A stretch of 64,000 bases of DNA from a virus, in the IMG/VR virus record IMGVR_UViG_3300019360_000007, positions 1 through 64,000 of that record; one strand, given 5' to 3'. Below, piece after piece: positions 1 through 64,000 of the stretch. The notes beneath the pieces were generated by a model. It made no database searches. It worked only from the letters and a program-made list of their open reading frames with translations, and was not told the origin of the DNA. Both the position numbers and the translations under genes were made by a program. How positions within the stretch are numbered: the first letter of the stretch is position 1; every line of letters starts with the position of its first letter.

Positions 1-552
1 CTCGTGCTGCTCTCCGAATCCCCACGCGGAGATGGGCCTGTCGCTGAAGTCGACCTTGGCGATGACCTCGACGACGGCCTCGGTGAGCAGGGTGAGTCCC
101 TCCTGCACGGTCTCCTCCGTGGCGCCCTGGAGAAGCAGGACGATCATGCGCCGAAGGAACTCGCGGTAGGTGAGATCGCCATCTACTTCGGGAGGACCGA
201 CAGGGGCCTTGCGCAGGTTCGGGAAAACCAGCGTCCCGATCATCTGCCAGATAAATTCTGGCCTGGCGAAGTCCACGTCCGACTCGAGGCTGATGTCCTC
301 CAGGGTGAGTTGTAGATTCGCGATCTGTTCTGCCGCCGCCTGGAACTGCAAGACATAGAATGGTCCCGGCACAGTCGAGACGTAGTTGGAGGGCAGCACC
401 TGCTGGAAAGTCCGAAGGACAGCGTCGACGACATCCCGACGTGTCCTGATCCCCTGCTGACCGGACACGGGAACGGGAGCAGGATTCTGCTCACGGGTGA
501 AAGGCAGATACGGCCGCTTGGGAATGATCGGAGGTTTCTTCTCGTCAACCAA
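1..552 (-). CDS. Baseplate-region protein, gpI position (partial, runs off the left edge)
   Basis: The reading frame starts at a TTG at 552 and stays open for 184 codons to the window edge. The TTG is chosen because a GGAGG ribosome-binding site lies 9 bases before it, and because it overlaps the TGA of the upstream gpJ-like gene by 8 bases, the usual junction style here. The protein begins MVDEKKPPIIPKRPYLPF and continues with amphipathic helices and an aromatic patch (ARPEFIWQMIGTLVFPN). No catalytic motif is visible. In P2-like and many large myophages the gene after gpJ encodes gpI or another baseplate wedge/fibre-connecting protein. That role is inferred only from position; I do not recognise the family from sequence. 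Confidence 0.75.
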   Translation of the reverse strand, partial: MVDEKKPPIIPKRPYLPFTREQNPAPVPVSGQQGIRTRRDVVDAVLRTFQQVLPSNYVSTVPGPFYVLQFQAAAEQIANLQLTLEDISLESDVDFARPEFIWQMIGTLVFPNLRKAPVGPPEVDGDLTYREFLRRMIVLLLQGATEETVQEGLTLLTEAVVEVIAKVDFSDRPISAWGFGEQHE

Positions 553-3500
553 GGCGCCTGTCCTCCGCGTAGGTGAACAGAAAATTCCCCGCCTTGAAGA
601 ACTCCAGCTCGCTGGCCTCGATATCCTGCACGCGGTCTTCGACCGAGGCCACGGTATATGTCACGGTGTAGGCATGGAGCTGTGGCCTGTCCTCAGCGTC
701 CAGCGAGACGAGGACTCTGTTCGCCGTCATCTGCTGTCGGATCGCCTGGATCTCAGCCGCGGTGTTGGCGGCCGGGAACTCGGACTGGATCGTCGCGTCA
801 TCGCTGAAGCTGGGGATGACGAGACCATCGTTGCCGATGAGGAAGGCGCGACCCGCCTGCTGGCTCAGGCTCTGCGGGTTCGACAATTGGAGTGTCATGG
901 AGAGATCGTCCTGGAAGACGCCCCGGAACAGGGAACCGTCACCGCCTCCGTTCGTCGTGGGGTTGTTGAGAGGGTCCTTGAGCAGCCAGGTCTTGACGGT
1001 GGTGGTCGAGTACGGGACGTCCGTGTTCCCGAGCAGGACCTCGACATCTCCCGAGGTGGAGGGCACGGACTCGCGAACGACGAGGGAACCCCCGGACCTG
1101 GCCAGCTTCGTCAGGGGGGACTGGACGTAGGACACGCCCCTCGTGTTGTCGATGACCGCGATGACGTCGCTCTGACGGACAGATCTGCCCATCGATAGCG
1201 CGCGGAGGAACGATGTCAGGTTCGTCCTCACGTTGGTGTCGACCGCGCTCACTCGGACTCCTTGCCGGACCACGACGGTTGCCGTGACGTCCGTCGGGAC
1301 AGGGACCGCGGCCTTGACGAGGACGTCCGCGGTGAGGTGCTTGCGCTCATCGACGGCTTCCTGGACGGTGGGGATGACGAAGTTGGTGTCGTACGCGACC
1401 GTGAAGTTCTCGACGTGCTGGTAGTCGACCAGGACGCTCTGACCGCTGGCGATCTGGCTGTTCGGCGTGCGTCTAATCGCCAGGGCGGACGTCTGCGTAC
1501 CCGGGACGATCAGGTAGTCGGAGATACCACTAGGATTTTCTGGGCCTCGGAACACCACGGTCCTGTCCAGGTTGAACACGGCGACCGTGAGCGGGTTGGC
1601 TCCTAGATTCAGGAGAAGCTCATTGAATTCGCCGATGAGGATGTGCTGCTCGCCGGACACTGCGATGAGACTGCCACTGGGGACTCCGTTGACCTGCACG
1701 ATGTCGATGTAGGACCGCGCGCGCACGGACCGGCCGTCGAGAAGCGGATCATCCGGCTGCACGAAGGTCCAGTTCTCCTGCGGAAGATTTCCAGAGATCT
1801 GGCCCGTGACGCTGACGACATCGATGACGGGTTGCCTGGGGAGTACGAAACGCGTCGAGGTGACGTATCTGTAGTCCCCCAGGAGGATGTTGCCGAGCGT
1901 CACGGTCGGCTGGCCCACGCCGTTGGACAGCTGGATCGTGTTGAAGTCGAGGATCTGGACGTCCGTGAGGTCGAAGAAGCTGCCCGTGGTGGCGTTGCGC
2001 AAACCAAGGCCGAGAGCAGGGTCGTCCAGCATCTCGGCTATGGGGTTGGACCCGGACAAGTTTGAATCGAGCGCCCTGAACACCAAGTCGAGCGGATTCC
2101 CGATGACCACGAACTGCACGTCCTCGGCAATCTCGAAGGTGAAGGCGAATGAGTCGGTGACCCGACCCCCAGACTCTCCCCTGACCCACACGTCGACCTT
2201 GCCTCCAACGTGCTTGTCGAAGTCTGTGTCAAAGTCTCTCTGCATGACGGCGTCCCCGGCAGACACGACGCGCGCGTCCTCGACCCCGGCGACGTCGGCG
2301 GCCACCTGGAGCGTCCCCAGCTCGGTACCGCTGTCGACCGCGGCCAAGGCTCGTCGGGCCCTGACGGACAGTTGGAGGTTGTTCTCTCGCGGCTGTCCGC
2401 CGAACGTGGGACTCCGGTTGGTGACGGACAGGCCGCTCAGGCCGCTGACAATGGTGCGGATCTGTCCGGCCCCGAGATTCCCGCTCGAGCCGGGCTGGAC
2501 CGCCTCGACAGGCACGTCGACCTGGAAGAATCCAGTGGCAGGATTGAAGAACGATGCGACGTTGTTGATCGGGATCGATGCGTCCGACGTGGTCGTGAAC
2601 TGGATCGACCCACTGGCGACGATGCTCCCGAGAGGGATGAAGAGGGTCGCCGTGGGAGTCCGCCTCGTGAAGAACGTGACGAACCCGCGCGCCCGAACTC
2701 CGGCCTTGCGGAACACGTTGTTGCGGCTGGCCAGCTGATCGAACGCCGCGTCGACGATCGCCTGGATCTCGTCCGGGTTGACGATCCCGAAGACCCTGCC
2801 GAGAGCCTGCTTGTAGACGGACCTGACGACGGGCGTGGACGACCCGTCTGGCTCGACGCCATCGATCTGCAGCAGAGTGTCGAACGACTGGACGCGGTAC
2901 GTGAAGTCGACGAGGAGTCTGAGGCGTGCCACCTCGTTGGAGATCGGATCCACGAACACGTCCCGGATGACAGCTCCGGGCTGGACCGCCAGCTGGGGCG
3001 TCGTTCGCGTGAGCGACGCGATGGTGTCCTGAACGATCTGAAGACGCGCGGGGGCAGGGAACGTGCCGACAGTGGCGTCGATCAAGACGGGCAATCCCAC
3101 AACCTCGGCCGAGAACGAGGACTCGATCTCCGTCTGCATGCCCTCGTCGAAGAAGATGGCCGTGGCGACATAGAACAGGGGTTCCGTGATGGGTGTACTG
3201 GCGAATTCGCCGATGGGCACCGTCGGAGGAGTACTGTTGGGCCCGAACTGGCGATTGTGCAGGAACGAGAAGAACCTGCGCGAGACGACAGAGGCGACCG
3301 ACAGAGTCGTCCTGATGGTGAAGGTCGTCTCCGGGACCTCGTAGACGACCGTGAAGTCCGTCTTGAGCAGGTTGGCCTGCTCCTGTTCCGTGATTGCCGC
3401 GGCCAGCTCGGGCGTGAGGACGATGTTCTCCAGGTTCTCGATCACGTCCGACGTACGCGTCTGGGTCTCTTGTACCTGGACGAACAGTGGATCGGCGGCC

Positions 3501-4090
3501 GGAGTCCCGTCAGGATTGGTCGCCACGGAGCTGTCCACCTGTGTGGACCCGATGTTCGTCGTCTCCTCGACGTTCTCGGCGTCGCTCACGGCATCGATGT
3601 TGACTCGCTGGTAACCGACTGCTCCTCCTCCCTGGAATCTCGACGCGTAGAAGTTGACGCCGCGGAAGCGCGAGTCAGCGACGCCCTCAACCCGTACGAG
3701 GACCGAGTCGGCTCGACGCTCGACGCTGACATTGGTCGGACGCGTGCCGATCAGTCCAATGTCGGAGTCCTGGACGAGCGTGACCTCCAGCCGGGCTGGG
3801 GCAGAGACGGCTCCCGCGAACGAGATGGAGCGTACCTCGATCACGTTGAGGCCAGCGGCGAGATCGAGGCCGTCCGGGAACGCGGCTGGGTTGGGGAACG
3901 AGAACGTGTTTCCCTCGAAGACGATCAGGTCTGGATCGGACGTGAACGGGTTACCGCGGATGCTGATCTGCATGTCCACGGTGTCGGCGTCCATGCTCCC
4001 CGCGAAGAAGCGGCTGACCATGGTCGTCGAGAAAATCGTCGTTTCTCGCGAGATGCCGTCTGGTCCTGCGATCTTCGGAGTGGAGACCAT
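545..4090 (-). CDS. Baseplate wedge protein, gpJ-like (Baseplate_J family)
   Basis: Protein of 1181 residues, ATG start. The middle (roughly residues 465-620) carries the signature of the baseplate J / T4 gp6 family: a beta-rich segment, then GNLGAGQIRTIVSGLSG, a conserved GG turn, and an Arg-rich helix (SVRARRAL) that leads into the wedge dimerisation region. P2 gpJ is about 300 residues, so this version is three to four times longer. It has a beta-rich N-terminal extension (residues 1-400) and a beta-rich C-terminal half. It lies 6 bases downstream of the gp25-like gene and overlaps the gpI-position gene, the classical W-J-I order. Expected role: a wedge subunit of the baseplate that carries the contraction signal to the sheath. 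Domain assignment is confident; the function of the extra segments is unknown. Confidence 0.85.
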   Translation of the reverse strand: MVSTPKIAGPDGISRETTIFSTTMVSRFFAGSMDADTVDMQISIRGNPFTSDPDLIVFEGNTFSFPNPAAFPDGLDLAAGLNVIEVRSISFAGAVSAPARLEVTLVQDSDIGLIGTRPTNVSVERRADSVLVRVEGVADSRFRGVNFYASRFQGGGAVGYQRVNIDAVSDAENVEETTNIGSTQVDSSVATNPDGTPAADPLFVQVQETQTRTSDVIENLENIVLTPELAAAITEQEQANLLKTDFTVVYEVPETTFTIRTTLSVASVVSRRFFSFLHNRQFGPNSTPPTVPIGEFASTPITEPLFYVATAIFFDEGMQTEIESSFSAEVVGLPVLIDATVGTFPAPARLQIVQDTIASLTRTTPQLAVQPGAVIRDVFVDPISNEVARLRLLVDFTYRVQSFDTLLQIDGVEPDGSSTPVVRSVYKQALGRVFGIVNPDEIQAIVDAAFDQLASRNNVFRKAGVRARGFVTFFTRRTPTATLFIPLGSIVASGSIQFTTTSDASIPINNVASFFNPATGFFQVDVPVEAVQPGSSGNLGAGQIRTIVSGLSGLSVTNRSPTFGGQPRENNLQLSVRARRALAAVDSGTELGTLQVAADVAGVEDARVVSAGDAVMQRDFDTDFDKHVGGKVDVWVRGESGGRVTDSFAFTFEIAEDVQFVVIGNPLDLVFRALDSNLSGSNPIAEMLDDPALGLGLRNATTGSFFDLTDVQILDFNTIQLSNGVGQPTVTLGNILLGDYRYVTSTRFVLPRQPVIDVVSVTGQISGNLPQENWTFVQPDDPLLDGRSVRARSYIDIVQVNGVPSGSLIAVSGEQHILIGEFNELLLNLGANPLTVAVFNLDRTVVFRGPENPSGISDYLIVPGTQTSALAIRRTPNSQIASGQSVLVDYQHVENFTVAYDTNFVIPTVQEAVDERKHLTADVLVKAAVPVPTDVTATVVVRQGVRVSAVDTNVRTNLTSFLRALSMGRSVRQSDVIAVIDNTRGVSYVQSPLTKLARSGGSLVVRESVPSTSGDVEVLLGNTDVPYSTTTVKTWLLKDPLNNPTTNGGGDGSLFRGVFQDDLSMTLQLSNPQSLSQQAGRAFLIGNDGLVIPSFSDDATIQSEFPAANTAAEIQAIRQQMTANRVLVSLDAEDRPQLHAYTVTYTVASVEDRVQDIEASELEFFKAGNFLFTYAEDRRLG

Positions 4091-4096
4091 GGTCGA

Positions 4097-5275
4097 TCAC
4101 CTCACAGCGATACCCGGGAGCGCCCTGGTTCTCGGATCGAGACCGAAGCCTTCCAGTCCCAGAGAGAGACCGTTGCTGCCGGCCAGGGCCGCAGTCCCGG
4201 GAGCCGCGAAGACGGTCGTAATCACGACGGGGACGTTGGACGCGTTGGACGCGACAATCTCGACCGCAAACACGGTCGGATCGAACTCGGAGGGGAAGGT
4301 GTTGATGGAGATGACCGACGCCAGCTTCTCCCGTGCCGTGATCTCCTGGAAACGCCCCTGGATGTCCTGGAGCCTCTGGTAGACCGAAAGCGCGGCGATG
4401 ACGTCCTCATTGACGGTCGCCGTCGTCCCGAGGAGCGCCTTGGTCCCGATACGAGTGAGAAGGATGCTCCCGTACTCCGGGTGGAACGGGTTCGATCGCT
4501 TGATGGTGCTAAGGATCTTAAGGACTCCCTGATTGAGCAGGTCCTCGTTCTGCACCGTCAACGGCCCCCCGCTGGCGGCGATCAGGTAGTCGTTCTCTAT
4601 CCCGAACGACTGGCATCGCCTGCACTCGGACTGGTAAGTGGTGTAGGAGACCTTGAACACCGGATTCTGTCGAACTGGCTCGCGAAACTTGGGGAAGCGC
4701 GTGGGCACGGTCCTGACGCTCTCCAGGCCTGGAGTCGATCGGACGATATCCCGCTCCGCAAAGTCCCAGGGGGGATAGACCTGTCGCCCGCGAGCCTGGG
4801 TCTGGAAGGTGAAGCCGAGAGCTTCGGCCGCGGCCCCATGAACGGAGATCCGAGACAGCCTCCCGACATCGGCGAAGTCAGTCACCAGGAGATGCCCTGC
4901 CCCGTCGTCCTCGACCTGGATGCGCGTGTTCGCATCTCGCAGCGCGGCCCGAACGGCGCGCACGACTTCGCTCGTCGGCACCCTCGTCCCGACAGGCAAC
5001 GAGATGTCCTGCGTCGCCGTGGTCCTGTTGGAGATCGATATCTCGTTCTCGTTCTTGAGGATCCTGAACGGCGCGCTGACTGTTCCCGCGAGCTGCGCCC
5101 GGCTGTGGAGACCCGCGGGTGGGATCGTCACCTCGTCGTTCGCGGTGATCCTGATGTGGGCCGAGGACGCCACCGGCTGGAGCGTCCGCAGCTCCATCCT
5201 GTCGGCGGCCAGCGGAACCTCCTCCTCGACCGTGAGGTGGGGGCAGGCGTGGGCCAGCTGGAAATCGAAACTCAT
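4097..5275 (-). CDS. Baseplate wedge protein with C-terminal gp25-like domain
   Basis: Protein of 392 residues. The C-terminal third (about residues 255-350) matches the gp25/gpW baseplate wedge fold: NPFHPEYGSILLTRIG, then a helix with VYQRLQDIQGRFQ, then a beta strand pair ending VFAVEIVASNAS. T4 gp25 is only 132 residues, so this protein carries an additional N-terminal beta-rich domain of about 230 residues. Between the two is a short Cys-x2-Cys segment (SECRRCQSFG, near residue 214), which might bind a metal. It sits directly before the gpJ-like gene, the conserved neighbour of gp25/gpW. In known contractile systems gp25 initiates sheath polymerisation on the baseplate, so it should contact the unusually large sheath encoded at 42.5-50 kb. 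The start is the first ATG after a 30-base gap. Confidence 0.8.
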   Translation of the reverse strand: MSFDFQLAHACPHLTVEEEVPLAADRMELRTLQPVASSAHIRITANDEVTIPPAGLHSRAQLAGTVSAPFRILKNENEISISNRTTATQDISLPVGTRVPTSEVVRAVRAALRDANTRIQVEDDGAGHLLVTDFADVGRLSRISVHGAAAEALGFTFQTQARGRQVYPPWDFAERDIVRSTPGLESVRTVPTRFPKFREPVRQNPVFKVSYTTYQSECRRCQSFGIENDYLIAASGGPLTVQNEDLLNQGVLKILSTIKRSNPFHPEYGSILLTRIGTKALLGTTATVNEDVIAALSVYQRLQDIQGRFQEITAREKLASVISINTFPSEFDPTVFAVEIVASNASNVPVVITTVFAAPGTAALAGSNGLSLGLEGFGLDPRTRALPGIAVR

Positions 5276-5305
5276 CGGCTCGTCTCGTGCCTCGGTATAG
5301 GGTCA

Positions 5306-6250
5306 TCACCCGTGAGCGAACGGGTCCGTCCCCTCCGGATTCTGGAAAAGAGTGTCGTAGTTTGAGATGCCCGTGGGCTCCTCGGGCGTTCCAAGGTTGA
5401 TCGCGTCGAAGTCAGGTTCTCCGTCGGGTCCGATCACGTAGAAGGTGCGGTCGATCTCGGATACGATCCTGGTCAGGTGGAGATTTCTCGCGAAGCGGTC
5501 CTGATCGGGCGGGAGGGGGAAGCTCTGGACGGATCCACCTACGGCCTGCTGGATGAGAGTGTCTCTCTCCTGGGTCAGTTGCTCTCGGAGGTCCATGAGC
5601 TTCACGATACGTCGTTCCAGCGCCCCGAGTTCCGTCAAGTTCTGTGCTGCCCATCTTCTCGCGTGGTCCGCCTTGATGGCGACCTTCGCCCCGGTCTCTC
5701 CCTGCTGGAAGTACTTGCCAGCGAGGGTGTACGGATCCCGTATGAACGTGGGCAATCCTCCCGGATACCTGCCCCCCGCCCCGTAGGAGTCCGTACTTCG
5801 CGGAGCGATCACTCCGTTGTACGGTTGATCGGCGGGATTTGAGGGAGGCCCGAGATCCGTGAAGACCTCGTTGGGGTCATCGTCGGGGTCCTCTTGAGGA
5901 TCCTCTGTCGTCGTGAACTGCACCTCGTCCGGCTGCAACCACAGCGAGATGCTCATGGGGTTGCCTCCAGCTGCCACATATGCTTGGACGAGCTTCTCCA
6001 GCGAAGATCCCGGCGTGACGACGAATCCCTCGCGCTCCTCCGTGACGTTCTCGACTTCCAGCTCGGCACCATCGGGAGTCTGCATGACCTCTCTGACACG
6101 CCTGTAGAAGACGGTGATGCGTCCGATACGTCGGAGTTCCGCATCGATAACGCGCAGGCGAGGAGCCACCGAGCGTCTCTCCGTCAGTATCCAGTTTCGG
6201 AAAGCTCGCCACTGCGCCTCGCGCATCGTGCCGAGGTAGTTGAACGGCAT
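5306..6250 (-). CDS. Conserved-type baseplate structural protein of unknown function
   Basis: Protein of 314 residues. The ATG overlaps the TGA of the upstream gene (TGATG), which fixes the start. It opens with a basic, aromatic helix region (MPFNYLGTMREAQWRAFRNW), followed by a predicted mixed domain, an acidic stretch (EDPQEDPDDDPNEV, around residues 120-135), a Gly/Pro-rich loop with tyrosines, and a long helix (roughly residues 200-240) rich in Leu, Glu and Arg that could form a coiled coil. No enzyme motif is visible and I do not recognise the family. Its place between the 882-residue protein and the gp25-like gene points to a baseplate component. Confidence 0.7.
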   Translation of the reverse strand: MPFNYLGTMREAQWRAFRNWILTERRSVAPRLRVIDAELRRIGRITVFYRRVREVMQTPDGAELEVENVTEEREGFVVTPGSSLEKLVQAYVAAGGNPMSISLWLQPDEVQFTTTEDPQEDPDDDPNEVFTDLGPPSNPADQPYNGVIAPRSTDSYGAGGRYPGGLPTFIRDPYTLAGKYFQQGETGAKVAIKADHARRWAAQNLTELGALERRIVKLMDLREQLTQERDTLIQQAVGGSVQSFPLPPDQDRFARNLHLTRIVSEIDRTFYVIGPDGEPDFDAINLGTPEEPTGISNYDTLFQNPEGTDPFAHG

Positions 6251-8898
6251 CAGGTGTCCCCCTTGAAGAGAGCTCTAAACACGTCGAGGGCCAAATTGGG
6301 GATGCCGCCGGCGAAGAGGATGATCCCGCCCCCATAGGCGTCGGCCGCCGGGTTCGGCGGAGGGATCGGCTTGTTCTGCGACGCCAAGAGGGCCGTCGTC
6401 ACGCCGTTGGTCCCGGGAGCCACGACGACGAGGCCGGCCGCCGGGACGATGCTGAGGAAGAACCGCAGGAGCCGCTGGATGAGAGCGTTGATGCGGTTGA
6501 GGAATGCCTGGAGTTCGCGGAGCCGAGACTGGAGATACTCGATGAAGCGGCGGATGGTCTCGGCGATGGACTCGATGGCGGCCTGTATGGAGCGGAGGAG
6601 AGCGAGGATCTGGTCGAAGAATCTGTCGATGGCCGGGATGCCCTGAGGGAACAGGCGAAAGGCAATCCAACCACGTTCGCGGGGTCGCACCTGGGGGCCG
6701 GCCGCTACTTGGAGGACGAACTGTGCTCCGACGTAGACGGAGTCTGGCACGAGGTTCCTGAAGAACGCCATCTGATTGAGTCGGGCGTTTTGCCTTGAAT
6801 AGACGACCGGCGCCATGTCGAATGATCCGCGTCCGCGGCTGCTATCCCCCTGCGCCGCGAAGAAGAAGTGCGGAGCGCGAGCCAGGACCGTGCGATCCGC
6901 TGTCTCCACAGCCACTCGGTCACTCCCTCGAGGATTGACGATGCCCAGAGCGAGAGGATTCGGAGCCACCCCGTTCAGGATGTCATCTCCACGCAGAAGC
7001 TCCATGGTCGAACCCCCCTCGAGCGTCGTGTCGGCGAAGGCGGGATCGACCGTGGCGAAGAAATCGCCGTCGTCGAACAGGATCTGGAAGTTGAGCAGGT
7101 CCTCCGCGATCTCGACCGCGAGCTGCCTGGCCGGTAGCGGCGGGAGATTCTGCGTGAGGAACCTGTTGGTCAGGTTGATGCAGTTGACGAAGAGACGACG
7201 ACGGAATTTGGGCACGGATGCACCGGCGTCTCCGAAGAACTTCTTGACGTAGCGTCGGCCCACGACCTGGATCATCAGGAACTTCGCGACCTCCTCGAGT
7301 CCCGTGGCGAGGCGCGCGTGGTCCTCGTACGCCTGCCAGAACGGCTCGATGAGCCCGCTGGCGAGCACGTCACCGCCTCCGGGCGGGTAGTTCACGGGAC
7401 CTCCCTTGCCGAGCAAGACGGGGATGTCGCTCCTGCTCAGGGCCATGATCGCTAGAGCCTCGGCCACGGCCCGCAGGTAGAGCTGCGTGCTGGCGTCCGG
7501 GAACAGGATCCGGGTCACGGACGAGGGCGGGCCGGCGTCGTTGAGGTCCACGTCCGGCGCTCGGGCCATGGGGAGCACGGGACCGTCCCTGTCGCGGAGC
7601 GACGTCTGGTCGACGAGAAACGAGTAGTCAGTCGCATTCTTGACCGACTTGTTGACTGCCCGGACTCGTACGAAGTACGCCTCGGGTTGCCTGTTGTCGT
7701 TCTTCCTCTGCAGGCGGTTGAGGAACCCGAGATCCCACTCGGCAGCAAACGGCATCGAGTCGAAGTTGAAGGTCGCTCCGAACCCCTTGCCGGGGAAGAA
7801 GAGGTTCTGCCCGAACGGCACGAAGAACGTCCGCTGGAGATAGAACTTACCTCCCTCCTGCATGTCGGACAGCTGAATCGGGGCCTGGTCGGAGAGGTTC
7901 TTGATCCCGTAGACGCGCACGGCATCGGGCTTGCGCTCGCCCTGGAAGTTGACGGCGTCGTTCCAGTTGATGGCCCCGCGGAGATCGAGTTGCTGGATTC
8001 CGCCGCGGAGGAGGATCGGGTTCCCGTCGTCGTCCCTGCAGTCGACCACCTCGATCTTCGCGGGCTGGTTCGTAAGTTCCATCTCCTCCAGCGTCCCCTC
8101 GATGGGACGCTCGCACACGATCTTGATCGGCTGCTCCAGGGTACTGATCTCGACCAGGAACCCGGCGGGCGGAAGAATCGGCGTGTCGGGCCACGGCGCG
8201 CCCGGGATCGGCGACATCTCCCACGTCAGGTTCACGGCGTTGTACGGCGAGTTGATGTTGTCATCGACCGTTCGGTTGAGATCGAAGCCCTTGAAGAACC
8301 CCTTGTTGAAGGAGAAGATCGTAGCGCCGTCGTACCCGTAGGTCGCCTGCACGTTGCTGACCTGGTTCAGCATCCGGGGCAGTGGGTAGCGCCTGTTGAA
8401 GAGCCCCAGGATGCTCCTGATCAGCTGGACGATGCGGTTGATGCCGCGGATGTCCGCCTGGACAAACAGGAAGACTGCGATGCACGAGGACAGCTCGCTG
8501 ATGTCGGGCCGGTTCGGGTCGCCGGTGTCGGTCAGGCGCGCGACCATCCGTCCCTCGTAGCCGAGGTAGCCGCCGCGGAGGGCCTGGAAATCTGGTCCCT
8601 GCAAGGCATAGAAGTCGCCGTGGATGTAGATGCCCAGCTGGCGCAGGTCGTTGAGAATGGTCTCGATGAGGTCTCTCAGAGCTTCGATGATCGCGATGAT
8701 AGGGTCGAGCAGCCCCGTGGCGAACACCTTGAGGATCTCAAGGACGGCGATGAGGATGTTGAGGATCTGGATGAGGAAGCTGAAGAACGCGTCGATGGCC
8801 TGCCGGACCGGTTCAAGGAAGTCCGGGATCTCCAGCGAGACGGTCTGCCAAGTACCAAGTACGCCCTGTTCCTGTGGGCCTTGTTCCGGGTTGGCCAC
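6250..8898 (-). CDS. Baseplate-region structural protein with hydrophobic helical ends
   Basis: Protein of 882 residues, GTG start with GGAGG placed 7 bases upstream. Both ends are strongly helical and apolar. Residues about 23-85 run FFSFLIQILNILIAVLEILK followed by more Leu/Ile heptads. Residues about 740-815 run IDRFFDQILALLRSIQAAIE into RLLRFFLSIVPAAGLVVVAP. The middle is beta-rich, with domains typical of virion proteins. The helical ends are amphipathic rather than clean transmembrane spans, so a helical bundle that assembles two termini together, or with other subunits, is more likely than membrane insertion; the latter cannot be excluded. Its neighbours are the 92-residue and 314-residue unknowns, all overlapping, so the three probably act in one baseplate substructure. 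I do not recognise the family. Confidence 0.75.
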   Translation of the reverse strand: MANPEQGPQEQGVLGTWQTVSLEIPDFLEPVRQAIDAFFSFLIQILNILIAVLEILKVFATGLLDPIIAIIEALRDLIETILNDLRQLGIYIHGDFYALQGPDFQALRGGYLGYEGRMVARLTDTGDPNRPDISELSSCIAVFLFVQADIRGINRIVQLIRSILGLFNRRYPLPRMLNQVSNVQATYGYDGATIFSFNKGFFKGFDLNRTVDDNINSPYNAVNLTWEMSPIPGAPWPDTPILPPAGFLVEISTLEQPIKIVCERPIEGTLEEMELTNQPAKIEVVDCRDDDGNPILLRGGIQQLDLRGAINWNDAVNFQGERKPDAVRVYGIKNLSDQAPIQLSDMQEGGKFYLQRTFFVPFGQNLFFPGKGFGATFNFDSMPFAAEWDLGFLNRLQRKNDNRQPEAYFVRVRAVNKSVKNATDYSFLVDQTSLRDRDGPVLPMARAPDVDLNDAGPPSSVTRILFPDASTQLYLRAVAEALAIMALSRSDIPVLLGKGGPVNYPPGGGDVLASGLIEPFWQAYEDHARLATGLEEVAKFLMIQVVGRRYVKKFFGDAGASVPKFRRRLFVNCINLTNRFLTQNLPPLPARQLAVEIAEDLLNFQILFDDGDFFATVDPAFADTTLEGGSTMELLRGDDILNGVAPNPLALGIVNPRGSDRVAVETADRTVLARAPHFFFAAQGDSSRGRGSFDMAPVVYSRQNARLNQMAFFRNLVPDSVYVGAQFVLQVAAGPQVRPRERGWIAFRLFPQGIPAIDRFFDQILALLRSIQAAIESIAETIRRFIEYLQSRLRELQAFLNRINALIQRLLRFFLSIVPAAGLVVVAPGTNGVTTALLASQNKPIPPPNPAADAYGGGIILFAGGIPNLALDVFRALFKGDT

Positions 8899-9177
8899 CT
8901 AGCGTCCTCCTCCGTGCTTCAGCCGTCGAAGCTGGTAGCTGAGGTCGTCGATCTGCTTCACGTCGCGGTCGGCCTGCTGCTGCAGGATGTCGCGCAGCTG
9001 TCCCAACAGCTCGGCGTACCGCTTGAAGGTGGGGATCTGTGCCTTGTCTCCGTCCTTGACGTGATCCTCGTTGCTGACCCACTCTCCGACAGGGAAACCC
9101 TCCGCGCGGAGGCGCTCCTTCACCTCCTCCACCGTCATCTTGGAGACGTCGAAGTCAAGCGGGCTGCGGTACTTCAT
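8899..9177 (-). CDS. Small coiled-coil protein between two large structural genes
   Basis: Protein of 92 residues. The ATG overlaps the TGA of the giant upstream gene (ATGA), and its TAG is directly followed by the next GTG, so it is tightly coupled on both sides. It begins MKYRSPLDFDVSKMTVEEVK. The second half (LLGQLRDILQQQADRDVKQI and on) has the heptad pattern of a short coiled coil and ends in a basic tail. No domain is recognised. The coupling suggests a stoichiometric partner or assembly helper of the 3645- or 882-residue proteins; this is inference from position. Confidence 0.75.
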   Translation of the reverse strand: MKYRSPLDFDVSKMTVEEVKERLRAEGFPVGEWVSNEDHVKDGDKAQIPTFKRYAELLGQLRDILQQQADRDVKQIDDLSYQLRRLKHGGGR

Positions 9178-12100
9178 GACGACCCCGCATCCTTCACGGA
9201 CTGTGCGAGCCTGAGCTGTCTCAGCTCGTCGCGTCTCTTCTTCGGCAGCTCGTCCTCAAACCGGGAGATCCTCACGAGAGTCCCGTCCTCGCGGTTGACC
9301 CTGAAGTCGAGCCACGCCAAGCGCAGCTCCCGGAACTGGTCGTTGTTGTCGAGCACGTCCTCGATCCTGTCTGTCAGGACCGGGCGCCCGTCCCCCTCCT
9401 CGGCTGCCGGGTTGTCGGCGTTGCTCTCCAGGGTCGAGTAGCTCGGTGTGCCGGGCGGAGAGCCAGGCGGGAACTCGTGATCGAGGCGCGAGTCGTTGAC
9501 CCAGAACCGCCGGTCCAGGACCGACAGAGCATCCGTCGTGTTCGCGAACGGGCTGATGCCGACGAGGCCCCTGACACCGTCGATCAGTTCGTTGCTCATG
9601 ACGCCCTTCCCCTCGTCGGGGATCAGAGGGTTACCGAGATCGGCCACGTGCTGGTCTCGCTGGAACACGAAGTAGGTCCCGAACTTGTCCTCGCGGAAGA
9701 ACACGTCGAACTCCTCAAGGAAGCTCAGCGTGCGCTCGCGCATCAGAAGGACAAGGTCGACGGCCTCCTCGCTGAACAGCGAGGAGGGTCTGATCACACG
9801 ATACGAGAACGGGGCGACCGAGAACAGGTTGCCCAGGAAGCTGTTGGTAGGAGACCCGTTCTCCCCGGCGAAGGACGTGGGCCGGAGGTCCATCTGTCCC
9901 TCGACGCCTGGGCCGCCGGGCGGGTCGGCGAAGGGAGCCGTCGACGCGCTTACCGTCGGGAGCACGGCGTACTCCGCCGCGGTCCCGAAGGTCACGAACC
10001 CGCCGCCCGGGTCGGCCGAGTAGTCGGTGTCCGAGCTGACCGCGAGGGAGTCCTCCTCGACGGTCGTGACCCTGTACCACCCGCGGTTGTCGTCGAGCTG
10101 GGCCGGTGCTCCCGCGACGAACGGGACCTCCTGTCCGGCCGTAGCCACCGTACGGTCAGGGACACTGCGGTCGCCGAACGGGCGAGTCCCTCGCTCTGGA
10201 CCCGTCGCGGGGATGGCTCCGAGCGGGCCAGACAGGTCGCCTGCCGGATCAATGACCACGATGTCTCCCTCCTGGATCCCGAGCGCGTCGTAGTTGATGG
10301 ACTTGTCGGTGTCCTGGACGCGTCGCGGATCCGTGGGGTTCGCCTCCGGCTCCACGAACCCTCCGACCTGGGACGACAAGTCCGCGTGGCGGTCTAGGAG
10401 CACCTGGTCGGTGATCATGGTGAAGAGCTGTTCGTTGCTCTGCTCGTGAGGCACGGGCGCCTGCCGCAGGTAGATCTCGAAAGGCTTCCCCGGGACGTCC
10501 GCGGCCGAGACGGCCAGGATCCCCGGCGGCTTGAGCCAGATGTCGTCGGGACCCTCGATGCCGCCGATCTCCGCCTCGTCGAGCACCGTGACGCCGTCGT
10601 CGTCGAGCAGTCTGAACGTGTCGCCGGGATTCACGTTGACGAGATCGTCGTCGAAGCCCCCGAGCTGTGTTCCTCCGGTTGCCGTGACGACGAACGGATA
10701 CGGCGTGGCGCTCGGGCCCACCACCTTGGTCCCGAAGGTGGTCACCGTGCCACGACGGATCTGGTAGACGTAGCGCAGCGGGCCGAGAAGCTCGCCCACG
10801 TCGGAGAGGACGTCGTGGAATCTCCTGATGCGCCGCACCTCCCAGGTCACGGGCTCGTCGGCGACCTCTCCGAACGCGGTCCCGTCCCGGAACCCGATGG
10901 CCGCCACGGGCACGGAGTTCCCCGCATCCACCACGCGCTCGTCGGCGCCAGCCAGGTCGAGGGTGGGGCGAGGCCAGGACGGTTCCAGGAAGATGCCCGC
11001 CTGCGCCGAGAATCCCGCGGTGATTCCGTCAGTCGTGATGAATCTGTCTCCGGGTAACACGGCCGGGATGCCCGCCGCCGCAAGCGCGTGGACGTTGTCC
11101 CACTGGGCAAGGGTCAGATTCAGCTCCATGAACTGGGGGACATCGTCGTAGACGTAGGCGTTCGCGTCGTCGACGAAGCTGGTGTTCACGATGGGCGTAG
11201 CAGCCGTCGTTCCCACCTCTCCGGCCGCAGGAGCACCGATCACGAGGTCGCCGCCACCGAACGTGAAGAACTCGTTGCCCGCGCCCACCCCAGACCCGGC
11301 GACGCGGAGAGCTCGGAACCCCACCGCGGTCGTTCCTGCGCTGTCGAAACCGACGAGGTTTCGAGGGAGCACCGGAGCGTCGGGGGGATCGCTTGCCGCG
11401 TCCATCGTGATGTCAAACTTGACGAAGCCCGTGACGATCGTCGTCGCCAGCAGAGCATCGATGACAGCTACCGCGGCAGCTCCGACGATGGAGCCATCAA
11501 GATTGGTCGCGGTGAGCGAGTTGACCGAGAACGTGTTGGTGGCGTTGTTGACCGCGGTGTAATCGATGCGGAAGTTCCCGGGGAGGAAGTTCGGGGCGTC
11601 GGGATCAAATTCGCTAAGAAGCCACAGTGTTCCCGTGGCAGCCCATGCCGATGATCCGTCTGACGGCACAGTCGTGTCGGAAACCTGGATGGTGGATGCG
11701 GCGTCGACTCTGGCCTGTACGATGTTCGGGAACACGATGCGCGCCCATCCGTTCTGCGTGTTGAAGGGCAGCGTCGTTGTCGTCAATGTCATCTCCCGAC
11801 TCTCCGTGCTGAGCACGTTCGGCTCGACTACGTGCTTGACGAGGTACGTCCCCGCGGTCGTCGCGGCGCGCGGCGTCGCGGCGTCGCTTCCCAGGATCAG
11901 GCACACGTCGCCGGCCTCGATGCTCTCCAGGCTCCCGACCGCCGCGCTCAGGAACGTGACTCCGTCGCTGGATATCCTGAAGTTCCTGTTCGTGGCGACG
12001 CCTGTGACTCCGCTGCCTCTCGCGATCTCGGTCGCCGATCCGACCGGGAAGGCGGACGACGGGATCGCCGAGAACGTGATGGGAGACGTGGTGACGATGG

Positions 12101-15100
12101 GAGCGTTGCCGTGGCCCTCAAAACCCATCACCCGGAGCGTTCCTCGTCCCGTTCCGGCGGGCGCCGGGTCGAAGGCCCCGATACGCGGGAACAGGCTGCT
12201 GCGGTCCAGGAAGGTGAAGGGGAGGCCGCCGTTGACCTCCGCGGCAGCATTGACCGTACAGGCATCCGTGCTGCCGCTGGCCACGAACGGCACCTCCAGC
12301 TCGCTGGCCACCGCGATGCCAGCCACGAGAGGCTCCGTCCGCGGCAACACGGTTCGCAGGTCGAGGGACTCGTCCAGCGTGAGTCTGTCCGCCTGGATGA
12401 ACCCGGTGGTGCTGGCTCCGCCCGCGCCGACGGCCGAGGTCAGGTCCAGATCGACGGTGAACCACAGCGGGATCGTGTCCCCCGGGTTCAGCGGGTCCTC
12501 CGGCAACGTGGGGGGCACGAGTCCCGGGTTGAGCGCGATGGTCACGAACGGGCCGGGAGTGTCTACGTAGATCTTCTCGTCGTCGGCGGAGATCGACGTG
12601 ATCGCCTGCGCGCCCGCATCGCCCGTCGCCGTGGGTGCGCCGTTGTTGAACGCGATGACGACCGACTGGAAGAACACGGGCGCCGGGTTGACGAGGTCAG
12701 GTGCAGACCAGAGGTTGATGGTCACAACATTGTCCTGCGCGGCGCCGAAGAACGGGGGGCTGAAGATGTCATTGAGACCCCCGGTCAGGGCAGCCGGGGT
12801 CCCATCATTGAAGACCAGGATGGCGTTGGAGATCTGCGTGATGTCGAACTCGGTGACGGTACCGACGCGCCGTACGGCCATGCCGGGCGGGAACGCAAGG
12901 ACGCCCTGGTTCACGAACGACATCGCGGTCTTGAGCCGGTACCTGATCCGCTCGGCTGCGGCGGCGGGAAGCGCAGTCGGAGTCACGAAGCGCGGGGGCT
13001 CGATCAAGCTGCTGCCACCCTGCACGAAACCGACGGACAGGATGCCCTGCGATCCCGGAGGCAGCCCTGCCCCGGCCTGTCCCGTCTCGACGAGGAGGAC
13101 GTCGAACGGCACGACGTCGCCGATCCCGCTGTTGGCCACGTAACCTCCCGCCGTGGTCACCGGGGTCGCGTCCAGGGCAGTCACGAGAGCCGCCGGAGGA
13201 TCCGTGCCCGTGAGCACCCCGAAGATCTGGCCGTCGGTCCCCTGGATCTCGTCCGGGTAGACAGCGTTGGGGACGAGGGAGTCCCCGAAGATGCTCTGGA
13301 ACGACTCCTGGACGATGCCGAGGATCTCGATCTCGGTGTTCGGCGTGTAGAGGTAGGGCAGCGTGTAGTCGCCGCTGTCGTTGAGGAACCCGCCGGTCAG
13401 AGCCGGGATGGGAGCAGGCTCCGTGCGGCCGTTCCTGAATGACACGTCTGCCTCGATGGTGCTCAGCGGCAGAGGGGGACGCTGGTGCAGGATCTCCTTG
13501 AGGCCGAAGATGCTGGGGTCCTCGTAGCTGGGGAACGAGATGTCCCGGTACTCGCCGTCGGGTCGGTCCACGCGGAGATCGAAGTTGAGCCGGAACTCCG
13601 GCAGACCCTGGATCTGCGCCGCCGTCTCGGTCTGCGTGGGCGGGTCGTCCACGTCCCCCATCGTCACGTCGGCGTCCGGCGGCGTGACGAAGACCGTGTC
13701 TCCGCGCGACAGATCGATGGGAGGATTCGTGGCCGCCGGGTCCTCCGACACCTCCAGAAGCCCGTCGGGCAGGATGGTGGCCCCGTCCTGGTCGACGAAC
13801 GTGATGACACAGCCGAGGATGATCTCCCCCACGAAGATGGACTTCGTGACGGTGAAGTCCTGGCCGAGGAACGTGAACGTGAACGTCTCGCCCGCGGCCG
13901 CGTCGATGATGCGCCCGTCGGGCCTCCCGAACGCCGCCTTCGGGAGCACCCTGGGCTCGTCCTGCCAAGCAAAGAACGCGGGGGTGAAGAGATCGGGATC
14001 GCCCGTGGTCAGATCGATGACCTCTCCCCCCTGCGCAGCGAGCTGCCCGGTGTCCGGCAGACCTCCCTCGCCGATGGGGAACTCGTGGAGCGGGAGCGGA
14101 GTGGCGATGACCGCGGGTCTCGGGAACGCGGCGAATCCGGGGAATCCGATGATGAACGGATCGAGTTCGGGGAACCCCACGTTGCTGTAGGCGTAGATGC
14201 GGGCCCGAGGCAGGCGCAGCCGGACGCTGATCGAGCCGATGTTCTCGATCTGCCCGAGGACCGGGTTCTCGACTTGGCCGATGGACTTGAGGAACGTACT
14301 GGCGCGCTTGGGCAGCTGGATCTTGAAGTTCCCCCCGTCGCCCTTGATGGAGAGCCGCCGGATCCGTTTGCGGAAGGAGTACACGCCGGGATCGACGGGA
14401 ACGGCCTCCAGGTCGGCCCCGATGCCGGGATCCGTGAGGGTGAACGCCTCGGCGCGCTCGGGGAAGATCCTGGAGAACGCGCTCGGAGAACCCAGACGCC
14501 GGTACCGACCGAACGCCTCAAGACGCAGCGGGAAGAGCCTCAGCCTCTTGCGCGTGCGGGAGACGAGAACGACATCGTCGACGTCGTTCATCACCAGCTC
14601 CTTCTGCTGCTGCTGGAGGTCGTCCAGGAAGTCCGGGTCGATGTACGGGCCCTCGATGTCGTCTCCCGACACCGTGAGTGCCGTCGGGTCCACGAGCGGG
14701 TCCCGCTCCAGGAACACGGTGGCAGGGTTGTACGCGAAGAACAGCTCGCTGAAGATGTTGCGACGGTTCAGCTCGCCCGTGATCTCGTCCTCGTAGCCTG
14801 GAGGAGGGATTTCCTTCCCCCGACCGATGAAGAACTTGAACTTGCCGTCCCTGTCGCCGACCACGTTCCCGGTGATCGTCTCCTGCACCTGCTCAAAGGG
14901 GACGATGGTCTCGTTGTAGAACTCGAGGAAGACGCGGGCGGCACGGTCCGTGTCCTCCAGGTCCCGGAGCTGCGACTTGAGGCCCAACCGTCCCTGGGTA
15001 GCATTCTCCGCCGGAGGGATCACGGCCGGCGCTGCGCCGAAGGACGGCAGCTGTGCCGCGATGTCCCGGGCAACCTGGTCCGACACCTCTCCGAGGTAGG

Positions 15101-18100
15101 AGAGCAGGGGAAGTGACCGATAGAACCAGGTGTCCGGGCTGGAGAACGTGTAGGTGCCTCGGAGAATCTTCCCCAGGCGACCGTTCTCCTCCGAGGGGGC
15201 CTCGACGTGGACGAACCGGGCATCGAAGCGCGGGTTGAGCACGAACTCGCTGAACAGGATGGGGGTGACCGAGCGCTGCCTCGTGTGGCGCAGATACAGG
15301 ATCTGCGTAGGGAGGAGCGGCCCCTGTGGAGGGGGCAGGAACTCGATCCCGCCGTCGTCTGCGTTGATCGAGTAGTCGATGGTGGGCCTGAGCGTGCGTC
15401 CTGGAAGCTCCACGCCGCCAGAAGTCTCTCCGAAGAGAATCAGCTCAAACGGTCTCTCGTTCGCGACCCCGCCACGTCCGAGGAACTGTGACGGGCTGGG
15501 CTGGTACACGGGGCGGACGCTGATTTTCGCTACGTCCTGGCCGAACGCGAACCCCCTGGGAAAGAAGCTGGTGACGTCGACCCTGGTCCGCGTGCCGTCA
15601 TCGGACCGCTCGGAGCCCGAGATGATGAAGGGGAGACCTCCGAGTTCCAGGAGATGCCCCGGCACCGCGATTGCCGTCAGGTCGGCCTGGAACGTGATGT
15701 CCTGGAAACCGCGGTTGATCGGTTCGTACGCGGCGAAGATCTGCATCCAGAACCCGTCGGGCGCCGCGGGGACGATGTCGGTGGCGAGCGGGATGTCGGA
15801 GATGAGCGAGAGGGAGTCGGATCCCGGATCCCGGGATCCGGCTTCAAGCTCCGTCTCCGGGATGAAGTCGACCCTGGTCTGGTTCGTCGCGGGATCGAAG
15901 GTCGAGGCCGTTATGTAGAACGGGAACGCGGCGACCCGGAGCAGCTTGCCGGGCGTGACGTCGCCCGTCCGGTCGGTCTCCAGCGTGAAGCTCGACCTGT
16001 TGGCCTCGATGCGGAACGGAGGACGATACACGGGCGGCTGGCTGACGGTGTAGGTCTGCTCGCCGCCGAACGCCTCCAGCACGGCGTACGTGATTCGCAC
16101 GACGCTGATGTGAGGGACGGGCAGCTCCAGGATGGCGACGCTGTTCTCGAAGTCGAAAGTGGCCACCGGGCTGCTGCCGACGTTGTAGATCGTCGACCCG
16201 ACGTAGAAGACGGGCTCGATGTCGTCGCGGAGCGTTCGATCGGTGGGATTGAACCGCCACCGCGCCACGTCTCCCGTCCCCTCGGGAGTGGCCGGATCGA
16301 GCTGCACGAAGAGCGGGAGCTGCTCGATCACCTCGACGGGGTGCGTGCCCTTCGTCGGATCGCCTGGATCGTTTGGCTCAAGGAAGAGGCTCCCGGTACC
16401 GCTCTCGGCCCGGAAGTACTGCGCCTCGACGACCTGGAACTCGCGCAGCGGCGTCGTGAAGAGGAACGACCCCTGGATGGGATTCACCGTGTAGTCTCGC
16501 CCGCCAGTGGCGACCATCTGCTCGACCAGGAACGCCTCCGATCCGCCGTGGGCGGCCATGTCCGGTGCCGAGAAGTTAAGTGCCCCGTCCGACAGCCGGT
16601 ACTCGACCTTCCCCACCGGGAGCTCGACCGGGCTGAGGTTCGGCGTCAGGAAATCCTCCACGTAGATGACGTCCTGCCCGTCGAACTGCGCGAAGACCTG
16701 ATCTCCGAAGTTGAGCAGACCGTCTCCGATCTGCACCTCGATGATGTCCCCCACGAGCGGGAAGGTGACGGGTCCCGGCACCTTGACGAGGTTGCCGTCC
16801 GCGAAGGTGTAGGTCTTCGCCCCGACGCGGACGGAGAAATTGTCGTTGGCGAAGCGCTCCGACGCCGGACTCGGGACGAACAGGGCCGAGTTCACGATCT
16901 GCCCGAGATTCACCTGCTGGAGCTGCACCATGGCCGCGTCGGCGCTGCCGGGGTCCTGTCCGAACCGCACGTTGATCTGACGTCCGCTGGCGATGGCATC
17001 GCCCAGGACCGCGACCAGCCGCGTCTGGTCCTGCGCGGCCTGGTTGGCCGGCACGTCACCCAGCGGGGAGAGGACCCGCACCTTGAACGGATCCTCAGGG
17101 AGATGATTGAACTGCACGTACTGCGTGTCGGCGACGATGCCGGGATCGAACTGCTCCGCGGTGACGCCGTCGTAGAGTTCCCACGGGACGGGGCCTCCGC
17201 TGACGGGGAACGGCTGGCGCACGACGAGCTGGTTGGACAACGTCGCGTCCTGAGCGACGACGTAGGTCCCCTGCGCGTCGCCCTGCGTGATCTTGAGCTG
17301 GTAGCCAGCCTTGACGCCCAGCGCGACGAAGTCGATGTCGGGCGAGGAGTCCGAGAACGTCGTCCCGCCCTGCGCGAAGGTTCCACGCCCTCCGAGCTGG
17401 ACGAGCGCACCTACCGTGTCGATCAGGAGAGCGATGCCGGGAGCCCCGTCGTCCGGCAGGATGAAGTCCTCCTCAAGCGTCTGTGGCTCGAGCGGCTGGC
17501 CGGCGACGGAGATGCTTAGTCCCTTGCCGGGGAGACGGAACGAGGACGGGATAACCCCCGTCTGCCCGAGGAACAGGTTGTTCGTGGGCTGCAGGAGAGT
17601 CTGGTTCTCCGTGTGCTCGTCGGCCCACGAGAACTTCTCCTCCCCGAACTGGTAGAAGACCTCGTCGTAGTTCTCCAGCAGCAGCGACACGAGACCGTCC
17701 TGTAGACGGAAGAAGATCCCCTCGTCGTAGCCCGCCACATCTTCAAGCGGAGGCCTGTCCAACAACACGACGGGCGACTGCGAGATGGACGGCGTCAGGA
17801 CCACGTCCTCGAACCTGTCGACGTGGCCAACGTCGGCCACGTCGTCCTTGCTGCCGTCGAGGTTGAACGGGCTGCGGAAGACGCCGAGCGTGGTCCCGTT
17901 GTCGGGGAGCCACACGATGTCCGGCGGCGGATCGACGGCCACTGCGGACGCGATCCTGATCTTCCAGCCCGGGAGGAAGCCGAGGGCCGAGGGCCCGGAG
18001 AGGTCCCTGATACCGGGTCCGAGCCCGATCTCGATCTCGCCGTAGAATGCTTGGTCGGCCATCGAGGCCGTCTGGATCGCCACCCTCCCGTTCACCGCGA

Positions 18101-20111
18101 CGGCCGTCCCTCCGGCGAGTACGGCGGCGAGGCTCTGTGCGATCTGCTCCGCCGTGAAAGTTCCGCCGACGGACGTGCTCACTCCTCCAGGGTCGAGAGA
18201 CGCGTCCCACGTGGACGTCGCCCCGTTGATGTTCACCACGAACACCTCGTCGCCGACCAGGACGAACTGGTCGCGGACGCGGGACCACATGCGAGCCTCG
18301 CGAGCCCAGACGGACGGCTGCGCGCCAGACTGCAGGAAGAACAGCGGGTGGCCGTCGAAGCGCTGCAGGTCCTCGCGTCCCAGGATCACCTCGCTGCCCC
18401 CCGCGCCCTCCCGACGGTCGAGATACGCGGTTCCGCGTGGGATCCTGAAGCGGAATCGCGGGCGCTCGTCGTCGTCGTCGAAGACGATGATCGTCTTGAT
18501 CTGCCCGTTGTCCGTGAACAGGACCAGGTCCCACGGCCCCGTCACCTGCCGCACGAGACCCGATCCGTTCCCCGGACGGACGCCGGGGTCCGTGGAGGTG
18601 TTCGGGACCGCGCCCGTGCCGTCGGCGAGGAACAGCACGCCGGACGTCCCTGGAGACGGGGTGGGAACCGCGTCTGGGACGAAGATCTGGTGGTCCTTGC
18701 CGGACACCACCGTGGGCATCCCTCCGCTGTCGACGAGCTGGACGGGGCGGCGGAGGGGCACGGGTCTCTGCGTGAGGCTGACGCCGTCGTAGAAGACGAG
18801 GGCGCCCAGGAAGCTCACGTCGAAGTCGGGGCTGTCCGGGTCAGCACGGGCCAAGTCGACGTCGGAGAACTTGAGCCGGCCCGTGCTGGCCGCGACCCCG
18901 ACCTGGTGTTCCTGGACGACGAGGGCCGCGAGGGCCGTCTCCGTCTCCACGAGCAAGGCGTCCAGAGGCTGGCGAGAACCGATCCTGACGAACGGGTACT
19001 CCGTCGGGCCCGGGATGGGCGACAGGAACAGCAGCCGGAGGTTGGCGTCCTCGAGCGGACCCAGCGGCTCGATCTCGTCCTGGTCGACGAAACCCCGGTA
19101 CGAGTAGAAGATCCTCTGCCCGGCGAAGGTGTCCACGAAGGCCGGGTTCCACACGAGCTGTCCGCTGGCCTGGCCCACGATGCCGGCGAGCGTGGGGTCG
19201 GTCGAGAAGTCGAACTCCTCTGCCTCGTCGTCCGTGACGACCTTGATGCCGCCGAACCCGGACACGCCGACAGGCTGTGCCACGGGAATCGAGGAAGCGT
19301 CCGGTCGCGTGCCGATCCTGACCATCGAGTAGGAATCGGGCGCGGAGCTGTCTCCCGGCAGGAAGTCGCCGAGGATCACGTGCGACGGAGCCGGTGCCAG
19401 AACGTAACTCCCGTCGACGAGGAGCACGCCGAGATCTCGCGGAGGAGTGCCTCGCAGGGGGCGCCATCGCTGGACCCTCCCGTCCCACTTGAAGCGGTTC
19501 TCGTAGCGGTCGTTCCGAGACCACCAGAATGCCGGGGGCGAGATGGTGTAGTCCGTGTCCGTCGCTCGATCTCCGCGCTGGCTGGACACTCCTCCCCCGA
19601 GCGTCGCGAGCGTCACCGGATCCGTGATCGTGAACACCCCGCTGACGGGATCGAAGTCGCCGTGCCCGACGAGCTGGACCTCCTCTCCGGTGTCGCCTCG
19701 GCGCACCACGAGACTGACGACGCTCACGATGGTCCGGTTGGCGTCGTCGATGATGATGGAGGAGTTAGAACCTGACGCGCCGAACGGATTGTCCGCGACC
19801 AGGACCACCAGATCTCCCTGCGGGAAGGAGACCGTCGCGTCGCTCACGACGAACTCGCCCGCGTCGCGCAGGTCGGCCGTGTTGGCGGCCCAGACCAGGT
19901 ACTCCGTCTGCCCGTCGTCCGGGCGCAGGAGCACGGCCGCGCGGTACTGGTCGGCGGACAGCTCGACGAGGTCGGGGGACGGCAGGACGTAGTCCCCCGA
20001 GAGGGGTTTGAAGTCGCGGTCGACACCGTTCGACGCCTCGTCGGTCGTCGTGGCGTTCGCCGGCGCCGTGCGAGGCGCCCTGAGCACGAATCCTGTGAAG
20101 TCGAATCCCAT
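9174..20111 (-). CDS. Giant baseplate-region structural protein (3645 residues)
   Basis: A single uninterrupted frame of 3645 codons with an ATG start, the longest gene in the window. The sequence is overwhelmingly beta-strand and loop-like, rich in Pro, Gly, Asp, Val and aromatic residues, without signal peptide, membrane span or recognisable catalytic motif. A repeat of about 100 residues is visible near residues 1384 and 1485 (LLRVAAFPFYITAS versus LLELGGLPFIISGS, each followed by TRVD). Around residues 1800-1880 there is a Gln/Leu-rich helix and a basic segment. The C-terminus (last 80 residues) is helical and highly charged (RISRFEDELPKKRRDELRQL). It lies between the spike/small-protein pair and the gp25/gpJ genes, so a baseplate wedge, peripheral scaffold or fibre is the likely role. 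It is far larger than T4 wedge proteins (gp7 is about 1000 residues). No family is recognised. Confidence 0.8.
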   Translation of the reverse strand: MGFDFTGFVLRAPRTAPANATTTDEASNGVDRDFKPLSGDYVLPSPDLVELSADQYRAAVLLRPDDGQTEYLVWAANTADLRDAGEFVVSDATVSFPQGDLVVLVADNPFGASGSNSSIIIDDANRTIVSVVSLVVRRGDTGEEVQLVGHGDFDPVSGVFTITDPVTLATLGGGVSSQRGDRATDTDYTISPPAFWWSRNDRYENRFKWDGRVQRWRPLRGTPPRDLGVLLVDGSYVLAPAPSHVILGDFLPGDSSAPDSYSMVRIGTRPDASSIPVAQPVGVSGFGGIKVVTDDEAEEFDFSTDPTLAGIVGQASGQLVWNPAFVDTFAGQRIFYSYRGFVDQDEIEPLGPLEDANLRLLFLSPIPGPTEYPFVRIGSRQPLDALLVETETALAALVVQEHQVGVAASTGRLKFSDVDLARADPDSPDFDVSFLGALVFYDGVSLTQRPVPLRRPVQLVDSGGMPTVVSGKDHQIFVPDAVPTPSPGTSGVLFLADGTGAVPNTSTDPGVRPGNGSGLVRQVTGPWDLVLFTDNGQIKTIIVFDDDDERPRFRFRIPRGTAYLDRREGAGGSEVILGREDLQRFDGHPLFFLQSGAQPSVWAREARMWSRVRDQFVLVGDEVFVVNINGATSTWDASLDPGGVSTSVGGTFTAEQIAQSLAAVLAGGTAVAVNGRVAIQTASMADQAFYGEIEIGLGPGIRDLSGPSALGFLPGWKIRIASAVAVDPPPDIVWLPDNGTTLGVFRSPFNLDGSKDDVADVGHVDRFEDVVLTPSISQSPVVLLDRPPLEDVAGYDEGIFFRLQDGLVSLLLENYDEVFYQFGEEKFSWADEHTENQTLLQPTNNLFLGQTGVIPSSFRLPGKGLSISVAGQPLEPQTLEEDFILPDDGAPGIALLIDTVGALVQLGGRGTFAQGGTTFSDSSPDIDFVALGVKAGYQLKITQGDAQGTYVVAQDATLSNQLVVRQPFPVSGGPVPWELYDGVTAEQFDPGIVADTQYVQFNHLPEDPFKVRVLSPLGDVPANQAAQDQTRLVAVLGDAIASGRQINVRFGQDPGSADAAMVQLQQVNLGQIVNSALFVPSPASERFANDNFSVRVGAKTYTFADGNLVKVPGPVTFPLVGDIIEVQIGDGLLNFGDQVFAQFDGQDVIYVEDFLTPNLSPVELPVGKVEYRLSDGALNFSAPDMAAHGGSEAFLVEQMVATGGRDYTVNPIQGSFLFTTPLREFQVVEAQYFRAESGTGSLFLEPNDPGDPTKGTHPVEVIEQLPLFVQLDPATPEGTGDVARWRFNPTDRTLRDDIEPVFYVGSTIYNVGSSPVATFDFENSVAILELPVPHISVVRITYAVLEAFGGEQTYTVSQPPVYRPPFRIEANRSSFTLETDRTGDVTPGKLLRVAAFPFYITASTFDPATNQTRVDFIPETELEAGSRDPGSDSLSLISDIPLATDIVPAAPDGFWMQIFAAYEPINRGFQDITFQADLTAIAVPGHLLELGGLPFIISGSERSDDGTRTRVDVTSFFPRGFAFGQDVAKISVRPVYQPSPSQFLGRGGVANERPFELILFGETSGGVELPGRTLRPTIDYSINADDGGIEFLPPPQGPLLPTQILYLRHTRQRSVTPILFSEFVLNPRFDARFVHVEAPSEENGRLGKILRGTYTFSSPDTWFYRSLPLLSYLGEVSDQVARDIAAQLPSFGAAPAVIPPAENATQGRLGLKSQLRDLEDTDRAARVFLEFYNETIVPFEQVQETITGNVVGDRDGKFKFFIGRGKEIPPPGYEDEITGELNRRNIFSELFFAYNPATVFLERDPLVDPTALTVSGDDIEGPYIDPDFLDDLQQQQKELVMNDVDDVVLVSRTRKRLRLFPLRLEAFGRYRRLGSPSAFSRIFPERAEAFTLTDPGIGADLEAVPVDPGVYSFRKRIRRLSIKGDGGNFKIQLPKRASTFLKSIGQVENPVLGQIENIGSISVRLRLPRARIYAYSNVGFPELDPFIIGFPGFAAFPRPAVIATPLPLHEFPIGEGGLPDTGQLAAQGGEVIDLTTGDPDLFTPAFFAWQDEPRVLPKAAFGRPDGRIIDAAAGETFTFTFLGQDFTVTKSIFVGEIILGCVITFVDQDGATILPDGLLEVSEDPAATNPPIDLSRGDTVFVTPPDADVTMGDVDDPPTQTETAAQIQGLPEFRLNFDLRVDRPDGEYRDISFPSYEDPSIFGLKEILHQRPPLPLSTIEADVSFRNGRTEPAPIPALTGGFLNDSGDYTLPYLYTPNTEIEILGIVQESFQSIFGDSLVPNAVYPDEIQGTDGQIFGVLTGTDPPAALVTALDATPVTTAGGYVANSGIGDVVPFDVLLVETGQAGAGLPPGSQGILSVGFVQGGSSLIEPPRFVTPTALPAAAAERIRYRLKTAMSFVNQGVLAFPPGMAVRRVGTVTEFDITQISNAILVFNDGTPAALTGGLNDIFSPPFFGAAQDNVVTINLWSAPDLVNPAPVFFQSVVIAFNNGAPTATGDAGAQAITSISADDEKIYVDTPGPFVTIALNPGLVPPTLPEDPLNPGDTIPLWFTVDLDLTSAVGAGGASTTGFIQADRLTLDESLDLRTVLPRTEPLVAGIAVASELEVPFVASGSTDACTVNAAAEVNGGLPFTFLDRSSLFPRIGAFDPAPAGTGRGTLRVMGFEGHGNAPIVTTSPITFSAIPSSAFPVGSATEIARGSGVTGVATNRNFRISSDGVTFLSAAVGSLESIEAGDVCLILGSDAATPRAATTAGTYLVKHVVEPNVLSTESREMTLTTTTLPFNTQNGWARIVFPNIVQARVDAASTIQVSDTTVPSDGSSAWAATGTLWLLSEFDPDAPNFLPGNFRIDYTAVNNATNTFSVNSLTATNLDGSIVGAAAVAVIDALLATTIVTGFVKFDITMDAASDPPDAPVLPRNLVGFDSAGTTAVGFRALRVAGSGVGAGNEFFTFGGGDLVIGAPAAGEVGTTAATPIVNTSFVDDANAYVYDDVPQFMELNLTLAQWDNVHALAAAGIPAVLPGDRFITTDGITAGFSAQAGIFLEPSWPRPTLDLAGADERVVDAGNSVPVAAIGFRDGTAFGEVADEPVTWEVRRIRRFHDVLSDVGELLGPLRYVYQIRRGTVTTFGTKVVGPSATPYPFVVTATGGTQLGGFDDDLVNVNPGDTFRLLDDDGVTVLDEAEIGGIEGPDDIWLKPPGILAVSAADVPGKPFEIYLRQAPVPHEQSNEQLFTMITDQVLLDRHADLSSQVGGFVEPEANPTDPRRVQDTDKSINYDALGIQEGDIVVIDPAGDLSGPLGAIPATGPERGTRPFGDRSVPDRTVATAGQEVPFVAGAPAQLDDNRGWYRVTTVEEDSLAVSSDTDYSADPGGGFVTFGTAAEYAVLPTVSASTAPFADPPGGPGVEGQMDLRPTSFAGENGSPTNSFLGNLFSVAPFSYRVIRPSSLFSEEAVDLVLLMRERTLSFLEEFDVFFREDKFGTYFVFQRDQHVADLGNPLIPDEGKGVMSNELIDGVRGLVGISPFANTTDALSVLDRRFWVNDSRLDHEFPPGSPPGTPSYSTLESNADNPAAEEGDGRPVLTDRIEDVLDNNDQFRELRLAWLDFRVNREDGTLVRISRFEDELPKKRRDELRQLRLAQSVKDAGSS
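15824..15841. repeat. 18-bp perfect palindrome inside the giant gene
   Basis: The 18 bases CCGGATCCCGGGATCCGG equal their own reverse complement. They lie inside codons for the peptide SRDPGSD of the giant protein, so a coding constraint (Gly/Ser/Asp/Pro codons in a GC-rich gene) may be the whole explanation. No function is assigned. Confidence 0.4.
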
Positions 20112-20136
20112 CGGTGCAGCTCAAAGTGGGGGCGGC

Positions 20137-20721
20137 TCAAAATACCAAGCTGATGCTCGTCCCCGTCGCGGGGACGGGCGACGGCGACCCGGTCACTCCC
20201 CCGAACCCGAAACCCGTCTGGACCATGTCGGCGATGCCGATCCCGAGACCCTGAGCGACCCTGGGAGCCATCTGCCCATTGACGCCGGATGCCTGGAGAT
20301 TCGCGAGGAGGATCCCGATGAGCGTCGCCGAGTTGGACAGGCTGATCTTCGACACGTCTCCGCCCACGCCCACGCCCGCCGAGATGCCGCTGTACTGCGC
20401 GGCGGAGTTGAGGACCGTGGCCAGCCCGGACCCTACCGCCGTGCCGAGCCCGGCCGCGGACTGTCCGTTGATTCCCGCCTGCTGGAGGCCGGCGATCACG
20501 AGCGCAGTCCCCCCCGCGAAGAACAGCTTGCCGTTCACGGAGCCGGCCCCGGCCACGCCGACCGTCGATCCCTTCACGAGCACGTTGGTGGGGAGAGGGA
20601 TCCAGCTCGGGACGGACTTGCCCACCGCGGACGCGATGCGCGGGAGGTCCTGAGACCCCGGGAACACGGCCTGTCCGGCAGTGATGATGGCCGACGTGAT
20701 GGCCGCGCTCACGAGGGCCAT
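20137..20721 (-). CDS. Small glycine-rich internally duplicated protein at the spike position
   Basis: Protein of 194 residues. The start is the ATG at 20721 that overlaps the TGA of the spike gene; a longer upstream frame exists but lies wholly over the spike coding sequence. Composition is Gly, Ala, Ser and Val-rich with few charges. The protein contains two related halves: roughly residues 66-115 (GGTALVIAGLQQAGINGQ, later VGSGLATVLNSAAQYSG) and 126-175 (NSATLIGILLANLQASGVNG, later LGIGIADMVQTGFGFGG). In contractile systems the gene after the gpV/gp5-like spike often encodes the PAAR-type tip or a small hub cap. This protein lacks the His/Cys metal ligands of PAAR proteins that I could recognise, so a tip role is only positional. 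Alternatives are a hub plug or a pore-forming small protein. Confidence 0.7.
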   Translation of the reverse strand: MALVSAAITSAIITAGQAVFPGSQDLPRIASAVGKSVPSWIPLPTNVLVKGSTVGVAGAGSVNGKLFFAGGTALVIAGLQQAGINGQSAAGLGTAVGSGLATVLNSAAQYSGISAGVGVGGDVSKISLSNSATLIGILLANLQASGVNGQMAPRVAQGLGIGIADMVQTGFGFGGVTGSPSPVPATGTSISLVF

Positions 20722-23147
20722 CAGATCGGCACCCCCAGCCGGTGACCCTGGCTGCCCATGCCGAAGAAGGACAGGGGAAGGTTGGTGAGGGGATCCCGGT
20801 CGGCGCTGCTCACGATGGCTCCGACGTTGCCGTTGCCTCCGAGCGTCGTCACGGTGCCCGACAGCTTGGTGAACCCGTTCGACTTGAGGGTGAGGGACGC
20901 CAGCGCCTGGACCGTCGTGGCGAGGGTCGTCTGGACCAGTAGCGTGCCTGTGGGGACGGTCACCCGGACCCCGGAGCTGGTGTCGACGGTGATCTGGTTG
21001 ACCCCCGCTCGCGCGGTGAACGTCCCCACGCCGGTGCGCCACGTGATGTTGCCGACGAGGACCGTCGTGGTGTGGTCGCCGAGGTCGATCCTCTCGACAC
21101 GGTCCCCGAAGAGCATCGTGTACTCGTCGGTCTTGCCTCCCGCATGGCCCGTCAGAGGCGTCCCGATGAACTTGGTCTCGCGCAGCGGAGCGTTGCTCGG
21201 GAGGAAGCTCTTGGGACCTGAGTAGAGGTTGGTCTCGCGGCCGAGGACAGACTTGTCCACAGTGTTCGACTGGAGGAGGAGCTTGTCCGTGAGTACATTA
21301 GTGCTCTGCTTCGATGTGATGAGCACCTCGTTCGTGTCCGTGATCTGGACCGCGTTGGCGCCTGAGATCTTGGCGATGCGGGCGGCCGTCACGTGGACGT
21401 TTCCGTTCGGGCTCTCGACCGCGACGGCGGGGAGCGTGCTCTCCTGGAGAGCGTCGGTCCCCGTCCTCGCGGAGAAGCTGCCCCGCGTGGTCGGGGCGTT
21501 CCCGCGGATCAGGACTGCCCCCGTCTCCGTGCCCACCGTCAGCGCGAAGTTGTCCGTGGGATCTCCGTTGCGGAGGTTGAAGACCAGGTTGGGCGCGTTG
21601 ATGACGACGGGACCGTTCGCGTCGAGCCTCATGCCGCCGTTAAGGGCCATCTCCAGGGAGTCTCGGTCCTGGGGTCCGCTGAGGAACGCCTTGAAGCGTC
21701 CATCCTTCGTGGCGCTGACGAATGCCGGGGGAACGCGCGACGGATCGTCGACGGGAGGGGTGATCTGGAACAGCGAGGCGGCGTGGTCTCCGATGGGAGA
21801 CCCGATGCCCGATTCCAGGCGAGGATCGATGCGCGTGCCGTCGAAGATCCTCGGGGCGAGCGGAAGACCGTAGAGCAGCCGACCACGTGTCGTGTACGGA
21901 TCGTTGCCCACAACGGATCCGAGGACCCAGAGGAGAAATGGGCCTCCAGCGGCCACGGACGTGTCCTGGACAGCGTCGGCGGGCAGACGGTCGGCATCGA
22001 GTCCGTCCATCTGCTCCGTGACCGGCAATCTCCCATCCCACGTGTGGTCCATCTCGATCCTGTACTCGGTCAGCGTCTCCGACTCTCCCTGTTCCTCGGC
22101 GATGGCTGCATTGGCAGGGATGGACGTGTTCTCAGGATTCGGGTCGAGGGAGACGCGATACAGCGGCTTGCCGCCATACTCGGCATCTGACGTGACTCGA
22201 CTCGGGTCCAGGGCGTATCCGTCGGTACCGATGTAGAAACCGCGAGAGAGGAACGAGTACGGGTCGATGTTGTCCTGCAGGAAGACCCCGCTGTCCGGGA
22301 ACGGCAGGCTTGAGTCAGAGCGGAAGAAGACAGCGTGTGGGGTCAAGACGTTCTGTGCCGTCGAGCTCGCGCCCAGGGTGGCGGGAGGGAGAGGATTGCC
22401 GGACTCGTCCTGTTGGACACCCGCCGTCCAGTCGACCCCGTCGCTGAACATGCGCGCGGGGAGGAACGTGGCGTCTCGCTGGACCATGCCGGCGTAGATC
22501 CGGGCGCCTCCGATGGCGTGGAACTGTTGGAGAGACCTGAACAGGATCGCCTGATCCTGGTCTCGGAGCCGCACCTCGTTCGCCCTGCGGCTGGCGATGA
22601 GGACGCCCTCGTCGAGGACCACGTCCGAGCCCTGACTCGACGACAGCACGACATTGCCTGGCAGCATGGGGACGGTCTTGAAGCGTCGACGACCGTAGAT
22701 GCCCTCGAAGTGGGCCTGCTTCTTCGGATTCAGGTCGGTCTCGGATGGCAGGAAGCTCTGTACGGGAAGCCATTCGATGCCGGCCTCCACGCCGATGGGC
22801 AGCCATGCCAAGATGACCGGGAACTTGCTCTCCGCCGCAAGCCACCCGACGACGCAGACGTCACCTGGCTCCGGCAAGGCCCCCATGAAGTGGCGTGCTC
22901 CCGCGGCCGCGGCCGTCACCGGAATCGGGACCCACTCGAAGATGTCCGACTCGCCAGTCATAACTTGGAGAACGGCCTCCTGACGGGCATAGTCGACCCG
23001 CACCACCCGAGCGATCGAGAGGCCGTACGCGGCCGGCCCTGTGCTGAGGTCCTTCGACTTGACTCTATGCTCAGGAGAGACGTCGAAGGAGATCTGCGCG
23101 GACGGGACGGGACGGTCGACGTCCATCGTTGAAGGAGGTCTCGGCAT
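20721..23147 (-). CDS. Baseplate spike protein, gpV/gp5-like (OB fold plus beta-prism)
   Basis: Protein of 808 residues. Residues about 44-112 form an OB-fold-like segment typical of gpV/gp5/gp45 spikes: ARVVRVDYARQEAVLQVMTG, then PEPGDVCVVGWLA. A central domain follows (residues 130-520). The C-terminal 270 residues are short beta-strand repeats (TGAVLIRGN, GNVHVTAARIAKISG, NEVLITSKQSTNVLTDKL, TLKSNGFTKLSG), the pattern of an intertwined beta-helix or beta-prism needle. The expected product is the trimeric membrane-piercing spike on the central hub, encoded directly after the hub gene. No lysozyme domain is seen here, unlike T4 gp5; wall-degrading activity may instead reside in the upstream hub gene. 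The ATG start follows the hub stop by 3 bases. Confidence 0.82.
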   Translation of the reverse strand: MPRPPSTMDVDRPVPSAQISFDVSPEHRVKSKDLSTGPAAYGLSIARVVRVDYARQEAVLQVMTGESDIFEWVPIPVTAAAAGARHFMGALPEPGDVCVVGWLAAESKFPVILAWLPIGVEAGIEWLPVQSFLPSETDLNPKKQAHFEGIYGRRRFKTVPMLPGNVVLSSSQGSDVVLDEGVLIASRRANEVRLRDQDQAILFRSLQQFHAIGGARIYAGMVQRDATFLPARMFSDGVDWTAGVQQDESGNPLPPATLGASSTAQNVLTPHAVFFRSDSSLPFPDSGVFLQDNIDPYSFLSRGFYIGTDGYALDPSRVTSDAEYGGKPLYRVSLDPNPENTSIPANAAIAEEQGESETLTEYRIEMDHTWDGRLPVTEQMDGLDADRLPADAVQDTSVAAGGPFLLWVLGSVVGNDPYTTRGRLLYGLPLAPRIFDGTRIDPRLESGIGSPIGDHAASLFQITPPVDDPSRVPPAFVSATKDGRFKAFLSGPQDRDSLEMALNGGMRLDANGPVVINAPNLVFNLRNGDPTDNFALTVGTETGAVLIRGNAPTTRGSFSARTGTDALQESTLPAVAVESPNGNVHVTAARIAKISGANAVQITDTNEVLITSKQSTNVLTDKLLLQSNTVDKSVLGRETNLYSGPKSFLPSNAPLRETKFIGTPLTGHAGGKTDEYTMLFGDRVERIDLGDHTTTVLVGNITWRTGVGTFTARAGVNQITVDTSSGVRVTVPTGTLLVQTTLATTVQALASLTLKSNGFTKLSGTVTTLGGNGNVGAIVSSADRDPLTNLPLSFFGMGSQGHRLGVPI

Positions 23148-23150
23148 CGG

Positions 23151-26100
23151 TCAGCTTCCCTCCGGCGGAGTCGCCGCCGGACCGGCATTGTTGTTGTTGA
23201 ACGCCTTTGCGTCCGGCGACGCGCCGTCGAGCACCTCGCCGCGATATCGTCGCTGCTGCAGGGCATGCTGCGAGGTCCTCTTGATGATCTCCTCGCTGTG
23301 GAATGCCTCCGCCTTCTGCCCGCCCTGGTCGATGTCCTCGACGGCCACGAAATGCTCGCGCCCGTACGCGGCGAGGACCACATCGGCGAGTGACCCGCGA
23401 CAGACGCAGGAGTCTCCGGCCCTCGCCGCGAGGTGGGCCGTGAGGTCGGCCAGCTTGTAGGCGGCGTTGGAAATCGTTGTCTGGAAGACCGGGCTCTTGC
23501 CGTAGTTGGCGGCGAATCCGATGAAGTTGCGCACGAACTGCGTGTCCGAGATGTCGAAGGACTCCTGGTCGACGAGGTTGGGATCGTCTCCGTTCGCTGC
23601 GAGCATTTCCCTCAGAACATCCCGTCCAGTTGGAGTCGTCCCGAGAGCCGAGACAGTCAGGGCGAGGTTCTCTGCCGACTCCTCCAGATCGGCCCGTTCC
23701 CGATCATCGGCGACGGCTCGATCCACGACTCTGGACGCGTCTATCGTCGCTTCCCCTCCTTCCTGGCCGAGATTCTGGGACAACGGGGTCTCCCGCTCCC
23801 CCAGAAACTTGGCGAGGAAATCAGACACCGCATTCCTGACCCCCGACAGGAGGTTGGCTCCTGGGCTGGTGCGGCCCTCCGTCGCCAGGGTGAACTCGCG
23901 GAGGAACTCCTCGGCGGTCTGCGCCGTCACGTTCCGGAACGGATCCTGGCCGCTGTGAATATACGCAAAGGTTCCTCCGGGCTCCACAGACAGGCCGCGT
24001 CCGTAACGGAACGCGCCATAGTGCTGGTAGCCCTTCTCGTCCGAGACAGGGAACACAGGGCTGTGTAGAGGGAGATCCTTCTTGCCCTCCTTGACAGCCT
24101 TGTCCTCGGTGAAGAAGGACACCACCGCAGCGATGGCGTCGTCCAGACCAAAGGTCTTGGAGAGTATTTCGTTGAAGTCTCCGCGGATCTCTGACAGGCG
24201 CATGTCCTTGCCCGTGGCCGGATCCAGTGCCGCGGCCACCACCTCGTCGAACTTCTGCTCGATTACCCTGGCAATGCCGACGGCGAAGTTGGCGGCGAGC
24301 GCTTCCACGGCCCGCGTCCACGCACGTCCGTCGTCTTTCTGCGCCCCGAAAGGCTTGTAGCCAGGGAGCATGGCGACGTCGGAGATCCTGAGATCCGGGA
24401 TCTCGATAAGATCGGGAGCATCCCCCAGCTGCTGCGAGATCACCTGGACCGCGCTTGCCGGTACCTGATCGGGCGAGAGAGGGGCAATGATGTCCTCGAG
24501 AGGAGGGAGTTCCACGAGCGTCAAGCCCACGAGATCGCCGTTGTCGTAGATGGGCAGGTCCACAGTCCCCACGTCCAGCCCGATCTGCTCGTACACGGGC
24601 CCGAAGACCTCCTGGACCGTCTTCGACGGATCGTCGAGGTCCTGCGCGGCATCGAGGAACATCTGGGTGATCTGCTTGGATACTCCCTGTCCGTTGAACG
24701 TGATGGATCCCGCGGTCTGCGAGGTCCCTACCACCTCCGTGAACTTGCTCCCCTCGTGGCGCATGAACGATATCGTATGAATCTGGTCAGTCGTGAGGAC
24801 CCGCGGTGTACGCTGGGGCCCCTGGGCGATGTTGAGCCCTACACGGCACTTCCCCACGCCGATCTCCGCCTCCGGGTATCTTAGGTTCTGGTTCGGACGC
24901 GTCACCTCCGACTTGAACTGGACTACGAGACGATCCGTCGGCGTGAAGGCGGGTCGCGTGGTCACACTGGGCGGGTTCTCCAGCTCGGGGGCTTCCTGCG
25001 CAGGCTGCTCGGGAGAATTGGCGTTCGATGCGACCGTGGTAGGAGGAGGACTGTCGGAAAGCGTGATCCTCCCGGGAGAAGGGATCAGGGGGATGTCCTC
25101 CCTCTCGCCCTTCTTTCCGCGCTTCGTTCGGGCTCCGAATCTGGTCACCCAATTGTTGGCCTCCGCCGAGGGTTCCGCCCAGAAGCTCCTCGTATCAGGA
25201 AACGGTGCTTTCGGCTCGTCCACGGCTCCTGTGTCCGGGTCGAGCCCCAGGCGCTTGAAGAACTTCTTGCGCTCCTTGGGATTTTTCGGCGGGTTGAGCT
25301 GACCGTTCAGATACTGCTCTCGCTTGTCCTGGTTTCGCTGCTGGATCTCGGCCGCAGTAGCATCGTCTCGCCGATCCATGTGCATGAATGTGGAGGGAGG
25401 TCCCTTCCCCCCCTTAGGACGTATGGAATAGAATCCCATCCCGGAGATCAAGCCCTCGTTGAAGCCCCTCGCCACTTCCTCTCGAATGGCATTGACGGCC
25501 ACGTCGTATGGACCAGGGGAGATTCCGTTGTCCTTGGCCGTGGCGAACGTCTGGTTGGCGAACAGGACGTCGATGGCCACGCCCGCCGAGTGGTACGCCT
25601 CGGAATCCGAGGGCTCAAACTCGGGGCGGAATCCAGAGAACAGCTGTGGATTCGCGAAGATCAGGCCGTTAGAACTCGCCACTGCTTCCTGGTAGTCGCT
25701 TCGAGCCAATATCCTGTTCACGACTTCATTAACAGCGGCGGTGATGTCCAGGAGACGCTGCGCGTGCGTGGCATCCATGTTCCTCGACGCCGCTTCCCCC
25801 CTAGTCTTCGTCTGTCCCAGCAGTTTGTCGAACTCGGCCGGCATGTCTAGCCACCCATCGATCCCGGGCAGAGTAGGGACGAGTTCTCGCAGCTGGGTAA
25901 ACAGGTCTGCTCCGATGCCCACGATGTTGCCCGTCAGCACATTGGAGAGAGCGCTGGCCGCCCTCCGTACCGTCGACCTGGTCCTGGCCTTAGCCCGATC
26001 TCCGTCGTCGAACACGATGATGGGTGCGCCCTGCATATCCGGGTCGGGGTGCGAGCACGAGTAGTACCTGTACTGCCCGTTGACGGACCCGCACAGATAC

Positions 26101-28631
26101 TGGCCTTTGAGATGGCTGAGAGTCTCGAAGTAAGCGAGAGTGACTTCCCCGCCGTGGATACCGTCGACCTTTCTCTTGATGGGGTCGTTGCGATTGGGCT
26201 GGAGAGCCTCGAAGACGAGAGCGAGTTTCTGGATGCTGCCGTTCTCTCCCAGAATGCTGTTGAACTTCTGTCTCTCGCTCTCCAGCTCTCCCTCAAGCAC
26301 ACCGAGCTGGTCGCGGAGCGGATCTCGCTGGGATGCTCCCGCGGCGACCGCCCTCGTCTTCGACGTCTCCTGCAGTCCTAGTCTTCTCGCCAAATCGGCA
26401 GCGTTGGCGAATCCGCTGGCGATGGCCGCTTGCCGCTCGACCTTGTCGATCTCGGCCTCCGTCCCCCTGAGCGGCCCGAGAGCTTCACCCAGCTCCCGGA
26501 AACTCCGCTTCAGGTCCTCGATGTCGAACACGAAGGACTGCTGTGGATTCTGGCTGTAAGTGAGCCGAAACTTCGTGATGTCCCTGGGGTCCGTCGTGAC
26601 GGCTCCTTCCTCGTTGAGCGGCTCGAAGGCCCTGACATTGTCGAAGTCTCTCTTGAGGAGTCCCCAGAGGACGTCGGCGTCTCCCTCGACGGCATTGAAG
26701 TAATCGAGGCCGACTCCGACCACGGTGTAGTTGGGGTTGAGCTGTTGGGGATCAATAGCCATCACGACGTTGGGAAAGCCCACGATCCTGGGGACGAAGA
26801 TCGGCTTGTCCGTGTTGCCGGGCATCACGCTCTGGAACACCTCCAGGGGGCGTGGCGGCAGATCGGGCCGGTTCAGCTTGATCTGCCAGATGGCACTCTT
26901 GCCCTCGGCCGGTGCCTCCAGCACGCCGGGGGCGTGGAACTTGGCCCTGCGGCAGGTCAAAACCAGATTCGTCGTGCATTGGCCGCCGAACGCGAACTGA
27001 TGGCTGATCTGCGAGATGTAGTAGTAGCAGTCGATGAACGGGATGTAGACAGGGTAGCCTGGTCGAAGTTCGGGACGGATCGGAATCGTGGCGCTCGCGC
27101 TGTACGTGTCCACGTTCGCGAGATCGAGTCGCGAGACGGCCATCCAGAAGAGAACCTTGGGATCCGTCTGATACGTGACGTCGAGGGAGGCCGCAGGGCG
27201 CCAGCCGAATTGCGCGACCAGCTTGTAGTCGACATACATGCCCCTCTTGAGCAGCTCTGCTCCCTCCGCGAGGCCGGTAAATCCGCCAATCCACACGCCC
27301 TTGACGATGGCGTAGGTTGCCTCAGGTTCCTTCTCGACGACCGAGATGTTGATGATGTCCTCGTCCTGGAGTCGGTAGTACCTGTTCGTCGACGTGTCCA
27401 GGTTGTAGAACGGAGGCTTGAACACGAGGTCGCCGTCGACGTCCTGGTAGAACTCGTAACCGGTCACGTCACACACGGCAGTGGCGAGGTCCATCTTGGT
27501 CTGGTACGTCGATTGCCATTCGTTCACTGCTCCAACCTCGGAGATCGCCTGTGAGAAGGCGAACATGTCCAGGACAGACAAGTCGACCAGCTCTCCATCC
27601 TGCCGAATCACCGGCGAGTAAACGAGGTCAGAGCCGAGGTTGGCGAGACCCAGGGACTTGGCCACGGACCATCGCGCAGAGAACGGATCTTTCTCTCGAC
27701 GCTGGGCAGACGGATCGCTGAACGTGGAGCTGGTCAGGAGACCCTGGATGTCACTCACGTCATGCTTCGCCAACCAAGCCTGCTGCGTGGCGTTGAACAA
27801 TCGACCGTTGACCCCGAACATGCGCAGGTTCTGGATACGTGTCTTGAACCTCTGTTCCCAGTAGAGGACAGCCATGTCGTAGATCTGGCGTCCCGCGGGA
27901 CCCGTCGATTCCGCGACGCTTGTCAGGTTCGATTCCTGATCTAGGGCGAATTCCACGCCCGCCGCAGCCCCGGCCACGTCCCTGTAGAGGGTATAGATGA
28001 TGGCGAACGGGTGCATGGAGTTGAAGACGTTCCCGACCAGGGTCGTCCGCGCCGGGTCGTTCGTCGGTCTCTCGCCGAGCTGCGCGGCCGAGGTGGCTAC
28101 GTTCTGGAAACGCCAGAAGTGCAAGAGAGACGCACACTGCAGGGAACCGTGGTAGAATCCGTCCGAGTACTCGTAGGTAACCTGCGTCACTACTCCGTGG
28201 AAAACTGGGTAATACGGGTAGGAGGCATACTTGGAGAGGTCAAGACGGTCATTGGCCGTCGGGTTGGGGAATGAGATGTCGGGGCTGGCGAGGTGGGAAA
28301 ACATCCCGCGCACGGGAAAGTAACCACGCATGAAGATGTGGACTTCAAGACCTGGGCGCAGGATGTTGTAGCCGTCGACGAAGACCTGCTGACCCTGCAC
28401 GCGGGGCAGAGTCAGGTTAATGTTCGCCGAGTGCGACCCGGGCTGTGTGCCCGTCTCGACGTTGAGAGAGGTCACGAAATGCTGGATGTCGACGCGTCCT
28501 CGACATCGGGGACAACCGGGGATGGACGTGTCGCCGTTGATGAACACCAGGGCGTCGGGTGTGTACTTGACGACCGCGCGGTTGTTGAGGCGCCACGTGC
28601 CCGCGTAGGGTCTGTTCTCGATGCCGGCCAT
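23151..28631 (-). CDS. Giant baseplate hub protein (gp27/gpD-like) with embedded M15-type zinc peptidase
   Basis: Protein of 1826 residues. The N-terminal 600 residues look like a central hub of the gp27/late-control-D type: many beta strands, a Cys pair near residue 40 (GCPRCRGR), and a hub-like stretch around 500-590 (RPGYPVYIPFIDCYYYISQI, FAFGGQCTTNLVLTCR). Residues about 700-830 are helical and coiled-coil-like. Residues about 930-1090 carry an M15/VanY-like metallopeptidase signature: AYHSAGVAIDV, giving H1014 and D1021, then GMGFYSIRP and MHMD, giving H1084. This is the H-x6-D ... H zinc-ligand arrangement of that clan. A charged, Pro-rich linker (about 1120-1220) leads to a further 600-residue region of unknown fold. 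The likely role is a hub that both anchors the spike and cuts peptidoglycan crosslinks during injection. The gpV-like spike gene follows by 3 bases. Peptidase assignment is motif-based. Confidence 0.8.
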   Translation of the reverse strand: MAGIENRPYAGTWRLNNRAVVKYTPDALVFINGDTSIPGCPRCRGRVDIQHFVTSLNVETGTQPGSHSANINLTLPRVQGQQVFVDGYNILRPGLEVHIFMRGYFPVRGMFSHLASPDISFPNPTANDRLDLSKYASYPYYPVFHGVVTQVTYEYSDGFYHGSLQCASLLHFWRFQNVATSAAQLGERPTNDPARTTLVGNVFNSMHPFAIIYTLYRDVAGAAAGVEFALDQESNLTSVAESTGPAGRQIYDMAVLYWEQRFKTRIQNLRMFGVNGRLFNATQQAWLAKHDVSDIQGLLTSSTFSDPSAQRREKDPFSARWSVAKSLGLANLGSDLVYSPVIRQDGELVDLSVLDMFAFSQAISEVGAVNEWQSTYQTKMDLATAVCDVTGYEFYQDVDGDLVFKPPFYNLDTSTNRYYRLQDEDIINISVVEKEPEATYAIVKGVWIGGFTGLAEGAELLKRGMYVDYKLVAQFGWRPAASLDVTYQTDPKVLFWMAVSRLDLANVDTYSASATIPIRPELRPGYPVYIPFIDCYYYISQISHQFAFGGQCTTNLVLTCRRAKFHAPGVLEAPAEGKSAIWQIKLNRPDLPPRPLEVFQSVMPGNTDKPIFVPRIVGFPNVVMAIDPQQLNPNYTVVGVGLDYFNAVEGDADVLWGLLKRDFDNVRAFEPLNEEGAVTTDPRDITKFRLTYSQNPQQSFVFDIEDLKRSFRELGEALGPLRGTEAEIDKVERQAAIASGFANAADLARRLGLQETSKTRAVAAGASQRDPLRDQLGVLEGELESERQKFNSILGENGSIQKLALVFEALQPNRNDPIKRKVDGIHGGEVTLAYFETLSHLKGQYLCGSVNGQYRYYSCSHPDPDMQGAPIIVFDDGDRAKARTRSTVRRAASALSNVLTGNIVGIGADLFTQLRELVPTLPGIDGWLDMPAEFDKLLGQTKTRGEAASRNMDATHAQRLLDITAAVNEVVNRILARSDYQEAVASSNGLIFANPQLFSGFRPEFEPSDSEAYHSAGVAIDVLFANQTFATAKDNGISPGPYDVAVNAIREEVARGFNEGLISGMGFYSIRPKGGKGPPSTFMHMDRRDDATAAEIQQRNQDKREQYLNGQLNPPKNPKERKKFFKRLGLDPDTGAVDEPKAPFPDTRSFWAEPSAEANNWVTRFGARTKRGKKGEREDIPLIPSPGRITLSDSPPPTTVASNANSPEQPAQEAPELENPPSVTTRPAFTPTDRLVVQFKSEVTRPNQNLRYPEAEIGVGKCRVGLNIAQGPQRTPRVLTTDQIHTISFMRHEGSKFTEVVGTSQTAGSITFNGQGVSKQITQMFLDAAQDLDDPSKTVQEVFGPVYEQIGLDVGTVDLPIYDNGDLVGLTLVELPPLEDIIAPLSPDQVPASAVQVISQQLGDAPDLIEIPDLRISDVAMLPGYKPFGAQKDDGRAWTRAVEALAANFAVGIARVIEQKFDEVVAAALDPATGKDMRLSEIRGDFNEILSKTFGLDDAIAAVVSFFTEDKAVKEGKKDLPLHSPVFPVSDEKGYQHYGAFRYGRGLSVEPGGTFAYIHSGQDPFRNVTAQTAEEFLREFTLATEGRTSPGANLLSGVRNAVSDFLAKFLGERETPLSQNLGQEGGEATIDASRVVDRAVADDRERADLEESAENLALTVSALGTTPTGRDVLREMLAANGDDPNLVDQESFDISDTQFVRNFIGFAANYGKSPVFQTTISNAAYKLADLTAHLAARAGDSCVCRGSLADVVLAAYGREHFVAVEDIDQGGQKAEAFHSEEIIKRTSQHALQQRRYRGEVLDGASPDAKAFNNNNAGPAATPPEGS

Positions 28632-28635
28632 CGTC

Positions 28636-30075
28636 CTAGAATGGGTTGAGAGTCGTCGGCGCGAAGGGATTGACGGCCTGCGACCCCGGAGACGGTACCG
28701 CGGTGGGACCGTTGAACGTCCGTGGATCGACGAGCGGGTCGAGGACGGCGGTGGAGGGAGCCGCGGAAGGGGCGAACGGGTCGACAGCGCTGGAGACGAA
28801 CGGATTGATGGTGCGCATCGCGTTCGCCTCCTGGTTCGGAACGAAGGGAACTTGGCCGCGCTGGACCGAGCTGGGGCTGGGCATAGGAGGGGAAACGTAC
28901 GGCCGGACGGCGCCGGACTGCGATCTGTCGAACATGAAGGACACCGTGAACTCGAAGCTGAAGTCCACGGCCCCGTGCTGCCTGCCCTCGTCGTAGCTGT
29001 ACTGGAAGTTCTCGAACTGCCCCAGGTAGACGAACTGGTCGTAGGTGATCTCGACGTGGCCGATGAACAGGTGGGCCTCGGAGCGAGGCCTACCCGCGGT
29101 GTCGTAGATGTACCCGTTGTTCCTGTAGAACGTGAACAGCCCCATCAGATTCTGCCAAGCGGCCGAACTCCACTTGGACGCGTACTGATACCCGCTGACT
29201 CCCACGGTCTCGAACGGGACGACCCCATGCGCCGTCGAGGCTTGACGAGCCGTCCCACGACTCCCGGCGACGAATCCGGCGGACCTACCGGACACGCTCA
29301 TCCTCACCTGCTCCTCGCCCCACGACTGGAAGACGTAATTGTACCTATTGCGGTCCTGGTAGACCTGCTTCTTCGCGTACGTGATGGTGAGGTTCTGGGG
29401 GTTGACGAGCAGGGTGAGCGCGGGCGTGACCGCGATGCGGTTGACCTGCACGATCACGTCCAGGGCTTGGATGAGGTCCGAGACCGCCGCCTGGTTCGCC
29501 TGTGACTGCTCGACCGCCAGTGGATCGAACTGGATCCCGTTGGCCGCGATCATCTTGTCGAGACGAGACAGAGTCGCCCCCCTGGTCGGTCCCGATGCGA
29601 AGAAATTGGACTGCCTGAACTGCCTGCGACGTTCCGTCACCTTGGAGAAGTTGTTCGACGCTCTGAGCGCCGTGTCGATGATCTCGATGTTCTGGTCTCC
29701 CGTGATGGGCGGACGAGTACCCAGGAGAGCTTGACGAGCCTCCTCGATCTCGGCCGGCGACGATGTCGGGTCGGCAAGCACGGTGTCCAGGTTGCGCTGA
29801 GCATCCTCGAAGGCGAGCCGGAGAGGCCCGTCGAAAGCGCCGCTCGTCTGCGCCTGTCCTCGTCCGAGCAACGCGTCGAGGAGGATGTCGGGCGGCACGA
29901 TCCTGAACGTGAATGGCGATCCGAGACGCGAGGACCGCAGACGCTGGAGAGTCCCGTCGACCGCGCTGGACTCGGCGGAGAGGGTGTTCGCGATCCAGTT
30001 GGGGCCCGTGTCCAGTCCAGCGTAGCTGCCGAGAGGTTGGAACTTCGTGAGAGATGTCTGGCTGGCGTCTGCCAC
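28636..30075 (-). CDS. Baseplate/hub-associated protein, paralogue A
   Basis: Protein of 479 residues. The start chosen is a GTG at 30075, with GAGGAG 7 bases upstream; a longer frame would only read the neighbour's 3' end. The central part (about residues 220-410) is homologous to the next upstream gene: TLLVNPQNLTITYAKK, VFQSWGEEQV, TFYRNNGYIYD and GHVEITYDQFVYLGQFE line up with LHVNPRTMQLSYAKQ, EFHWGDATEE, LFHNNGAIYD and GYIKITFDGASHIGWFDGQF. The C-terminus carries DPLVDPRTFNGPTAV, also shared. Proteins of this type, often annotated as LysM-region or XkdP-like baseplate proteins, sit between the tape measure and the hub in large myophages. They are thought to help close the baseplate around the tube. 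Exact function is inferred from position. Confidence 0.78.
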   Translation of the reverse strand: MADASQTSLTKFQPLGSYAGLDTGPNWIANTLSAESSAVDGTLQRLRSSRLGSPFTFRIVPPDILLDALLGRGQAQTSGAFDGPLRLAFEDAQRNLDTVLADPTSSPAEIEEARQALLGTRPPITGDQNIEIIDTALRASNNFSKVTERRRQFRQSNFFASGPTRGATLSRLDKMIAANGIQFDPLAVEQSQANQAAVSDLIQALDVIVQVNRIAVTPALTLLVNPQNLTITYAKKQVYQDRNRYNYVFQSWGEEQVRMSVSGRSAGFVAGSRGTARQASTAHGVVPFETVGVSGYQYASKWSSAAWQNLMGLFTFYRNNGYIYDTAGRPRSEAHLFIGHVEITYDQFVYLGQFENFQYSYDEGRQHGAVDFSFEFTVSFMFDRSQSGAVRPYVSPPMPSPSSVQRGQVPFVPNQEANAMRTINPFVSSAVDPFAPSAAPSTAVLDPLVDPRTFNGPTAVPSPGSQAVNPFAPTTLNPF

Positions 30076-30076
30076 G

Positions 30077-30850
30077 TCAGGACTCCTCGAACGGGTTGAT
30101 GGTCGTGGGAAAGGACACGGCCGTGGGGCCCGAGAATGCGCGTGGATCTCCCACGAATGGGTCAAGGAGCGCAGTGGAGGGAGAACCCGCCGCCTCGCTT
30201 TCGCCCGTCGAGAGCGTGGAGGCTGGACCCAGGGATACGGGCCTGGCCGACTGGAACCTCATGATCTCGCGGTCGATGAGGAACCGGGCGCTGAGGTTGA
30301 ACTGGTACGGGGTCTCGGCCGCCTCGGCCACGGTGAACTGGCCATCGAACCACCCGATGTGCGACGCGCCGTCGAACGTGATCTTGATGTACCCCTGCGC
30401 GGCGATGTTCCCGAAGACATCGTAGATGGCCCCGTTGTTGTGAAACAGCGCCAGGAGGTCGAGGTACTTGTCGTAGGCTATGGTCTCCCGGCGTCCCTGA
30501 TCTCCCGAGGATGATCCGCCGATGTTGGACAGGCCCGTGTAGAGCCGCATGAATCCCCCAGTCGCCGCCTCGAAGGAAATCTCCTCGGTGGCGTCCCCCC
30601 AGTGGAACTCGACGAACCCGGCCCTGGTCTGCACGCGCTCGATCTGCTTCGCGTAGCTGAGTTGCATCGTTCTCGGGTTCACGTGGAGGACGAGGCGAAG
30701 GCCTCCAGCGACCTGATCGAGCAGACTGGTCTCCCTGTCCGGGAGGAGGATGTCGAAGATGACAGGGCGGCGACCTCGCCTGGGCCCTCCCTCCTCGCCC
30801 TTGAGAGGACCTGAGAACGCTCCTCGGAAGACTGGAAGCTGGCTAGGCAT
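30077..30850 (-). CDS. Baseplate/hub-associated protein, paralogue B
   Basis: Protein of 257 residues. Its ATG overlaps the TAG of the tape-measure gene, fixing the start. It is a shorter relative of the downstream 479-residue protein, keeping the core (residues about 45-190) and the C-terminal tail DPFVGDPRAFSGPTAV, which mirrors the tail of its neighbour. The N-terminus is basic and Gly/Pro-rich (GEEGGPRRGRRPVIFDILLP). Two tandem copies directly after the tape measure are consistent with a hub-proximal baseplate adaptor that arose by gene duplication. The shared C-terminal peptide suggests both products bind the same partner. No enzymatic motif is visible. Confidence 0.78.
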   Translation of the reverse strand: MPSQLPVFRGAFSGPLKGEEGGPRRGRRPVIFDILLPDRETSLLDQVAGGLRLVLHVNPRTMQLSYAKQIERVQTRAGFVEFHWGDATEEISFEAATGGFMRLYTGLSNIGGSSSGDQGRRETIAYDKYLDLLALFHNNGAIYDVFGNIAAQGYIKITFDGASHIGWFDGQFTVAEAAETPYQFNLSARFLIDREIMRFQSARPVSLGPASTLSTGESEAAGSPSTALLDPFVGDPRAFSGPTAVSFPTTINPFEES

Positions 30851-33800
30851 TGCCGGTCGCCCTCAACGCGCGCATGACGGTGCTGTAGATTCGTCGCTGG
30901 TCCCCGCCGTGGATGTTGACGTTGACCGTCCCGCGCGTCCGTGGGCCGCCCGCCATGCCCGTCGCGATGGGTCCTCCAGGACGCATGGCCATCACCGTGT
31001 CGCGCTCGTCGGTGATGATGGGCCGTCCACCTCCAGCCGGCAGGATGAGGTCCTTGGCCGCTTGGGCCGTCTCAAACACTTGGAGATTCTTGAGATCGTT
31101 TGCTTTGCGCGCCGTGTCCAGCGTGGCGACGGCGATCTCCGCTAGATTGACGTTCGCCTCCTGCTGAAGCTGCTTCGTCGGATCCGAGGCCTCCTGCATC
31201 GCCTGTCCAACCGCATCTCGGACACGCTCAAAGAACTGTTCTTGCGTCTCCCCTACATAGGTCTGGCCGGCTGCCTCTGCCGCTCGTTCCTGCACTCGCA
31301 GACCCTGGGTGGTCGTCATGCCCGACGCCATGGTCACCCGCCGCGCGAAATCCTTCGCGGCCTCGGTCCACTGCGTCTCGAACTTGTTCTCGATGGTATC
31401 CGGCATGTCCTCCATCATCGCCATCATCTCCTCGTACCCGGCACTGAGGTTGGGCGAGATGGCCTCCAAGGCCATTCCCTGTTCTCGCATCTTCTCCTCG
31501 ATCGCAAGGAGGATCTGGCTGGTGTACATCCCCTCGGTGTCCATGTGCGACAGGATCTCCGACCCTCTCTCAGCAGTCTCGCCCATGTGTCTCATGTCCT
31601 CGTTAGCCTGTGCCAGAACCTCGATCTGGTCGTCGAAGCCTTTCTTGAGAATGGGATCCTGCGTCCCCTCCCTGGACTTCTGCAGACCCTGGATGAGCTT
31701 GTTGTTGGCCTCGATCGCATTGGTCACGTCGGTCTGCGTCTTGGCCAAGTTTCGCTCGACCGTGGCACGTCCCTTGACCCCCGGATCTTCCGGGCTGAAG
31801 ACGTGCCACCAGTCGAGGAAGCTCATCCAGAAGTCGTGGACCTCTTTCCATATCTTATTGAGGATCTTGGCGATGTTCGCCTCCAGCACGTTGGACAGCT
31901 TCTCCGTGTTCTGCGATATTTGCCGCGCGAGTTCGATGTCCTCGGACACCGCTTGTCCTGCGGCCTTCTGGTATCGGTCGTTCTGCGCGAGCATCAGGCC
32001 CTGCTCGTCCGTGACCTGCTTGCCAAGAATGACTGTGTTCGACTTGGAGTCGAAAGTCGCACCGACGATCTCGCCTGTCTGGGTGACAACGGCCCCGTAC
32101 AGCTCGGCCATCGCTCGCATATCCTCGTTGGCGATCTTTTGCTGTCCGCTCTGTATTCGACCCTGAATCGCCCGAAGCGACTTCAAATCGGCGGCTGTGG
32201 CCCTGGAGGCGTCGATCAACGCATCGAGCTGCTTCCCGGAAAATCCCGTGACCTGCTCGGCGGCAGCCCGTCCTGGGGCTCCCTCCTCCGCGATGAAGCG
32301 GTGGAGCATCCGACCCGAGAAGACCTGGCTCTGCGTGAGCATCGCCAGCGTCGCGGCCGGTCCGACCCGACCCATCGCCTCGACTTGCTGTCCCAGGTCA
32401 CCCTGGCCTGCCTGGATCGTCTCAATCAGGTTGTCCATCCGCTGGACCATCTCCGGCTCGTACCCGATCCGCTTGAGCTTGGCCATCAGCTTCTCCCGCT
32501 CCTCCTCTCCCATCTTCCCGAGACTCTTGACCAGAGAAGCTCCGCTCGTGATGCCCGCCTTCTCCCAGAGATTCTTGTCGGAGAGATTCTTGGTGAGGTC
32601 TGCGTAGATCCCCTCGGCCTCGGCCTCGGCCACGTCGGCGAATATGCGGGCCGTCTCGGCCTGACCCGTAAGCAAGATCTGCTTGAGGCGAGCCTCCGTG
32701 GTCGCGTCCGTCCACGTATTGGTGAGGGACTTGAACAGCTCGACTCCGGCCGTCTCCCCCATGATGTTGCTCAGGTACTTGAGCATCTTGCCCGCCTCCT
32801 CAAGGCGCACGGCGTAGAAGCCCATGCCCGACGTGGCCTCGAGGATCGTCGAGTAGAATCGTTTCGTGGAGAATCCGGACAGCGCCGCCTCTCGGTGGAC
32901 GGTCGAGAGTCCCTCGGCGATCTGGCCGAGACCTACGCCGAAGTCGTTGGCGAGATCCCCCATATTGGTGCCCACCATCTGCAGGTCGATACCGAACAGC
33001 TTCGAGTACGTGATGGCCAGCTCGGCCGCGTCCGCGTAGTCGTGCATGTTCGCCGCGCCCCGGTCTATCTCCTCTCGCATCTTCCTGAACTGGTAGTTCG
33101 CCTCGTTCATCGCCCCGAGCACGCGGAACATGTCCTGTGCATTGACGCGGAACCCATTGATCTTGCTGGCGGCGTCCGTGATCTGCGTGCGAATCGTCTC
33201 CAGTTCCTGACCGAAGCGCTGCCCGGCCTCCACGGGTCGTCCTCCGATGCCGAAGTCTGCAATGCCCGCCGTGTCTGCGATGGCCTTGTTCATCTCAACG
33301 ATGCGGTCGTTGAGGTCCATGAACAGCTTGACCAGGGCCATGACGGCCCCGGCCACGGCAGCTATCGCCACGAGGGCACCCCCGAAACCGGCCACGGCCC
33401 TTCCGGCAACGGCCATCCCTCTGGCCTGGGTGGGGTCGACCTCCCTGATCCTCCGTGCTCTATCCTGTTCCGCTCGTCCTCGCTGCTGAATTCTCCCAGC
33501 GATCCCTCGACCGAGACCCAATATTCCCTCGGGCGAAGATATCCCCGCCTGGATCTCCTGGACAGAGTCCTTGAAAGCGTCGGCGCTCTCGCTGAATGTC
33601 CTGACCTGACGTCTGCTCATCGCCTCAAATGCTTCGGCCTGAGCCTCGACCTCACGGGCAAATCGCTTGGACCTTTGATCGAGCGTGCGCTCGATCTTCT
33701 CGGCCTCGGCGACCTTCCCCTCAAGCATGAGCTTGTGCCACTTCTCTGCGGCACCGATGATGTTCGTGTCGAGAAACTTCCTGATGGCCTCCCCTGATCG

Positions 33801-33974
33801 CCCTGAGGCAAGCGCGAGCTTCATACCGTCGGACATCCCCGACGCGACCTTGCGTTTCACGTCGGCGGCGAAGTCCTTGGCCGCTTCACTCAGGCCTCGC
33901 CCGAGATTGTTGACGACGTCGTCGATCGATTTCTTGTCGAAAAGGAATTCGGCTACAATGCGGGGATTCGCCAC
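30843..33974 (-). CDS. Tape measure protein
   Basis: Protein of 1043 residues. It is long, mostly helical and rich in Ala, Glu, Lys, Arg and Gln, with coiled-coil segments over residues 1-180 and 230-900. One clearly apolar segment lies at about residues 185-225 (AGFGGALVAIAAVAGAVMAL). The C-terminal 60 residues are Gly/Arg-rich (RPGGPIATGMAGGPRTRG). This is the standard organisation of a tail-length ruler that occupies the tube lumen and is ejected first. At about 0.15 nm per residue it would specify a tail near 150 nm; that conversion is general knowledge, not measured here. The position after the tube and chaperone-like genes and before the hub adaptors fits. No lytic transglycosylase motif is apparent; wall hydrolysis may instead be supplied by the hub. 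Confidence 0.85.
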   Translation of the reverse strand: MANPRIVAEFLFDKKSIDDVVNNLGRGLSEAAKDFAADVKRKVASGMSDGMKLALASGRSGEAIRKFLDTNIIGAAEKWHKLMLEGKVAEAEKIERTLDQRSKRFAREVEAQAEAFEAMSRRQVRTFSESADAFKDSVQEIQAGISSPEGILGLGRGIAGRIQQRGRAEQDRARRIREVDPTQARGMAVAGRAVAGFGGALVAIAAVAGAVMALVKLFMDLNDRIVEMNKAIADTAGIADFGIGGRPVEAGQRFGQELETIRTQITDAASKINGFRVNAQDMFRVLGAMNEANYQFRKMREEIDRGAANMHDYADAAELAITYSKLFGIDLQMVGTNMGDLANDFGVGLGQIAEGLSTVHREAALSGFSTKRFYSTILEATSGMGFYAVRLEEAGKMLKYLSNIMGETAGVELFKSLTNTWTDATTEARLKQILLTGQAETARIFADVAEAEAEGIYADLTKNLSDKNLWEKAGITSGASLVKSLGKMGEEEREKLMAKLKRIGYEPEMVQRMDNLIETIQAGQGDLGQQVEAMGRVGPAATLAMLTQSQVFSGRMLHRFIAEEGAPGRAAAEQVTGFSGKQLDALIDASRATAADLKSLRAIQGRIQSGQQKIANEDMRAMAELYGAVVTQTGEIVGATFDSKSNTVILGKQVTDEQGLMLAQNDRYQKAAGQAVSEDIELARQISQNTEKLSNVLEANIAKILNKIWKEVHDFWMSFLDWWHVFSPEDPGVKGRATVERNLAKTQTDVTNAIEANNKLIQGLQKSREGTQDPILKKGFDDQIEVLAQANEDMRHMGETAERGSEILSHMDTEGMYTSQILLAIEEKMREQGMALEAISPNLSAGYEEMMAMMEDMPDTIENKFETQWTEAAKDFARRVTMASGMTTTQGLRVQERAAEAAGQTYVGETQEQFFERVRDAVGQAMQEASDPTKQLQQEANVNLAEIAVATLDTARKANDLKNLQVFETAQAAKDLILPAGGGRPIITDERDTVMAMRPGGPIATGMAGGPRTRGTVNVNIHGGDQRRIYSTVMRALRATGNA

Positions 33975-33977
33975 GGC

Positions 33978-35216
33978 CTATTCCTCCCCACCATCGCCAT
34001 CGAAGGATGCTGTAGGCCGTCTGCGCTCTATGTTCTCCTGAAGCGTTCTCCGATCCTCGTCAGGGCGGACGAGCATGCGTAACATCTCAGGATCCGCAGA
34101 TACGTCGGGCGAAATGTGCCCCGCGTCATCGACCTTGAGGGTTCCCGACGAGGGTCTCGACTTGATGTACTTGTCGTATGCCCTGTTGTGAGTGTTGTCG
34201 AGGAGAACGCGTGAGCCCGGGAGTCGGTCTCTCAATCTCGCGATCAGCTCCCGACCAGCGTCGCCCGACAGCGGGACCATCTGCGACCTGGGAACGCCTT
34301 CCTCGTCGAGCGCTCTCTGCAGAGCGCGCTGGCTATCGATCGCCTCCGCGCGGCGGCGCTCGACGTCGTTCCGGATCTTGTCCTTGACAGACTCCACGAC
34401 AAGGTCGTGGTCGTCTTTAATCCCGAGGACCCAGCGACGCATTTCCTCGCGCATCTCCTCGGGACTCTCGGCTTGACGGAACTCCTGGAACGCACGTTTC
34501 TTCGCCCGCGGAGCACCGTCCCGCTTCGGTTTGAGCACGCCCGTGGCCTCGTAATAGACGCGATCCATCGTAGCCTGACGTTGGCGGCGGCGATCGGCGT
34601 CCCGCTTCGAGTCCTGCGCCGCGATCTTCTTGACTCCTTTGGGGGCGTGGGGTCCGACAAGGAACTTGGCGATGGCCCACTCGTAATCGTTGGCCTCTCT
34701 TTCGTCCTCCAGGTTATTGAAGTACGTCCACACGCGTCTCACTGGATTGGTCCCGAGGCAGACCCCGTGCAGACTTCTTCCCTCGGCGACTCGGTTACGT
34801 TCGGCCGTCCAGAGCAGTCTGGACTCCGCCTCGTAAATGAACGCCTCCACCCTCTCCGTCGCCTCGTGTACCTGATTCATCAGGGCAGTCACAATCGCGT
34901 TGAGATCATCGAGCACCGTCACGGGGATCTGACGACACATCTCGTACAGGCGGTAGATAGCCTCGTCGTCACCGAGAACGACCTGACCATCGACCATCCA
35001 TGTGGCCGATGCAACGAGCCACGCGCTCCAATCTCGAGGCGTCGTACCCCATGTTCTCGTCCTCAGGATGAACCAGTCGTCATCGCTCAGGGAGCGCAAC
35101 ACGAGGCGTGTCCCGCTTACCGCCACGTGATGGAGCAGGAACCCAGGGTAGACCAGGGCCCGAACTCCCTCGTAGATCCGGTGGCGCTGCTCGGGGCCGG
35201 TGACGGCAAGCTGCAT
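33978..35216 (-). CDS. Probable tail-assembly protein upstream of the tape measure
   Basis: Protein of 412 residues, ATG start. The N-terminal half is compact and mixed (WFILRTRTWGTTPRDWSAW, then DLNAIVTALMNQVHEATERV). The C-terminal half is strongly charged and helical (DSKRDADRRRQRQATMDRVY, MREEMRRWVL). No family is recognised. Two genes between tail tube and tape measure are the usual place of tail-assembly chaperones, which wrap the tape measure during assembly. Here the pair is read from the same reading frame, separated only by TAG-GCC, rather than joined by the usual -1 frameshift. Role is therefore inferred from gene order, and a structural function is possible. Confidence 0.7.
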   Translation of the reverse strand: MQLAVTGPEQRHRIYEGVRALVYPGFLLHHVAVSGTRLVLRSLSDDDWFILRTRTWGTTPRDWSAWLVASATWMVDGQVVLGDDEAIYRLYEMCRQIPVTVLDDLNAIVTALMNQVHEATERVEAFIYEAESRLLWTAERNRVAEGRSLHGVCLGTNPVRRVWTYFNNLEDEREANDYEWAIAKFLVGPHAPKGVKKIAAQDSKRDADRRRQRQATMDRVYYEATGVLKPKRDGAPRAKKRAFQEFRQAESPEEMREEMRRWVLGIKDDHDLVVESVKDKIRNDVERRRAEAIDSQRALQRALDEEGVPRSQMVPLSGDAGRELIARLRDRLPGSRVLLDNTHNRAYDKYIKSRPSSGTLKVDDAGHISPDVSADPEMLRMLVRPDEDRRTLQENIERRRPTASFDGDGGEE

Positions 35217-35219
35217 GGC

Positions 35220-36497
35220 CTACGGCTCGCCCGGACCCCTGAACCGCTCGTTCCTTGCGCCAGGGGTGGGATTCACAGTCGGAGGATCGTTGCCACGTCC
35301 GTGCGCGTTGGGTCTGTCTAGCGTCTGCGCGGGCATTTTGAAGACCGGCTTGCCGTGAAGCTGGACGGGCGGGTCCTGTCCCGACCGGGGGGGCTGCGGC
35401 TTCCCGGTCCTGACTGCTCCCGCCCGACCATCGACGAGAGCATCGTTGATGTTGCTCGCAGCCCGCATCCCCTCCGTTCGCGTGTCGAGCGACGTCGCTT
35501 GTGGGCGTCCTCCGCGACGCTGGGCCTCTCGGGCCTGCGCCGCGCGGTCGGCCGTCGTGGGGAGCCCTGCTTCAGCCCGCGCGTTCTCGTGCTCCTGACG
35601 AGCACGTTGGCGCTCTTGGTGCTGCTGTCGGAGCAGCGCCTGTCGTCTCGTTTCGCTCCGCAATGCCTCGTCGGGATCCGTGGGATCGAAAAACGAATCC
35701 CCATCGTGAGGCAGCGGGATCCCAGTCTCCTCGGGAACTTGCGTCGTGGACGGGACCTGTGGTCCTGCCGCCGGAGATGACGGCTCCTGGGATCGCGCCG
35801 GAGCCGTCGCCGCCGCGGGCACAGCGGAACGACGTCCAGGCGCCCGCTCTGGGGGAGGTTCGGACTCGGGAGCGGGCTCAAGCAGATCGTCCACGGCCTT
35901 CTGGACCGCCTCCACGGCCGATGTGTCCGGGGAGGTCGGCCTCGGACCGCCGGGAGTTCTTCCGTCCTGCTTGGCCTTGGTGTCGCGGAGTTCCTTGATG
36001 CGCTTCTCCAGCCTGGTGATCTCCTCCTCGACATCAATCGGCTCAAACTTGATGCTGCGCGACGCATTGATCTCAATGCGCCCGACGAGTTCACCGTACT
36101 TGGCGAACACCTCCGTCAGCATGGTCCTCGACCACTCGCGCGCGATCATGTCTCTGATCGCCTCCCACTTCGGGACGGACACGCTCTTGCCACCGTCGAG
36201 TTCCCCCGTCTCGATGTACTCGACACCTCGAAGGTCGAGATCACCGATCTGGACCAGCGAGAACCCCAGAGCCGCATGACGCATGCGGTCCATGAAGTCT
36301 GTGAATGCGGCTTGGTCCGGTTTCTTCTCGGACCCCGTCTCCATCGCGGCCTGAGCGTACCGCTGGACCTCTGTCTCCTGGTCGGGACGAAGGGCTCTCA
36401 GGGTGATCTGAAGACCTTGTGCCTCAAACGTGAATTCAAGGTCGCGGATGCTCTCGACTCTGGTGATCGCGGCCTCTAGGGCCTTCAGGTTGACCAT
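35220..36497 (-). CDS. Probable tail-assembly chaperone-like protein
   Basis: Protein of 425 residues. I prefer the ATG at 36497 (MVNLKALEAAITRVESIRDL), since GGAG lies 6 bases upstream; an in-frame GTG at 36509 would add four residues. Residues 1-200 look folded and acidic, with FTFEAQGLQITLRALRPDQE and a conserved-looking helix around EWSRTMLTEVFAKYGELVGR. Residues 200-425 are low-complexity, rich in Pro, Arg, Gln and Thr, and probably disordered. A folded N-terminal domain followed by a flexible tail, placed between tube and tape measure, is typical of tail-assembly chaperones of large phages. No frameshift signal comparable to the lambda G/GT slippery site was found at the 3' end. Confidence 0.72.
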   Translation of the reverse strand: MVNLKALEAAITRVESIRDLEFTFEAQGLQITLRALRPDQETEVQRYAQAAMETGSEKKPDQAAFTDFMDRMRHAALGFSLVQIGDLDLRGVEYIETGELDGGKSVSVPKWEAIRDMIAREWSRTMLTEVFAKYGELVGRIEINASRSIKFEPIDVEEEITRLEKRIKELRDTKAKQDGRTPGGPRPTSPDTSAVEAVQKAVDDLLEPAPESEPPPERAPGRRSAVPAAATAPARSQEPSSPAAGPQVPSTTQVPEETGIPLPHDGDSFFDPTDPDEALRSETRRQALLRQQHQERQRARQEHENARAEAGLPTTADRAAQAREAQRRGGRPQATSLDTRTEGMRAASNINDALVDGRAGAVRTGKPQPPRSGQDPPVQLHGKPVFKMPAQTLDRPNAHGRGNDPPTVNPTPGARNERFRGPGEP

Positions 36498-36539
36498 GAC
36501 TCTCTCCACATCGTGGTGGAGCAGGTCGGTGGATCGTGC

Positions 36540-36662
36540 TCACAGCGCAAACGATTCACATGTGTGAGTGCCCGTGTACATGTACGTCTGACCGTCCCAC
36601 GTTGGGGAGGATGCGGACAGCTCGAAGTGGGATTCTTGCATTCCCATCTGATTCACGTTCAC
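36540..36662 (-). CDS. Possible small protein of 40 residues
   Basis: GTG at 36662 opens a frame for MNVNQMGMQESHFELSASSP followed by an aromatic, Thr-rich end (WDGQTYMYTGTHTCESFAL) and TGA. The amino-acid make-up looks like real protein, and the frame fills most of the gap between two genes. No good ribosome-binding site precedes the GTG, and alternative starts (GTG at 36656, later ATG codons) exist. It could equally be chance or the remnant of a larger gene. No homologue is recognised. Confidence 0.3.
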   Translation of the reverse strand: MNVNQMGMQESHFELSASSPTWDGQTYMYTGTHTCESFAL

Positions 36663-36700
36663 GTCTGCGTCTGTGACGCTTCCACCGATTGCTCGGGTTG

Positions 36701-36720
36701 AAAAACCCCCTGGCGGGAGG
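36701..36720 (-). terminator. Rho-independent terminator-like hairpin after the tail tube gene
   Basis: On the minus strand CCTCC-CGCCA-GGGGG forms a five-pair stem with one G-U pair and is followed at once by TTTTT. It lies about 44 bases after the tail tube stop. A strong tube-gene transcript terminating here, with partial read-through, would give the high tube-to-chaperone ratio that tail assembly needs. The stem is short, so efficiency is uncertain. Confidence 0.55.
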
Positions 36721-36763
36721 CGCTGGCTTGGGCAGGATCACGAGACCGTACCCGAGAACTGGA

Positions 36764-37555
36764 CTAGACCGTCACGAAGTCGGAGGCGGCTCTCTGATCG
36801 CCCACGTTGTAGCGCACCGAGCCGACCTGGCCGATGGTCGGGTCGTTGCCGGTGGCGAGGAACTCGCCGTACTCGGACGAGAAGTCGTGCACGTCGGAGA
36901 TCGTGATGTCCCCGGTCTCCATGAGCATGCCAGTGTCGCGGCCCAGGTTCGTCAGAGACCACGAGTTGAACCAGCACGTCTCGTAGAGCGTGATGATGGC
37001 CGTGTGGCCGCGCAGGTCGCCGGGGAAGTTGTTCGGGTCGTTCGTGACCTGCGGGTAGGTGATCTCCTTGACGCCGCCGTCGAAGGTCCCGCCCCCGCCG
37101 TTGAACCCGACTCCGGCCTGTCCGGTGAGGTCGAAGTCCGCCAGCGTGGAGAAGACGAGCTGCTGCTCCACGTCGAACGGCCAGCGATGGTGACGCAGGG
37201 AGCGCACCGGTCCGCTGATCCCGCCCGCGTAGCCAGTCGCCTGCCAGAGGTTCGAGAGGTAGAGGAGAGCCCGCTCGAAGCCGGCAGTCATCGCCTCGGT
37301 CACGCTCGGGACGAGCTCGGCGATCATGTCGCCGAAGCCGATGCCGCGGAGAGTGTCGATGGTGCGCGTCTCGTTCGGGGTGAAGCTCGACAGCACGCCC
37401 ATCTGGAACAGGAGGTTCGCGTCGCTGCCGTAGGCCGGCGTCAAGACGCGGACCTTCTGGCTGACTGCCGTCCTCGTCTGCGGCGACGTGCCGTAGTCGT
37501 AGATGTAGCTGGAGCCCTGAACTCCCTGCGCCGGGTTGAGGTCTTTGTTGGCCAT
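36764..37555 (-). CDS. Probable tail tube protein
   Basis: Protein of 263 residues, ATG preceded by an AGAGGAAGG ribosome-binding site. It has alternating short beta strands and loops, with a distinctive segment LYETCWFNSWSLTNLGRD and an ending ISDVHDFSSEYGEFLATG. The tail tube protein of contractile phages is usually 150-300 residues, has this all-beta make-up, and lies between sheath and tail chaperone/tape measure genes, as here (sheath upstream at 42.5-50 kb). The gene is followed by a terminator-like hairpin, consistent with high expression. Unusually, about 5 kb of other genes separate sheath and tube. An alternative is a tube-initiator or other minor tail protein. Confidence 0.6.
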   Translation of the reverse strand: MANKDLNPAQGVQGSSYIYDYGTSPQTRTAVSQKVRVLTPAYGSDANLLFQMGVLSSFTPNETRTIDTLRGIGFGDMIAELVPSVTEAMTAGFERALLYLSNLWQATGYAGGISGPVRSLRHHRWPFDVEQQLVFSTLADFDLTGQAGVGFNGGGGTFDGGVKEITYPQVTNDPNNFPGDLRGHTAIITLYETCWFNSWSLTNLGRDTGMLMETGDITISDVHDFSSEYGEFLATGNDPTIGQVGSVRYNVGDQRAASDFVTV

Positions 37556-37645
37556 GATCGCCTTCCTCTCGTCAGGCGGCCGACCCCGGGGGGCCGTTCA
37601 CCGCGCAAAGTGGGGACGAGGGAGTCCCCTCCGAGAGAGAGGCGC

Positions 37646-38290
37646 CTATAGCCTGGCAAGCGAGACCAGCCAGCGGCGGGCAATGCGCGCGGCCACGCCC
37701 TCCGCGGCTCGCGGAGAGTCCCCAGGACCGGCACCTTCGCCCCTCGCCGCCCTCGCCAGCGGGTTGCCTTCCACGAGCCTCCAAGCCTCCAGGGCTCGCC
37801 TCATGGCCTTCCGCTTCTCGGGGTCCTTCTCGGACCGCAGACGACGTGCCAGCTCGGTCGGCGGCACGTTAATGAAGGTGGCCAGCGAATCAGAAGATCC
37901 ACCTCTCGCGAGCGACGCCTCTCGCGCCGCGATCTGCCGCCGCAGGCCGGGATGCAGGATGTTCCAGTGGGCGCGGATCCAGGCGGCGTCCGCCCAGACA
38001 CAGGCGTCGTGCTCGCCGCACAGCGTCGGGGTCCATCCCACGTTCTCGCTCGTGGCCATGACCAGACAGTACGCTCCGTCGCGCGCCATCTCCAGGACAT
38101 CGTGCGGAGGCAGGTGTCCCGTCTCCTCCGCGAACTCCCTCTCCGCCGCCGCGAGCGGGGACTCGCCGTTCTCCAGGTGTCCTCCTGGAACGGACCAGAG
38201 CCCGACATCGTCGGCATCAGGCCCCGGTGCCCGTCGAACGAGGAGAACGACCTTCCCGTCAGTGAGCCAGAGCCCTGCGCGCTCGATCAT
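37646..38290 (-). CDS. Nudix hydrolase with C-terminal extension
   Basis: Protein of 214 residues. A complete Nudix box runs from G37 to L60: G37, E43, R51-E52-F53, E55-E56 and G58 match the G-x5-E-x7-R-E-U-x-E-E-x-G-U consensus, so catalytic and Mg-binding residues are present. Residues 1-130 form the Nudix fold. Residues about 140-214 are basic and helical (RRLRSEKDPEKRKAMRRALE) and not part of the usual domain; they may bind nucleic acid or a virion partner. Substrate cannot be told from sequence; family members hydrolyse nucleoside diphosphates linked to other groups (dNTPs, NAD, ADP-ribose, RNA caps). It lies with small unknown genes between sheath and tube, an unusual place for a metabolic enzyme. 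Confidence 0.85.
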   Translation of the reverse strand: MIERAGLWLTDGKVVLLVRRAPGPDADDVGLWSVPGGHLENGESPLAAAEREFAEETGHLPPHDVLEMARDGAYCLVMATSENVGWTPTLCGEHDACVWADAAWIRAHWNILHPGLRRQIAAREASLARGGSSDSLATFINVPPTELARRLRSEKDPEKRKAMRRALEAWRLVEGNPLARAARGEGAGPGDSPRAAEGVAARIARRWLVSLARL

Positions 38291-38312
38291 GCGGCGCCCG
38301 TACGCCGTCGGC

Positions 38313-38639
38313 TCACCGGCGGCCGGCTGCCCTCGGCGGAGTGAAGCGGTACTTCTCGGGGTCGACCAGGCCGGACTCGTCGGGCTCCATGCCGACGCGC
38401 TCGTCCTCGATCCTGTCGGCGATGCGCACCAGGTCCGTGTAGACCTGTGGCCGGAGATTCAGCGCCCGGGCCACCAGCGCGAGCTGCTTGATCAGGGCGG
38501 CGAGGGCGACGTCCTCGAAGTGCTCCTCGGCGAGGAGGTCGCGGACGAGACCCGGCAGGGGACGCAGCGTCGAACGATAGTCGAGCGCGCGCTTGACCCT
38601 GCGCAGGAAAGTCCAGTCGTCGAGAATCTGCATGGCCAC
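38313..38639 (-). CDS. Small helical protein of unknown function
   Basis: Protein of 108 residues, starting at a GTG at 38639 or two codons later at an ATG. It is helical, with a Leu/Val-rich core (FEDVALAALIKQLALVARAL) followed by an acidic segment and a basic C-terminus. It lies between the 90-residue protein and the Nudix gene with short gaps, so it is probably co-translated with them. No domain is recognised and no function is assigned. Confidence 0.65.
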   Translation of the reverse strand: MAMQILDDWTFLRRVKRALDYRSTLRPLPGLVRDLLAEEHFEDVALAALIKQLALVARALNLRPQVYTDLVRIADRIEDERVGMEPDESGLVDPEKYRFTPPRAAGRR

Positions 38640-38644
38640 CTGAA

Positions 38645-38917
38645 TCAGATTCGATGCTTGGCGATGGCGGCGACCATCGCCTCTTCCATGGCCTTCTCCG
38701 CCTCTTCTGCCGTTGCAGCACCGTTGTAGGCGGCCTCGGCAGCACGGTAGATCTTGGGAATGTCCATGATGTTGACCTGAACGCGCTGCCCGTGCTTGTA
38801 GTAGGTCTTCGAGATCAGCGCCTCGAGCTTCTTGCCCTTGAGCTTGGCCGTCGACTTGGCCCAGTGCTCGGACGCCTCGCGCAGCAGACGACGTGCTTCT
38901 TGGATGTTCGGCTTCAT
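38645..38917 (-). CDS. Small basic helical protein of unknown function
   Basis: Protein of 90 residues. Its ATG overlaps the TGA of the 515-residue upstream gene (ATGA). The first half is very basic (KSTAKLKGKKLEALISKTYY) with a Tyr-Tyr-Lys-His motif, suggesting nucleic-acid or polyanion binding. The second half is an Ala/Glu-rich helix (EEAEKAMEEAMVAAIAKHRI). No family is recognised. Confidence 0.68.
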   Translation of the reverse strand: MKPNIQEARRLLREASEHWAKSTAKLKGKKLEALISKTYYKHGQRVQVNIMDIPKIYRAAEAAYNGAATAEEAEKAMEEAMVAAIAKHRI

Positions 38918-40461
38918 GGCGTCACCTTCACGATGTCTCCGTCGAGATAGCGCTGCATGCGGGCCGAGTAGAGTCGGTCACCCTTGCCGCGGAACACGAC
39001 GAGGGACCGCGTGACCTTGGTGACCACGACCTCGTCTCCAGGGGCGTATGTGATCCCGGATCCGTAGTCGGCCAACCGCGTGAAGCGCATCCTGTCACCG
39101 ACCTTCGGAGGGTCCGGGAGCCTGAAGCCCTCCTCCCGCATCTGGAAGTAGCGGGGGAAGTACTGCCGGATGGTCCTCTCGTGCTCCTCGGGACGCCCAA
39201 CACGCGAACCCATCTTCCTCGCGGCGATATGGTCCCATTCCGGGTTCTCAAGGAACGGGATGCTGTAGGCGACGTCCTCCTCGTACCAGAAGGCACCGCC
39301 CCACACCTCGCCGTGCTTGATGGCGGCGGGGCTGAGCATCTTCCTCGCCACCGACGGAGCCACCCGCATCCCGCCGTGACCTGCCGTCGAGAACCAGGAC
39401 ACTCCGGGGACGATCTTGTACTCGGTCTGGGCCTGTCCCCACGGGGTCCTCGGCGCGGAACGGTCTCCGTCAGCCCAGTCTCGGTCGGCACGAGCGGTTC
39501 TCTCGTGCGCCTCCTTTCCATGGCGGAGGGCCCTGTCGATCAGCCCGGTGATCGCCGCTCTCTGACGCGGCGTGACGTCCTTGCCTTCCTCCTTCAGCCA
39601 CGCCCTCAGGTACTGCGCCACTCCGACGGCCTTCGGAGATCCAGGCGCCATCCGTTCCAGACGGATCTCCGTCGCCCGGATCGCCTTGTCGAGGCCGTCT
39701 CTCTCGATGGCGTCTAGCCACCTCCGGCCGGCCCGCAGGTAGACATCCTTCGGGACGTTCACCGCCTTGGCCACCACGTCCTCGGCCGCCCTGAGATAGA
39801 CCGCGCCATGCTGCGTCACTCCCCGCATCCCGAAGTCTGGATCGCGGACGTTCCCGCGTGGGTTCGTCCTCTCCGGCCCCTTCCAGCCCTTGGCCTTGAG
39901 GATGTCCCCGTTCTCCATGTCCACGAACGTGTGGACGCTCCGGCTGGAGCCCTCGTTCTTGACGATGCGCCAGTACTTCGGCCCGCGGTCGAGGGTGATC
40001 GTCGGCGGAGTCAGCTTCGGGTGGTGGGCGGCGAAGTACTTGTTGAGGGTCTCCTGGACCAGCTCGGCGTACTTCTCGGTCCGCCGGACGATCTCCTGAT
40101 CAAACGCCGCGCGCTTGACGAGACTGTACACGTCCCCCTCGTGCGGATCGGTCGATATCGTGATGACCTTGCGCTTGGCAAGAGCCCTGGCCGCCGACAT
40201 GATCTTCCCGAGGTTGAGTCGCGTGCTGCGAGCAAGGTCCGTGAGGCTCGCTCGACCAGAGTCCGCTCGTCGTAGCGCATCGAGGATGACATCCTGTCCG
40301 GCGGCAGCTTCCCGCGCTCTCGTGTCAGCATCGACCGACAGGAGGTCGGACGCCTCTCGTAGGAGGATCCGGGCCGTCATGACCCTCTCCGGGGACATCT
40401 TGCTCAGGAGATGCTTCTTGATCACTTGGCGAGCCTCCGTCACTTCTCTTCCGGCGGCCAT
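38914..40461 (-). CDS. DUF7007-like protein with N-terminal winged-helix region
   Basis: Protein of 515 residues. Residues about 45-115 resemble a winged helix-turn-helix (SLTDLARSTRLNLGKIMSAA followed by RALAKRKVITIS). A second region (about residues 150-200) contains YWRIVKNEG and FVDMENGDILKAKGWKG, a motif I associate with phage proteins of unknown function. Residues about 345-400 contain GVSWFSTAGHGGMRV and WYEEDVAYSIPFLENPEW. The HGG-containing stretch is the hallmark of a domain found in many phages and plasmids (the family I know as DUF7007), whose function is not established. The C-terminal 90 residues look like a small beta-barrel (YAPGDEVVVTKVTRSLVVFR). It is the first gene after the inserted endonuclease gene. 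Product could be a DNA-associated or virion-packaged protein. Confidence 0.72.
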   Translation of the reverse strand: MAAGREVTEARQVIKKHLLSKMSPERVMTARILLREASDLLSVDADTRAREAAAGQDVILDALRRADSGRASLTDLARSTRLNLGKIMSAARALAKRKVITISTDPHEGDVYSLVKRAAFDQEIVRRTEKYAELVQETLNKYFAAHHPKLTPPTITLDRGPKYWRIVKNEGSSRSVHTFVDMENGDILKAKGWKGPERTNPRGNVRDPDFGMRGVTQHGAVYLRAAEDVVAKAVNVPKDVYLRAGRRWLDAIERDGLDKAIRATEIRLERMAPGSPKAVGVAQYLRAWLKEEGKDVTPRQRAAITGLIDRALRHGKEAHERTARADRDWADGDRSAPRTPWGQAQTEYKIVPGVSWFSTAGHGGMRVAPSVARKMLSPAAIKHGEVWGGAFWYEEDVAYSIPFLENPEWDHIAARKMGSRVGRPEEHERTIRQYFPRYFQMREEGFRLPDPPKVGDRMRFTRLADYGSGITYAPGDEVVVTKVTRSLVVFRGKGDRLYSARMQRYLDGDIVKVTP

Positions 40462-40559
40462 TCGCCGCGCCCGAAGACCTCCAGGTATCCCTCAAACTTC
40501 GCGAGCATCCGCTCGTCGTCCGTGCATCTCGTGGGAGCCTCCTGGAACGGGATACCCAC
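40440..40559 (-). CDS. Possible 39-residue protein overlapping the next gene
   Basis: GTG at 40559 starts a frame reading MGIPFQEAPTRCTDDERMLA and ending GRGEWPPEEK, with TGA 22 bases inside the following 515-residue gene. Composition (acidic helix, aromatic end) looks protein-like and the overlap with the next start resembles translational coupling elsewhere in the window. GAGGAG lies about 14 bases upstream, rather far. It may also be the tail of a gene truncated when the endonuclease gene arrived. Confidence 0.4.
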   Translation of the reverse strand: MGIPFQEAPTRCTDDERMLAKFEGYLEVFGRGEWPPEEK

Positions 40560-40597
40560 GAGGGGGATATAGGCTCCTCACCGAGGGCTGGCCGGAC

Positions 40598-40696
40598 TCA
40601 GGTGCCCTCGTCGTCGGCGCGTGTCCTGCCGGACCGCAGACGACGGACCGGCATGTAGACGATAGGCTTGATGCCGAACCCGAGGCGGGCGGCCTC
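40598..40696 (-). pseudogene. Possible C-terminal gene remnant downstream of the endonuclease gene
   Basis: A frame without a proper start, bounded by TAA just upstream and TGA at 40598-40600, encodes about 32 residues (EAARLGFGIKPIVYMPVRRL then RSGRTRADDEGT). The peptide looks like a genuine protein C-terminus, but the rest of the gene is missing: immediately upstream is the stop of the zinc-finger endonuclease gene. This would be expected if the mobile gene replaced or displaced the 5' part of a resident gene. Chance cannot be excluded at this length. Confidence 0.3.
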
Positions 40697-40703
40697 TTAG
40701 TTT

Positions 40704-42404
40704 CTAACCGGAGATCTGGGCCCCGATGCGGGGCGGCTCAATGCCCAAGTCCAGGAGACGTCGCCTGAGAAAACCCTCGTCGAGCCCCTTCGGATCTGAC
40801 TGACGCACCACGAGTGTGGCGTATCCCTCCTCCCGAGCTCGCCGCAGTTTGAGAAGATCGAGCCGAACGCGACGCTCAAAGTTCTCAGGGACCTTGTGCC
40901 AGTACGGGATGAACTCCTCGTGCTGACGCCCGTGCGCCTCGACCAGGAGCTTCACGAGAGGAAAATAGCCGTCGTAGCGCAGAGGATAGTTGGTCTCCGG
41001 GTTCCTGATCCTCGTGTCCGTGTACTCCCACTCGTACGCCAGACCGCCGAGGACTTCGGCCACCCGGTCGAGCACCCGCTTCTGAAAAGCGAGACGGTTG
41101 CGGGTGGGGAGACCAAGCTGGCGGCAGTACCGACGGACGGCAAGTTGAGAACAGTCGCGCGCCTCGGAGGCTTCCGCCACGAGGACCCTGCCTGCGGAGT
41201 CCATGAAAGGGCGAAGTTGCTCCTCCGTAAGGTCCAACCGAAGCGCAGTCTTGTCCCTGATGACGGACCCTGTCGCCACGAGAAGGGACTGGGGAAACAG
41301 AGACTTGTAGGCCACATGTGCGTGGGCATTCTGGACGTGACTGTTCAAAGCCTCAGCCCTGTGGCCACACAGGCGGCATGTGACGTAGTCTTCGGGTTCG
41401 CACTTGCCTTCCCACTGGGCTTCGATTTCCTCAAGTTGGCGGGCGGCCCGGCAGTCATCACAGCGCGTCTCGTGCGTCTCGGGAGCAAGAAACGCCGACA
41501 CCTCGTGTAGGACGCGACAGTCGGGACACTCGATCTGCTTCGTAGCCCCCGCATGCGAGGACCTTTCCCATGACTCGGATTGCGCTTGAGACCTCCGCTC
41601 AGTCAAGGAATGCGCCCGGATCGGGACGTCGCCATGCTTGTTACGGTACTCGTCGGCCGTCAGCCCGTGCGCCTTGAGGTGCGTCGCCAGGGTCTCCCCA
41701 CGAAACTCGCACTCTCGGCATCGCACGTAGTCGTCGTTCTCGATCTTGTCGACCCACCGGAGGTCCTCCTGGCCGTCCCTCCAGACGCGGTGAGCCTCAT
41801 CCCCAGCAGCACAGCGATGACGCACGTGGGAGGCGAGTCCGCGTACCCCCTCGCACCGGAATCCACAAATCGGGCACTCCCGATCAGGATGACGCTCGGC
41901 ACCCCTGCACTCCGAGCACAGAAGCCGGAGAGAGCGCGCAATCGAAACTCGATTTGCCCGGTAGATCTCGCCGCACCCCGAACACAAGACGTCAATCTCT
42001 TCAAGATCCCGAGGGCCCGAACGCGCCTGATTGTGCGCTACCGCCTTACGACGTTGGAGGTCCCGCGCACGCCCCTGCATGAGGGTTTCGCCGAATTCCT
42101 CCCCCCACCACCGCCTGACGACCGAGAAGTGAACCCCCGTGTGCTCAGCCACGCTCTTGAGAGAAAGCTCCCCATGGAACATAGCCACCGCCGTGATTCG
42201 TGCCCGGTCGAGTTCGACGCCCTTGAGACGGCTCCTCTGGCCACTCTGGGCCGCTCTTTTACGGGCCTGCAAGCCCTCCTCGCCGTGCACCTCAACCCAC
42301 CACCCCCGGACTTGATCCCGAGGAATGCTGAGGGACTGAGCTGCGTCGACGAGCTTAACGCCCTCATCGAACATTTGGAGGGCGCGCTGACGGATGCCGT
42401 CCAT
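40704..42404 (-). CDS. Free-standing homing-endonuclease-like protein (zinc fingers plus Vsr/EDxHD-type nuclease)
   Basis: Protein of 566 residues. Residues 1-90 hold two helix-turn-helix units (DAAQSLSIPRDQVRGWW; KSVAEHTGVHFSVVRRWW). Residues 140-340 hold at least four zinc-binding units: CSGCGE...CSEC, a C2H2 unit CPICGFRCEGVRGLASHVRH, a Ros/MucR-like unit CRECEFRGETLATHLKAHGL, and CPDC...CDDC, then CRLCGHRAEALNSHVQNAH. The C-terminal domain (about 450-545) has a PD-(D/E)xK/Vsr-like core: RYDGYF, then LLVEAHGRQHE. This pairing of zinc fingers and EDxHD-like nuclease is known for mobile endonucleases such as I-Bth0305I. The gene lies directly after the sheath gene, breaks the structural order, and is somewhat less GC-rich. 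Its ATG follows a strong hairpin. It probably spreads by cutting endonuclease-free relatives nearby; substrate site is unknown. Confidence 0.8.
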   Translation of the reverse strand: MDGIRQRALQMFDEGVKLVDAAQSLSIPRDQVRGWWVEVHGEEGLQARKRAAQSGQRSRLKGVELDRARITAVAMFHGELSLKSVAEHTGVHFSVVRRWWGEEFGETLMQGRARDLQRRKAVAHNQARSGPRDLEEIDVLCSGCGEIYRANRVSIARSLRLLCSECRGAERHPDRECPICGFRCEGVRGLASHVRHRCAAGDEAHRVWRDGQEDLRWVDKIENDDYVRCRECEFRGETLATHLKAHGLTADEYRNKHGDVPIRAHSLTERRSQAQSESWERSSHAGATKQIECPDCRVLHEVSAFLAPETHETRCDDCRAARQLEEIEAQWEGKCEPEDYVTCRLCGHRAEALNSHVQNAHAHVAYKSLFPQSLLVATGSVIRDKTALRLDLTEEQLRPFMDSAGRVLVAEASEARDCSQLAVRRYCRQLGLPTRNRLAFQKRVLDRVAEVLGGLAYEWEYTDTRIRNPETNYPLRYDGYFPLVKLLVEAHGRQHEEFIPYWHKVPENFERRVRLDLLKLRRAREEGYATLVVRQSDPKGLDEGFLRRRLLDLGIEPPRIGAQISG

Positions 42405-42407
42405 GAC

Positions 42408-42442
42408 GAGTCACCCTACTAGAAGTAGGATGACTCGTCAAT
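42408..42442 (-). promoter_or_regulatory. 35-nt hairpin covering the ribosome-binding site of the endonuclease gene
   Basis: On the minus strand GACGAGTCATCCTACT pairs with AGTAGGGTGACTCGTC across a 3-base TCT loop: 16 pairs, only one of them G-T. The 3' arm ends 3 bases before the ATG and contains AGTAGGG, the only plausible ribosome-binding site. In a read-through transcript from the sheath gene the site would be buried; a transcript starting inside the hairpin would leave it free. T4 homing-endonuclease genes use exactly this type of control. Other readings: an inverted-repeat operator for the two helix-turn-helix units of the protein, or an end of the inserted element. No U-run follows, so a terminator is unlikely. 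Confidence 0.7.
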
Positions 42443-42531
42443 AGGACAGAATTTTTGCTCGTGAAGGCCCAATCGACACACCTCATTCACGACAAACGAC
42501 CCACCAAGGACCGAAATCGTGAATGATTACG

Positions 42532-45500
42532 CTAACCTCCGAGATTCGAGCGCAGGTTGAACGTGATCACAATATAGAGCAAAGGAAAAATCGGTTGGTA
42601 GAATGCTTCCACCTCCACAACGGTGGGGTCGTTCGTTGTGCGCGCCTGGATGCCGGTGAACGCCGCGATGATCTCGGCGTTCTTGAGCGCCTTCATGGTG
42701 GTCGCGAGCTGGCCCTCGATCTCGGACAGGACGCCCGGCAGGAACTTGATGCCGATGAACCTGTCGAGGTCGCGCCGCGCTGCCCTCTGGACCTCGTCGG
42801 CGATGGTGATGACCGTCGGGAGCTTCGTGAGGATGTTCGTCGGATCGGTCGTGAGTCCCTGCCGGACCCGGATGACCGTCCCCCGCTGCTCCATGACGGT
42901 GACGCCCTGCACGGCGACCTGGTTCTGCTCGACCGCGTCGAGTTTGCGGGCCAGCTCGTCGAACCCGACGATCCGAGCCCTCGTCCACGGGGTCGCCACG
43001 TCGATGTTCGGCGACGCCCTGTTGCCCGCCATGGCGGCCGCGAGGTAGGTACCGTCCACCAGGAACTGCTTGAAGTTCCCGAGCGCGTCCTGGATCGTCA
43101 GGGTGACGATGTCCGGGTACACGAGGCGGATGCGCGTGTTCTCGATCTGCTGCGCGATCCCGCCGACTTCCGTGGGCTGCGTGCCCGAGGCCACGCCGAT
43201 GATGCCGGTCCGCTCGGCGCGGAACCGGATGCTGGACTGGATGTCGCAGTGGTTGCTGAGCTGGAGGAACAGGTCGATGTCGTCGCCCCGCATCGGGGTG
43301 ATCGTGTCGAGCACCGCGCCTCCAGGCAGAGAACCGCGCAGGTCGTTGAGCGCGTCGCTGTAGCTCTGCGTGCTCGCCTGGTTGCTTCCCGGGATCTTCG
43401 GCACCTGCTTGATGCCGAGGACCACGGCTCCGTTGAGGAACGCCAGGAACGCCGCGAGGGAGACCTGGTTGTCCGGCGTCGTGTCCCCGTAGTTCCGCTC
43501 CACGGCCCTCTGGCTCGTGAAGAGCATCGTCTCGAAGTCCGCCGCCGTCTTCGCGTAGTTGTAGGTGATGAAGTAGGAGTCCCCGACGGCGGGCTCCTGG
43601 CCCCCGCGGTCGAAGGTCTCGACGATGGCCGTGTCGCCCTGCGGGATCGACGATCCCTCGGTGTTCGCCACGATCAGCTCGAGCCCGGAGATCGAGTTGA
43701 CCGGGATGTTCGCGTCGGTCGTGACGAGCTTGCGCACCTGGAACGTGAACGAGGCCCCGGCCCCCGTCGGGTAATCGGCCCCGCCCGTGCGCGGGAGAAT
43801 CGTGAACACGAGACCCGTCACCGTGTCGCGGTAGCTCTGGCTGATCATCCCGTCCTGGCCCACGCCGCTGTTGAAGCACGACGTGTTGGCCGAGCCCGAC
43901 CCGTCGACGGGGTCGCTGCTCGTGACGAAGAAGCCCTGGAACCCCGACTCTCCCGCGGCGCCCTGGCCTGACGTGACGCCGAGGCCCGTCCCGGTGAGCA
44001 GCCAGTCAGCCGTGGTCGCGGTCTCGAACAGGATGTTCGACGAGGACCCGAGCCCGACGATGTTGTTGGCCTGGCTCTCGATGAACAGGAACTCGTTGTT
44101 CGCCGAGTCGCGCTCGACTCCCGCGAGTGCCTGGGCCGCGAACCACGTCAGGTCAGGCATCTGGTAGTCGAGGATGGCCCCGTTGATCGTCGAGCTGTGG
44201 TGCATCATCAGCGCGGAGGCCACGAGCTCGGGATCGACCGTCGAGCGCGCCGCGGTCGCGCCCTCGGAGAACCCGAGCACGTTGTTGGCATTGCCGTTGC
44301 CGAGGGTGATGGCCGAGTTCGTGGTCACGATCCCGCTGACGAGGCGGATGCCGGCACCCTCCTGGGCCACCACGGAGGCCGGGAGACCGGCCCCGACCGC
44401 GGCGTCCTGGATCTGCTTGAGCACCGTGTTCGGGAACGTGATCGGTCCGAGCGGCACGTCGGCCTGTCCGGCCGCCGGGATCGCCGCGCCCACCGAGTCC
44501 TTGAAGACGACGGTGAACGCGGTCCCGTCGATGTTCACCTTCCAGACGTTGTTCTGCGGGTTCACGCCGCCCGACCCGTAGAAGCGCACGCGAGGCTGGC
44601 CATCGCGAGCGTCAGCGAAGGTACCGGCCGGGACTTGGCCGTCCTTGAAGCCGACCTCTCCGAACAGGGACGCGGGACGCAGCGTGGCCTCGATCCCGGC
44701 GAGGCCGACAGCCTTGGGCTGCAGGCCCGTCTCCGTGACCGCGTTCGTGCCCTGCGTGATCAGGCTCGTCTGCGCGACCTGGCTCTGCGGCTCCAGCGAG
44801 CCGGAGCCGGGGAGGACGCGGTTGCGCATGATGATCCGGTCGTAGATGAGCCGTCCCGACGTTCCCGACACCGTGAAGCGGCGCGCGATGTCGCCGTCCA
44901 CGATCTTGGTCTGCTCCTGGCTCGGCAACGCGTCCGTGGACAGGCCGCAGATGATGGCGAAGTCCTCCGCGACGGTGGCGCCGTCGAGGAATTCCCAGAC
45001 GCCTCCGCCGAGACCGGAGCCTCCCGTGAGTGTCGCGCCCGATACCGGCAGGCGGATGGCGGTCGAGCTCGCCAGGGTGATGAAGTTGCCCGTCGGACCG
45101 GGCACCGCCGCCGTGATGTCGACGACGGCCGAGGTGCCGCTCGAGTTGTCCGCGGTCACGATACCCACGAGCCCGTTCAGCGCGTCGGAGATGGCTGCCA
45201 CGAGGGACGACGCCACCTGCACCGTCGTCGCGCCGCCCACGAACGTCGCTCCCGAGACGGGCAGGCGCACACCGGTCGACGAGGCAATCGTGTAGGTGTT
45301 GCCGATCACGCCGGGCGTGTCGGACCAGACGGTCACCGTGGTGCTGGTGCCTCCCGCGTTGTCGGCCGACACCGCGGCCGCCAAGCCGTTGCCGAGGTCG
45401 TTGATGGCGGCCACGATGCTGCTCGCGACCGTGAGGTTCGTGCCCACGCCGCCCGCCAGCGTCGGACCGCTCCGGATGAGCCTCGTCGCGCTGCTGCTCG

Positions 45501-48500
45501 CGAGGACGATGGTGTTGCCGGCGTTCCCCGGCGTGACGGCCGTGATCGTCACGACCGCCGCGACGACACCGGTGAACACGAGGGCGGGGAGAGACGCCGT
45601 GATCGACGCCCCGAGCGAGGTGGCGACGGTGGTGTTGTCGCCCACGCCACCGAGCAGCGTGCCCGCCGAGAGCGTGATCCTCGTGGCACCAGTCGACTCC
45701 ATCAGCAGGATGCCGTTTCCGACGGTCCCCGGCGTGAAGGACATGATCGTGACGACGTTGCTGGTGCCGCCCGCGTTGGTCGCGACGACTCCTCCCACCA
45801 GACCGTTGCCCGCGTCGGCGATGGCTGCCACGAGACTCGTGGCGGCCGAGATGTCGTCGCCCACGCCTCCCGTGAGCGTCGCGCCGGAGAGCACGAACCT
45901 GCCCGCGGCGGTCGTGCTGAGCGTAATCGTGTTCCCCACGGCTCCCGGCGTGACGGCCGTGAGGACCATGGTCGTGGCCCCCGAAGACGTCGCGGTGACG
46001 TCCACGGCGAACGAGTTGGCGACGTCGTTGACGGCCGCAATCGCGTCGTCGCGCGCGGACGTGTTCGTGCCCAGGCCGCCCGCGAGCGTCGCGCCGGCGA
46101 AGGTGAGGCGCGCCGGCGCGGTCGACACCGTGGAGATGGAGTTGCCGCCGGTCCCGGGCGTGATCGCCCGGAGGTCCACCGTGGCCGACGTGCCGCCCGT
46201 GTTGTGCGCCTGCACCGTGCTGGTCAGGCCATTGAGAGGATCGAGGATGGCCGCAACGATGGCGGTGGCCGTCGTGATCTCGTCGCCGACGCCGCCGGCA
46301 AACGTCGCGGAGATCGTGACGGTGCCGTCGGAGGACAGGTTGGCCACGGCGTTCGCCGCCATGCCCGGCACCGTCCACGTCACCGTGACGTCGTTCGGAC
46401 CGGGGCCGACCGCCGCGCTCGAGAACGCGGCGAACGAGTTGAGCGGGTCGTTGAGGGCGGCCGCGATGTCGGCGGCGATGGCCGCCGTCGTGCCCAGCGT
46501 GTTGTCGTAGTCGTTCGCGCCCGGAGTACGAGGACCGCCGGCCGGGACGAGGACGTACGGACCACCCGCGATGGCGCCGGTGTCGATGGTGATCGTCGCC
46601 GACGAGGGGGAGGCCGTCACCGTGATCGTCGCCGTCGCCTGGGTGCCAGCATCGAAGTTCAGTCCGCCCGGCGTCGTAACGTTGTCCGCCGTGAGCGGGA
46701 TGCCGGCGATGGTGATCGTGTCCCCGTAGAGCACGCCCGTGCTCGGGAGCGCCGTGGTGACGACGGTCAACGTGCTGAGAGCACGCACGCCCGCGAAGAA
46801 GTCGTCCGCGCCCGAGGTGCGGGCGACGTCGACGGGAGTCAGCACGTTGCCGTTGAGCGTGAGCGTGTCCGCGGCGACGACCGGGTACGGGGCCGCCGAG
46901 GCCACCCGGACGCCGCTGAACCCGACGGTTCCGGTCGCGGCCGTGCCGACGTTGAAGTCGAGGCCACCCGGCGTCAGGGTGTTGCTCGCCGTGAGGGTCA
47001 CGGGGCCGCCACCGACGACGGACGTGTCGATGGTGATCGTGTCCCCGTACTGGACGCCCATTAGAGTGGCCGTGCCCGACGCACGGGTGCCGACGTCGAA
47101 CTCGTTCGCCGCCGGTGCCCCCGAGACGCCGAGGAACACTTGGCCGTCCACGGTGACCGTGTCGCCTGGGATCGGCCCGGCGACGGTGATGGTGCCCGTC
47201 GCGCGCGTGCCCTCGTTGAAGTTCAGGCCGCCCGGCGTCTGGGCGCCGGCCGCCGTGATCAGGACAGGTCCGCCGCCGGCATCGATGGTGAAGGTGTCGC
47301 CCGGCTGGACGCCCATCGGCATGAGCGTCGCGCGTGCTTGGCCCGTGTCGAAGTTCTGCGCGCCCGAGATCTGCGCGAGATCCCCCGTCAGGGTCACGCC
47401 GTCGATGGTGACGGTGTCTCCGAGAACCGCGAGGGCCGAGGTCACGGTCCCGGTGGCGAAGGTGCCGAGGTCGGTCGGGGTCGCCGAGAACGTGAACCGC
47501 ATGCCTCCGTCGGCGTTCGCCGTGCACGTGATGTCCATGCCGGAGAAGCTGGCGGGGAGCGCCCCGATGGCCGTCTGGAGCGCGGAGTCGACCGCCGCCG
47601 CCATGGTCGTCGGCGACGTGTAGGTTCCCGGGGCGATGGTCGCCGTGACGGGACCCGTGGGTCCGTTGGTCACGCCGGTGTAGTTGAAGACGAGCTTGTC
47701 GTAGCGCCCGGCCGTGATCACCGTCGACCCGAGGAACCTCGTCGTCCCGTCGAGGAAGGGGTTGTTGGCGACGAGCTTCGCCTCGGCGTTGATCGCCTCG
47801 ACGTACGCGTCGGCGTTCACCGCCGTCTGCGAGGGCACCGTGACGGTGACGACGACGCCGTCCACGGTGAACGACACGTTGTCGTTGATCCCGCTGAGGA
47901 TGTCGTAGGTCGTCTTGCCGGAGTCGTCGGTGTACTGGATCTCCTCGCCGAGCAGGCTCGCGTAGAACCCGAGCCCCTGGATCCCGTGCGGGGCGGAGAG
48001 GTCGATGCCCGCCGCTCCGCCCGCCAGCGCGCTGCTGTCGATGGTGAAGCGGGCCCGGTCGGACGCACCCGAGACGAAGAAGTACGGGCCGGCGCCCGGC
48101 ACCGTGAACTTGGCGATGGTCGCGTCCTTGTCCGCGAACTGGACCGTGACTGTCTCCTCGACCGGCCCCTGCGTGCCGCCCTCGAAGTGAACGTCGGGCG
48201 TGAGCTCGCTGCCGGAGGGGAATTCGATGGTCACGCCCGTGAGCGCGGGACCCTTGCTCCCGAACTTCGGCGTGTAGATCGGGTTGCCGTTCTTGTCGAA
48301 CAGGAAGTACGTGCCGATGCCCGACGGTCCGCTGGTCTCGACCTGGACCGTGTACTCCTCGTCGACCATGATGTTGTACCAGAAGGTCGCGAAGACGTCG
48401 GCACCCACGGGAACCGGGTTCTCGAGCGTGATGATCGTCCCCTCGACCTTGGTCACCGACACGGCGCCCCGGTTGAGCGCGTCCTCGATGCCGAACCCCC

Positions 48501-49974
48501 AGAACGCCTGGACCAAGTTCGGGTTGTTGGTCGGCAGGTCGATGCGGGTGTTCGAGACCGAGAGGAACACGTCCTGCCCGAGCGGCGTGTCGCGCCCGTT
48601 GCCCGTCGTCGGCTGCGCGGGGAGACGGAACTGCGTGCGGCTCTCCACGGCGGGAATCACCGTGTCGACGACGACGACCTCCGTCGGCGCCATGAACCAG
48701 CGGTTGTCGATCAGGAGGGCCGAGATCTGCGTGGGCCCGAAGGGCGGAGCCCCCGGAGTCGTGATCCCGGGCGAGATCAGGAAGGCGGCTCCCCAGACGA
48801 TCAGGTCGTCCTTGAGAACGAAGTCCGCGCCCTCGATGAAGTCGTTGTTGCCGGGCACGATGCCGCAGCGGATGACCTCCGTGACGTTGATGTTCGCGAG
48901 GTAGTCGAACGTGTCCTGCCAGGTGTTGAAGAAGTATTGGATCGTGACGGTGTCGCCGACCGCCGGGGCGAAGGGCAGCGTCACGGCCCTGTTCTGGCCG
49001 TCGACCTCCGTCGGGATGACCTGGACCGAGTTGACGCGCACGGTCACCTTCGACGTGTCGGTCGTGGTGATGCCGCCGTTCGAGCCGTCGACGATAGGCC
49101 CGTTGAAGGTGAAGAACGTGCGGTTCCGACGCGTGTTCTGGTTCTGCGTGAAGCCGAGAACCGAGTTGGCCGTGCCGTTCCCGATCAGGAGACCGTTGTC
49201 GGCGACGAGGCGCACCGCCGTGAGGCCGAAGTTGTTGGTGTAGGTCGACGCCACCAGCGACGTGCCGGCCGCGGCCCCGTTGATCAGGGAGACCACCGTG
49301 GCGGCCGTGACGCTGCCGGTGGGGAACGTGGCGGTCACGACCTGCTGCGTAGTTGCCGACTGGTCGAAGTCCACCGTCACGAGGAACTGGTTGTTGGAGG
49401 AGGTGAACTCGTAGGCGTTGCCGATGGCCCCGTCGAGGATCGCTCCTTGCGTGGACACCTGGTCGGACAGGTTGTCCGTGATCTGCGTGTCGGTCCGCTT
49501 GAAGAAGTAGGTGACCCGGACGTCGTCGCCGAAGTCGGGCGCCGTGCTGATCTCGATCACGCCGATGTCGGCGCGGGCCACGCTCAGGACCACGTCGGGG
49601 CGACCGTTGATCGTGACCAGGATCGAGCTGGGGTCCGTGGCCGTCTTGCCGGAGCCTGACCCGTCCGTGATCGGGTAGTTGCGGACCCGGATACGGCGGC
49701 GCTCACCGTTGAAGTCGCCGAGGATGACCTCGCCGGTCATCGTGATCTCGACGACCGCGCGACCGGTCTCGTCCTCCTGGGGGACCTGCTGGTCGACCGA
49801 GCTGCTCGATCCGCGGATGACCTCCAAGTCTCGCTGCTGGAGCAGCTCGTTGCCCGTCCCGATGAGCACCGGAATGCGGACGCCCGCGAGGACGCCGGAG
49901 ACCGGCGAGTCGAACAGGGTTCGGGTATAGACGCCAGGTGGCGCGTAAATGGTCCCAGGAAAATCCGCGGGCAT
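42532..49974 (-). CDS. Giant tail sheath protein with repeat insertion (2480 residues)
   Basis: A continuous 2480-codon frame; ATG preceded by AAGGAAGC. The N-terminus is sheath-like: GTIYAPPGVYTRTLFDSPVSG, then VRIPVLIGTGNELLQQRDLE. The C-terminus is the conserved sheath interlocking domain: ATPWTRARIVGFDELARKLD, VTVMEQRGTVIRVRQG, ARRDLDRFIGIKFLPGVLSE, AFYQPIFPLLYIVITFNLRS. Known sheath proteins are about 380-720 residues. Here the two ends are separated by beta-rich insertions: residues about 150-830 of mixed domains, seven short GDTxTID repeats (about 840-1160), seven 70-residue repeats (about 1160-1660), and further domains to about 2170. A motif NxVLGF appears twice (near residues 280 and 1890). 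Insertions probably decorate the sheath surface, as smaller insertions do in T4 gp18. No frameshift or stop interrupts the frame. The sheath surrounds the tube and contracts on infection. Confidence 0.88.
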   Translation of the reverse strand: MPADFPGTIYAPPGVYTRTLFDSPVSGVLAGVRIPVLIGTGNELLQQRDLEVIRGSSSSVDQQVPQEDETGRAVVEITMTGEVILGDFNGERRRIRVRNYPITDGSGSGKTATDPSSILVTINGRPDVVLSVARADIGVIEISTAPDFGDDVRVTYFFKRTDTQITDNLSDQVSTQGAILDGAIGNAYEFTSSNNQFLVTVDFDQSATTQQVVTATFPTGSVTAATVVSLINGAAAGTSLVASTYTNNFGLTAVRLVADNGLLIGNGTANSVLGFTQNQNTRRNRTFFTFNGPIVDGSNGGITTTDTSKVTVRVNSVQVIPTEVDGQNRAVTLPFAPAVGDTVTIQYFFNTWQDTFDYLANINVTEVIRCGIVPGNNDFIEGADFVLKDDLIVWGAAFLISPGITTPGAPPFGPTQISALLIDNRWFMAPTEVVVVDTVIPAVESRTQFRLPAQPTTGNGRDTPLGQDVFLSVSNTRIDLPTNNPNLVQAFWGFGIEDALNRGAVSVTKVEGTIITLENPVPVGADVFATFWYNIMVDEEYTVQVETSGPSGIGTYFLFDKNGNPIYTPKFGSKGPALTGVTIEFPSGSELTPDVHFEGGTQGPVEETVTVQFADKDATIAKFTVPGAGPYFFVSGASDRARFTIDSSALAGGAAGIDLSAPHGIQGLGFYASLLGEEIQYTDDSGKTTYDILSGINDNVSFTVDGVVVTVTVPSQTAVNADAYVEAINAEAKLVANNPFLDGTTRFLGSTVITAGRYDKLVFNYTGVTNGPTGPVTATIAPGTYTSPTTMAAAVDSALQTAIGALPASFSGMDITCTANADGGMRFTFSATPTDLGTFATGTVTSALAVLGDTVTIDGVTLTGDLAQISGAQNFDTGQARATLMPMGVQPGDTFTIDAGGGPVLITAAGAQTPGGLNFNEGTRATGTITVAGPIPGDTVTVDGQVFLGVSGAPAANEFDVGTRASGTATLMGVQYGDTITIDTSVVGGGPVTLTASNTLTPGGLDFNVGTAATGTVGFSGVRVASAAPYPVVAADTLTLNGNVLTPVDVARTSGADDFFAGVRALSTLTVVTTALPSTGVLYGDTITIAGIPLTADNVTTPGGLNFDAGTQATATITVTASPSSATITIDTGAIAGGPYVLVPAGGPRTPGANDYDNTLGTTAAIAADIAAALNDPLNSFAAFSSAAVGPGPNDVTVTWTVPGMAANAVANLSSDGTVTISATFAGGVGDEITTATAIVAAILDPLNGLTSTVQAHNTGGTSATVDLRAITPGTGGNSISTVSTAPARLTFAGATLAGGLGTNTSARDDAIAAVNDVANSFAVDVTATSSGATTMVLTAVTPGAVGNTITLSTTAAGRFVLSGATLTGGVGDDISAATSLVAAIADAGNGLVGGVVATNAGGTSNVVTIMSFTPGTVGNGILLMESTGATRITLSAGTLLGGVGDNTTVATSLGASITASLPALVFTGVVAAVVTITAVTPGNAGNTIVLASSSATRLIRSGPTLAGGVGTNLTVASSIVAAINDLGNGLAAAVSADNAGGTSTTVTVWSDTPGVIGNTYTIASSTGVRLPVSGATFVGGATTVQVASSLVAAISDALNGLVGIVTADNSSGTSAVVDITAAVPGPTGNFITLASSTAIRLPVSGATLTGGSGLGGGVWEFLDGATVAEDFAIICGLSTDALPSQEQTKIVDGDIARRFTVSGTSGRLIYDRIIMRNRVLPGSGSLEPQSQVAQTSLITQGTNAVTETGLQPKAVGLAGIEATLRPASLFGEVGFKDGQVPAGTFADARDGQPRVRFYGSGGVNPQNNVWKVNIDGTAFTVVFKDSVGAAIPAAGQADVPLGPITFPNTVLKQIQDAAVGAGLPASVVAQEGAGIRLVSGIVTTNSAITLGNGNANNVLGFSEGATAARSTVDPELVASALMMHHSSTINGAILDYQMPDLTWFAAQALAGVERDSANNEFLFIESQANNIVGLGSSSNILFETATTADWLLTGTGLGVTSGQGAAGESGFQGFFVTSSDPVDGSGSANTSCFNSGVGQDGMISQSYRDTVTGLVFTILPRTGGADYPTGAGASFTFQVRKLVTTDANIPVNSISGLELIVANTEGSSIPQGDTAIVETFDRGGQEPAVGDSYFITYNYAKTAADFETMLFTSQRAVERNYGDTTPDNQVSLAAFLAFLNGAVVLGIKQVPKIPGSNQASTQSYSDALNDLRGSLPGGAVLDTITPMRGDDIDLFLQLSNHCDIQSSIRFRAERTGIIGVASGTQPTEVGGIAQQIENTRIRLVYPDIVTLTIQDALGNFKQFLVDGTYLAAAMAGNRASPNIDVATPWTRARIVGFDELARKLDAVEQNQVAVQGVTVMEQRGTVIRVRQGLTTDPTNILTKLPTVITIADEVQRAARRDLDRFIGIKFLPGVLSEIEGQLATTMKALKNAEIIAAFTGIQARTTNDPTVVEVEAFYQPIFPLLYIVITFNLRSNLGG
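44990..46480 (-). repeat. Seven tandem ~70-residue repeats in the sheath protein
   Basis: Each unit of 68-75 codons ends with a strand-turn-strand signature: GNTITLSTTAAGRFVLSGAT then LTGG; GNTIVLASSSATRLIRSGPT then LAGG; GNTYTIASSTGVRLPVSGAT then FVGG, and similar. Each begins with a helix such as ATSLVAAIADAGNGL. Unit ends fall near 46300, 46090, 45880, 45660, 45460, 45240 and 45015. The nucleotide sequences have diverged while the protein pattern is kept, so the array is not a recent expansion. Likely each unit is one small immunoglobulin-like or alpha/beta surface domain. Confidence 0.8.
46490..47460 (-). repeat. Seven short GDTxTID-type repeats in the sheath protein
   Basis: Units of about 36-60 codons share a core GDT(V/I/F)TIDG and an end such as TPGGLNFNEGTRATGTI or ANEFDVGTRASGTATL. 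Cores lie near 47415, 47295, 47155, 47040, 46860, 46710 and 46585. The last unit is degenerate (SATITIDTG). The repeat is shorter than the neighbouring 70-residue family and differs in sequence. It probably forms stacked beta hairpins leading out from the sheath body. Confidence 0.75.
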
Positions 49975-49975
49975 G

Positions 49976-50956
49976 TCAGCTTCCTTTCAGTGCGGCTCGG
50001 AAGGCGTCGAGGGAGATCCGCGTGAAGTGGAATCCGCGACACGGAGTTCCACGACGAATCGACTTGGCGACGGCATCGAAGGACAGGCCAAGGGCCTTGG
50101 CTGCTTCGGTCGCCGACGAAAAAACGGAACCGTCGGAGCGTCGGACGGGATTCGCGTTGCCTTCACGAATGCGACGCTTGTGTTCCTCGGTGAAGGCCTG
50201 TCCCGTATGGGCGGCAGACATCTTGGCGCGCGTCTCTTCCGATGGCACACGACCCGAATGGCTCGTGGACATTCGCGCCCTGCTCTCCGCGGAATGCCTT
50301 CGTCCCTTCCAGAAATCACCGCGCCCATTCTCCAAGTTGGCGAGCTGTCTCGCGGAGACCCCGCGAGCCTTGGCCGAGGTCGACATCCTCTTGCGCGTCT
50401 CCTCGCTCGCGACAACTCCGTCTCCGCCCTTGGTCAGGTTGTAACCATGCGCGCGCTCGGCCGAACGGTAGAGGGCGATATAGTGCCGCTCCCGTTCGTT
50501 GGCCTCGGCGAGGGTCGCGATTCCCTTCTCAAGCACTTCCCAGGCCATGGCGGGTCCGTACTTGCGAAGAGCCGCGGAGAAATGGCGACTCCTCGTGCGA
50601 GCCAGGTAGAGGTGCTCGATCTTGCGCTGGTCGAGACTGCGCCGCGTGATCCCGACGTAGACCTTCCCGCTGGGCGACGTGACCCTATAGACCACGTACG
50701 TCACGTCCGCAGGACGCTCCTTCCCGCTCGCGCTCGACTCGGAGGAGGAGCACGTCGCGTCGGGCCACGGGGTCGCCGTGGCGAGTTCGGTGGAGGTCTG
50801 GAGCATCGAGGTCGGCTGTTCGCTCGGGATCACTCCCGTCTGTCGGGCGCACTTCTCCTGCGAGCGCGTGACGCCCTGGGTGCAGTCGCGGATCGCGCTC
50901 GGTAGAGCGCCTTGGTTCACGTCTCCGTGCCCGTCTCCGTCGGTCTGTCGGTTCAC
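49976..50956 (-). CDS. GIY-YIG homing endonuclease with NUMOD3 repeats
   Basis: The open frame starts at a GTG at 50956 (326 residues), but the folded protein begins about residue 85. The catalytic GIY-YIG domain has VTYVVYRVTSPSGKVYVGIT (VVY...YVG in place of GIY...YIG), an Arg in LDQRKIEH, and a Glu in EANERERHYI, so key residues are present. Three NUMOD3-type units follow (SAESRARMSTSHSGR, SEETRAKMSAAHTGQ, TEEHKRRIREGN), then a C-terminal helix-turn-helix/NUMOD1-like segment (SSATEAAKALGLSFDAVAKS). A shorter start, GTG at 50704 with GGAAGGAG 13 bases upstream, would begin right at the nuclease domain and may be the true one; residues 1-84 are low-complexity. The stop overlaps the sheath ribosome-binding region: TGA lies one base before the sheath ATG. 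It is a mobile, free-standing endonuclease gene. Confidence 0.85.
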   Translation of the reverse strand: MNRQTDGDGHGDVNQGALPSAIRDCTQGVTRSQEKCARQTGVIPSEQPTSMLQTSTELATATPWPDATCSSSESSASGKERPADVTYVVYRVTSPSGKVYVGITRRSLDQRKIEHLYLARTRSRHFSAALRKYGPAMAWEVLEKGIATLAEANERERHYIALYRSAERAHGYNLTKGGDGVVASEETRKRMSTSAKARGVSARQLANLENGRGDFWKGRRHSAESRARMSTSHSGRVPSEETRAKMSAAHTGQAFTEEHKRRIREGNANPVRRSDGSVFSSATEAAKALGLSFDAVAKSIRRGTPCRGFHFTRISLDAFRAALKGS

Positions 50957-51064
50957 GTCTAGCCGTCCCCTCGCGGGGAGGAAGCGTTCTGCGGGCCTGC
51001 TAGGCAGGCTGCGTTCACATCTCGTCTGTCGGTCTGGTCACGTCTGGGTCCTCCCTGCGGGAGG
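50943..51064. repeat. Imperfect direct repeats with hairpins in the leader of the GIY-YIG gene
   Basis: Two copies of a 39-41 base element lie at 50943-50981 and 51024-51064. Each starts GTCTGTCGGT, contains TCACGTCT, and ends in a GC hairpin (CCCC-TCGC-GGGG and CCTCCC-TGC-GGGAGG on the plus strand). A third small hairpin, GCCTGC-TAG-GCAGGC, lies between them at 50996-51010. On the minus strand the first hairpin contains GAGGGG, 10 bases before the GTG at 50956, so it could mask that ribosome-binding site. The 51.0-kb stretch has no convincing gene. Confidence 0.5.
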
Positions 51065-51084
51065 CCGGGGTTGCGACTGTCGCC

Positions 51085-51546
51085 TCAGCGAGCAGCCTCC
51101 TCGGGAGCGGAGCCGGAGCGCCCCTCCCGCCAAGCCTTGAAACGGTGCATGACCTCCTGGTTGACCAGTCGGGCCTTCTTGGCGGCGCGGCGCTCGGTCT
51201 CGGTCATGACGAAGTACTCGCCGCTGTCGAGCCGACTGAGGTGGTCCCCGGTCGTATCGTTCGCGGAGATCACGCGACGCTTGTAGTCCTGGCGTCGCTG
51301 GAACTCCCTGAGGTTCGCCTCCGCGCTGCGGCCGATGACCACGTCGACGTCGTGATCCACCGAGCTGGCTCCCGTGTTCTGGGGACGGGGCGCATCGGGC
51401 ACGTGGGCGAACTTGAAGCTCGGCGTGGGGATGCGCCTGTCGGCACCCTCGCCGCAACGCTTGCACGGGATCGTGTCCCTGACCTTCCCGGCCGGCTGCA
51501 TTGACCCGAACCGCAGACCGCAGCTCGGGCACTGGTAATCGAACAT
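51085..51546 (-). CDS. Zinc-ribbon protein (FmdB-like N-terminus)
   Basis: Protein of 153 residues. The start chosen is the ATG at 51546 (MFDYQCPSCGLRFGSM), because the zinc ribbon begins there and the longer frame runs into the upstream gene. Residues 5-33 hold two Cys pairs (CPSC and CKRC), the FmdB/CxxC-CxxC-SSSS pattern of small regulatory zinc ribbons. The rest is charged and helical (REFQRRQDYKRRVI; ETERRAAKKARLVNQEVMHR), with a basic C-terminus. FmdB-type ribbons are common in phages, but their role is not well defined. The gene lies between the tail-terminator candidate and the mobile endonuclease inserted before the sheath gene. Confidence 0.72.
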   Translation of the reverse strand: MFDYQCPSCGLRFGSMQPAGKVRDTIPCKRCGEGADRRIPTPSFKFAHVPDAPRPQNTGASSVDHDVDVVIGRSAEANLREFQRRQDYKRRVISANDTTGDHLSRLDSGEYFVMTETERRAAKKARLVNQEVMHRFKAWREGRSGSAPEEAAR

Positions 51547-51599
51547 CGGCAAGGTCGCTCCGTCTACTAGGTCGCCCCTATAGACACGAAAACGAGCGC

Positions 51600-52859
51600 C
51601 TAGCGCAGCATCTCGCCCGTCCCGTAGACCCCCGAGCGGCCCAGCTTGCCGACGAAGAACGGGTCCCACGGAGCCCGGAGACCGAGGGACGCCAGGGTGC
51701 GGAAGTTCGTCTGGATCTTCGCGATCTCCTCGTCGGAGAGCCCGGCGATCTGCTCGATGAACGGGGCGATGAGGGGGGCCTGGCCCTGCGGCACGGGCTC
51801 GCCCCCGGCCTGCTCCACCCCGCGGATCGTGATGCCGAGGGGGACGTGGATGCTCCAGTCGGTCTGGAGCTGCAGGCTGAAGCTGGCGTTGTAGAACCAG
51901 TCGTCAGCGACCTCGTCGTACTGCTCCTCCGTCTCGCCGCCCATGTTGACCGAGGCGATCTCGATCCCCATGCTGGAGAGCCGTGGTCGCGCGGTCGCCC
52001 AGAGGTACAGAGCGGTCTGGTCGAGGATCTCGCGCTGAGACAGAGGGTCGCGGGCGATGACGTCGAAGTCCAGGGTCAGGTCCCAGCGACCCCCGAACTC
52101 AAGTGCCGAGATGGTGCGCTTGTCCTGGACCACGACGGCCAAGCGGTCCCCGGCCGTGATGCGCCTCCCGAACGCAAGGACCGTCCCGGGAACGGGTTCC
52201 CGTAGAGCTCGGTCCTCGCGAACCTTCCACGGGCCCGTCGTCTCGCCCGGGCAACGGTAGTCGGCGGACAGGAACTCCTCGTCGGCCAGCTCGTCGATCA
52301 GGTCGATCTCGCCCGTGTCCGGGTCGGCCGTGTAGTTGGGGCCCTCGTAGAGCCGGAGGTTCCCGGGCATCCGGTAGAGGCGCAGCGTGCCGGAGAGGAA
52401 CTTCCCCTTCTGGAGCTGGTACTGGGTGTCGTTGATCTTGAGGACCGTCTCGTCGATCACGTCGAGGAGCGGGTCCACGAAGAACTCCTGGTCGGTCGGC
52501 GAGCCATTCGCGTCGCAGAAGTCGAGGAAGTAGATGCCGGCCGCCGAGGGGAAGAACCCGCCGTTGTTCTGGATGGCGACGAAGTCCTCGCGCACCCACT
52601 CGACGGAGAGGTTCGGGTACCCCTCGACGTGGGCGAGGTACACGTAGCTCATCACGTGGCCCTGGAAGTTGTCGGCGGCGAGCGCGACCTGGTTGCCGGC
52701 AGAGTTCTTGATCACGATGCCGAACTGCGGGCGCTCGCGGAAGCTGTACTTCCCCTGGATGTGCTGGACGATGTCCTTGTACTTCGGGTGGTACGACCAG
52801 TATCGGCGAAGCTCCTCGATGAACTTCCGATGCACCTGAGTTGTGAGGAAATAGTACAT
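51600..52859 (-). CDS. Candidate tail terminator / neck protein
   Basis: Protein of 419 residues, ATG with GAGGGG six bases upstream. It begins MYYFLTTQVHRKFIEELRRY. Residues about 260-360 read like the alpha/beta core of tail terminator or neck proteins: RWDLTLDFDVIARDPLSQRE, then LYLWATARPRLSSMGIEI and FSLQLQTDWSIHVPLGI. Before that comes a beta-rich domain (residues 40-240) with several Tyr/Phe-rich strands. The next structural gene downstream is the sheath, and in large myophages the terminator or tail-completion genes precede it. The assignment rests on position and the DxDVxARD-like strand; a general virion structural protein is the fallback. Confidence 0.65.
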   Translation of the reverse strand: MYYFLTTQVHRKFIEELRRYWSYHPKYKDIVQHIQGKYSFRERPQFGIVIKNSAGNQVALAADNFQGHVMSYVYLAHVEGYPNLSVEWVREDFVAIQNNGGFFPSAAGIYFLDFCDANGSPTDQEFFVDPLLDVIDETVLKINDTQYQLQKGKFLSGTLRLYRMPGNLRLYEGPNYTADPDTGEIDLIDELADEEFLSADYRCPGETTGPWKVREDRALREPVPGTVLAFGRRITAGDRLAVVVQDKRTISALEFGGRWDLTLDFDVIARDPLSQREILDQTALYLWATARPRLSSMGIEIASVNMGGETEEQYDEVADDWFYNASFSLQLQTDWSIHVPLGITIRGVEQAGGEPVPQGQAPLIAPFIEQIAGLSDEEIAKIQTNFRTLASLGLRAPWDPFFVGKLGRSGVYGTGEMLR

Positions 52860-52951
52860 CTCCTACCCCTCGATCTCCGAGACCAGGACGTGGTCGCTCA
52901 CAGCGCGAGGGCTCCGGGAGTGCTCACCTGGAGGCCTTCCGCATAGGACGA

Positions 52952-53971
52952 CTAGGGCTCGTCGTCCTCGTACTCCTGGAGAGCCTGGACGAGGAGACCG
53001 CGCGCGACAGCCTCCAGCGGATCGCGGGCCGCCCTGATCTCGCTGACCTCGATGGGAAAACGCCTGCGCTTCTCCTCGAACACCTTCTTGAAGAACTCCA
53101 GGAACCCGCCAGCCTTGCTCGTGCCCCCCGAGACCACGATGGGGATGGCCTTCGGCAGGGCGAACCGGCTGCGCACCTTCTCGAACTCGCTCGCGATGGT
53201 GTCGAGCGTGTACTCGATCAGGTTCTTGTAGTAGACGACCAGGGCCTCCTGGTCGCGGTCGGTCGGGTGCAGGAGATCGAGACCCTTCTCCTTGAGCGCG
53301 CACGTGCGGGCCTGGGTGGAGCCGACGCTCCTCGCGGCCCCGGCATCGATCCAGTCTCCTCCGCGACCGACGCTCGCGGTGAATCCCTCGACCGTGTTGA
53401 TCGCCAGCGCGATGTTCGTCATCCCGGCGCCGTAGCTCAGCGCGACCCCGCTGAATCCTTCCTTGGCGCACTCGCTGTAGACGATGGCCATTGCCTCGTT
53501 GCCGGGGACCGCACGGTAGCCGCACTCCTCCACGATCCTCTGGAGAACGCCTCGGTGGTAGATGACGTCACGCGACGGGTCATCCACCGGCGCGGCGGGC
53601 ACGCTGAAGCAGCAGACCTCGCGCTCCTCTGCGGGATCGCCCAGGACGTGGCGCACGAGGACACCGAGGATCTCGAGCGCGTCGACCTCGCCCGCCGAGA
53701 CGAGGCCAGACTGGAGCGGTCGCCTGACCTCGGCCCCGAGCATGTTGGCCATGTCGTAGGCCGCGTCGCCGACGATCACGAGCCTGTCGTTCTTCTCCAC
53801 GTAGTTCACGTTGGAGAGCCGCAGCATCTTCCGGTGCTCGCGAGGGAAGTCGATGAAGGCGTCGCGCATCCTGTTGGTCACGACGCCGTCGCCCGTACGA
53901 CGGGCGGAGACCACGTTCATCGTCCCCAGGTCTAGCCCCCTTCCGGGGATCGGTCCTTCACGCTCTGCCAT
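52952..53971 (-). CDS. Actin/MreB/Hsp70-superfamily ATPase
   Basis: Protein of 339 residues, the usual size of MreB and ParM proteins. Motifs in order: phosphate-1 loop LDLGTMNVV (D14, G16, T17, N19), very close to the MreB version; a connect-1-like helix at PGNEAMAIVYSE (about residue 155); phosphate-2-like GVALSYGAGMTNIALAI (about 178-194), where the usual Asp residues are replaced by Ser and Asn; and adenosine motif VVSGGTSKAGGFLEF (about 276-290). No membrane helix is seen. The family includes filament-forming (MreB, ParM, AlpC) and chaperone-type ATPases. Its place between neck and terminator genes suggests a role in virion assembly, DNA positioning or intracellular transport of particles. 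The altered phosphate-2 loop may mean slow or lost hydrolysis. Confidence 0.82.
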   Translation of the reverse strand: MAEREGPIPGRGLDLGTMNVVSARRTGDGVVTNRMRDAFIDFPREHRKMLRLSNVNYVEKNDRLVIVGDAAYDMANMLGAEVRRPLQSGLVSAGEVDALEILGVLVRHVLGDPAEEREVCCFSVPAAPVDDPSRDVIYHRGVLQRIVEECGYRAVPGNEAMAIVYSECAKEGFSGVALSYGAGMTNIALAINTVEGFTASVGRGGDWIDAGAARSVGSTQARTCALKEKGLDLLHPTDRDQEALVVYYKNLIEYTLDTIASEFEKVRSRFALPKAIPIVVSGGTSKAGGFLEFFKKVFEEKRRRFPIEVSEIRAARDPLEAVARGLLVQALQEYEDDEP

Positions 53972-54028
53972 GGATCGGTGCCTCGTTCATGTCCGACCGC
54001 CGCGATGTATCGCGGGGACTGGCCTATC

Positions 54029-54673
54029 CTACCCGCCTCGCTTCCTGATAGCCCTCAGCGCCTCCGCAGCGTCGTCCACGTCGCCGCCCCCGTCCGACGA
54101 CCGGCGCTCCACGGCGATCCTGGCCTTCGCGTCGGGATCGACGATGCGCTGGGGCATGTAGAGCGGCTCCTCGGGAGCCTTCCGGGCCGCGACGGGAGCG
54201 CCCACGGGCGCGGGCGTTCCGGCGGGCAGCAAGCGACGGAGAACGTGTTCCAGGGCCGTCTCGAGCTGGCCCTGGTCGACCGTGCCGCCCTGCGCCTGAA
54301 CGGTCGCGAGGGCTCGGCCCACCTCCTCCGCGATGGCCGGCCTCAGGTCTCCCATGAGCTCGGCCTTGACCTTCCTCGCGATGGCGTCGGCGTCGACGTC
54401 CACGCGCTCGGGAGCTGGGGCCTCCGGCCGCGGACGCGGTACCGGCCTGCCCAACGAGACGAACGGGGGCTGCGGAAGCCGGGGCGCCTTGTCGAGTCCT
54501 CGTCTGGGCTTGCGGTACACGCGTACGTTTCCCTTCGACTGCTCCTTGCGCAGGTCAGCGGACCCTGCGGCCACGTCCAGGGACACCCACCGCTCCTCGC
54601 CCCGCAGGAGACGCAGGCCGAGATCCGGGATCTCGCACGGGTGCGAGCAGATGATCTGTGCCTCCTGCTTCAC
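54029..54673 (-). CDS. Unknown protein with disordered Pro-rich linker
   Basis: Protein of 214 residues with a GTG start overlapping the TGA of the previous gene (GTGA). Residues 1-50 look folded (IPDLGLRLLRGEERWVSLDV). Residues 50-90 are rich in Pro and Arg. Residues 90-150 are helical (DADAIARKVKAELMGDLRPA, ALEHVLRRLLPAG). The tail is charged. No family is recognised. It could be a head-tail joining component or a partner of the actin-like ATPase encoded next; the gap between them is 57 bases. Confidence 0.65.
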   Translation of the reverse strand: MKQEAQIICSHPCEIPDLGLRLLRGEERWVSLDVAAGSADLRKEQSKGNVRVYRKPRRGLDKAPRLPQPPFVSLGRPVPRPRPEAPAPERVDVDADAIARKVKAELMGDLRPAIAEEVGRALATVQAQGGTVDQGQLETALEHVLRRLLPAGTPAPVGAPVAARKAPEEPLYMPQRIVDPDAKARIAVERRSSDGGGDVDDAAEALRAIRKRGG

Positions 54674-55209
54674 GTGATCGGGAGCTTGTTGAGCACGGCG
54701 ATGGTCTCGTCCTCAAGCATGGCCTCCATCTTGCGGCGCGCTCGCTCGTAGCCTCTGCGGACGAAGTTGTGCTTGCGGAACCCAGGATGGATCCACGCCT
54801 CGGCCTTGGTCGCGGGCGTGCTCTTGATGAGCACCGTACCCGCCGGTCCCTTCATGGGCACGCGCGAGACACCCTCCTGTCGCGTGAGCCAGTCCATGGG
54901 GTAGGGACGCCTTCCCTCGGTGATCTGCTCGATCCACGGCCAGTCCGAGTAGACCTCGACCGTGGACCCCGAGACCTCGAAGCGGAACGAGGCGAAGAAT
55001 CTCTCTGAATCCGGGATCCCCTCAGGGAACCCTCTGGGCGTGGGACGACCGCCCTGCTTCGCGAAGTCCTTGCGGGCCTCGGCCACGATACTGTCGACGA
55101 GCACCTTGCCCACGCGCTTCAGGAAGGCGGGAGTGACGATGTCCTTCTGCTCCAGAGTGGCCCAGGTCTTCCCGTAGGACTTCCTGATCCTGATGCCTGT
55201 CTCCGCCAT
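54670..55209 (-). CDS. Candidate tail completion/neck protein
   Basis: Protein of 179 residues. The ATG at 55209 was chosen; a longer frame lies entirely over the inserted endonuclease gene. The sequence has an N-terminal helix pair (TPAFLKRVGKVLVDSIVAEA), a loop with ERFFASFRFEVSGSTVEVYS, then GRRPYPMDWLTRQEG and a basic helix (HPGFRKHNFVRRGYERARRK). This profile, a helical start, a central beta hairpin and a conserved Pro/Trp loop, resembles HK97-gp10-type tail completion proteins, and the neighbours are neck candidates. Confidence in the role is modest. Confidence 0.68.
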   Translation of the reverse strand: MAETGIRIRKSYGKTWATLEQKDIVTPAFLKRVGKVLVDSIVAEARKDFAKQGGRPTPRGFPEGIPDSERFFASFRFEVSGSTVEVYSDWPWIEQITEGRRPYPMDWLTRQEGVSRVPMKGPAGTVLIKSTPATKAEAWIHPGFRKHNFVRRGYERARRKMEAMLEDETIAVLNKLPIT

Positions 55210-55211
55210 CG

Positions 55212-56231
55212 TCAGATCGCCACTTCCTCGACTGGGCACCAGTTGCGGTAAATCCTCTGCGACGACCCGAGGCGGCTCATCAACCCTTTGAAGTGCGTGA
55301 GCGCGCTGCCGTCGTGGATCTCGGTCTCCGAGTAGCGCGCGACGCTGTACCCGAGATCGAAGAATGCCAAGGCCGTCTCCCGGTCCCCGTCGATACGCGC
55401 TTGGGGGTCGCCACGGATGACCTTCGGGCCGTGGAACGCCTCCCCATCGCAGAGCACCACGATCTTGCGCCCGTCGCCGACGGCCACCTTGATGTCGGCC
55501 TCGCGCTTGACCTTCCGGTTGCCGATGCGCAATGTCGTCCACGAGTTTCTACCCGCGATCTCATAGCCCGTCCCCTCTAGTTGTGAGGCGAAAGTGTGTT
55601 CTAACTGGCTGTCCGTGCGTGCCGATTCAATGTTGTTCATTATGGTCTCGACCTTGCGTCCCAACATCCGTTCGTCGAAATCTGGAAAAGCGTGCTCTCC
55701 GATGGATCGGATGATCTGGTACGTCACGCCAAGGCGACGTGCGATGTCGTTGAGACGCTCCCCTCCCTCAACTGCCGCAACCACTTGGCAGTAGAGTGGG
55801 TCCCCGCGAAGCCATCGCACACTGCGTGAAGCGAGACCGTCCCACTGTGCCTTGCTCCCTTGGGCTGTCATGAACTGACGAGGATCGGGGGGTTTGTCGA
55901 ACGACAACGCCTCGTAAGCGCGTTTGCTCATCGTCGCGCGAAGTACCTCGCACTGAGCACACCGTTTCCGGTCGTTCTCGGTCTTGTCGGTGATCTTGAA
56001 CAGGCCGCCACACTTGCGGCACCGCAGCGTGGCCCGATATTCGGTCCTCCACGCGTACCACCGTTGCTTCAGTTCTTGGTGTTCTGCGTCAATGTTGTGT
56101 CGAAGATGCCCCGCAAGCCCGCGGTAATTCCTGAGGATCTTGCCGCAGATCTCACAAGATCCTAAGAACGGAAGCAAGCCCATCTCCAACCAATACCACG
56201 AACGCCCGCTCAGGTGGAAATATTTTCCCAT
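55212..56231 (-). CDS. Second zinc-finger homing-endonuclease-like protein (EDxHD-type nuclease)
   Basis: The gene starts at the ATG at 56231 (339 residues, MGKYFHLSGR), overlapping the end of the structural gene by 22 bases; a later ATG at 56184 is possible. It has a C2H2 finger CEICGKILRNYRGLAGHLRH (C26, C29, H42, H45), whose RGLAGHLRH matches RGLASHVRH in the endonuclease downstream of the sheath gene. Next come a four-Cys ribbon (CRKCGG...CAQC), a helix-turn-helix (LNDIARRLGVTYQIIRSIGE), and a C-terminal nuclease core: LEHTFASQL, READIKVAV, LCDGEAFHG. This fits the E, D, x, H, D arrangement of Vsr-like EDxHD endonucleases. Base composition around 55.5-56.2 kb is visibly less GC-rich than its neighbours. 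It separates two neck genes that are probably adjacent in relatives. Confidence 0.82.
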   Translation of the reverse strand: MGKYFHLSGRSWYWLEMGLLPFLGSCEICGKILRNYRGLAGHLRHNIDAEHQELKQRWYAWRTEYRATLRCRKCGGLFKITDKTENDRKRCAQCEVLRATMSKRAYEALSFDKPPDPRQFMTAQGSKAQWDGLASRSVRWLRGDPLYCQVVAAVEGGERLNDIARRLGVTYQIIRSIGEHAFPDFDERMLGRKVETIMNNIESARTDSQLEHTFASQLEGTGYEIAGRNSWTTLRIGNRKVKREADIKVAVGDGRKIVVLCDGEAFHGPKVIRGDPQARIDGDRETALAFFDLGYSVARYSETEIHDGSALTHFKGLMSRLGSSQRIYRNWCPVEEVAI

Positions 56232-57736
56232 ACCGGCGTGCGGCCGCGCTGCTCTCTCTCGTCCGGGATGTTGTCCTTCTCGGTCTGCATCGGCGTCTGC
56301 TGGTAGTTCGCTCCCACGGGATACGGCCCGAGCGGTGGGTACTCGGTCTGCCAGCCTCCGCCCTGCATGATGGCCGGGCGCCCCCTGCACTCGGGCCAGC
56401 ACAGCTCCGTCGTGTCGAACAGGGGGATCTTGTAGCGGATGTCGTTCTCCTCCAGGTAGGCGATCTGGAAGTGCTGCTGCATGATGTTCCCGCGCGCGGA
56501 CGGCTTGCGCACGGGGCCGATGCTGTAGCGCTCGTTCGTCTGCTTGACGATGAAGTCGCGCTGCGTGAGCAGGGGCGACGGCCCTGTCCACACGTCCTGA
56601 ACGTGTTCGAGCCGCCTTCCCGTCGGGGTCTGCCGCACGGCCCGGTCGTTGTCGTCGGGCGAGAGGATCATGTCGTACGGTCCCTCGTACCCGCCGACGA
56701 AGGACGTCCCGAAGCATACCTCGCATCTGGAGTCGGGCTGCTGGTTGAACTCTATCGTGCGCGGGTCCCTGCCGCAGAAGCACTGCTCGCCGCTCTGCTT
56801 GCGGATGAACACCTTGACGCGCTCGCCGCCCTGCTCGAGGATCCAGTTGTTGCGCCGGATGGCCTCGCGCCAGATGTAGTCCATCCGCTCGACCGCCCTG
56901 TAGGTGACCGGCTCGGCGAAGTCTAGCGGCGTTTCCCTGAACCCCGTGGGCGACGATCCGTCCCTCGACACCGTCGTGACCCTGTACCATGCCTTGTGGT
57001 CGAGCTCGGTCTTCACGGCGTTGCGGTTGTAGTAGTAGGTGATCGAGACGGCCGTCTGCGGACCCTGCGGGATCGTGGGCTCGATCCAGCGCTCGGTCGC
57101 GAAGTCGTAGCCTCTCGTGTTGATGAGCGTGACCTCGCCCGTGGGGCCGAACACCGCGTGGACGGGGACGATCTTGTTGTCGATGATCAGCTGGACGTCC
57201 ATGGGAACGTCCGCCGCGATGGCCTGGCCCGACTTCTTCACGATGGGCCAGCTCTTCGTGCGGAAGACCCACGGCCTCTCGTTCGCCGACTCACCCCGGT
57301 TGATCCACGCGGTGTCCCAGTCGACGACCTCGTTCTGGACCAGTACGTTGTCGGTGTAGTCCCGGTAGAAGGTGCCTCCAACCGGCGTGGCGTTGAGGCG
57401 ATGGTACGGACCTCGCTCGCTCGTGTCGCTGCGGTAGACGTTGACGCCGACGACGGCGAACTTGCTGTTCTTCGCCAGGATGGAAGGCTCGTCCCATCGC
57501 AGATCGAGGGTCCCCGTGAACAGGGGGCTCACGACCTCGACGTTGGTGGGCGCAACGGGACACTCGTTCGGGCCGACCTCCCACCCGATGCAGCTGGGGC
57601 CGAAGGGGCCGGGACTGGGGCCGGGATCAGGGCACGGCGGCGTCGGACCGGGCGGCGTGGGCGTGGGGCACGAGACCGGCTCGAGCGGGTTCGGCTTCTG
57701 GATCCACGGTTCCTGGCCCTGGTTGACGCACGTCAT
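56210..57736 (-). CDS. Neck-region structural protein with Pro-rich start and Cys pairs
   Basis: Protein of 508 residues, ATG start. Residues 18-48 are strongly Pro/Cys-rich (PTPTPPGPTPPCPDPGPSPG). An FN3/Ig-like domain follows at about 58-135 (APTNVEVVSPLFTGTLDLRW, VGVNVYRSD). Residues about 325-360 carry two Cys pairs (CFCGRDPRTIEF and CEVCFGTSFVGGYEGP), likely a metal site, followed by a conserved-looking region with GPVRKPSARGNIMQQHFQIA. Proteins with the CxxC-GTxFxGGY signature occur among neck/virion proteins of large phages, to my recollection; the exact role is unknown. The last 22 bases overlap the start of the inserted endonuclease gene, and the protein C-terminus seems intact. Confidence 0.72.
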   Translation of the reverse strand: MTCVNQGQEPWIQKPNPLEPVSCPTPTPPGPTPPCPDPGPSPGPFGPSCIGWEVGPNECPVAPTNVEVVSPLFTGTLDLRWDEPSILAKNSKFAVVGVNVYRSDTSERGPYHRLNATPVGGTFYRDYTDNVLVQNEVVDWDTAWINRGESANERPWVFRTKSWPIVKKSGQAIAADVPMDVQLIIDNKIVPVHAVFGPTGEVTLINTRGYDFATERWIEPTIPQGPQTAVSITYYYNRNAVKTELDHKAWYRVTTVSRDGSSPTGFRETPLDFAEPVTYRAVERMDYIWREAIRRNNWILEQGGERVKVFIRKQSGEQCFCGRDPRTIEFNQQPDSRCEVCFGTSFVGGYEGPYDMILSPDDNDRAVRQTPTGRRLEHVQDVWTGPSPLLTQRDFIVKQTNERYSIGPVRKPSARGNIMQQHFQIAYLEENDIRYKIPLFDTTELCWPECRGRPAIMQGGGWQTEYPPLGPYPVGANYQQTPMQTEKDNIPDEREQRGRTPVWENIST

Positions 57737-57742
57737 GACGGC

Positions 57743-58084
57743 CTAGCTGGGAGGGGAGGCTCCTCCCGTCGTCTCATTCTGGCGCGTCTGAGGCGGCGAG
57801 ACCAGCCGGATCGTCCCGTCGGCGAGAGCGACCCACTGCTGGCCGTCCTGGACGCCCAGGCGGCGGCTGATGCCGTTGATGATCTCCTGCAGCTTCCTCT
57901 CGATCTCGTCGAGTTGTCCGAGGACCCTCACCTTGCGCACCTCGTGCTCGCCCACCTGCTGGAGCAGCCGCGCGGACTCCTGGCGGAGACTCGTGATGGC
58001 CCCCTGCTCCTCGGGGGACATGCGACCGATGTTCCCCGGGATCTCGGGCTGCGGCGACGGTGTGTTCGGGCTGTCGGTTTCCAT
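57743..58084 (-). CDS. Small coiled-coil protein of unknown function
   Basis: Protein of 113 residues, ATG start. Residues about 22-75 form a long helix with heptads (ITSLRQESARLLQQVGEHEV; LGQLDEIERKLQEIINGI). Both ends are Pro/Ser-rich and probably flexible. No membrane segment or catalytic motif. It lies 6 bases before the 508-residue neck protein. A scaffold, adaptor or packaging accessory is possible; no family is recognised. Confidence 0.65.
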   Translation of the reverse strand: METDSPNTPSPQPEIPGNIGRMSPEEQGAITSLRQESARLLQQVGEHEVRKVRVLGQLDEIERKLQEIINGISRRLGVQDGQQWVALADGTIRLVSPPQTRQNETTGGASPPS

Positions 58085-58093
58085 CTTCCGACT

Positions 58094-58327
58094 CTACCCG
58101 CCGTTGAGAGCCTTCTCCTGCTCCTCGTCGAGGAGATAGCGCCGGACGGCGCGAAGCTCGGCGACGTAGTTGTCGAAGTGCGTCCCTACCCGGTCACCCA
58201 GGGTCATCGTGTGCGAGTGCGTCACGACGGAGGGGAGCTTCTCGAAAGACCAGAACGTGACGCCGTCCTGGTTCGTGTACTCGTACACCCGGTTCCCGCG
58301 CCCGATGGTGGCGTCCTTCTCGGTCAC
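58094..58327 (-). CDS. Small protein of unknown function (77 residues)
   Basis: The start is a GTG at 58327 overlapping the TGA of the upstream gene (GTGA), with GAGGG just upstream. The sequence begins MTEKDATIGRGNRVYEYTNQ and continues DGVTFWSFEKLPSVVTHSHT. It is compact, with a beta-rich first half and a helical C-terminus (NYVAELRAVRRYLLDEEQEK). No domain is recognised. Tight overlap with the secreted-type gene suggests coordinated translation with that group. Confidence 0.62.
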   Translation of the reverse strand: MTEKDATIGRGNRVYEYTNQDGVTFWSFEKLPSVVTHSHTMTLGDRVGTHFDNYVAELRAVRRYLLDEEQEKALNGG

Positions 58328-58851
58328 GGACCCTCCGGCCTCGGCGCCTCGGCGCCCTTGTCCTGGCGCTGCTCGAGGATGCGGATGATCTCGTCCAGGT
58401 CGTCCTCGCTCTTGCGCGCCTGGACGATCTGCTGCTCGATGAGGGCCGTGCTCGCGTCCGAAGAGTCGCGAACGTCGCCGGGGTTCTTGACCTTCGCGAG
58501 CACCTCGTCGTCCTTCTTTTCCAGGGCCTTCTTCATGGTCTTCTTCGGCGTGCACCTGCCGTCGAACCACAGGTGGCCCTCGGGACACGCGGCGTCAAGC
58601 ACGGCGTCGACGACGTCCGCGGGGTTCGCGCGGGGCTGTGGGTCCTCTGCGATTTCCGGCGTCGAGGTCGATGCCTCGACGTCGACCTCCTCCGTCCCCT
58701 CGTCCGCGACACTGTCCGCTTTCTCTTCCACGCGTGTTGTGGGGGACATGATGTCCGACTCGGGACGCGGATCGGCACGCGTCTCGCACGCGAGACACAG
58801 GAGGGCCGCCACGCTACTGGCGCGGAGCGTTGAGGAGCTTCTTGACCTCAT
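58324..58851 (-). CDS. Secreted or lipoprotein-like protein overlapping the preceding membrane-protein gene
   Basis: Protein of 175 residues. The ATG at 58851 lies 38 bases inside the preceding gene. The N-terminus looks like a signal sequence: basic MRSRSSSTLRASS, then a short apolar core VAALLCLAC, and a mature part starting ETRADP. CLAC is close to a lipobox but with Cys at -3. The body is acidic and low-complexity, with one Cys loop CPEGHLWFDGRC and a charged helix at the end (EDDLDEIIRILEQRQDKG). An overlapping gene pair of an N-anchored coiled-coil protein and a lipoprotein is the hallmark of spanins, which fuse inner and outer membranes at lysis of Gram-negative hosts. The match is suggestive only; the apolar core is short. 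Confidence 0.6.
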   Translation of the reverse strand: MRSRSSSTLRASSVAALLCLACETRADPRPESDIMSPTTRVEEKADSVADEGTEEVDVEASTSTPEIAEDPQPRANPADVVDAVLDAACPEGHLWFDGRCTPKKTMKKALEKKDDEVLAKVKNPGDVRDSSDASTALIEQQIVQARKSEDDLDEIIRILEQRQDKGAEAPRPEGP

Positions 58852-59113
58852 CGATCTTCTCGTCCAGGCTGTCGAGCTTGCCCTCGAGCCTGACCATGGC
58901 GAGGGCGTTCTTCTGAACCGCGTCGGTCACGTAGGAGAGCTTGTCGAGATCCTCCTGGAGCTCGCTGATCCTCTCGTCCTGGATGGCGTTCTTCACCTCG
59001 AGCTTGACGCCCCAGACGATGAGAGGGACCACGAGGACCGACAGCACCTTGAGGGCGATGTCGAGCAGCTTGCCGCCCCCGTCCTTGCCTGACTGACTCG
59101 ATCCAGTTCCCAC
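58814..59113 (-). CDS. Membrane-anchored coiled-coil protein (holin- or inner-spanin-like)
   Basis: Protein of 99 residues. The GTG at 59113 is chosen because GGGAGG lies about 5 bases upstream; a longer frame runs over the previous gene. It has one transmembrane helix at about residues 16-36 (LLDIALKVLSVLVVPLIVWG), then a continuous coiled coil to the C-terminus (NAIQDERISELQEDLDKLSY; VRLEGKLDSLDEKIDEVKKL). A single N-terminal span plus a coiled coil fits inner-membrane spanins and some one-span holins. The following gene overlaps by 38 bases and encodes a signal-bearing protein, supporting a lysis-related pair. A different membrane tether is possible. Confidence 0.68.
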   Translation of the reverse strand: MGTGSSQSGKDGGGKLLDIALKVLSVLVVPLIVWGVKLEVKNAIQDERISELQEDLDKLSYVTDAVQKNALAMVRLEGKLDSLDEKIDEVKKLLNAPRQ

Positions 59114-59114
59114 G

Positions 59115-59480
59115 TCATCCTCCCCCGACCCTGCGGAGACAGCTCGCCAGGAACCGTCTCGTGACCCTGGCGACCTTGTCGAGGGAGACGCGACCGGCCT
59201 CGACACGGATCCACCCGTCCTTGCTGAGCGTGTCCACGGCCTGCCGGAAGAAGTTCTCGCCCTCTCCGTGGAACGGGTAACGCTGCGAGATGTTCTCTGC
59301 CATGGTCTCGAGATCCATGAGTTCCTCCGCGGGGAGGGACTCCAGGTAACGCAGGATAATACTCTGAGCCTGCTGCAGCGTGTTCCCGGCGAAGTCGTTG
59401 CGGAGGTCCGTGTCGTCCGTCATGCGCGGCGCGAGGTCCCCCTGGAGCAGAGGCGTCGTCTGGTTCTCACGCTTGGGCAT
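59115..59480 (-). CDS. Unknown protein with winged-helix-like C-terminal half
   Basis: Protein of 121 residues, ATG start. Residues 30-65 are helical (NTLQQAQSIILRYLESLPAE). Residues about 60-110 look like a winged helix (LETMAENISQRYPFHGEGEN; FFRQAVDTLSKDGWIRVEAG). A basic end follows (RRFLASCLRRVGGG). It might bind DNA and regulate the following lysis-like genes, or be a small structural adaptor. No family is recognised. Its stop lies just before the GTG of the membrane-protein gene. Confidence 0.62.
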   Translation of the reverse strand: MPKRENQTTPLLQGDLAPRMTDDTDLRNDFAGNTLQQAQSIILRYLESLPAEELMDLETMAENISQRYPFHGEGENFFRQAVDTLSKDGWIRVEAGRVSLDKVARVTRRFLASCLRRVGGG

Positions 59481-59514
59481 CGCGATCCTCGGATTCTTTC
59501 ACGTCACGGAGCTG

Positions 59515-59533
59515 CGGCCACCCTAGGTGGCCG
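59515..59533. other. Short perfect inverted repeat in an 81-base gap
   Basis: CGGCCACC and GGTGGCCG flank a CTA loop: 8 perfect pairs. It lies between the appendage enzyme gene and the winged-helix-like gene. No U-run follows on either strand, so it is a weak terminator candidate at best; it may act as an operator or RNA-stability element. Confidence 0.4.
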
Positions 59534-59561
59534 ATAGGGAGTCCACCGAGGGCCGCACCGG

Positions 59562-60455
59562 TCAGATGAGGGCGTCGAAGACCGAAGCCACGGCGTCTGC
59601 GATCTCCTGCCAGTGGTCCTGTCGTGCTTGGTAGGACTGATCGATCTGCACCCCTCCAGTCCCGCCAGATGTGATCCAGTTGGTCAGGTTGTCGGGGTTG
59701 TCACCGCCGAACTCGTCCTCGGCGGTGGCCACGCGGACAGGGATCGACGGGACGACGACGGCCGCAATGGCATCGCGAACCCGCTCCTTGAGCGACTGCG
59801 ACGCACCGCCGCCGATCAGGATCTCGCTGTCGGTGAACCCGTGGAAGGCCACCGCATACTGGAAGCCTCGACTGCCGATGGAGTCAAGGAGCGGGAACGA
59901 GCGCCGAGAGATCTCGGTGCTCGTGATGTGCCAGCGGTCGAAGGCGCCCCCTCCCGATCTCCAGCCCTTGCAGCGCCACGACGACACCCCCTTGGCTGCG
60001 AGCTGCGACGCCACCCTCTCGGCCTGATCGTCGGTCCAGTTCTCGAGGGCACCGCCGTGTGGAGCGAGCGCCACGAGGCCCGTGTGGATCCCGTCGTCGT
60101 CGAGGCGCTCGAGGAGGATATTGGCGTTGTCGTCGAAGAGCGCCGTCGTGGTCTCTGCGGCCTTCTCCCCGCCGTGGACGGCCACGGCGGCGTCGACCTC
60201 CGCCTCGTCGGCCGGCGGGATCGATGCCTCGACGAAGTTGATCGTCAGGTTGTCGTCTCCCGTCTCGACCGAGGTGAGCGTCACGCTCAGGCCGAGTGCC
60301 ACGATGTCGTCGTGGAGCTTGCGTCCCTCGACCTTTCCGTTGGCGGTGTCGTTGGCGATGCTGTACAGGAGGATTGCCATCAGAAGATCTCCATCACGAT
60401 GAGGCGCCTTTCCGTTGGCGGTGTCGTTGGCGATGCTGTACAGGAGGATTGCCAT
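59562..60455 (-). CDS. Appendage protein with poly-gamma-glutamate-hydrolase-like domain
   Basis: From the ATG at 60455 (overlapping the previous TGA) the product is 297 residues; from the ATG at 60380 it is 272. Both starts exist because a 75-bp tandem duplication copied the start region, so the first 25 residues (MAILLYSIANDTANGK...) repeat. Numbered from the second Met, residues 100-270 match the PghP/DUF867 zinc hydrolase family: LAPHGGALENWTD (H108, E113), HITST (H151), AFHGFTDSEILIGGG (H180), DNPDNLTNW, and GGVQIDQSYQARQ. These give the H-x4-E ... H metal site. Phage PghP cuts the poly-gamma-glutamate capsule; related enzymes may act on other gamma-glutamyl links. Residues 1-70 form a separate small domain, possibly for attachment. 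It closes the fibre-gene group, so capsule or surface depolymerisation by the virion is a sensible role. Confidence 0.78.
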   Translation of the reverse strand: MAILLYSIANDTANGKAPHRDGDLLMAILLYSIANDTANGKVEGRKLHDDIVALGLSVTLTSVETGDDNLTINFVEASIPPADEAEVDAAVAVHGGEKAAETTTALFDDNANILLERLDDDGIHTGLVALAPHGGALENWTDDQAERVASQLAAKGVSSWRCKGWRSGGGAFDRWHITSTEISRRSFPLLDSIGSRGFQYAVAFHGFTDSEILIGGGASQSLKERVRDAIAAVVVPSIPVRVATAEDEFGGDNPDNLTNWITSGGTGGVQIDQSYQARQDHWQEIADAVASVFDALI

Positions 60456-60483
60456 CAGAAGATCTCCATCACGATGAGGCGCC
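60332..60483. repeat. 75-bp in-frame tandem duplication across a gene junction
   Basis: Copies at 60332-60408 and 60407-60483 are identical over 77 bases (period 75). Each contains the last codons of the upstream fibre gene (on the minus strand, from GGCGCCTCATCG), the TGATGG stop-start junction and the first 16 codons of the enzyme gene. The copies have no differences, implying a recent event. 75 is a multiple of three, so reading continues through the first copy into the second. Confidence 0.95.
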
Positions 60484-61141
60484 GTTCCGTGAGCCTCGCC
60501 CGGGCCGTTCCTCCCAGGACGCGCCACCTGATCTCGTAGGTGTGCGACGCCTGCGTGGGAGCGATGTCGAGGAACTGGACAACCCCAGGACCGTCGGCGT
60601 TGCCGAGGAGGCCTAGAATACCGGAGACACTGAACTCCAGGGCCCGGACCGTGTCTGCGATCTGCGCGCCGTCATTGTAGAGGGTGATGAGGAACTCGTC
60701 TCCGTCCTGGACGTTGAACGTCCCGTGAAATAGAATCAGGACATCTCCTCCGTTGGGAGTCACCGTGCGCGTCATCTCGGGGATCACCACGAAGCTGGCG
60801 CTGGTGGTCGTCGGAGAGCTGGTTGTCCCGACCACTTGGCTCCTCACCGGAGCGCTCCCGACCATGAACACGCGTGCCCAGCCCGTGGTCGTCCCGTTCG
60901 TGTTGACCCAGAGCTGGCCGGTACCGGCCAGCGTCCTCTGGTAGACGTCGCCCTCGTTGCCCGCGAGGAGCGCGACGTTGGGGTCGGCGGTCCCGCGCTT
61001 GATGTTGTCCGCCGTGAGGATGCCGCCGCTCTGCAAGGTCAGATCGACGGACAAGACGATGCTGTCCGCTGCCACGTCCACGGTGCGGGGGAGCCCCGTC
61101 GTGTCGTCGTCGAGCAGGAGATTGTCGATTTGGCTGGCCAT
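60455..61141 (-). CDS. Fibre-like structural protein
   Basis: Protein of 228 residues. The N-terminus MASQIDNLLLDDDTTGLPRT is nearly the same as that of the 537-residue protein two genes upstream (MAGNQTDNLLLLDLTTGLPR), followed in both by ...LSVD. The body is beta-rich (LTLQSGGILTADNIKRGT; TGQLWVNTNGTTTGWARVFM; FHGTFNVQDGDEFLITLYND). The shared start is probably an attachment peptide to a common virion partner. The C-terminal half may form a jelly-roll. Its stop overlaps the start of the hydrolase gene. Likely role: head or tail fibre/decoration protein. Confidence 0.72.
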   Translation of the reverse strand: MASQIDNLLLDDDTTGLPRTVDVAADSIVLSVDLTLQSGGILTADNIKRGTADPNVALLAGNEGDVYQRTLAGTGQLWVNTNGTTTGWARVFMVGSAPVRSQVVGTTSSPTTTSASFVVIPEMTRTVTPNGGDVLILFHGTFNVQDGDEFLITLYNDGAQIADTVRALEFSVSGILGLLGNADGPGVVQFLDIAPTQASHTYEIRWRVLGGTARARLTERRLIVMEIF

Positions 61142-61144
61142 CGG

Positions 61145-61363
61145 CTAGGTCTTCGTGACAGGCACGACCTCCACCGAGTCGACGGTCACCTCCCACCCGG
61201 TCGAGACCGGGTCGCCCCCGAGCTCGCGCCCGAGGAGGCTCTGGAGGCGATTGCGAGCGTGACGCCGGAGCATTCCCACGATGCTCTCCTTGTCCTTCCC
61301 GGACAGAGCTTCCTCAGGCTTCGTCGGAATCGCGTCGAACGTCAGCGTGTACTTGACCTTCAT
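61145..61363 (-). CDS. Small protein between fibre genes (72 residues)
   Basis: ATG start, sequence MKVKYTLTFDAIPTKPEEAL and then a basic helix with IVGMLRRHARNRLQSLLGRE and a beta-strand end (EVTVDSVEVVPVTKT). No domain is recognised. It separates two fibre proteins that share N-termini, with 3- and 7-base gaps, so it may be an assembly helper for them. Confidence 0.62.
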   Translation of the reverse strand: MKVKYTLTFDAIPTKPEEALSGKDKESIVGMLRRHARNRLQSLLGRELGGDPVSTGWEVTVDSVEVVPVTKT

Positions 61364-61370
61364 GCTGCAC

Positions 61371-62984
61371 CTACGGCCGCTGTGCGATGAACTCCGGTTG
61401 GTAGAGGACGTCAGGAGTGGTCGTCACGCCGTTGGCGCCCTGGAGGATCCCGAGCTTGTAGACGATGCTGCCGGGAAGGATCGGGGGAGTCAGCGTTCCC
61501 TGCCCCGCCGTCCCGCTCAGGAACACCAACGATCCGTTGCTAGCGCCGGCAGGTGCCGCGGCGAACAGGATCGGGATCAGCGACCCGGCCACGGTGTAGA
61601 TCTTGGCGGGGCTCGCGGCGGCGGCTCCGGCCGAGGCGACGCCGGCGACGATCCCGTCGAGGAGAGTGCCCGTGTTGGCGTCGGCCAGGATGGCGTTCCC
61701 GCTGCTGTTGATGCGTACGACGTTGCCGGTGACGAGCACGGCTCCCGCGGTCAGCGTGACCCCTGCACCCGCTCCGACGATATCGAGGAACTGGTTGACC
61801 TCCACGGCGAGGCTGCCGGTGGTCGAGTCGAACGTGACGAAGTTGCTCGTCCCGTTGTCGATGACCATCGCCGTGGCGTTGTTCGTCTCGAAGGTCATCT
61901 GGATGTCGTCTGCCGAGGTGATGTCCACCGTGCCGCTCGTGAGCGTGGATAGCGTAAGAGACCCGCTCGTCGCGCTCACGTTCGACGCGCCCGTGCCGTC
62001 AATGGAGAATGCTCCCGTTGACAGGAAGTCCATCGTTCCCGTGACGTCCACGTCTAGGTTGGCCCCGGCGTTCACGTCCATCAGGCCGGCCGACGTGATC
62101 TCCACCGTTCCCGATCCGGTGGTGGACAGAGTCAAGTTCCCGGTGTCGACCGTGAAGTTGGAGTCCGTGTCCGCATCGAGCGAGATGCTGGCCGTCGTAT
62201 CGACGAGCACGTCGCTCAGCGTGACGACGAAGTCCTCGGTGCCGGTAAAGATGATGTTTCCCTCGGCGGCGGAGGTCGTGATCGTATTGCCCTGCTCGTA
62301 CGCCTCCTGGAGATCGACCACCCCCTGCGCCGATAGCGTGTTGAACACGATGCCCGAGGTGCTGCTGTCGAACGCGATCTCGAAGGTGCCCGACGATGTG
62401 CCGCGGAGAACGGCAACGTTGACGATCCTGATGTCACCTCCGGCAGTCGCGTCGGTCACGAACTGGTTGGAGACGAAGTCGACGGTAGCGCCCACGGTAC
62501 CAACGCCGCGGATCGTGAGCGTCGTGCCCACGTGCGACTGGACCTCAAACAGCCCGTCGTTCGCCTGGTTGTTGGCCCCCGAGATCTGGATAAGGTCCCC
62601 CGCCGCGAAGGTGGCGGATCCGGTCGTGACGACCGTCGGGTTGCTCGTTGCCGCGACGCCTGCCGTGAAGCCTCCGGCCGCGACCGTGTCGGACGTCGCG
62701 GTGGGCAGCACGTTGATGACGATGCCTCCCGTCTGCCCGACCGTCGTCGTGTAGTCGGCATTGAGGTAGAGGTGGTTGTCGGAGATGTTGACCTGCTCGG
62801 AGTGGACCGTGGTCGTCGTGCCGTTGACGACCAAGTCTCCGTCGACGAGCACGTTGGCGCCGGAGATAAGCTGGAAATCCACGGAGAGCTGGATCGTGTC
62901 CGGCGTGCCACCTGTCTCCGGCGACCTGGGGAGCCCGGTGGTCAGATCGAGGAGGAGGAGATTGTCCGTCTGGTTTCCTGCCAT
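61371..62984 (-). CDS. Fibre-like structural protein with beta-repeat shaft
   Basis: Protein of 537 residues. It starts with the same TTGLPR peptide as the 228-residue protein. Residues about 190-390 are short repeating beta strands (GNLTLSTTGSGTVEITSAGL; GSLTLSTLTSGTVDITSADD) as in a triple-beta-helix or beta-prism shaft. The last 95 residues (YTVAGSLIPILFAAAPAGAS, LTPPILPGSIVYKLGILQGA, VLYQPEFIAQRP) are homologous to the end of the next upstream gene. The modular layout (attachment peptide, shaft, shared C-terminal domain) fits a trimeric virion fibre. Receptor unknown. Confidence 0.75.
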   Translation of the reverse strand: MAGNQTDNLLLLDLTTGLPRSPETGGTPDTIQLSVDFQLISGANVLVDGDLVVNGTTTTVHSEQVNISDNHLYLNADYTTTVGQTGGIVINVLPTATSDTVAAGGFTAGVAATSNPTVVTTGSATFAAGDLIQISGANNQANDGLFEVQSHVGTTLTIRGVGTVGATVDFVSNQFVTDATAGGDIRIVNVAVLRGTSSGTFEIAFDSSTSGIVFNTLSAQGVVDLQEAYEQGNTITTSAAEGNIIFTGTEDFVVTLSDVLVDTTASISLDADTDSNFTVDTGNLTLSTTGSGTVEITSAGLMDVNAGANLDVDVTGTMDFLSTGAFSIDGTGASNVSATSGSLTLSTLTSGTVDITSADDIQMTFETNNATAMVIDNGTSNFVTFDSTTGSLAVEVNQFLDIVGAGAGVTLTAGAVLVTGNVVRINSSGNAILADANTGTLLDGIVAGVASAGAAAASPAKIYTVAGSLIPILFAAAPAGASNGSLVFLSGTAGQGTLTPPILPGSIVYKLGILQGANGVTTTPDVLYQPEFIAQRP

Positions 62985-62996
62985 TGGTTTTGCTCC

Positions 62997-63965
62997 CTAC
63001 GTCCTGAGAGCCATGACCTGAGGACGAAAGACGACGGTCGGCGTGAACGAGACCCCGTCCGCGCCCCGCAGGACGCCGACCGCGAAGACGGCATTGCCGG
63101 TCGCCGTCGGGGGCGTCAAGGTCGCCAACCCCGACGTGGAGTCCAGGAAGACAGTGCTTCCGTTCTGCGCCATGGCTGGCGCGGCGCCGAAGCGCGTCGC
63201 GGGGCTCGATCCAGATTTCGTGTAGACCTGCACGCTCGCACCGAGGATGACTGTCTCGCGAGAGACGCCGACGACCTCCCAGATCCCGCCCGCGATAGAA
63301 GAACTCGCGCGGACCACCTCTCCGGCGGTGTTGAGGGTGACGAGATGCCCGACAGACAGCGCCTCGCCAGCGATGAAGACCTCGATGGATCCGAGGTCCT
63401 GCGTGAGTATCTCGTCGAGGGCGTCCTGGACGTTCGTGGACGTGAGGACGGTGCTGGAGCTGTCGTAGCCGATGTCGACCACGCGTCGGCTCGCTATCAG
63501 GTTCCAGTTCGTGGTGGCGGCGTCCGAGATGATCCTGATCGCGTCACCTTGCAGGGTGAGCGACTGCGACACGGCACCGTCGACCGTGTCCGCGCCAGAG
63601 CGCATCACCGTCACGGCGTTCGTCGAGCTGTCGGTCTTCATCACGACGAGCTCGTCTCCGAACCTCGCCGTCGTGAGAGGAACGTCCACTTGGATGGGTC
63701 CTCCCGAAGCGTCGACCAGGACGACCGACTCGGTCCCCATCGTGTGGTTCATCGATGCCACGACCACGGGACCGGTCGTGTCGGGCACATACCCGAGCCG
63801 CGCCATGCACTCGTCGAGGTCCGGCTGGCGCGAGTTGTCGACGAGAGTCACCTCGGTCCAGGGAGGTCGAGCGAGCAAGTCCGCGGTCGCCCCAGAGCCC
63901 GCCTCGATGAACTTGTCGAGGTGCGACGCCGATACGCCCGCGAGCCTGTAGCGGAACGTGCTCAT
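62997..63965 (-). CDS. Fibre-associated structural protein
   Basis: Protein of 322 residues. The ATG overlaps the TGA of the preceding gene. Its last 95 residues (VYTKSGSSPATRFGAAPAMA, LATLTPPTATGNAVFAVGVL, VVFRPQVMALRT) match the end of the 537-residue fibre, showing a shared C-terminal module. The first 230 residues differ: a helical start (ASHLDKFIEAGSGATADLLA), then beta strands (VVVASMNHTMGTESVVLVDA) with a DxxxNAVTVMRSGADTVDG motif typical of phage fibre and needle domains. It is probably another fibre or an adaptor in the same appendage. Confidence 0.74.
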   Translation of the reverse strand: MSTFRYRLAGVSASHLDKFIEAGSGATADLLARPPWTEVTLVDNSRQPDLDECMARLGYVPDTTGPVVVASMNHTMGTESVVLVDASGGPIQVDVPLTTARFGDELVVMKTDSSTNAVTVMRSGADTVDGAVSQSLTLQGDAIRIISDAATTNWNLIASRRVVDIGYDSSSTVLTSTNVQDALDEILTQDLGSIEVFIAGEALSVGHLVTLNTAGEVVRASSSIAGGIWEVVGVSRETVILGASVQVYTKSGSSPATRFGAAPAMAQNGSTVFLDSTSGLATLTPPTATGNAVFAVGVLRGADGVSFTPTVVFRPQVMALRT

Positions 63966-64000
63966 GCCGCGAACTCCATGCTGGCCGCGACGTCGACCCC
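63962..64000 (-). CDS. C-terminal end of a gene running off the right edge
   Basis: Twelve codons (GVDVAASMEFAA) and a TGA that overlaps the next ATG are visible. The overlap matches the coupling seen throughout the window, so a real gene is likely, but nothing can be said of its product. Confidence 0.5.
   Translation of the reverse strand, partial: GVDVAASMEFAA

Follow-up and report, generated by a model that had tools for sequence, protein, structure and literature searches.

A 2480-residue contractile tail sheath protein with a putative seven-domain arm in a clade of huge phages

The stretch of DNA analysed here (the window; 64,000 nucleotides, positions 1 to 64,000 of IMG/VR virus record IMGVR_UViG_3300019360_000007) carries a single open frame of 2480 residues on its minus strand which, judged by homology, is confirmed to be a contractile tail sheath gene. 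Its product is some five times as long as a usual sheath. Contractile tails are driven by their sheath, whose published extra domains lie on the outside (PMC9230969). How much cargo can a contracting sheath tolerate? Can a domain be amplified in nested halves? Both questions become directly testable through the clade of huge phages described here. It lengthens the known series of sheath sizes more than three-fold and provides intermediates (507, 1,204, ~1,650-1,885 and 2,480 aa), including a single-domain state at the exact site of the largest insertion. We lean, with somewhat better than even confidence, towards the protein being the main sheath subunit, expressed whole and carrying a nested seven-domain A/B arm in an outward loop. 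The wider proposal, a clade with ~250-kDa sheath subunits and nested split-half seven-fold arms, about 230 of which clad the tail, we regard as evenly balanced. We found no published sheath as large as this in a literature search that left out bioRxiv preprints altogether and most subscription journals.

Identity and integrity of the sheath gene

The frame opens with an ATG at 49974, immediately preceded by a Shine-Dalgarno-like AAGGAAG, and closes with a stop at 42534-42532. Is such a long frame real? An intact sheath frame is also present in at least nine other contigs. The copy in a 151,955-bp contig is 92% identical across all 2480 aa and that in a contig of 618,736 bp (G004) is 77-78% identical, both without internal stops; additional intact IMG/VR copies measure 2480-2489 aa. 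An assembly artefact was rejected on account of these independent copies, and the single-frame 2480-residue protein proposed in the first-pass annotation is borne out. All regions of the gene are under purifying selection (dN/dS 0.04-0.34), with dN in the 820-residue cassette described below exceeding the core value by a factor of about two to three, so the insertion evolves faster; it is also acidic and poor in Lys and Arg. A Pfam scan of the whole protein showed no intein or splicing domain and the halves of the cassette turn up in other proteins as ordinary domains, which led to the rejection of an intein or other removable insert. The window's record is an 83,087-bp fragment, and the completeness of the relatives' records is not known. 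Genome contigs searched for sheath relatives yielded none, and thus no prophage or host clue.

The sheath core is made of aa 1-60 and about aa 2051-2480, both on one chain, and is 25-30% identical to the annotated sheaths of phage G, Bxz1-like phages and Tunturi_5. A tblastn search with aa 2040-2480 matched 219 records of cultured phages, the top annotated ones being tail sheaths of Tunturi_5, Phrappuccino and Bxz1-like phages; phage G gp178 was matched at E 1e-25, and the annotated sheath matches of the core span E 1e-25 to 1e-38. A profile of six cores matches the solved phi812 sheath (E 5.6e-12), and profile-profile comparison with Mu/Milano sheaths aligned 264 columns at 81% probability. 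The N-terminal 60 residues are 80-97% identical among long forms and 45-67% in shorter forms. Their tie to known sheaths runs via Tunturi_5, whose aa 8-60 align to aa 3-55 of the phage G sheath.

Why had these genes escaped annotation? PF04984 has no match in the window's record, and neither it nor PF17482 rises above the curated cut-off there. Pfam gave only a weak DUF4815 match at aa 2124-2145 and, in three relatives, PF17482 at the extreme C-terminus (E 1e-4 to 1e-3, below cut-off). The annotated Tunturi_5 sheath also falls below the Pfam cut-off, which shows the models to be too narrow to recognise sheath genes of this clade. A single-sequence PDB search with the sheath protein returned no match. 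Foldseek of a low-confidence C-terminal model ranked sheaths first (3lml, 5li2, 3j9q), non-significantly (best E 0.012), and gave no meaningful match for the N-terminal model. The sheath-like termini noticed at first reading are supported by the tblastn matches, the phi812 profile and the sub-cut-off PF17482 hits. A second, normal-sized sheath gene, which would have spoken against that reading, was not found in the genomes searched with the family profile, PF04984 and PF17482: G004 (completeness not known), LR745208 (485 kb) and Tunturi_5 (309 kb) have one sheath-family locus each, and in G004 it is the giant one.

Anatomy of the insertion and its repeats

The divisions of the protein and the neighbouring genes are listed in the table. 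Aligned with the 1652-aa sheath of LR745208 (51% identity over aa 1-827, 49% over aa 1648-2477), the window protein has one clean extra block of 820 aa. This cassette is found in all long forms and is absent in all 1.65-1.75k-aa forms compared. The insertion as a whole stands in place of aa ~56-191 of phage G gp178. The outermost domain of the phage G sheath is 120-218 (PMC8570332), which the replaced stretch overlaps, so by homology the insertion site is outward-facing; that the insertion leaves the core through an outward-facing loop in this phage as well is inferred. AlphaFold models built from 14 sequences for aa 1-1200 and aa 1281-2480 separately, with cut points that put the A and B arrays in different models, reached an overall pLDDT of 39-42, and only local domains are usable. 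One of these, a beta-alpha domain at aa ~178-290, is confidently modelled (local pLDDT about 80-88). A 'VLGF' domain occurs twice, once in each flanking part of the insertion, the copies sharing 28.6% identity (E 2e-7).

Features of the sheath protein and of neighbouring genes in the window
Feature	Protein residues or size	Window positions	Strand	Basis or remarks
Giant tail sheath gene	2480 aa	42532..49974	(-)	predicted 252.8 kDa, pI 4.3
N-terminal arm and core start (PPGVYTRTLF...)	aa 1-60	49795..49974	(-)	identity among forms, Tunturi_5/phage G alignment
Outgoing insertion part	aa 61-827	47494..49794	(-)	common to 1.65-1.8k-aa sheaths
'VLGF' domain, outgoing copy	aa 186-284	49122-49419 (approximate)	(-)	
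820-residue cassette	aa 828-1647	45034..47493	(-)	absent from LR745208-type sheaths
Repeat family A, seven units	aa 845-1166	46477..47442	(-)	N-terminal halves of composite domain
Repeat family B, seven units	aa 1167-1658	45001..46476	(-)	C-terminal halves of composite domain
Returning insertion part	aa 1659-2050	43825..45000	(-)	carries second 'VLGF' domain; similarity to aa 186-284 at about aa 1795-1910
'VLGF' domain, returning copy	aa 1811-1913	44238-44544 (approximate)	(-)	
Conserved sheath core (body and C-terminal part)	aa 2051-2480	42535..43824	(-)	homology to known sheaths
Baseplate J / gp6-like wedge protein		545..4090	(-)	PF04865 E 5.8e-19; phrog_6 E 5.6e-31
Baseplate wedge, gp25-like region		4097..5275	(-)	phrog_2669 and phrog_43
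Beta-rich protein	3645 aa	9174-20111	(-)	adjoins baseplate genes; no PHROG match
Tail hub-like protein	1826 aa	23151..28631	(-)	by position; no PHROG match
Probable tape measure	1043 aa	30843..33974	(-)	position, charged helix-like sequence, hydrophobic segment; no profile match
Probable tail tube	263 aa	36764..37555	(-)	by position and conservation; no profile match
NUDIX hydrolase-like gene		37646-38290	(-)	within tail module, between sheath and tube
HNH-endonuclease-like gene	566 aa	40704-42404	(-)	just downstream of sheath
GIY-YIG-type homing endonuclease gene		49976-50956	(-)	phrog_314 E 2.9e-29; ends 2 bp from sheath start codon
Poly-gamma-glutamate hydrolase-like protein		59562-60527	(-)	phrog_4175 E 7.6e-24

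The two seven-unit repeat families claimed at first reading are present above shuffled controls: neighbouring units score z = 2.8-7.8 (A, units of 39-52 aa) and 5.2-16 (B, 66-73 aa) against shuffled units. Every complete long-class copy has exactly seven A followed by seven B, a count that never varies. Tandem repeats at the DNA level were looked for and are absent, so that reading was rejected and the repetition is old and at the protein level. Changes in A and B unit length showed no clear correlated pattern.

Are the families two different things? Both arrays exist as described, but A and B are halves of one domain. They form a contiguous A-B domain of ~110 aa in other proteins of these phages (a 1145-aa DUF4815-like protein, proteins of 961, 536, 524 and 346 aa, and a 1078-aa protein of LR745208), and a 713-aa protein (L086) has a tandem ABAB composite. 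On a composite profile built from the A-B domains of other proteins, window excluded, the A units fall at positions ~1-51 and the B units at ~42-112; the A7-B1 junction alone spans the profile from one end to the other (1-112, E 1.7e-13). With 50 shuffles, three matches reached domain E < 0.01; taken alone, the weakest A-unit matches therefore count little. A search with the B array or one composite (tblastn) found no match among cultured phages. The nearest family of the composite is phrog_28344, of unknown function. As side observations, a 361-aa frame in the same record (G000:C1:73253-73603, outside the window) carries a contiguous composite (E 2.5e-22), and the composite is spread over several proteins (L047 93-3527, L088, L089, L090, L092, L086), like a shared virion module.

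The composite also seems to resemble a known part of sheaths, the external sheath extension domain (SED) of Milano/Mu-type sheaths, which is aa 91-203 of Milano gp20 and one domain in the solved sheath (PMC10811340). Against PDB profiles its two best matches are tail sheaths at aa 92-177 (E 0.049 and 0.13), hhalign with the Mu/Milano-type external domain gave 90.5%, and two composite members match the phrog_165 tail sheath family (E 8.6e-4). In the search of solved structures the resemblance is a weak one (E 0.049), and most of it comes from the B half. Milano gp20 and Mu gpL have the same kind of nested outer loop with the SED in one copy, whereas the window sheath has a split-half, seven-fold amplification.

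Growth of the sheath within the clade

That the sheath of this huge-phage clade was enlarged stepwise is shown by the order of lengths on a tree of the core. The ladder runs from 507-581 to 1,204, then to about 1,600-1,885 and finally to 2,480-2,489 aa; on the tree the order is 507-581, 1,204 (Tunturi_5), 1,652 (LR745208), 1,750 and then the long class, which is split from the others with support 1.00. The tree is unrooted, and the cultured short-sheath phages are read as the outgroup. Published work had already found that extra outward sheath domains increase with genome size and that one- and two-domain sheath types measure 321-713 aa (PMC9230969). The first-pass annotation's figure of about 380-720 residues for known sheaths holds for most described ones, but not for the GenBank-annotated Tunturi_5 sheath of 1204 aa.

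What does each rung look like? At the short end, the sheaths of Bacillus phage G (gp178, 579 aa) and of Bxz1-like phages and Phrappuccino (581 and 507 aa) share a homologous core with the window protein (aa ~2080-2480, 25-29% identity) and, as in the window phage, lie beside tube and tape-measure genes, but their outer domain has ~100 residues against ~2,000 and there are no A/B repeats. The sheath of Tunturi_5 (gp326), a cultured Tunturiibacter phage with a 167-nm contractile tail (PMC11924767), has the same core and a homologous outgoing insertion part; it is half the length of the window sheath and has no A/B cassette. LR745208, an uncultured phage of 485 kb, and the 1.6-1.9k-aa huge-phage sheaths are collinear with the window protein before and after the cassette, at about 50% identity; they lack the cassette itself or have a single composite domain there or close by. 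A scan with shorter-form sheath sequences gave 129 relatives, of which 80 were kept, and all complete relatives with an identified N-terminus have at least 1,600 aa. One frame of only 1449 aa (L138, IMGVR_UViG_3300017989_000222) lacks the N-terminal motif and otherwise matches the 1800-aa forms; it is apparently broken N-terminally, possibly by a frameshift or an assembly error.

In the last step, a site with nothing or one ~110-residue domain became the 820-residue cassette. Sister sheaths of 1,775-1,882 aa carry a single composite at the cassette position, and in those of a 497-kb (L134) and a 372-kb (L159) contig its ends map to aa 841 and 1658 of the window protein. In two further sheaths (L106 and L108) the composite lies at a different position, so the domain has either shifted its place or been acquired repeatedly by these sheaths. 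One single composite (L105) is closest to A7 and to B7/B6, a likeness consistent with a native junction kept at A7-B1 and a native end kept at B7; the duplication route is unproven.

A proposed arm, its alternatives and the neighbouring genes

How might such a protein be arranged on the tail? In the model we favour, the aa 1-60 arm and the last ~430 residues would fold together as a standard sheath core around the tube, and about 2,000 residues would exit and re-enter through one outward-facing loop. The ancestral ~110-residue outer domain, with A as its N-half and B as its C-half, would have become A7-B7. Pairing would be nested, with A7/B1 at the tip, A6/B2 next and A1/B7 at the base, giving an arm of seven domains in which both ends of the chain come together at the surface of the sheath. 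A tail built from rings of six subunits would display about 230 of these acidic arms, which would swing outwards as the subunits rotate upon contraction. Most likely the arms would act as a dense outer coat that binds weakly and multivalently to the host envelope or to extracellular matrix. Such a tail-wide surface-layer or adhesive function is inferred without direct evidence, and lateral bracing of the sheath, the main alternative, is not excluded. Appendages cover the tail surface along its length in the whisker-bearing jumbo phages CBB, PhAPEC6 and Y3 (PMC5259590, PMC13282480). These appendages serve only as an analogy for how the arms may look, without a demonstrated sequence link, and a seven-domain arm is probably much shorter than the 119-nm whisker hairs, for which no gene has been assigned in CBB.

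The nested pairing itself is a putative arrangement, inferred from the units: A and B are halves of one domain, in the order A7-B7 and in equal counts, so the simplest fold pairs A_i with B_(8-i). T4 gp18 has a comparable nested order, with domain I inside II inside III (summarised in PMC8570332); the order A1..An B1..Bn and the equal counts of the window sheath match such an insertion, and the distance correlation is suggestive only. Comparing unit distance matrices, the nested mapping gives r 0.77 (rank 57 of 5040) and a direct A_i-B_i mapping r 0.00. Without A7/B1 the nested correlation drops to r 0.42 (rank 84 of 720), and it is not seen in the most divergent relative (L036).

The number of arms depends on tail length. 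In phage G a tape measure of 2893 aa goes with a 4500 Angstrom tail of 41.5 Angstrom rise (PMC8570332). By analogy, the 1043-aa tape-measure-like protein is inferred to give a tail of ~160 nm with about 230-235 sheath subunits, close to the 167 nm measured for Tunturi_5 (PMC11924767). At 252.8 kDa per subunit, the sheath would weigh about 59 MDa. The roughly one hundred subunits first assumed thus appear too few and about 230 likelier, with the caveat that the tape-measure-like protein was assigned by position and sequence character.

Could the same sequence mean something else? The A and B arrays might be two separate rods or solenoids on a sheath that is still made whole, a minority possibility. 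Each array is internally contiguous, tandem ABAB composites do exist in these phages, and the nested correlation is weak without A7/B1 and absent in L036. Yet all the other proteins found carry A and B as one contiguous domain, in the solved Milano sheath the corresponding SED region is a single domain (PMC10811340), and the 7/7 counts are equal in all complete copies. Expression without cleavage is likewise an inference; there are no protein-level data, and cleavage is not excluded. Jumbo phages process many virion proteins, as with the S/A/G-X-E protease of phiKZ (PMC13282480), and the faster evolution of the insertion would suit a precursor from which a phage protease clips it to leave a normal-sized sheath. 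We consider this unlikely: the insertion is under purifying selection with its length conserved over many contigs, and the core ends lie on one chain that excision would split in two.

The giant protein might instead be a minor sheath-like component, a terminal ring for example, with a diverged normal sheath elsewhere in the genome. The records are not known to be complete, and PF04984 misses this family, so another diverged sheath could escape too. Against this, which we hold quite improbable, the gene sits with tube, tape-measure-like and baseplate genes, three profiles find one sheath locus in G004, LR745208 and Tunturi_5, and the cultured phage Tunturi_5 does contract (PMC11924767). Almost no credence is left for a tail fibre or tape-measure-like protein with chance similarity at its ends, or for mis-assembly; the lack of a Pfam sheath match above cut-off is outweighed by the E values to annotated sheaths, the solved-sheath profile match and the independent intact copies, which already contradict such a reading. 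A whole sheath with a nested arm remains the interpretation that we prefer.

Downstream of the sheath gene lies a tail module with tube, tape-measure-like, hub- and baseplate-type genes. The tube candidate is 60-95% identical beside the sheath in huge-phage relatives and 39% in Tunturi_5. The 3645-aa protein is probably a giant baseplate or tail-side protein; it was rejected as the tape measure, being beta-rich rather than helical and next to the baseplate genes. With an HNH-like gene downstream and a GIY-YIG gene upstream, the sheath gene has a homing-type endonuclease gene on either side. The GIY-YIG gene is present at the sheath locus of the closest relative (L001) and was not found by tblastn at that of more distant relatives. 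A NUDIX hydrolase-like gene also lies within the module and, further away, the poly-gamma-glutamate hydrolase-like protein is perhaps a depolymerase against the host matrix.
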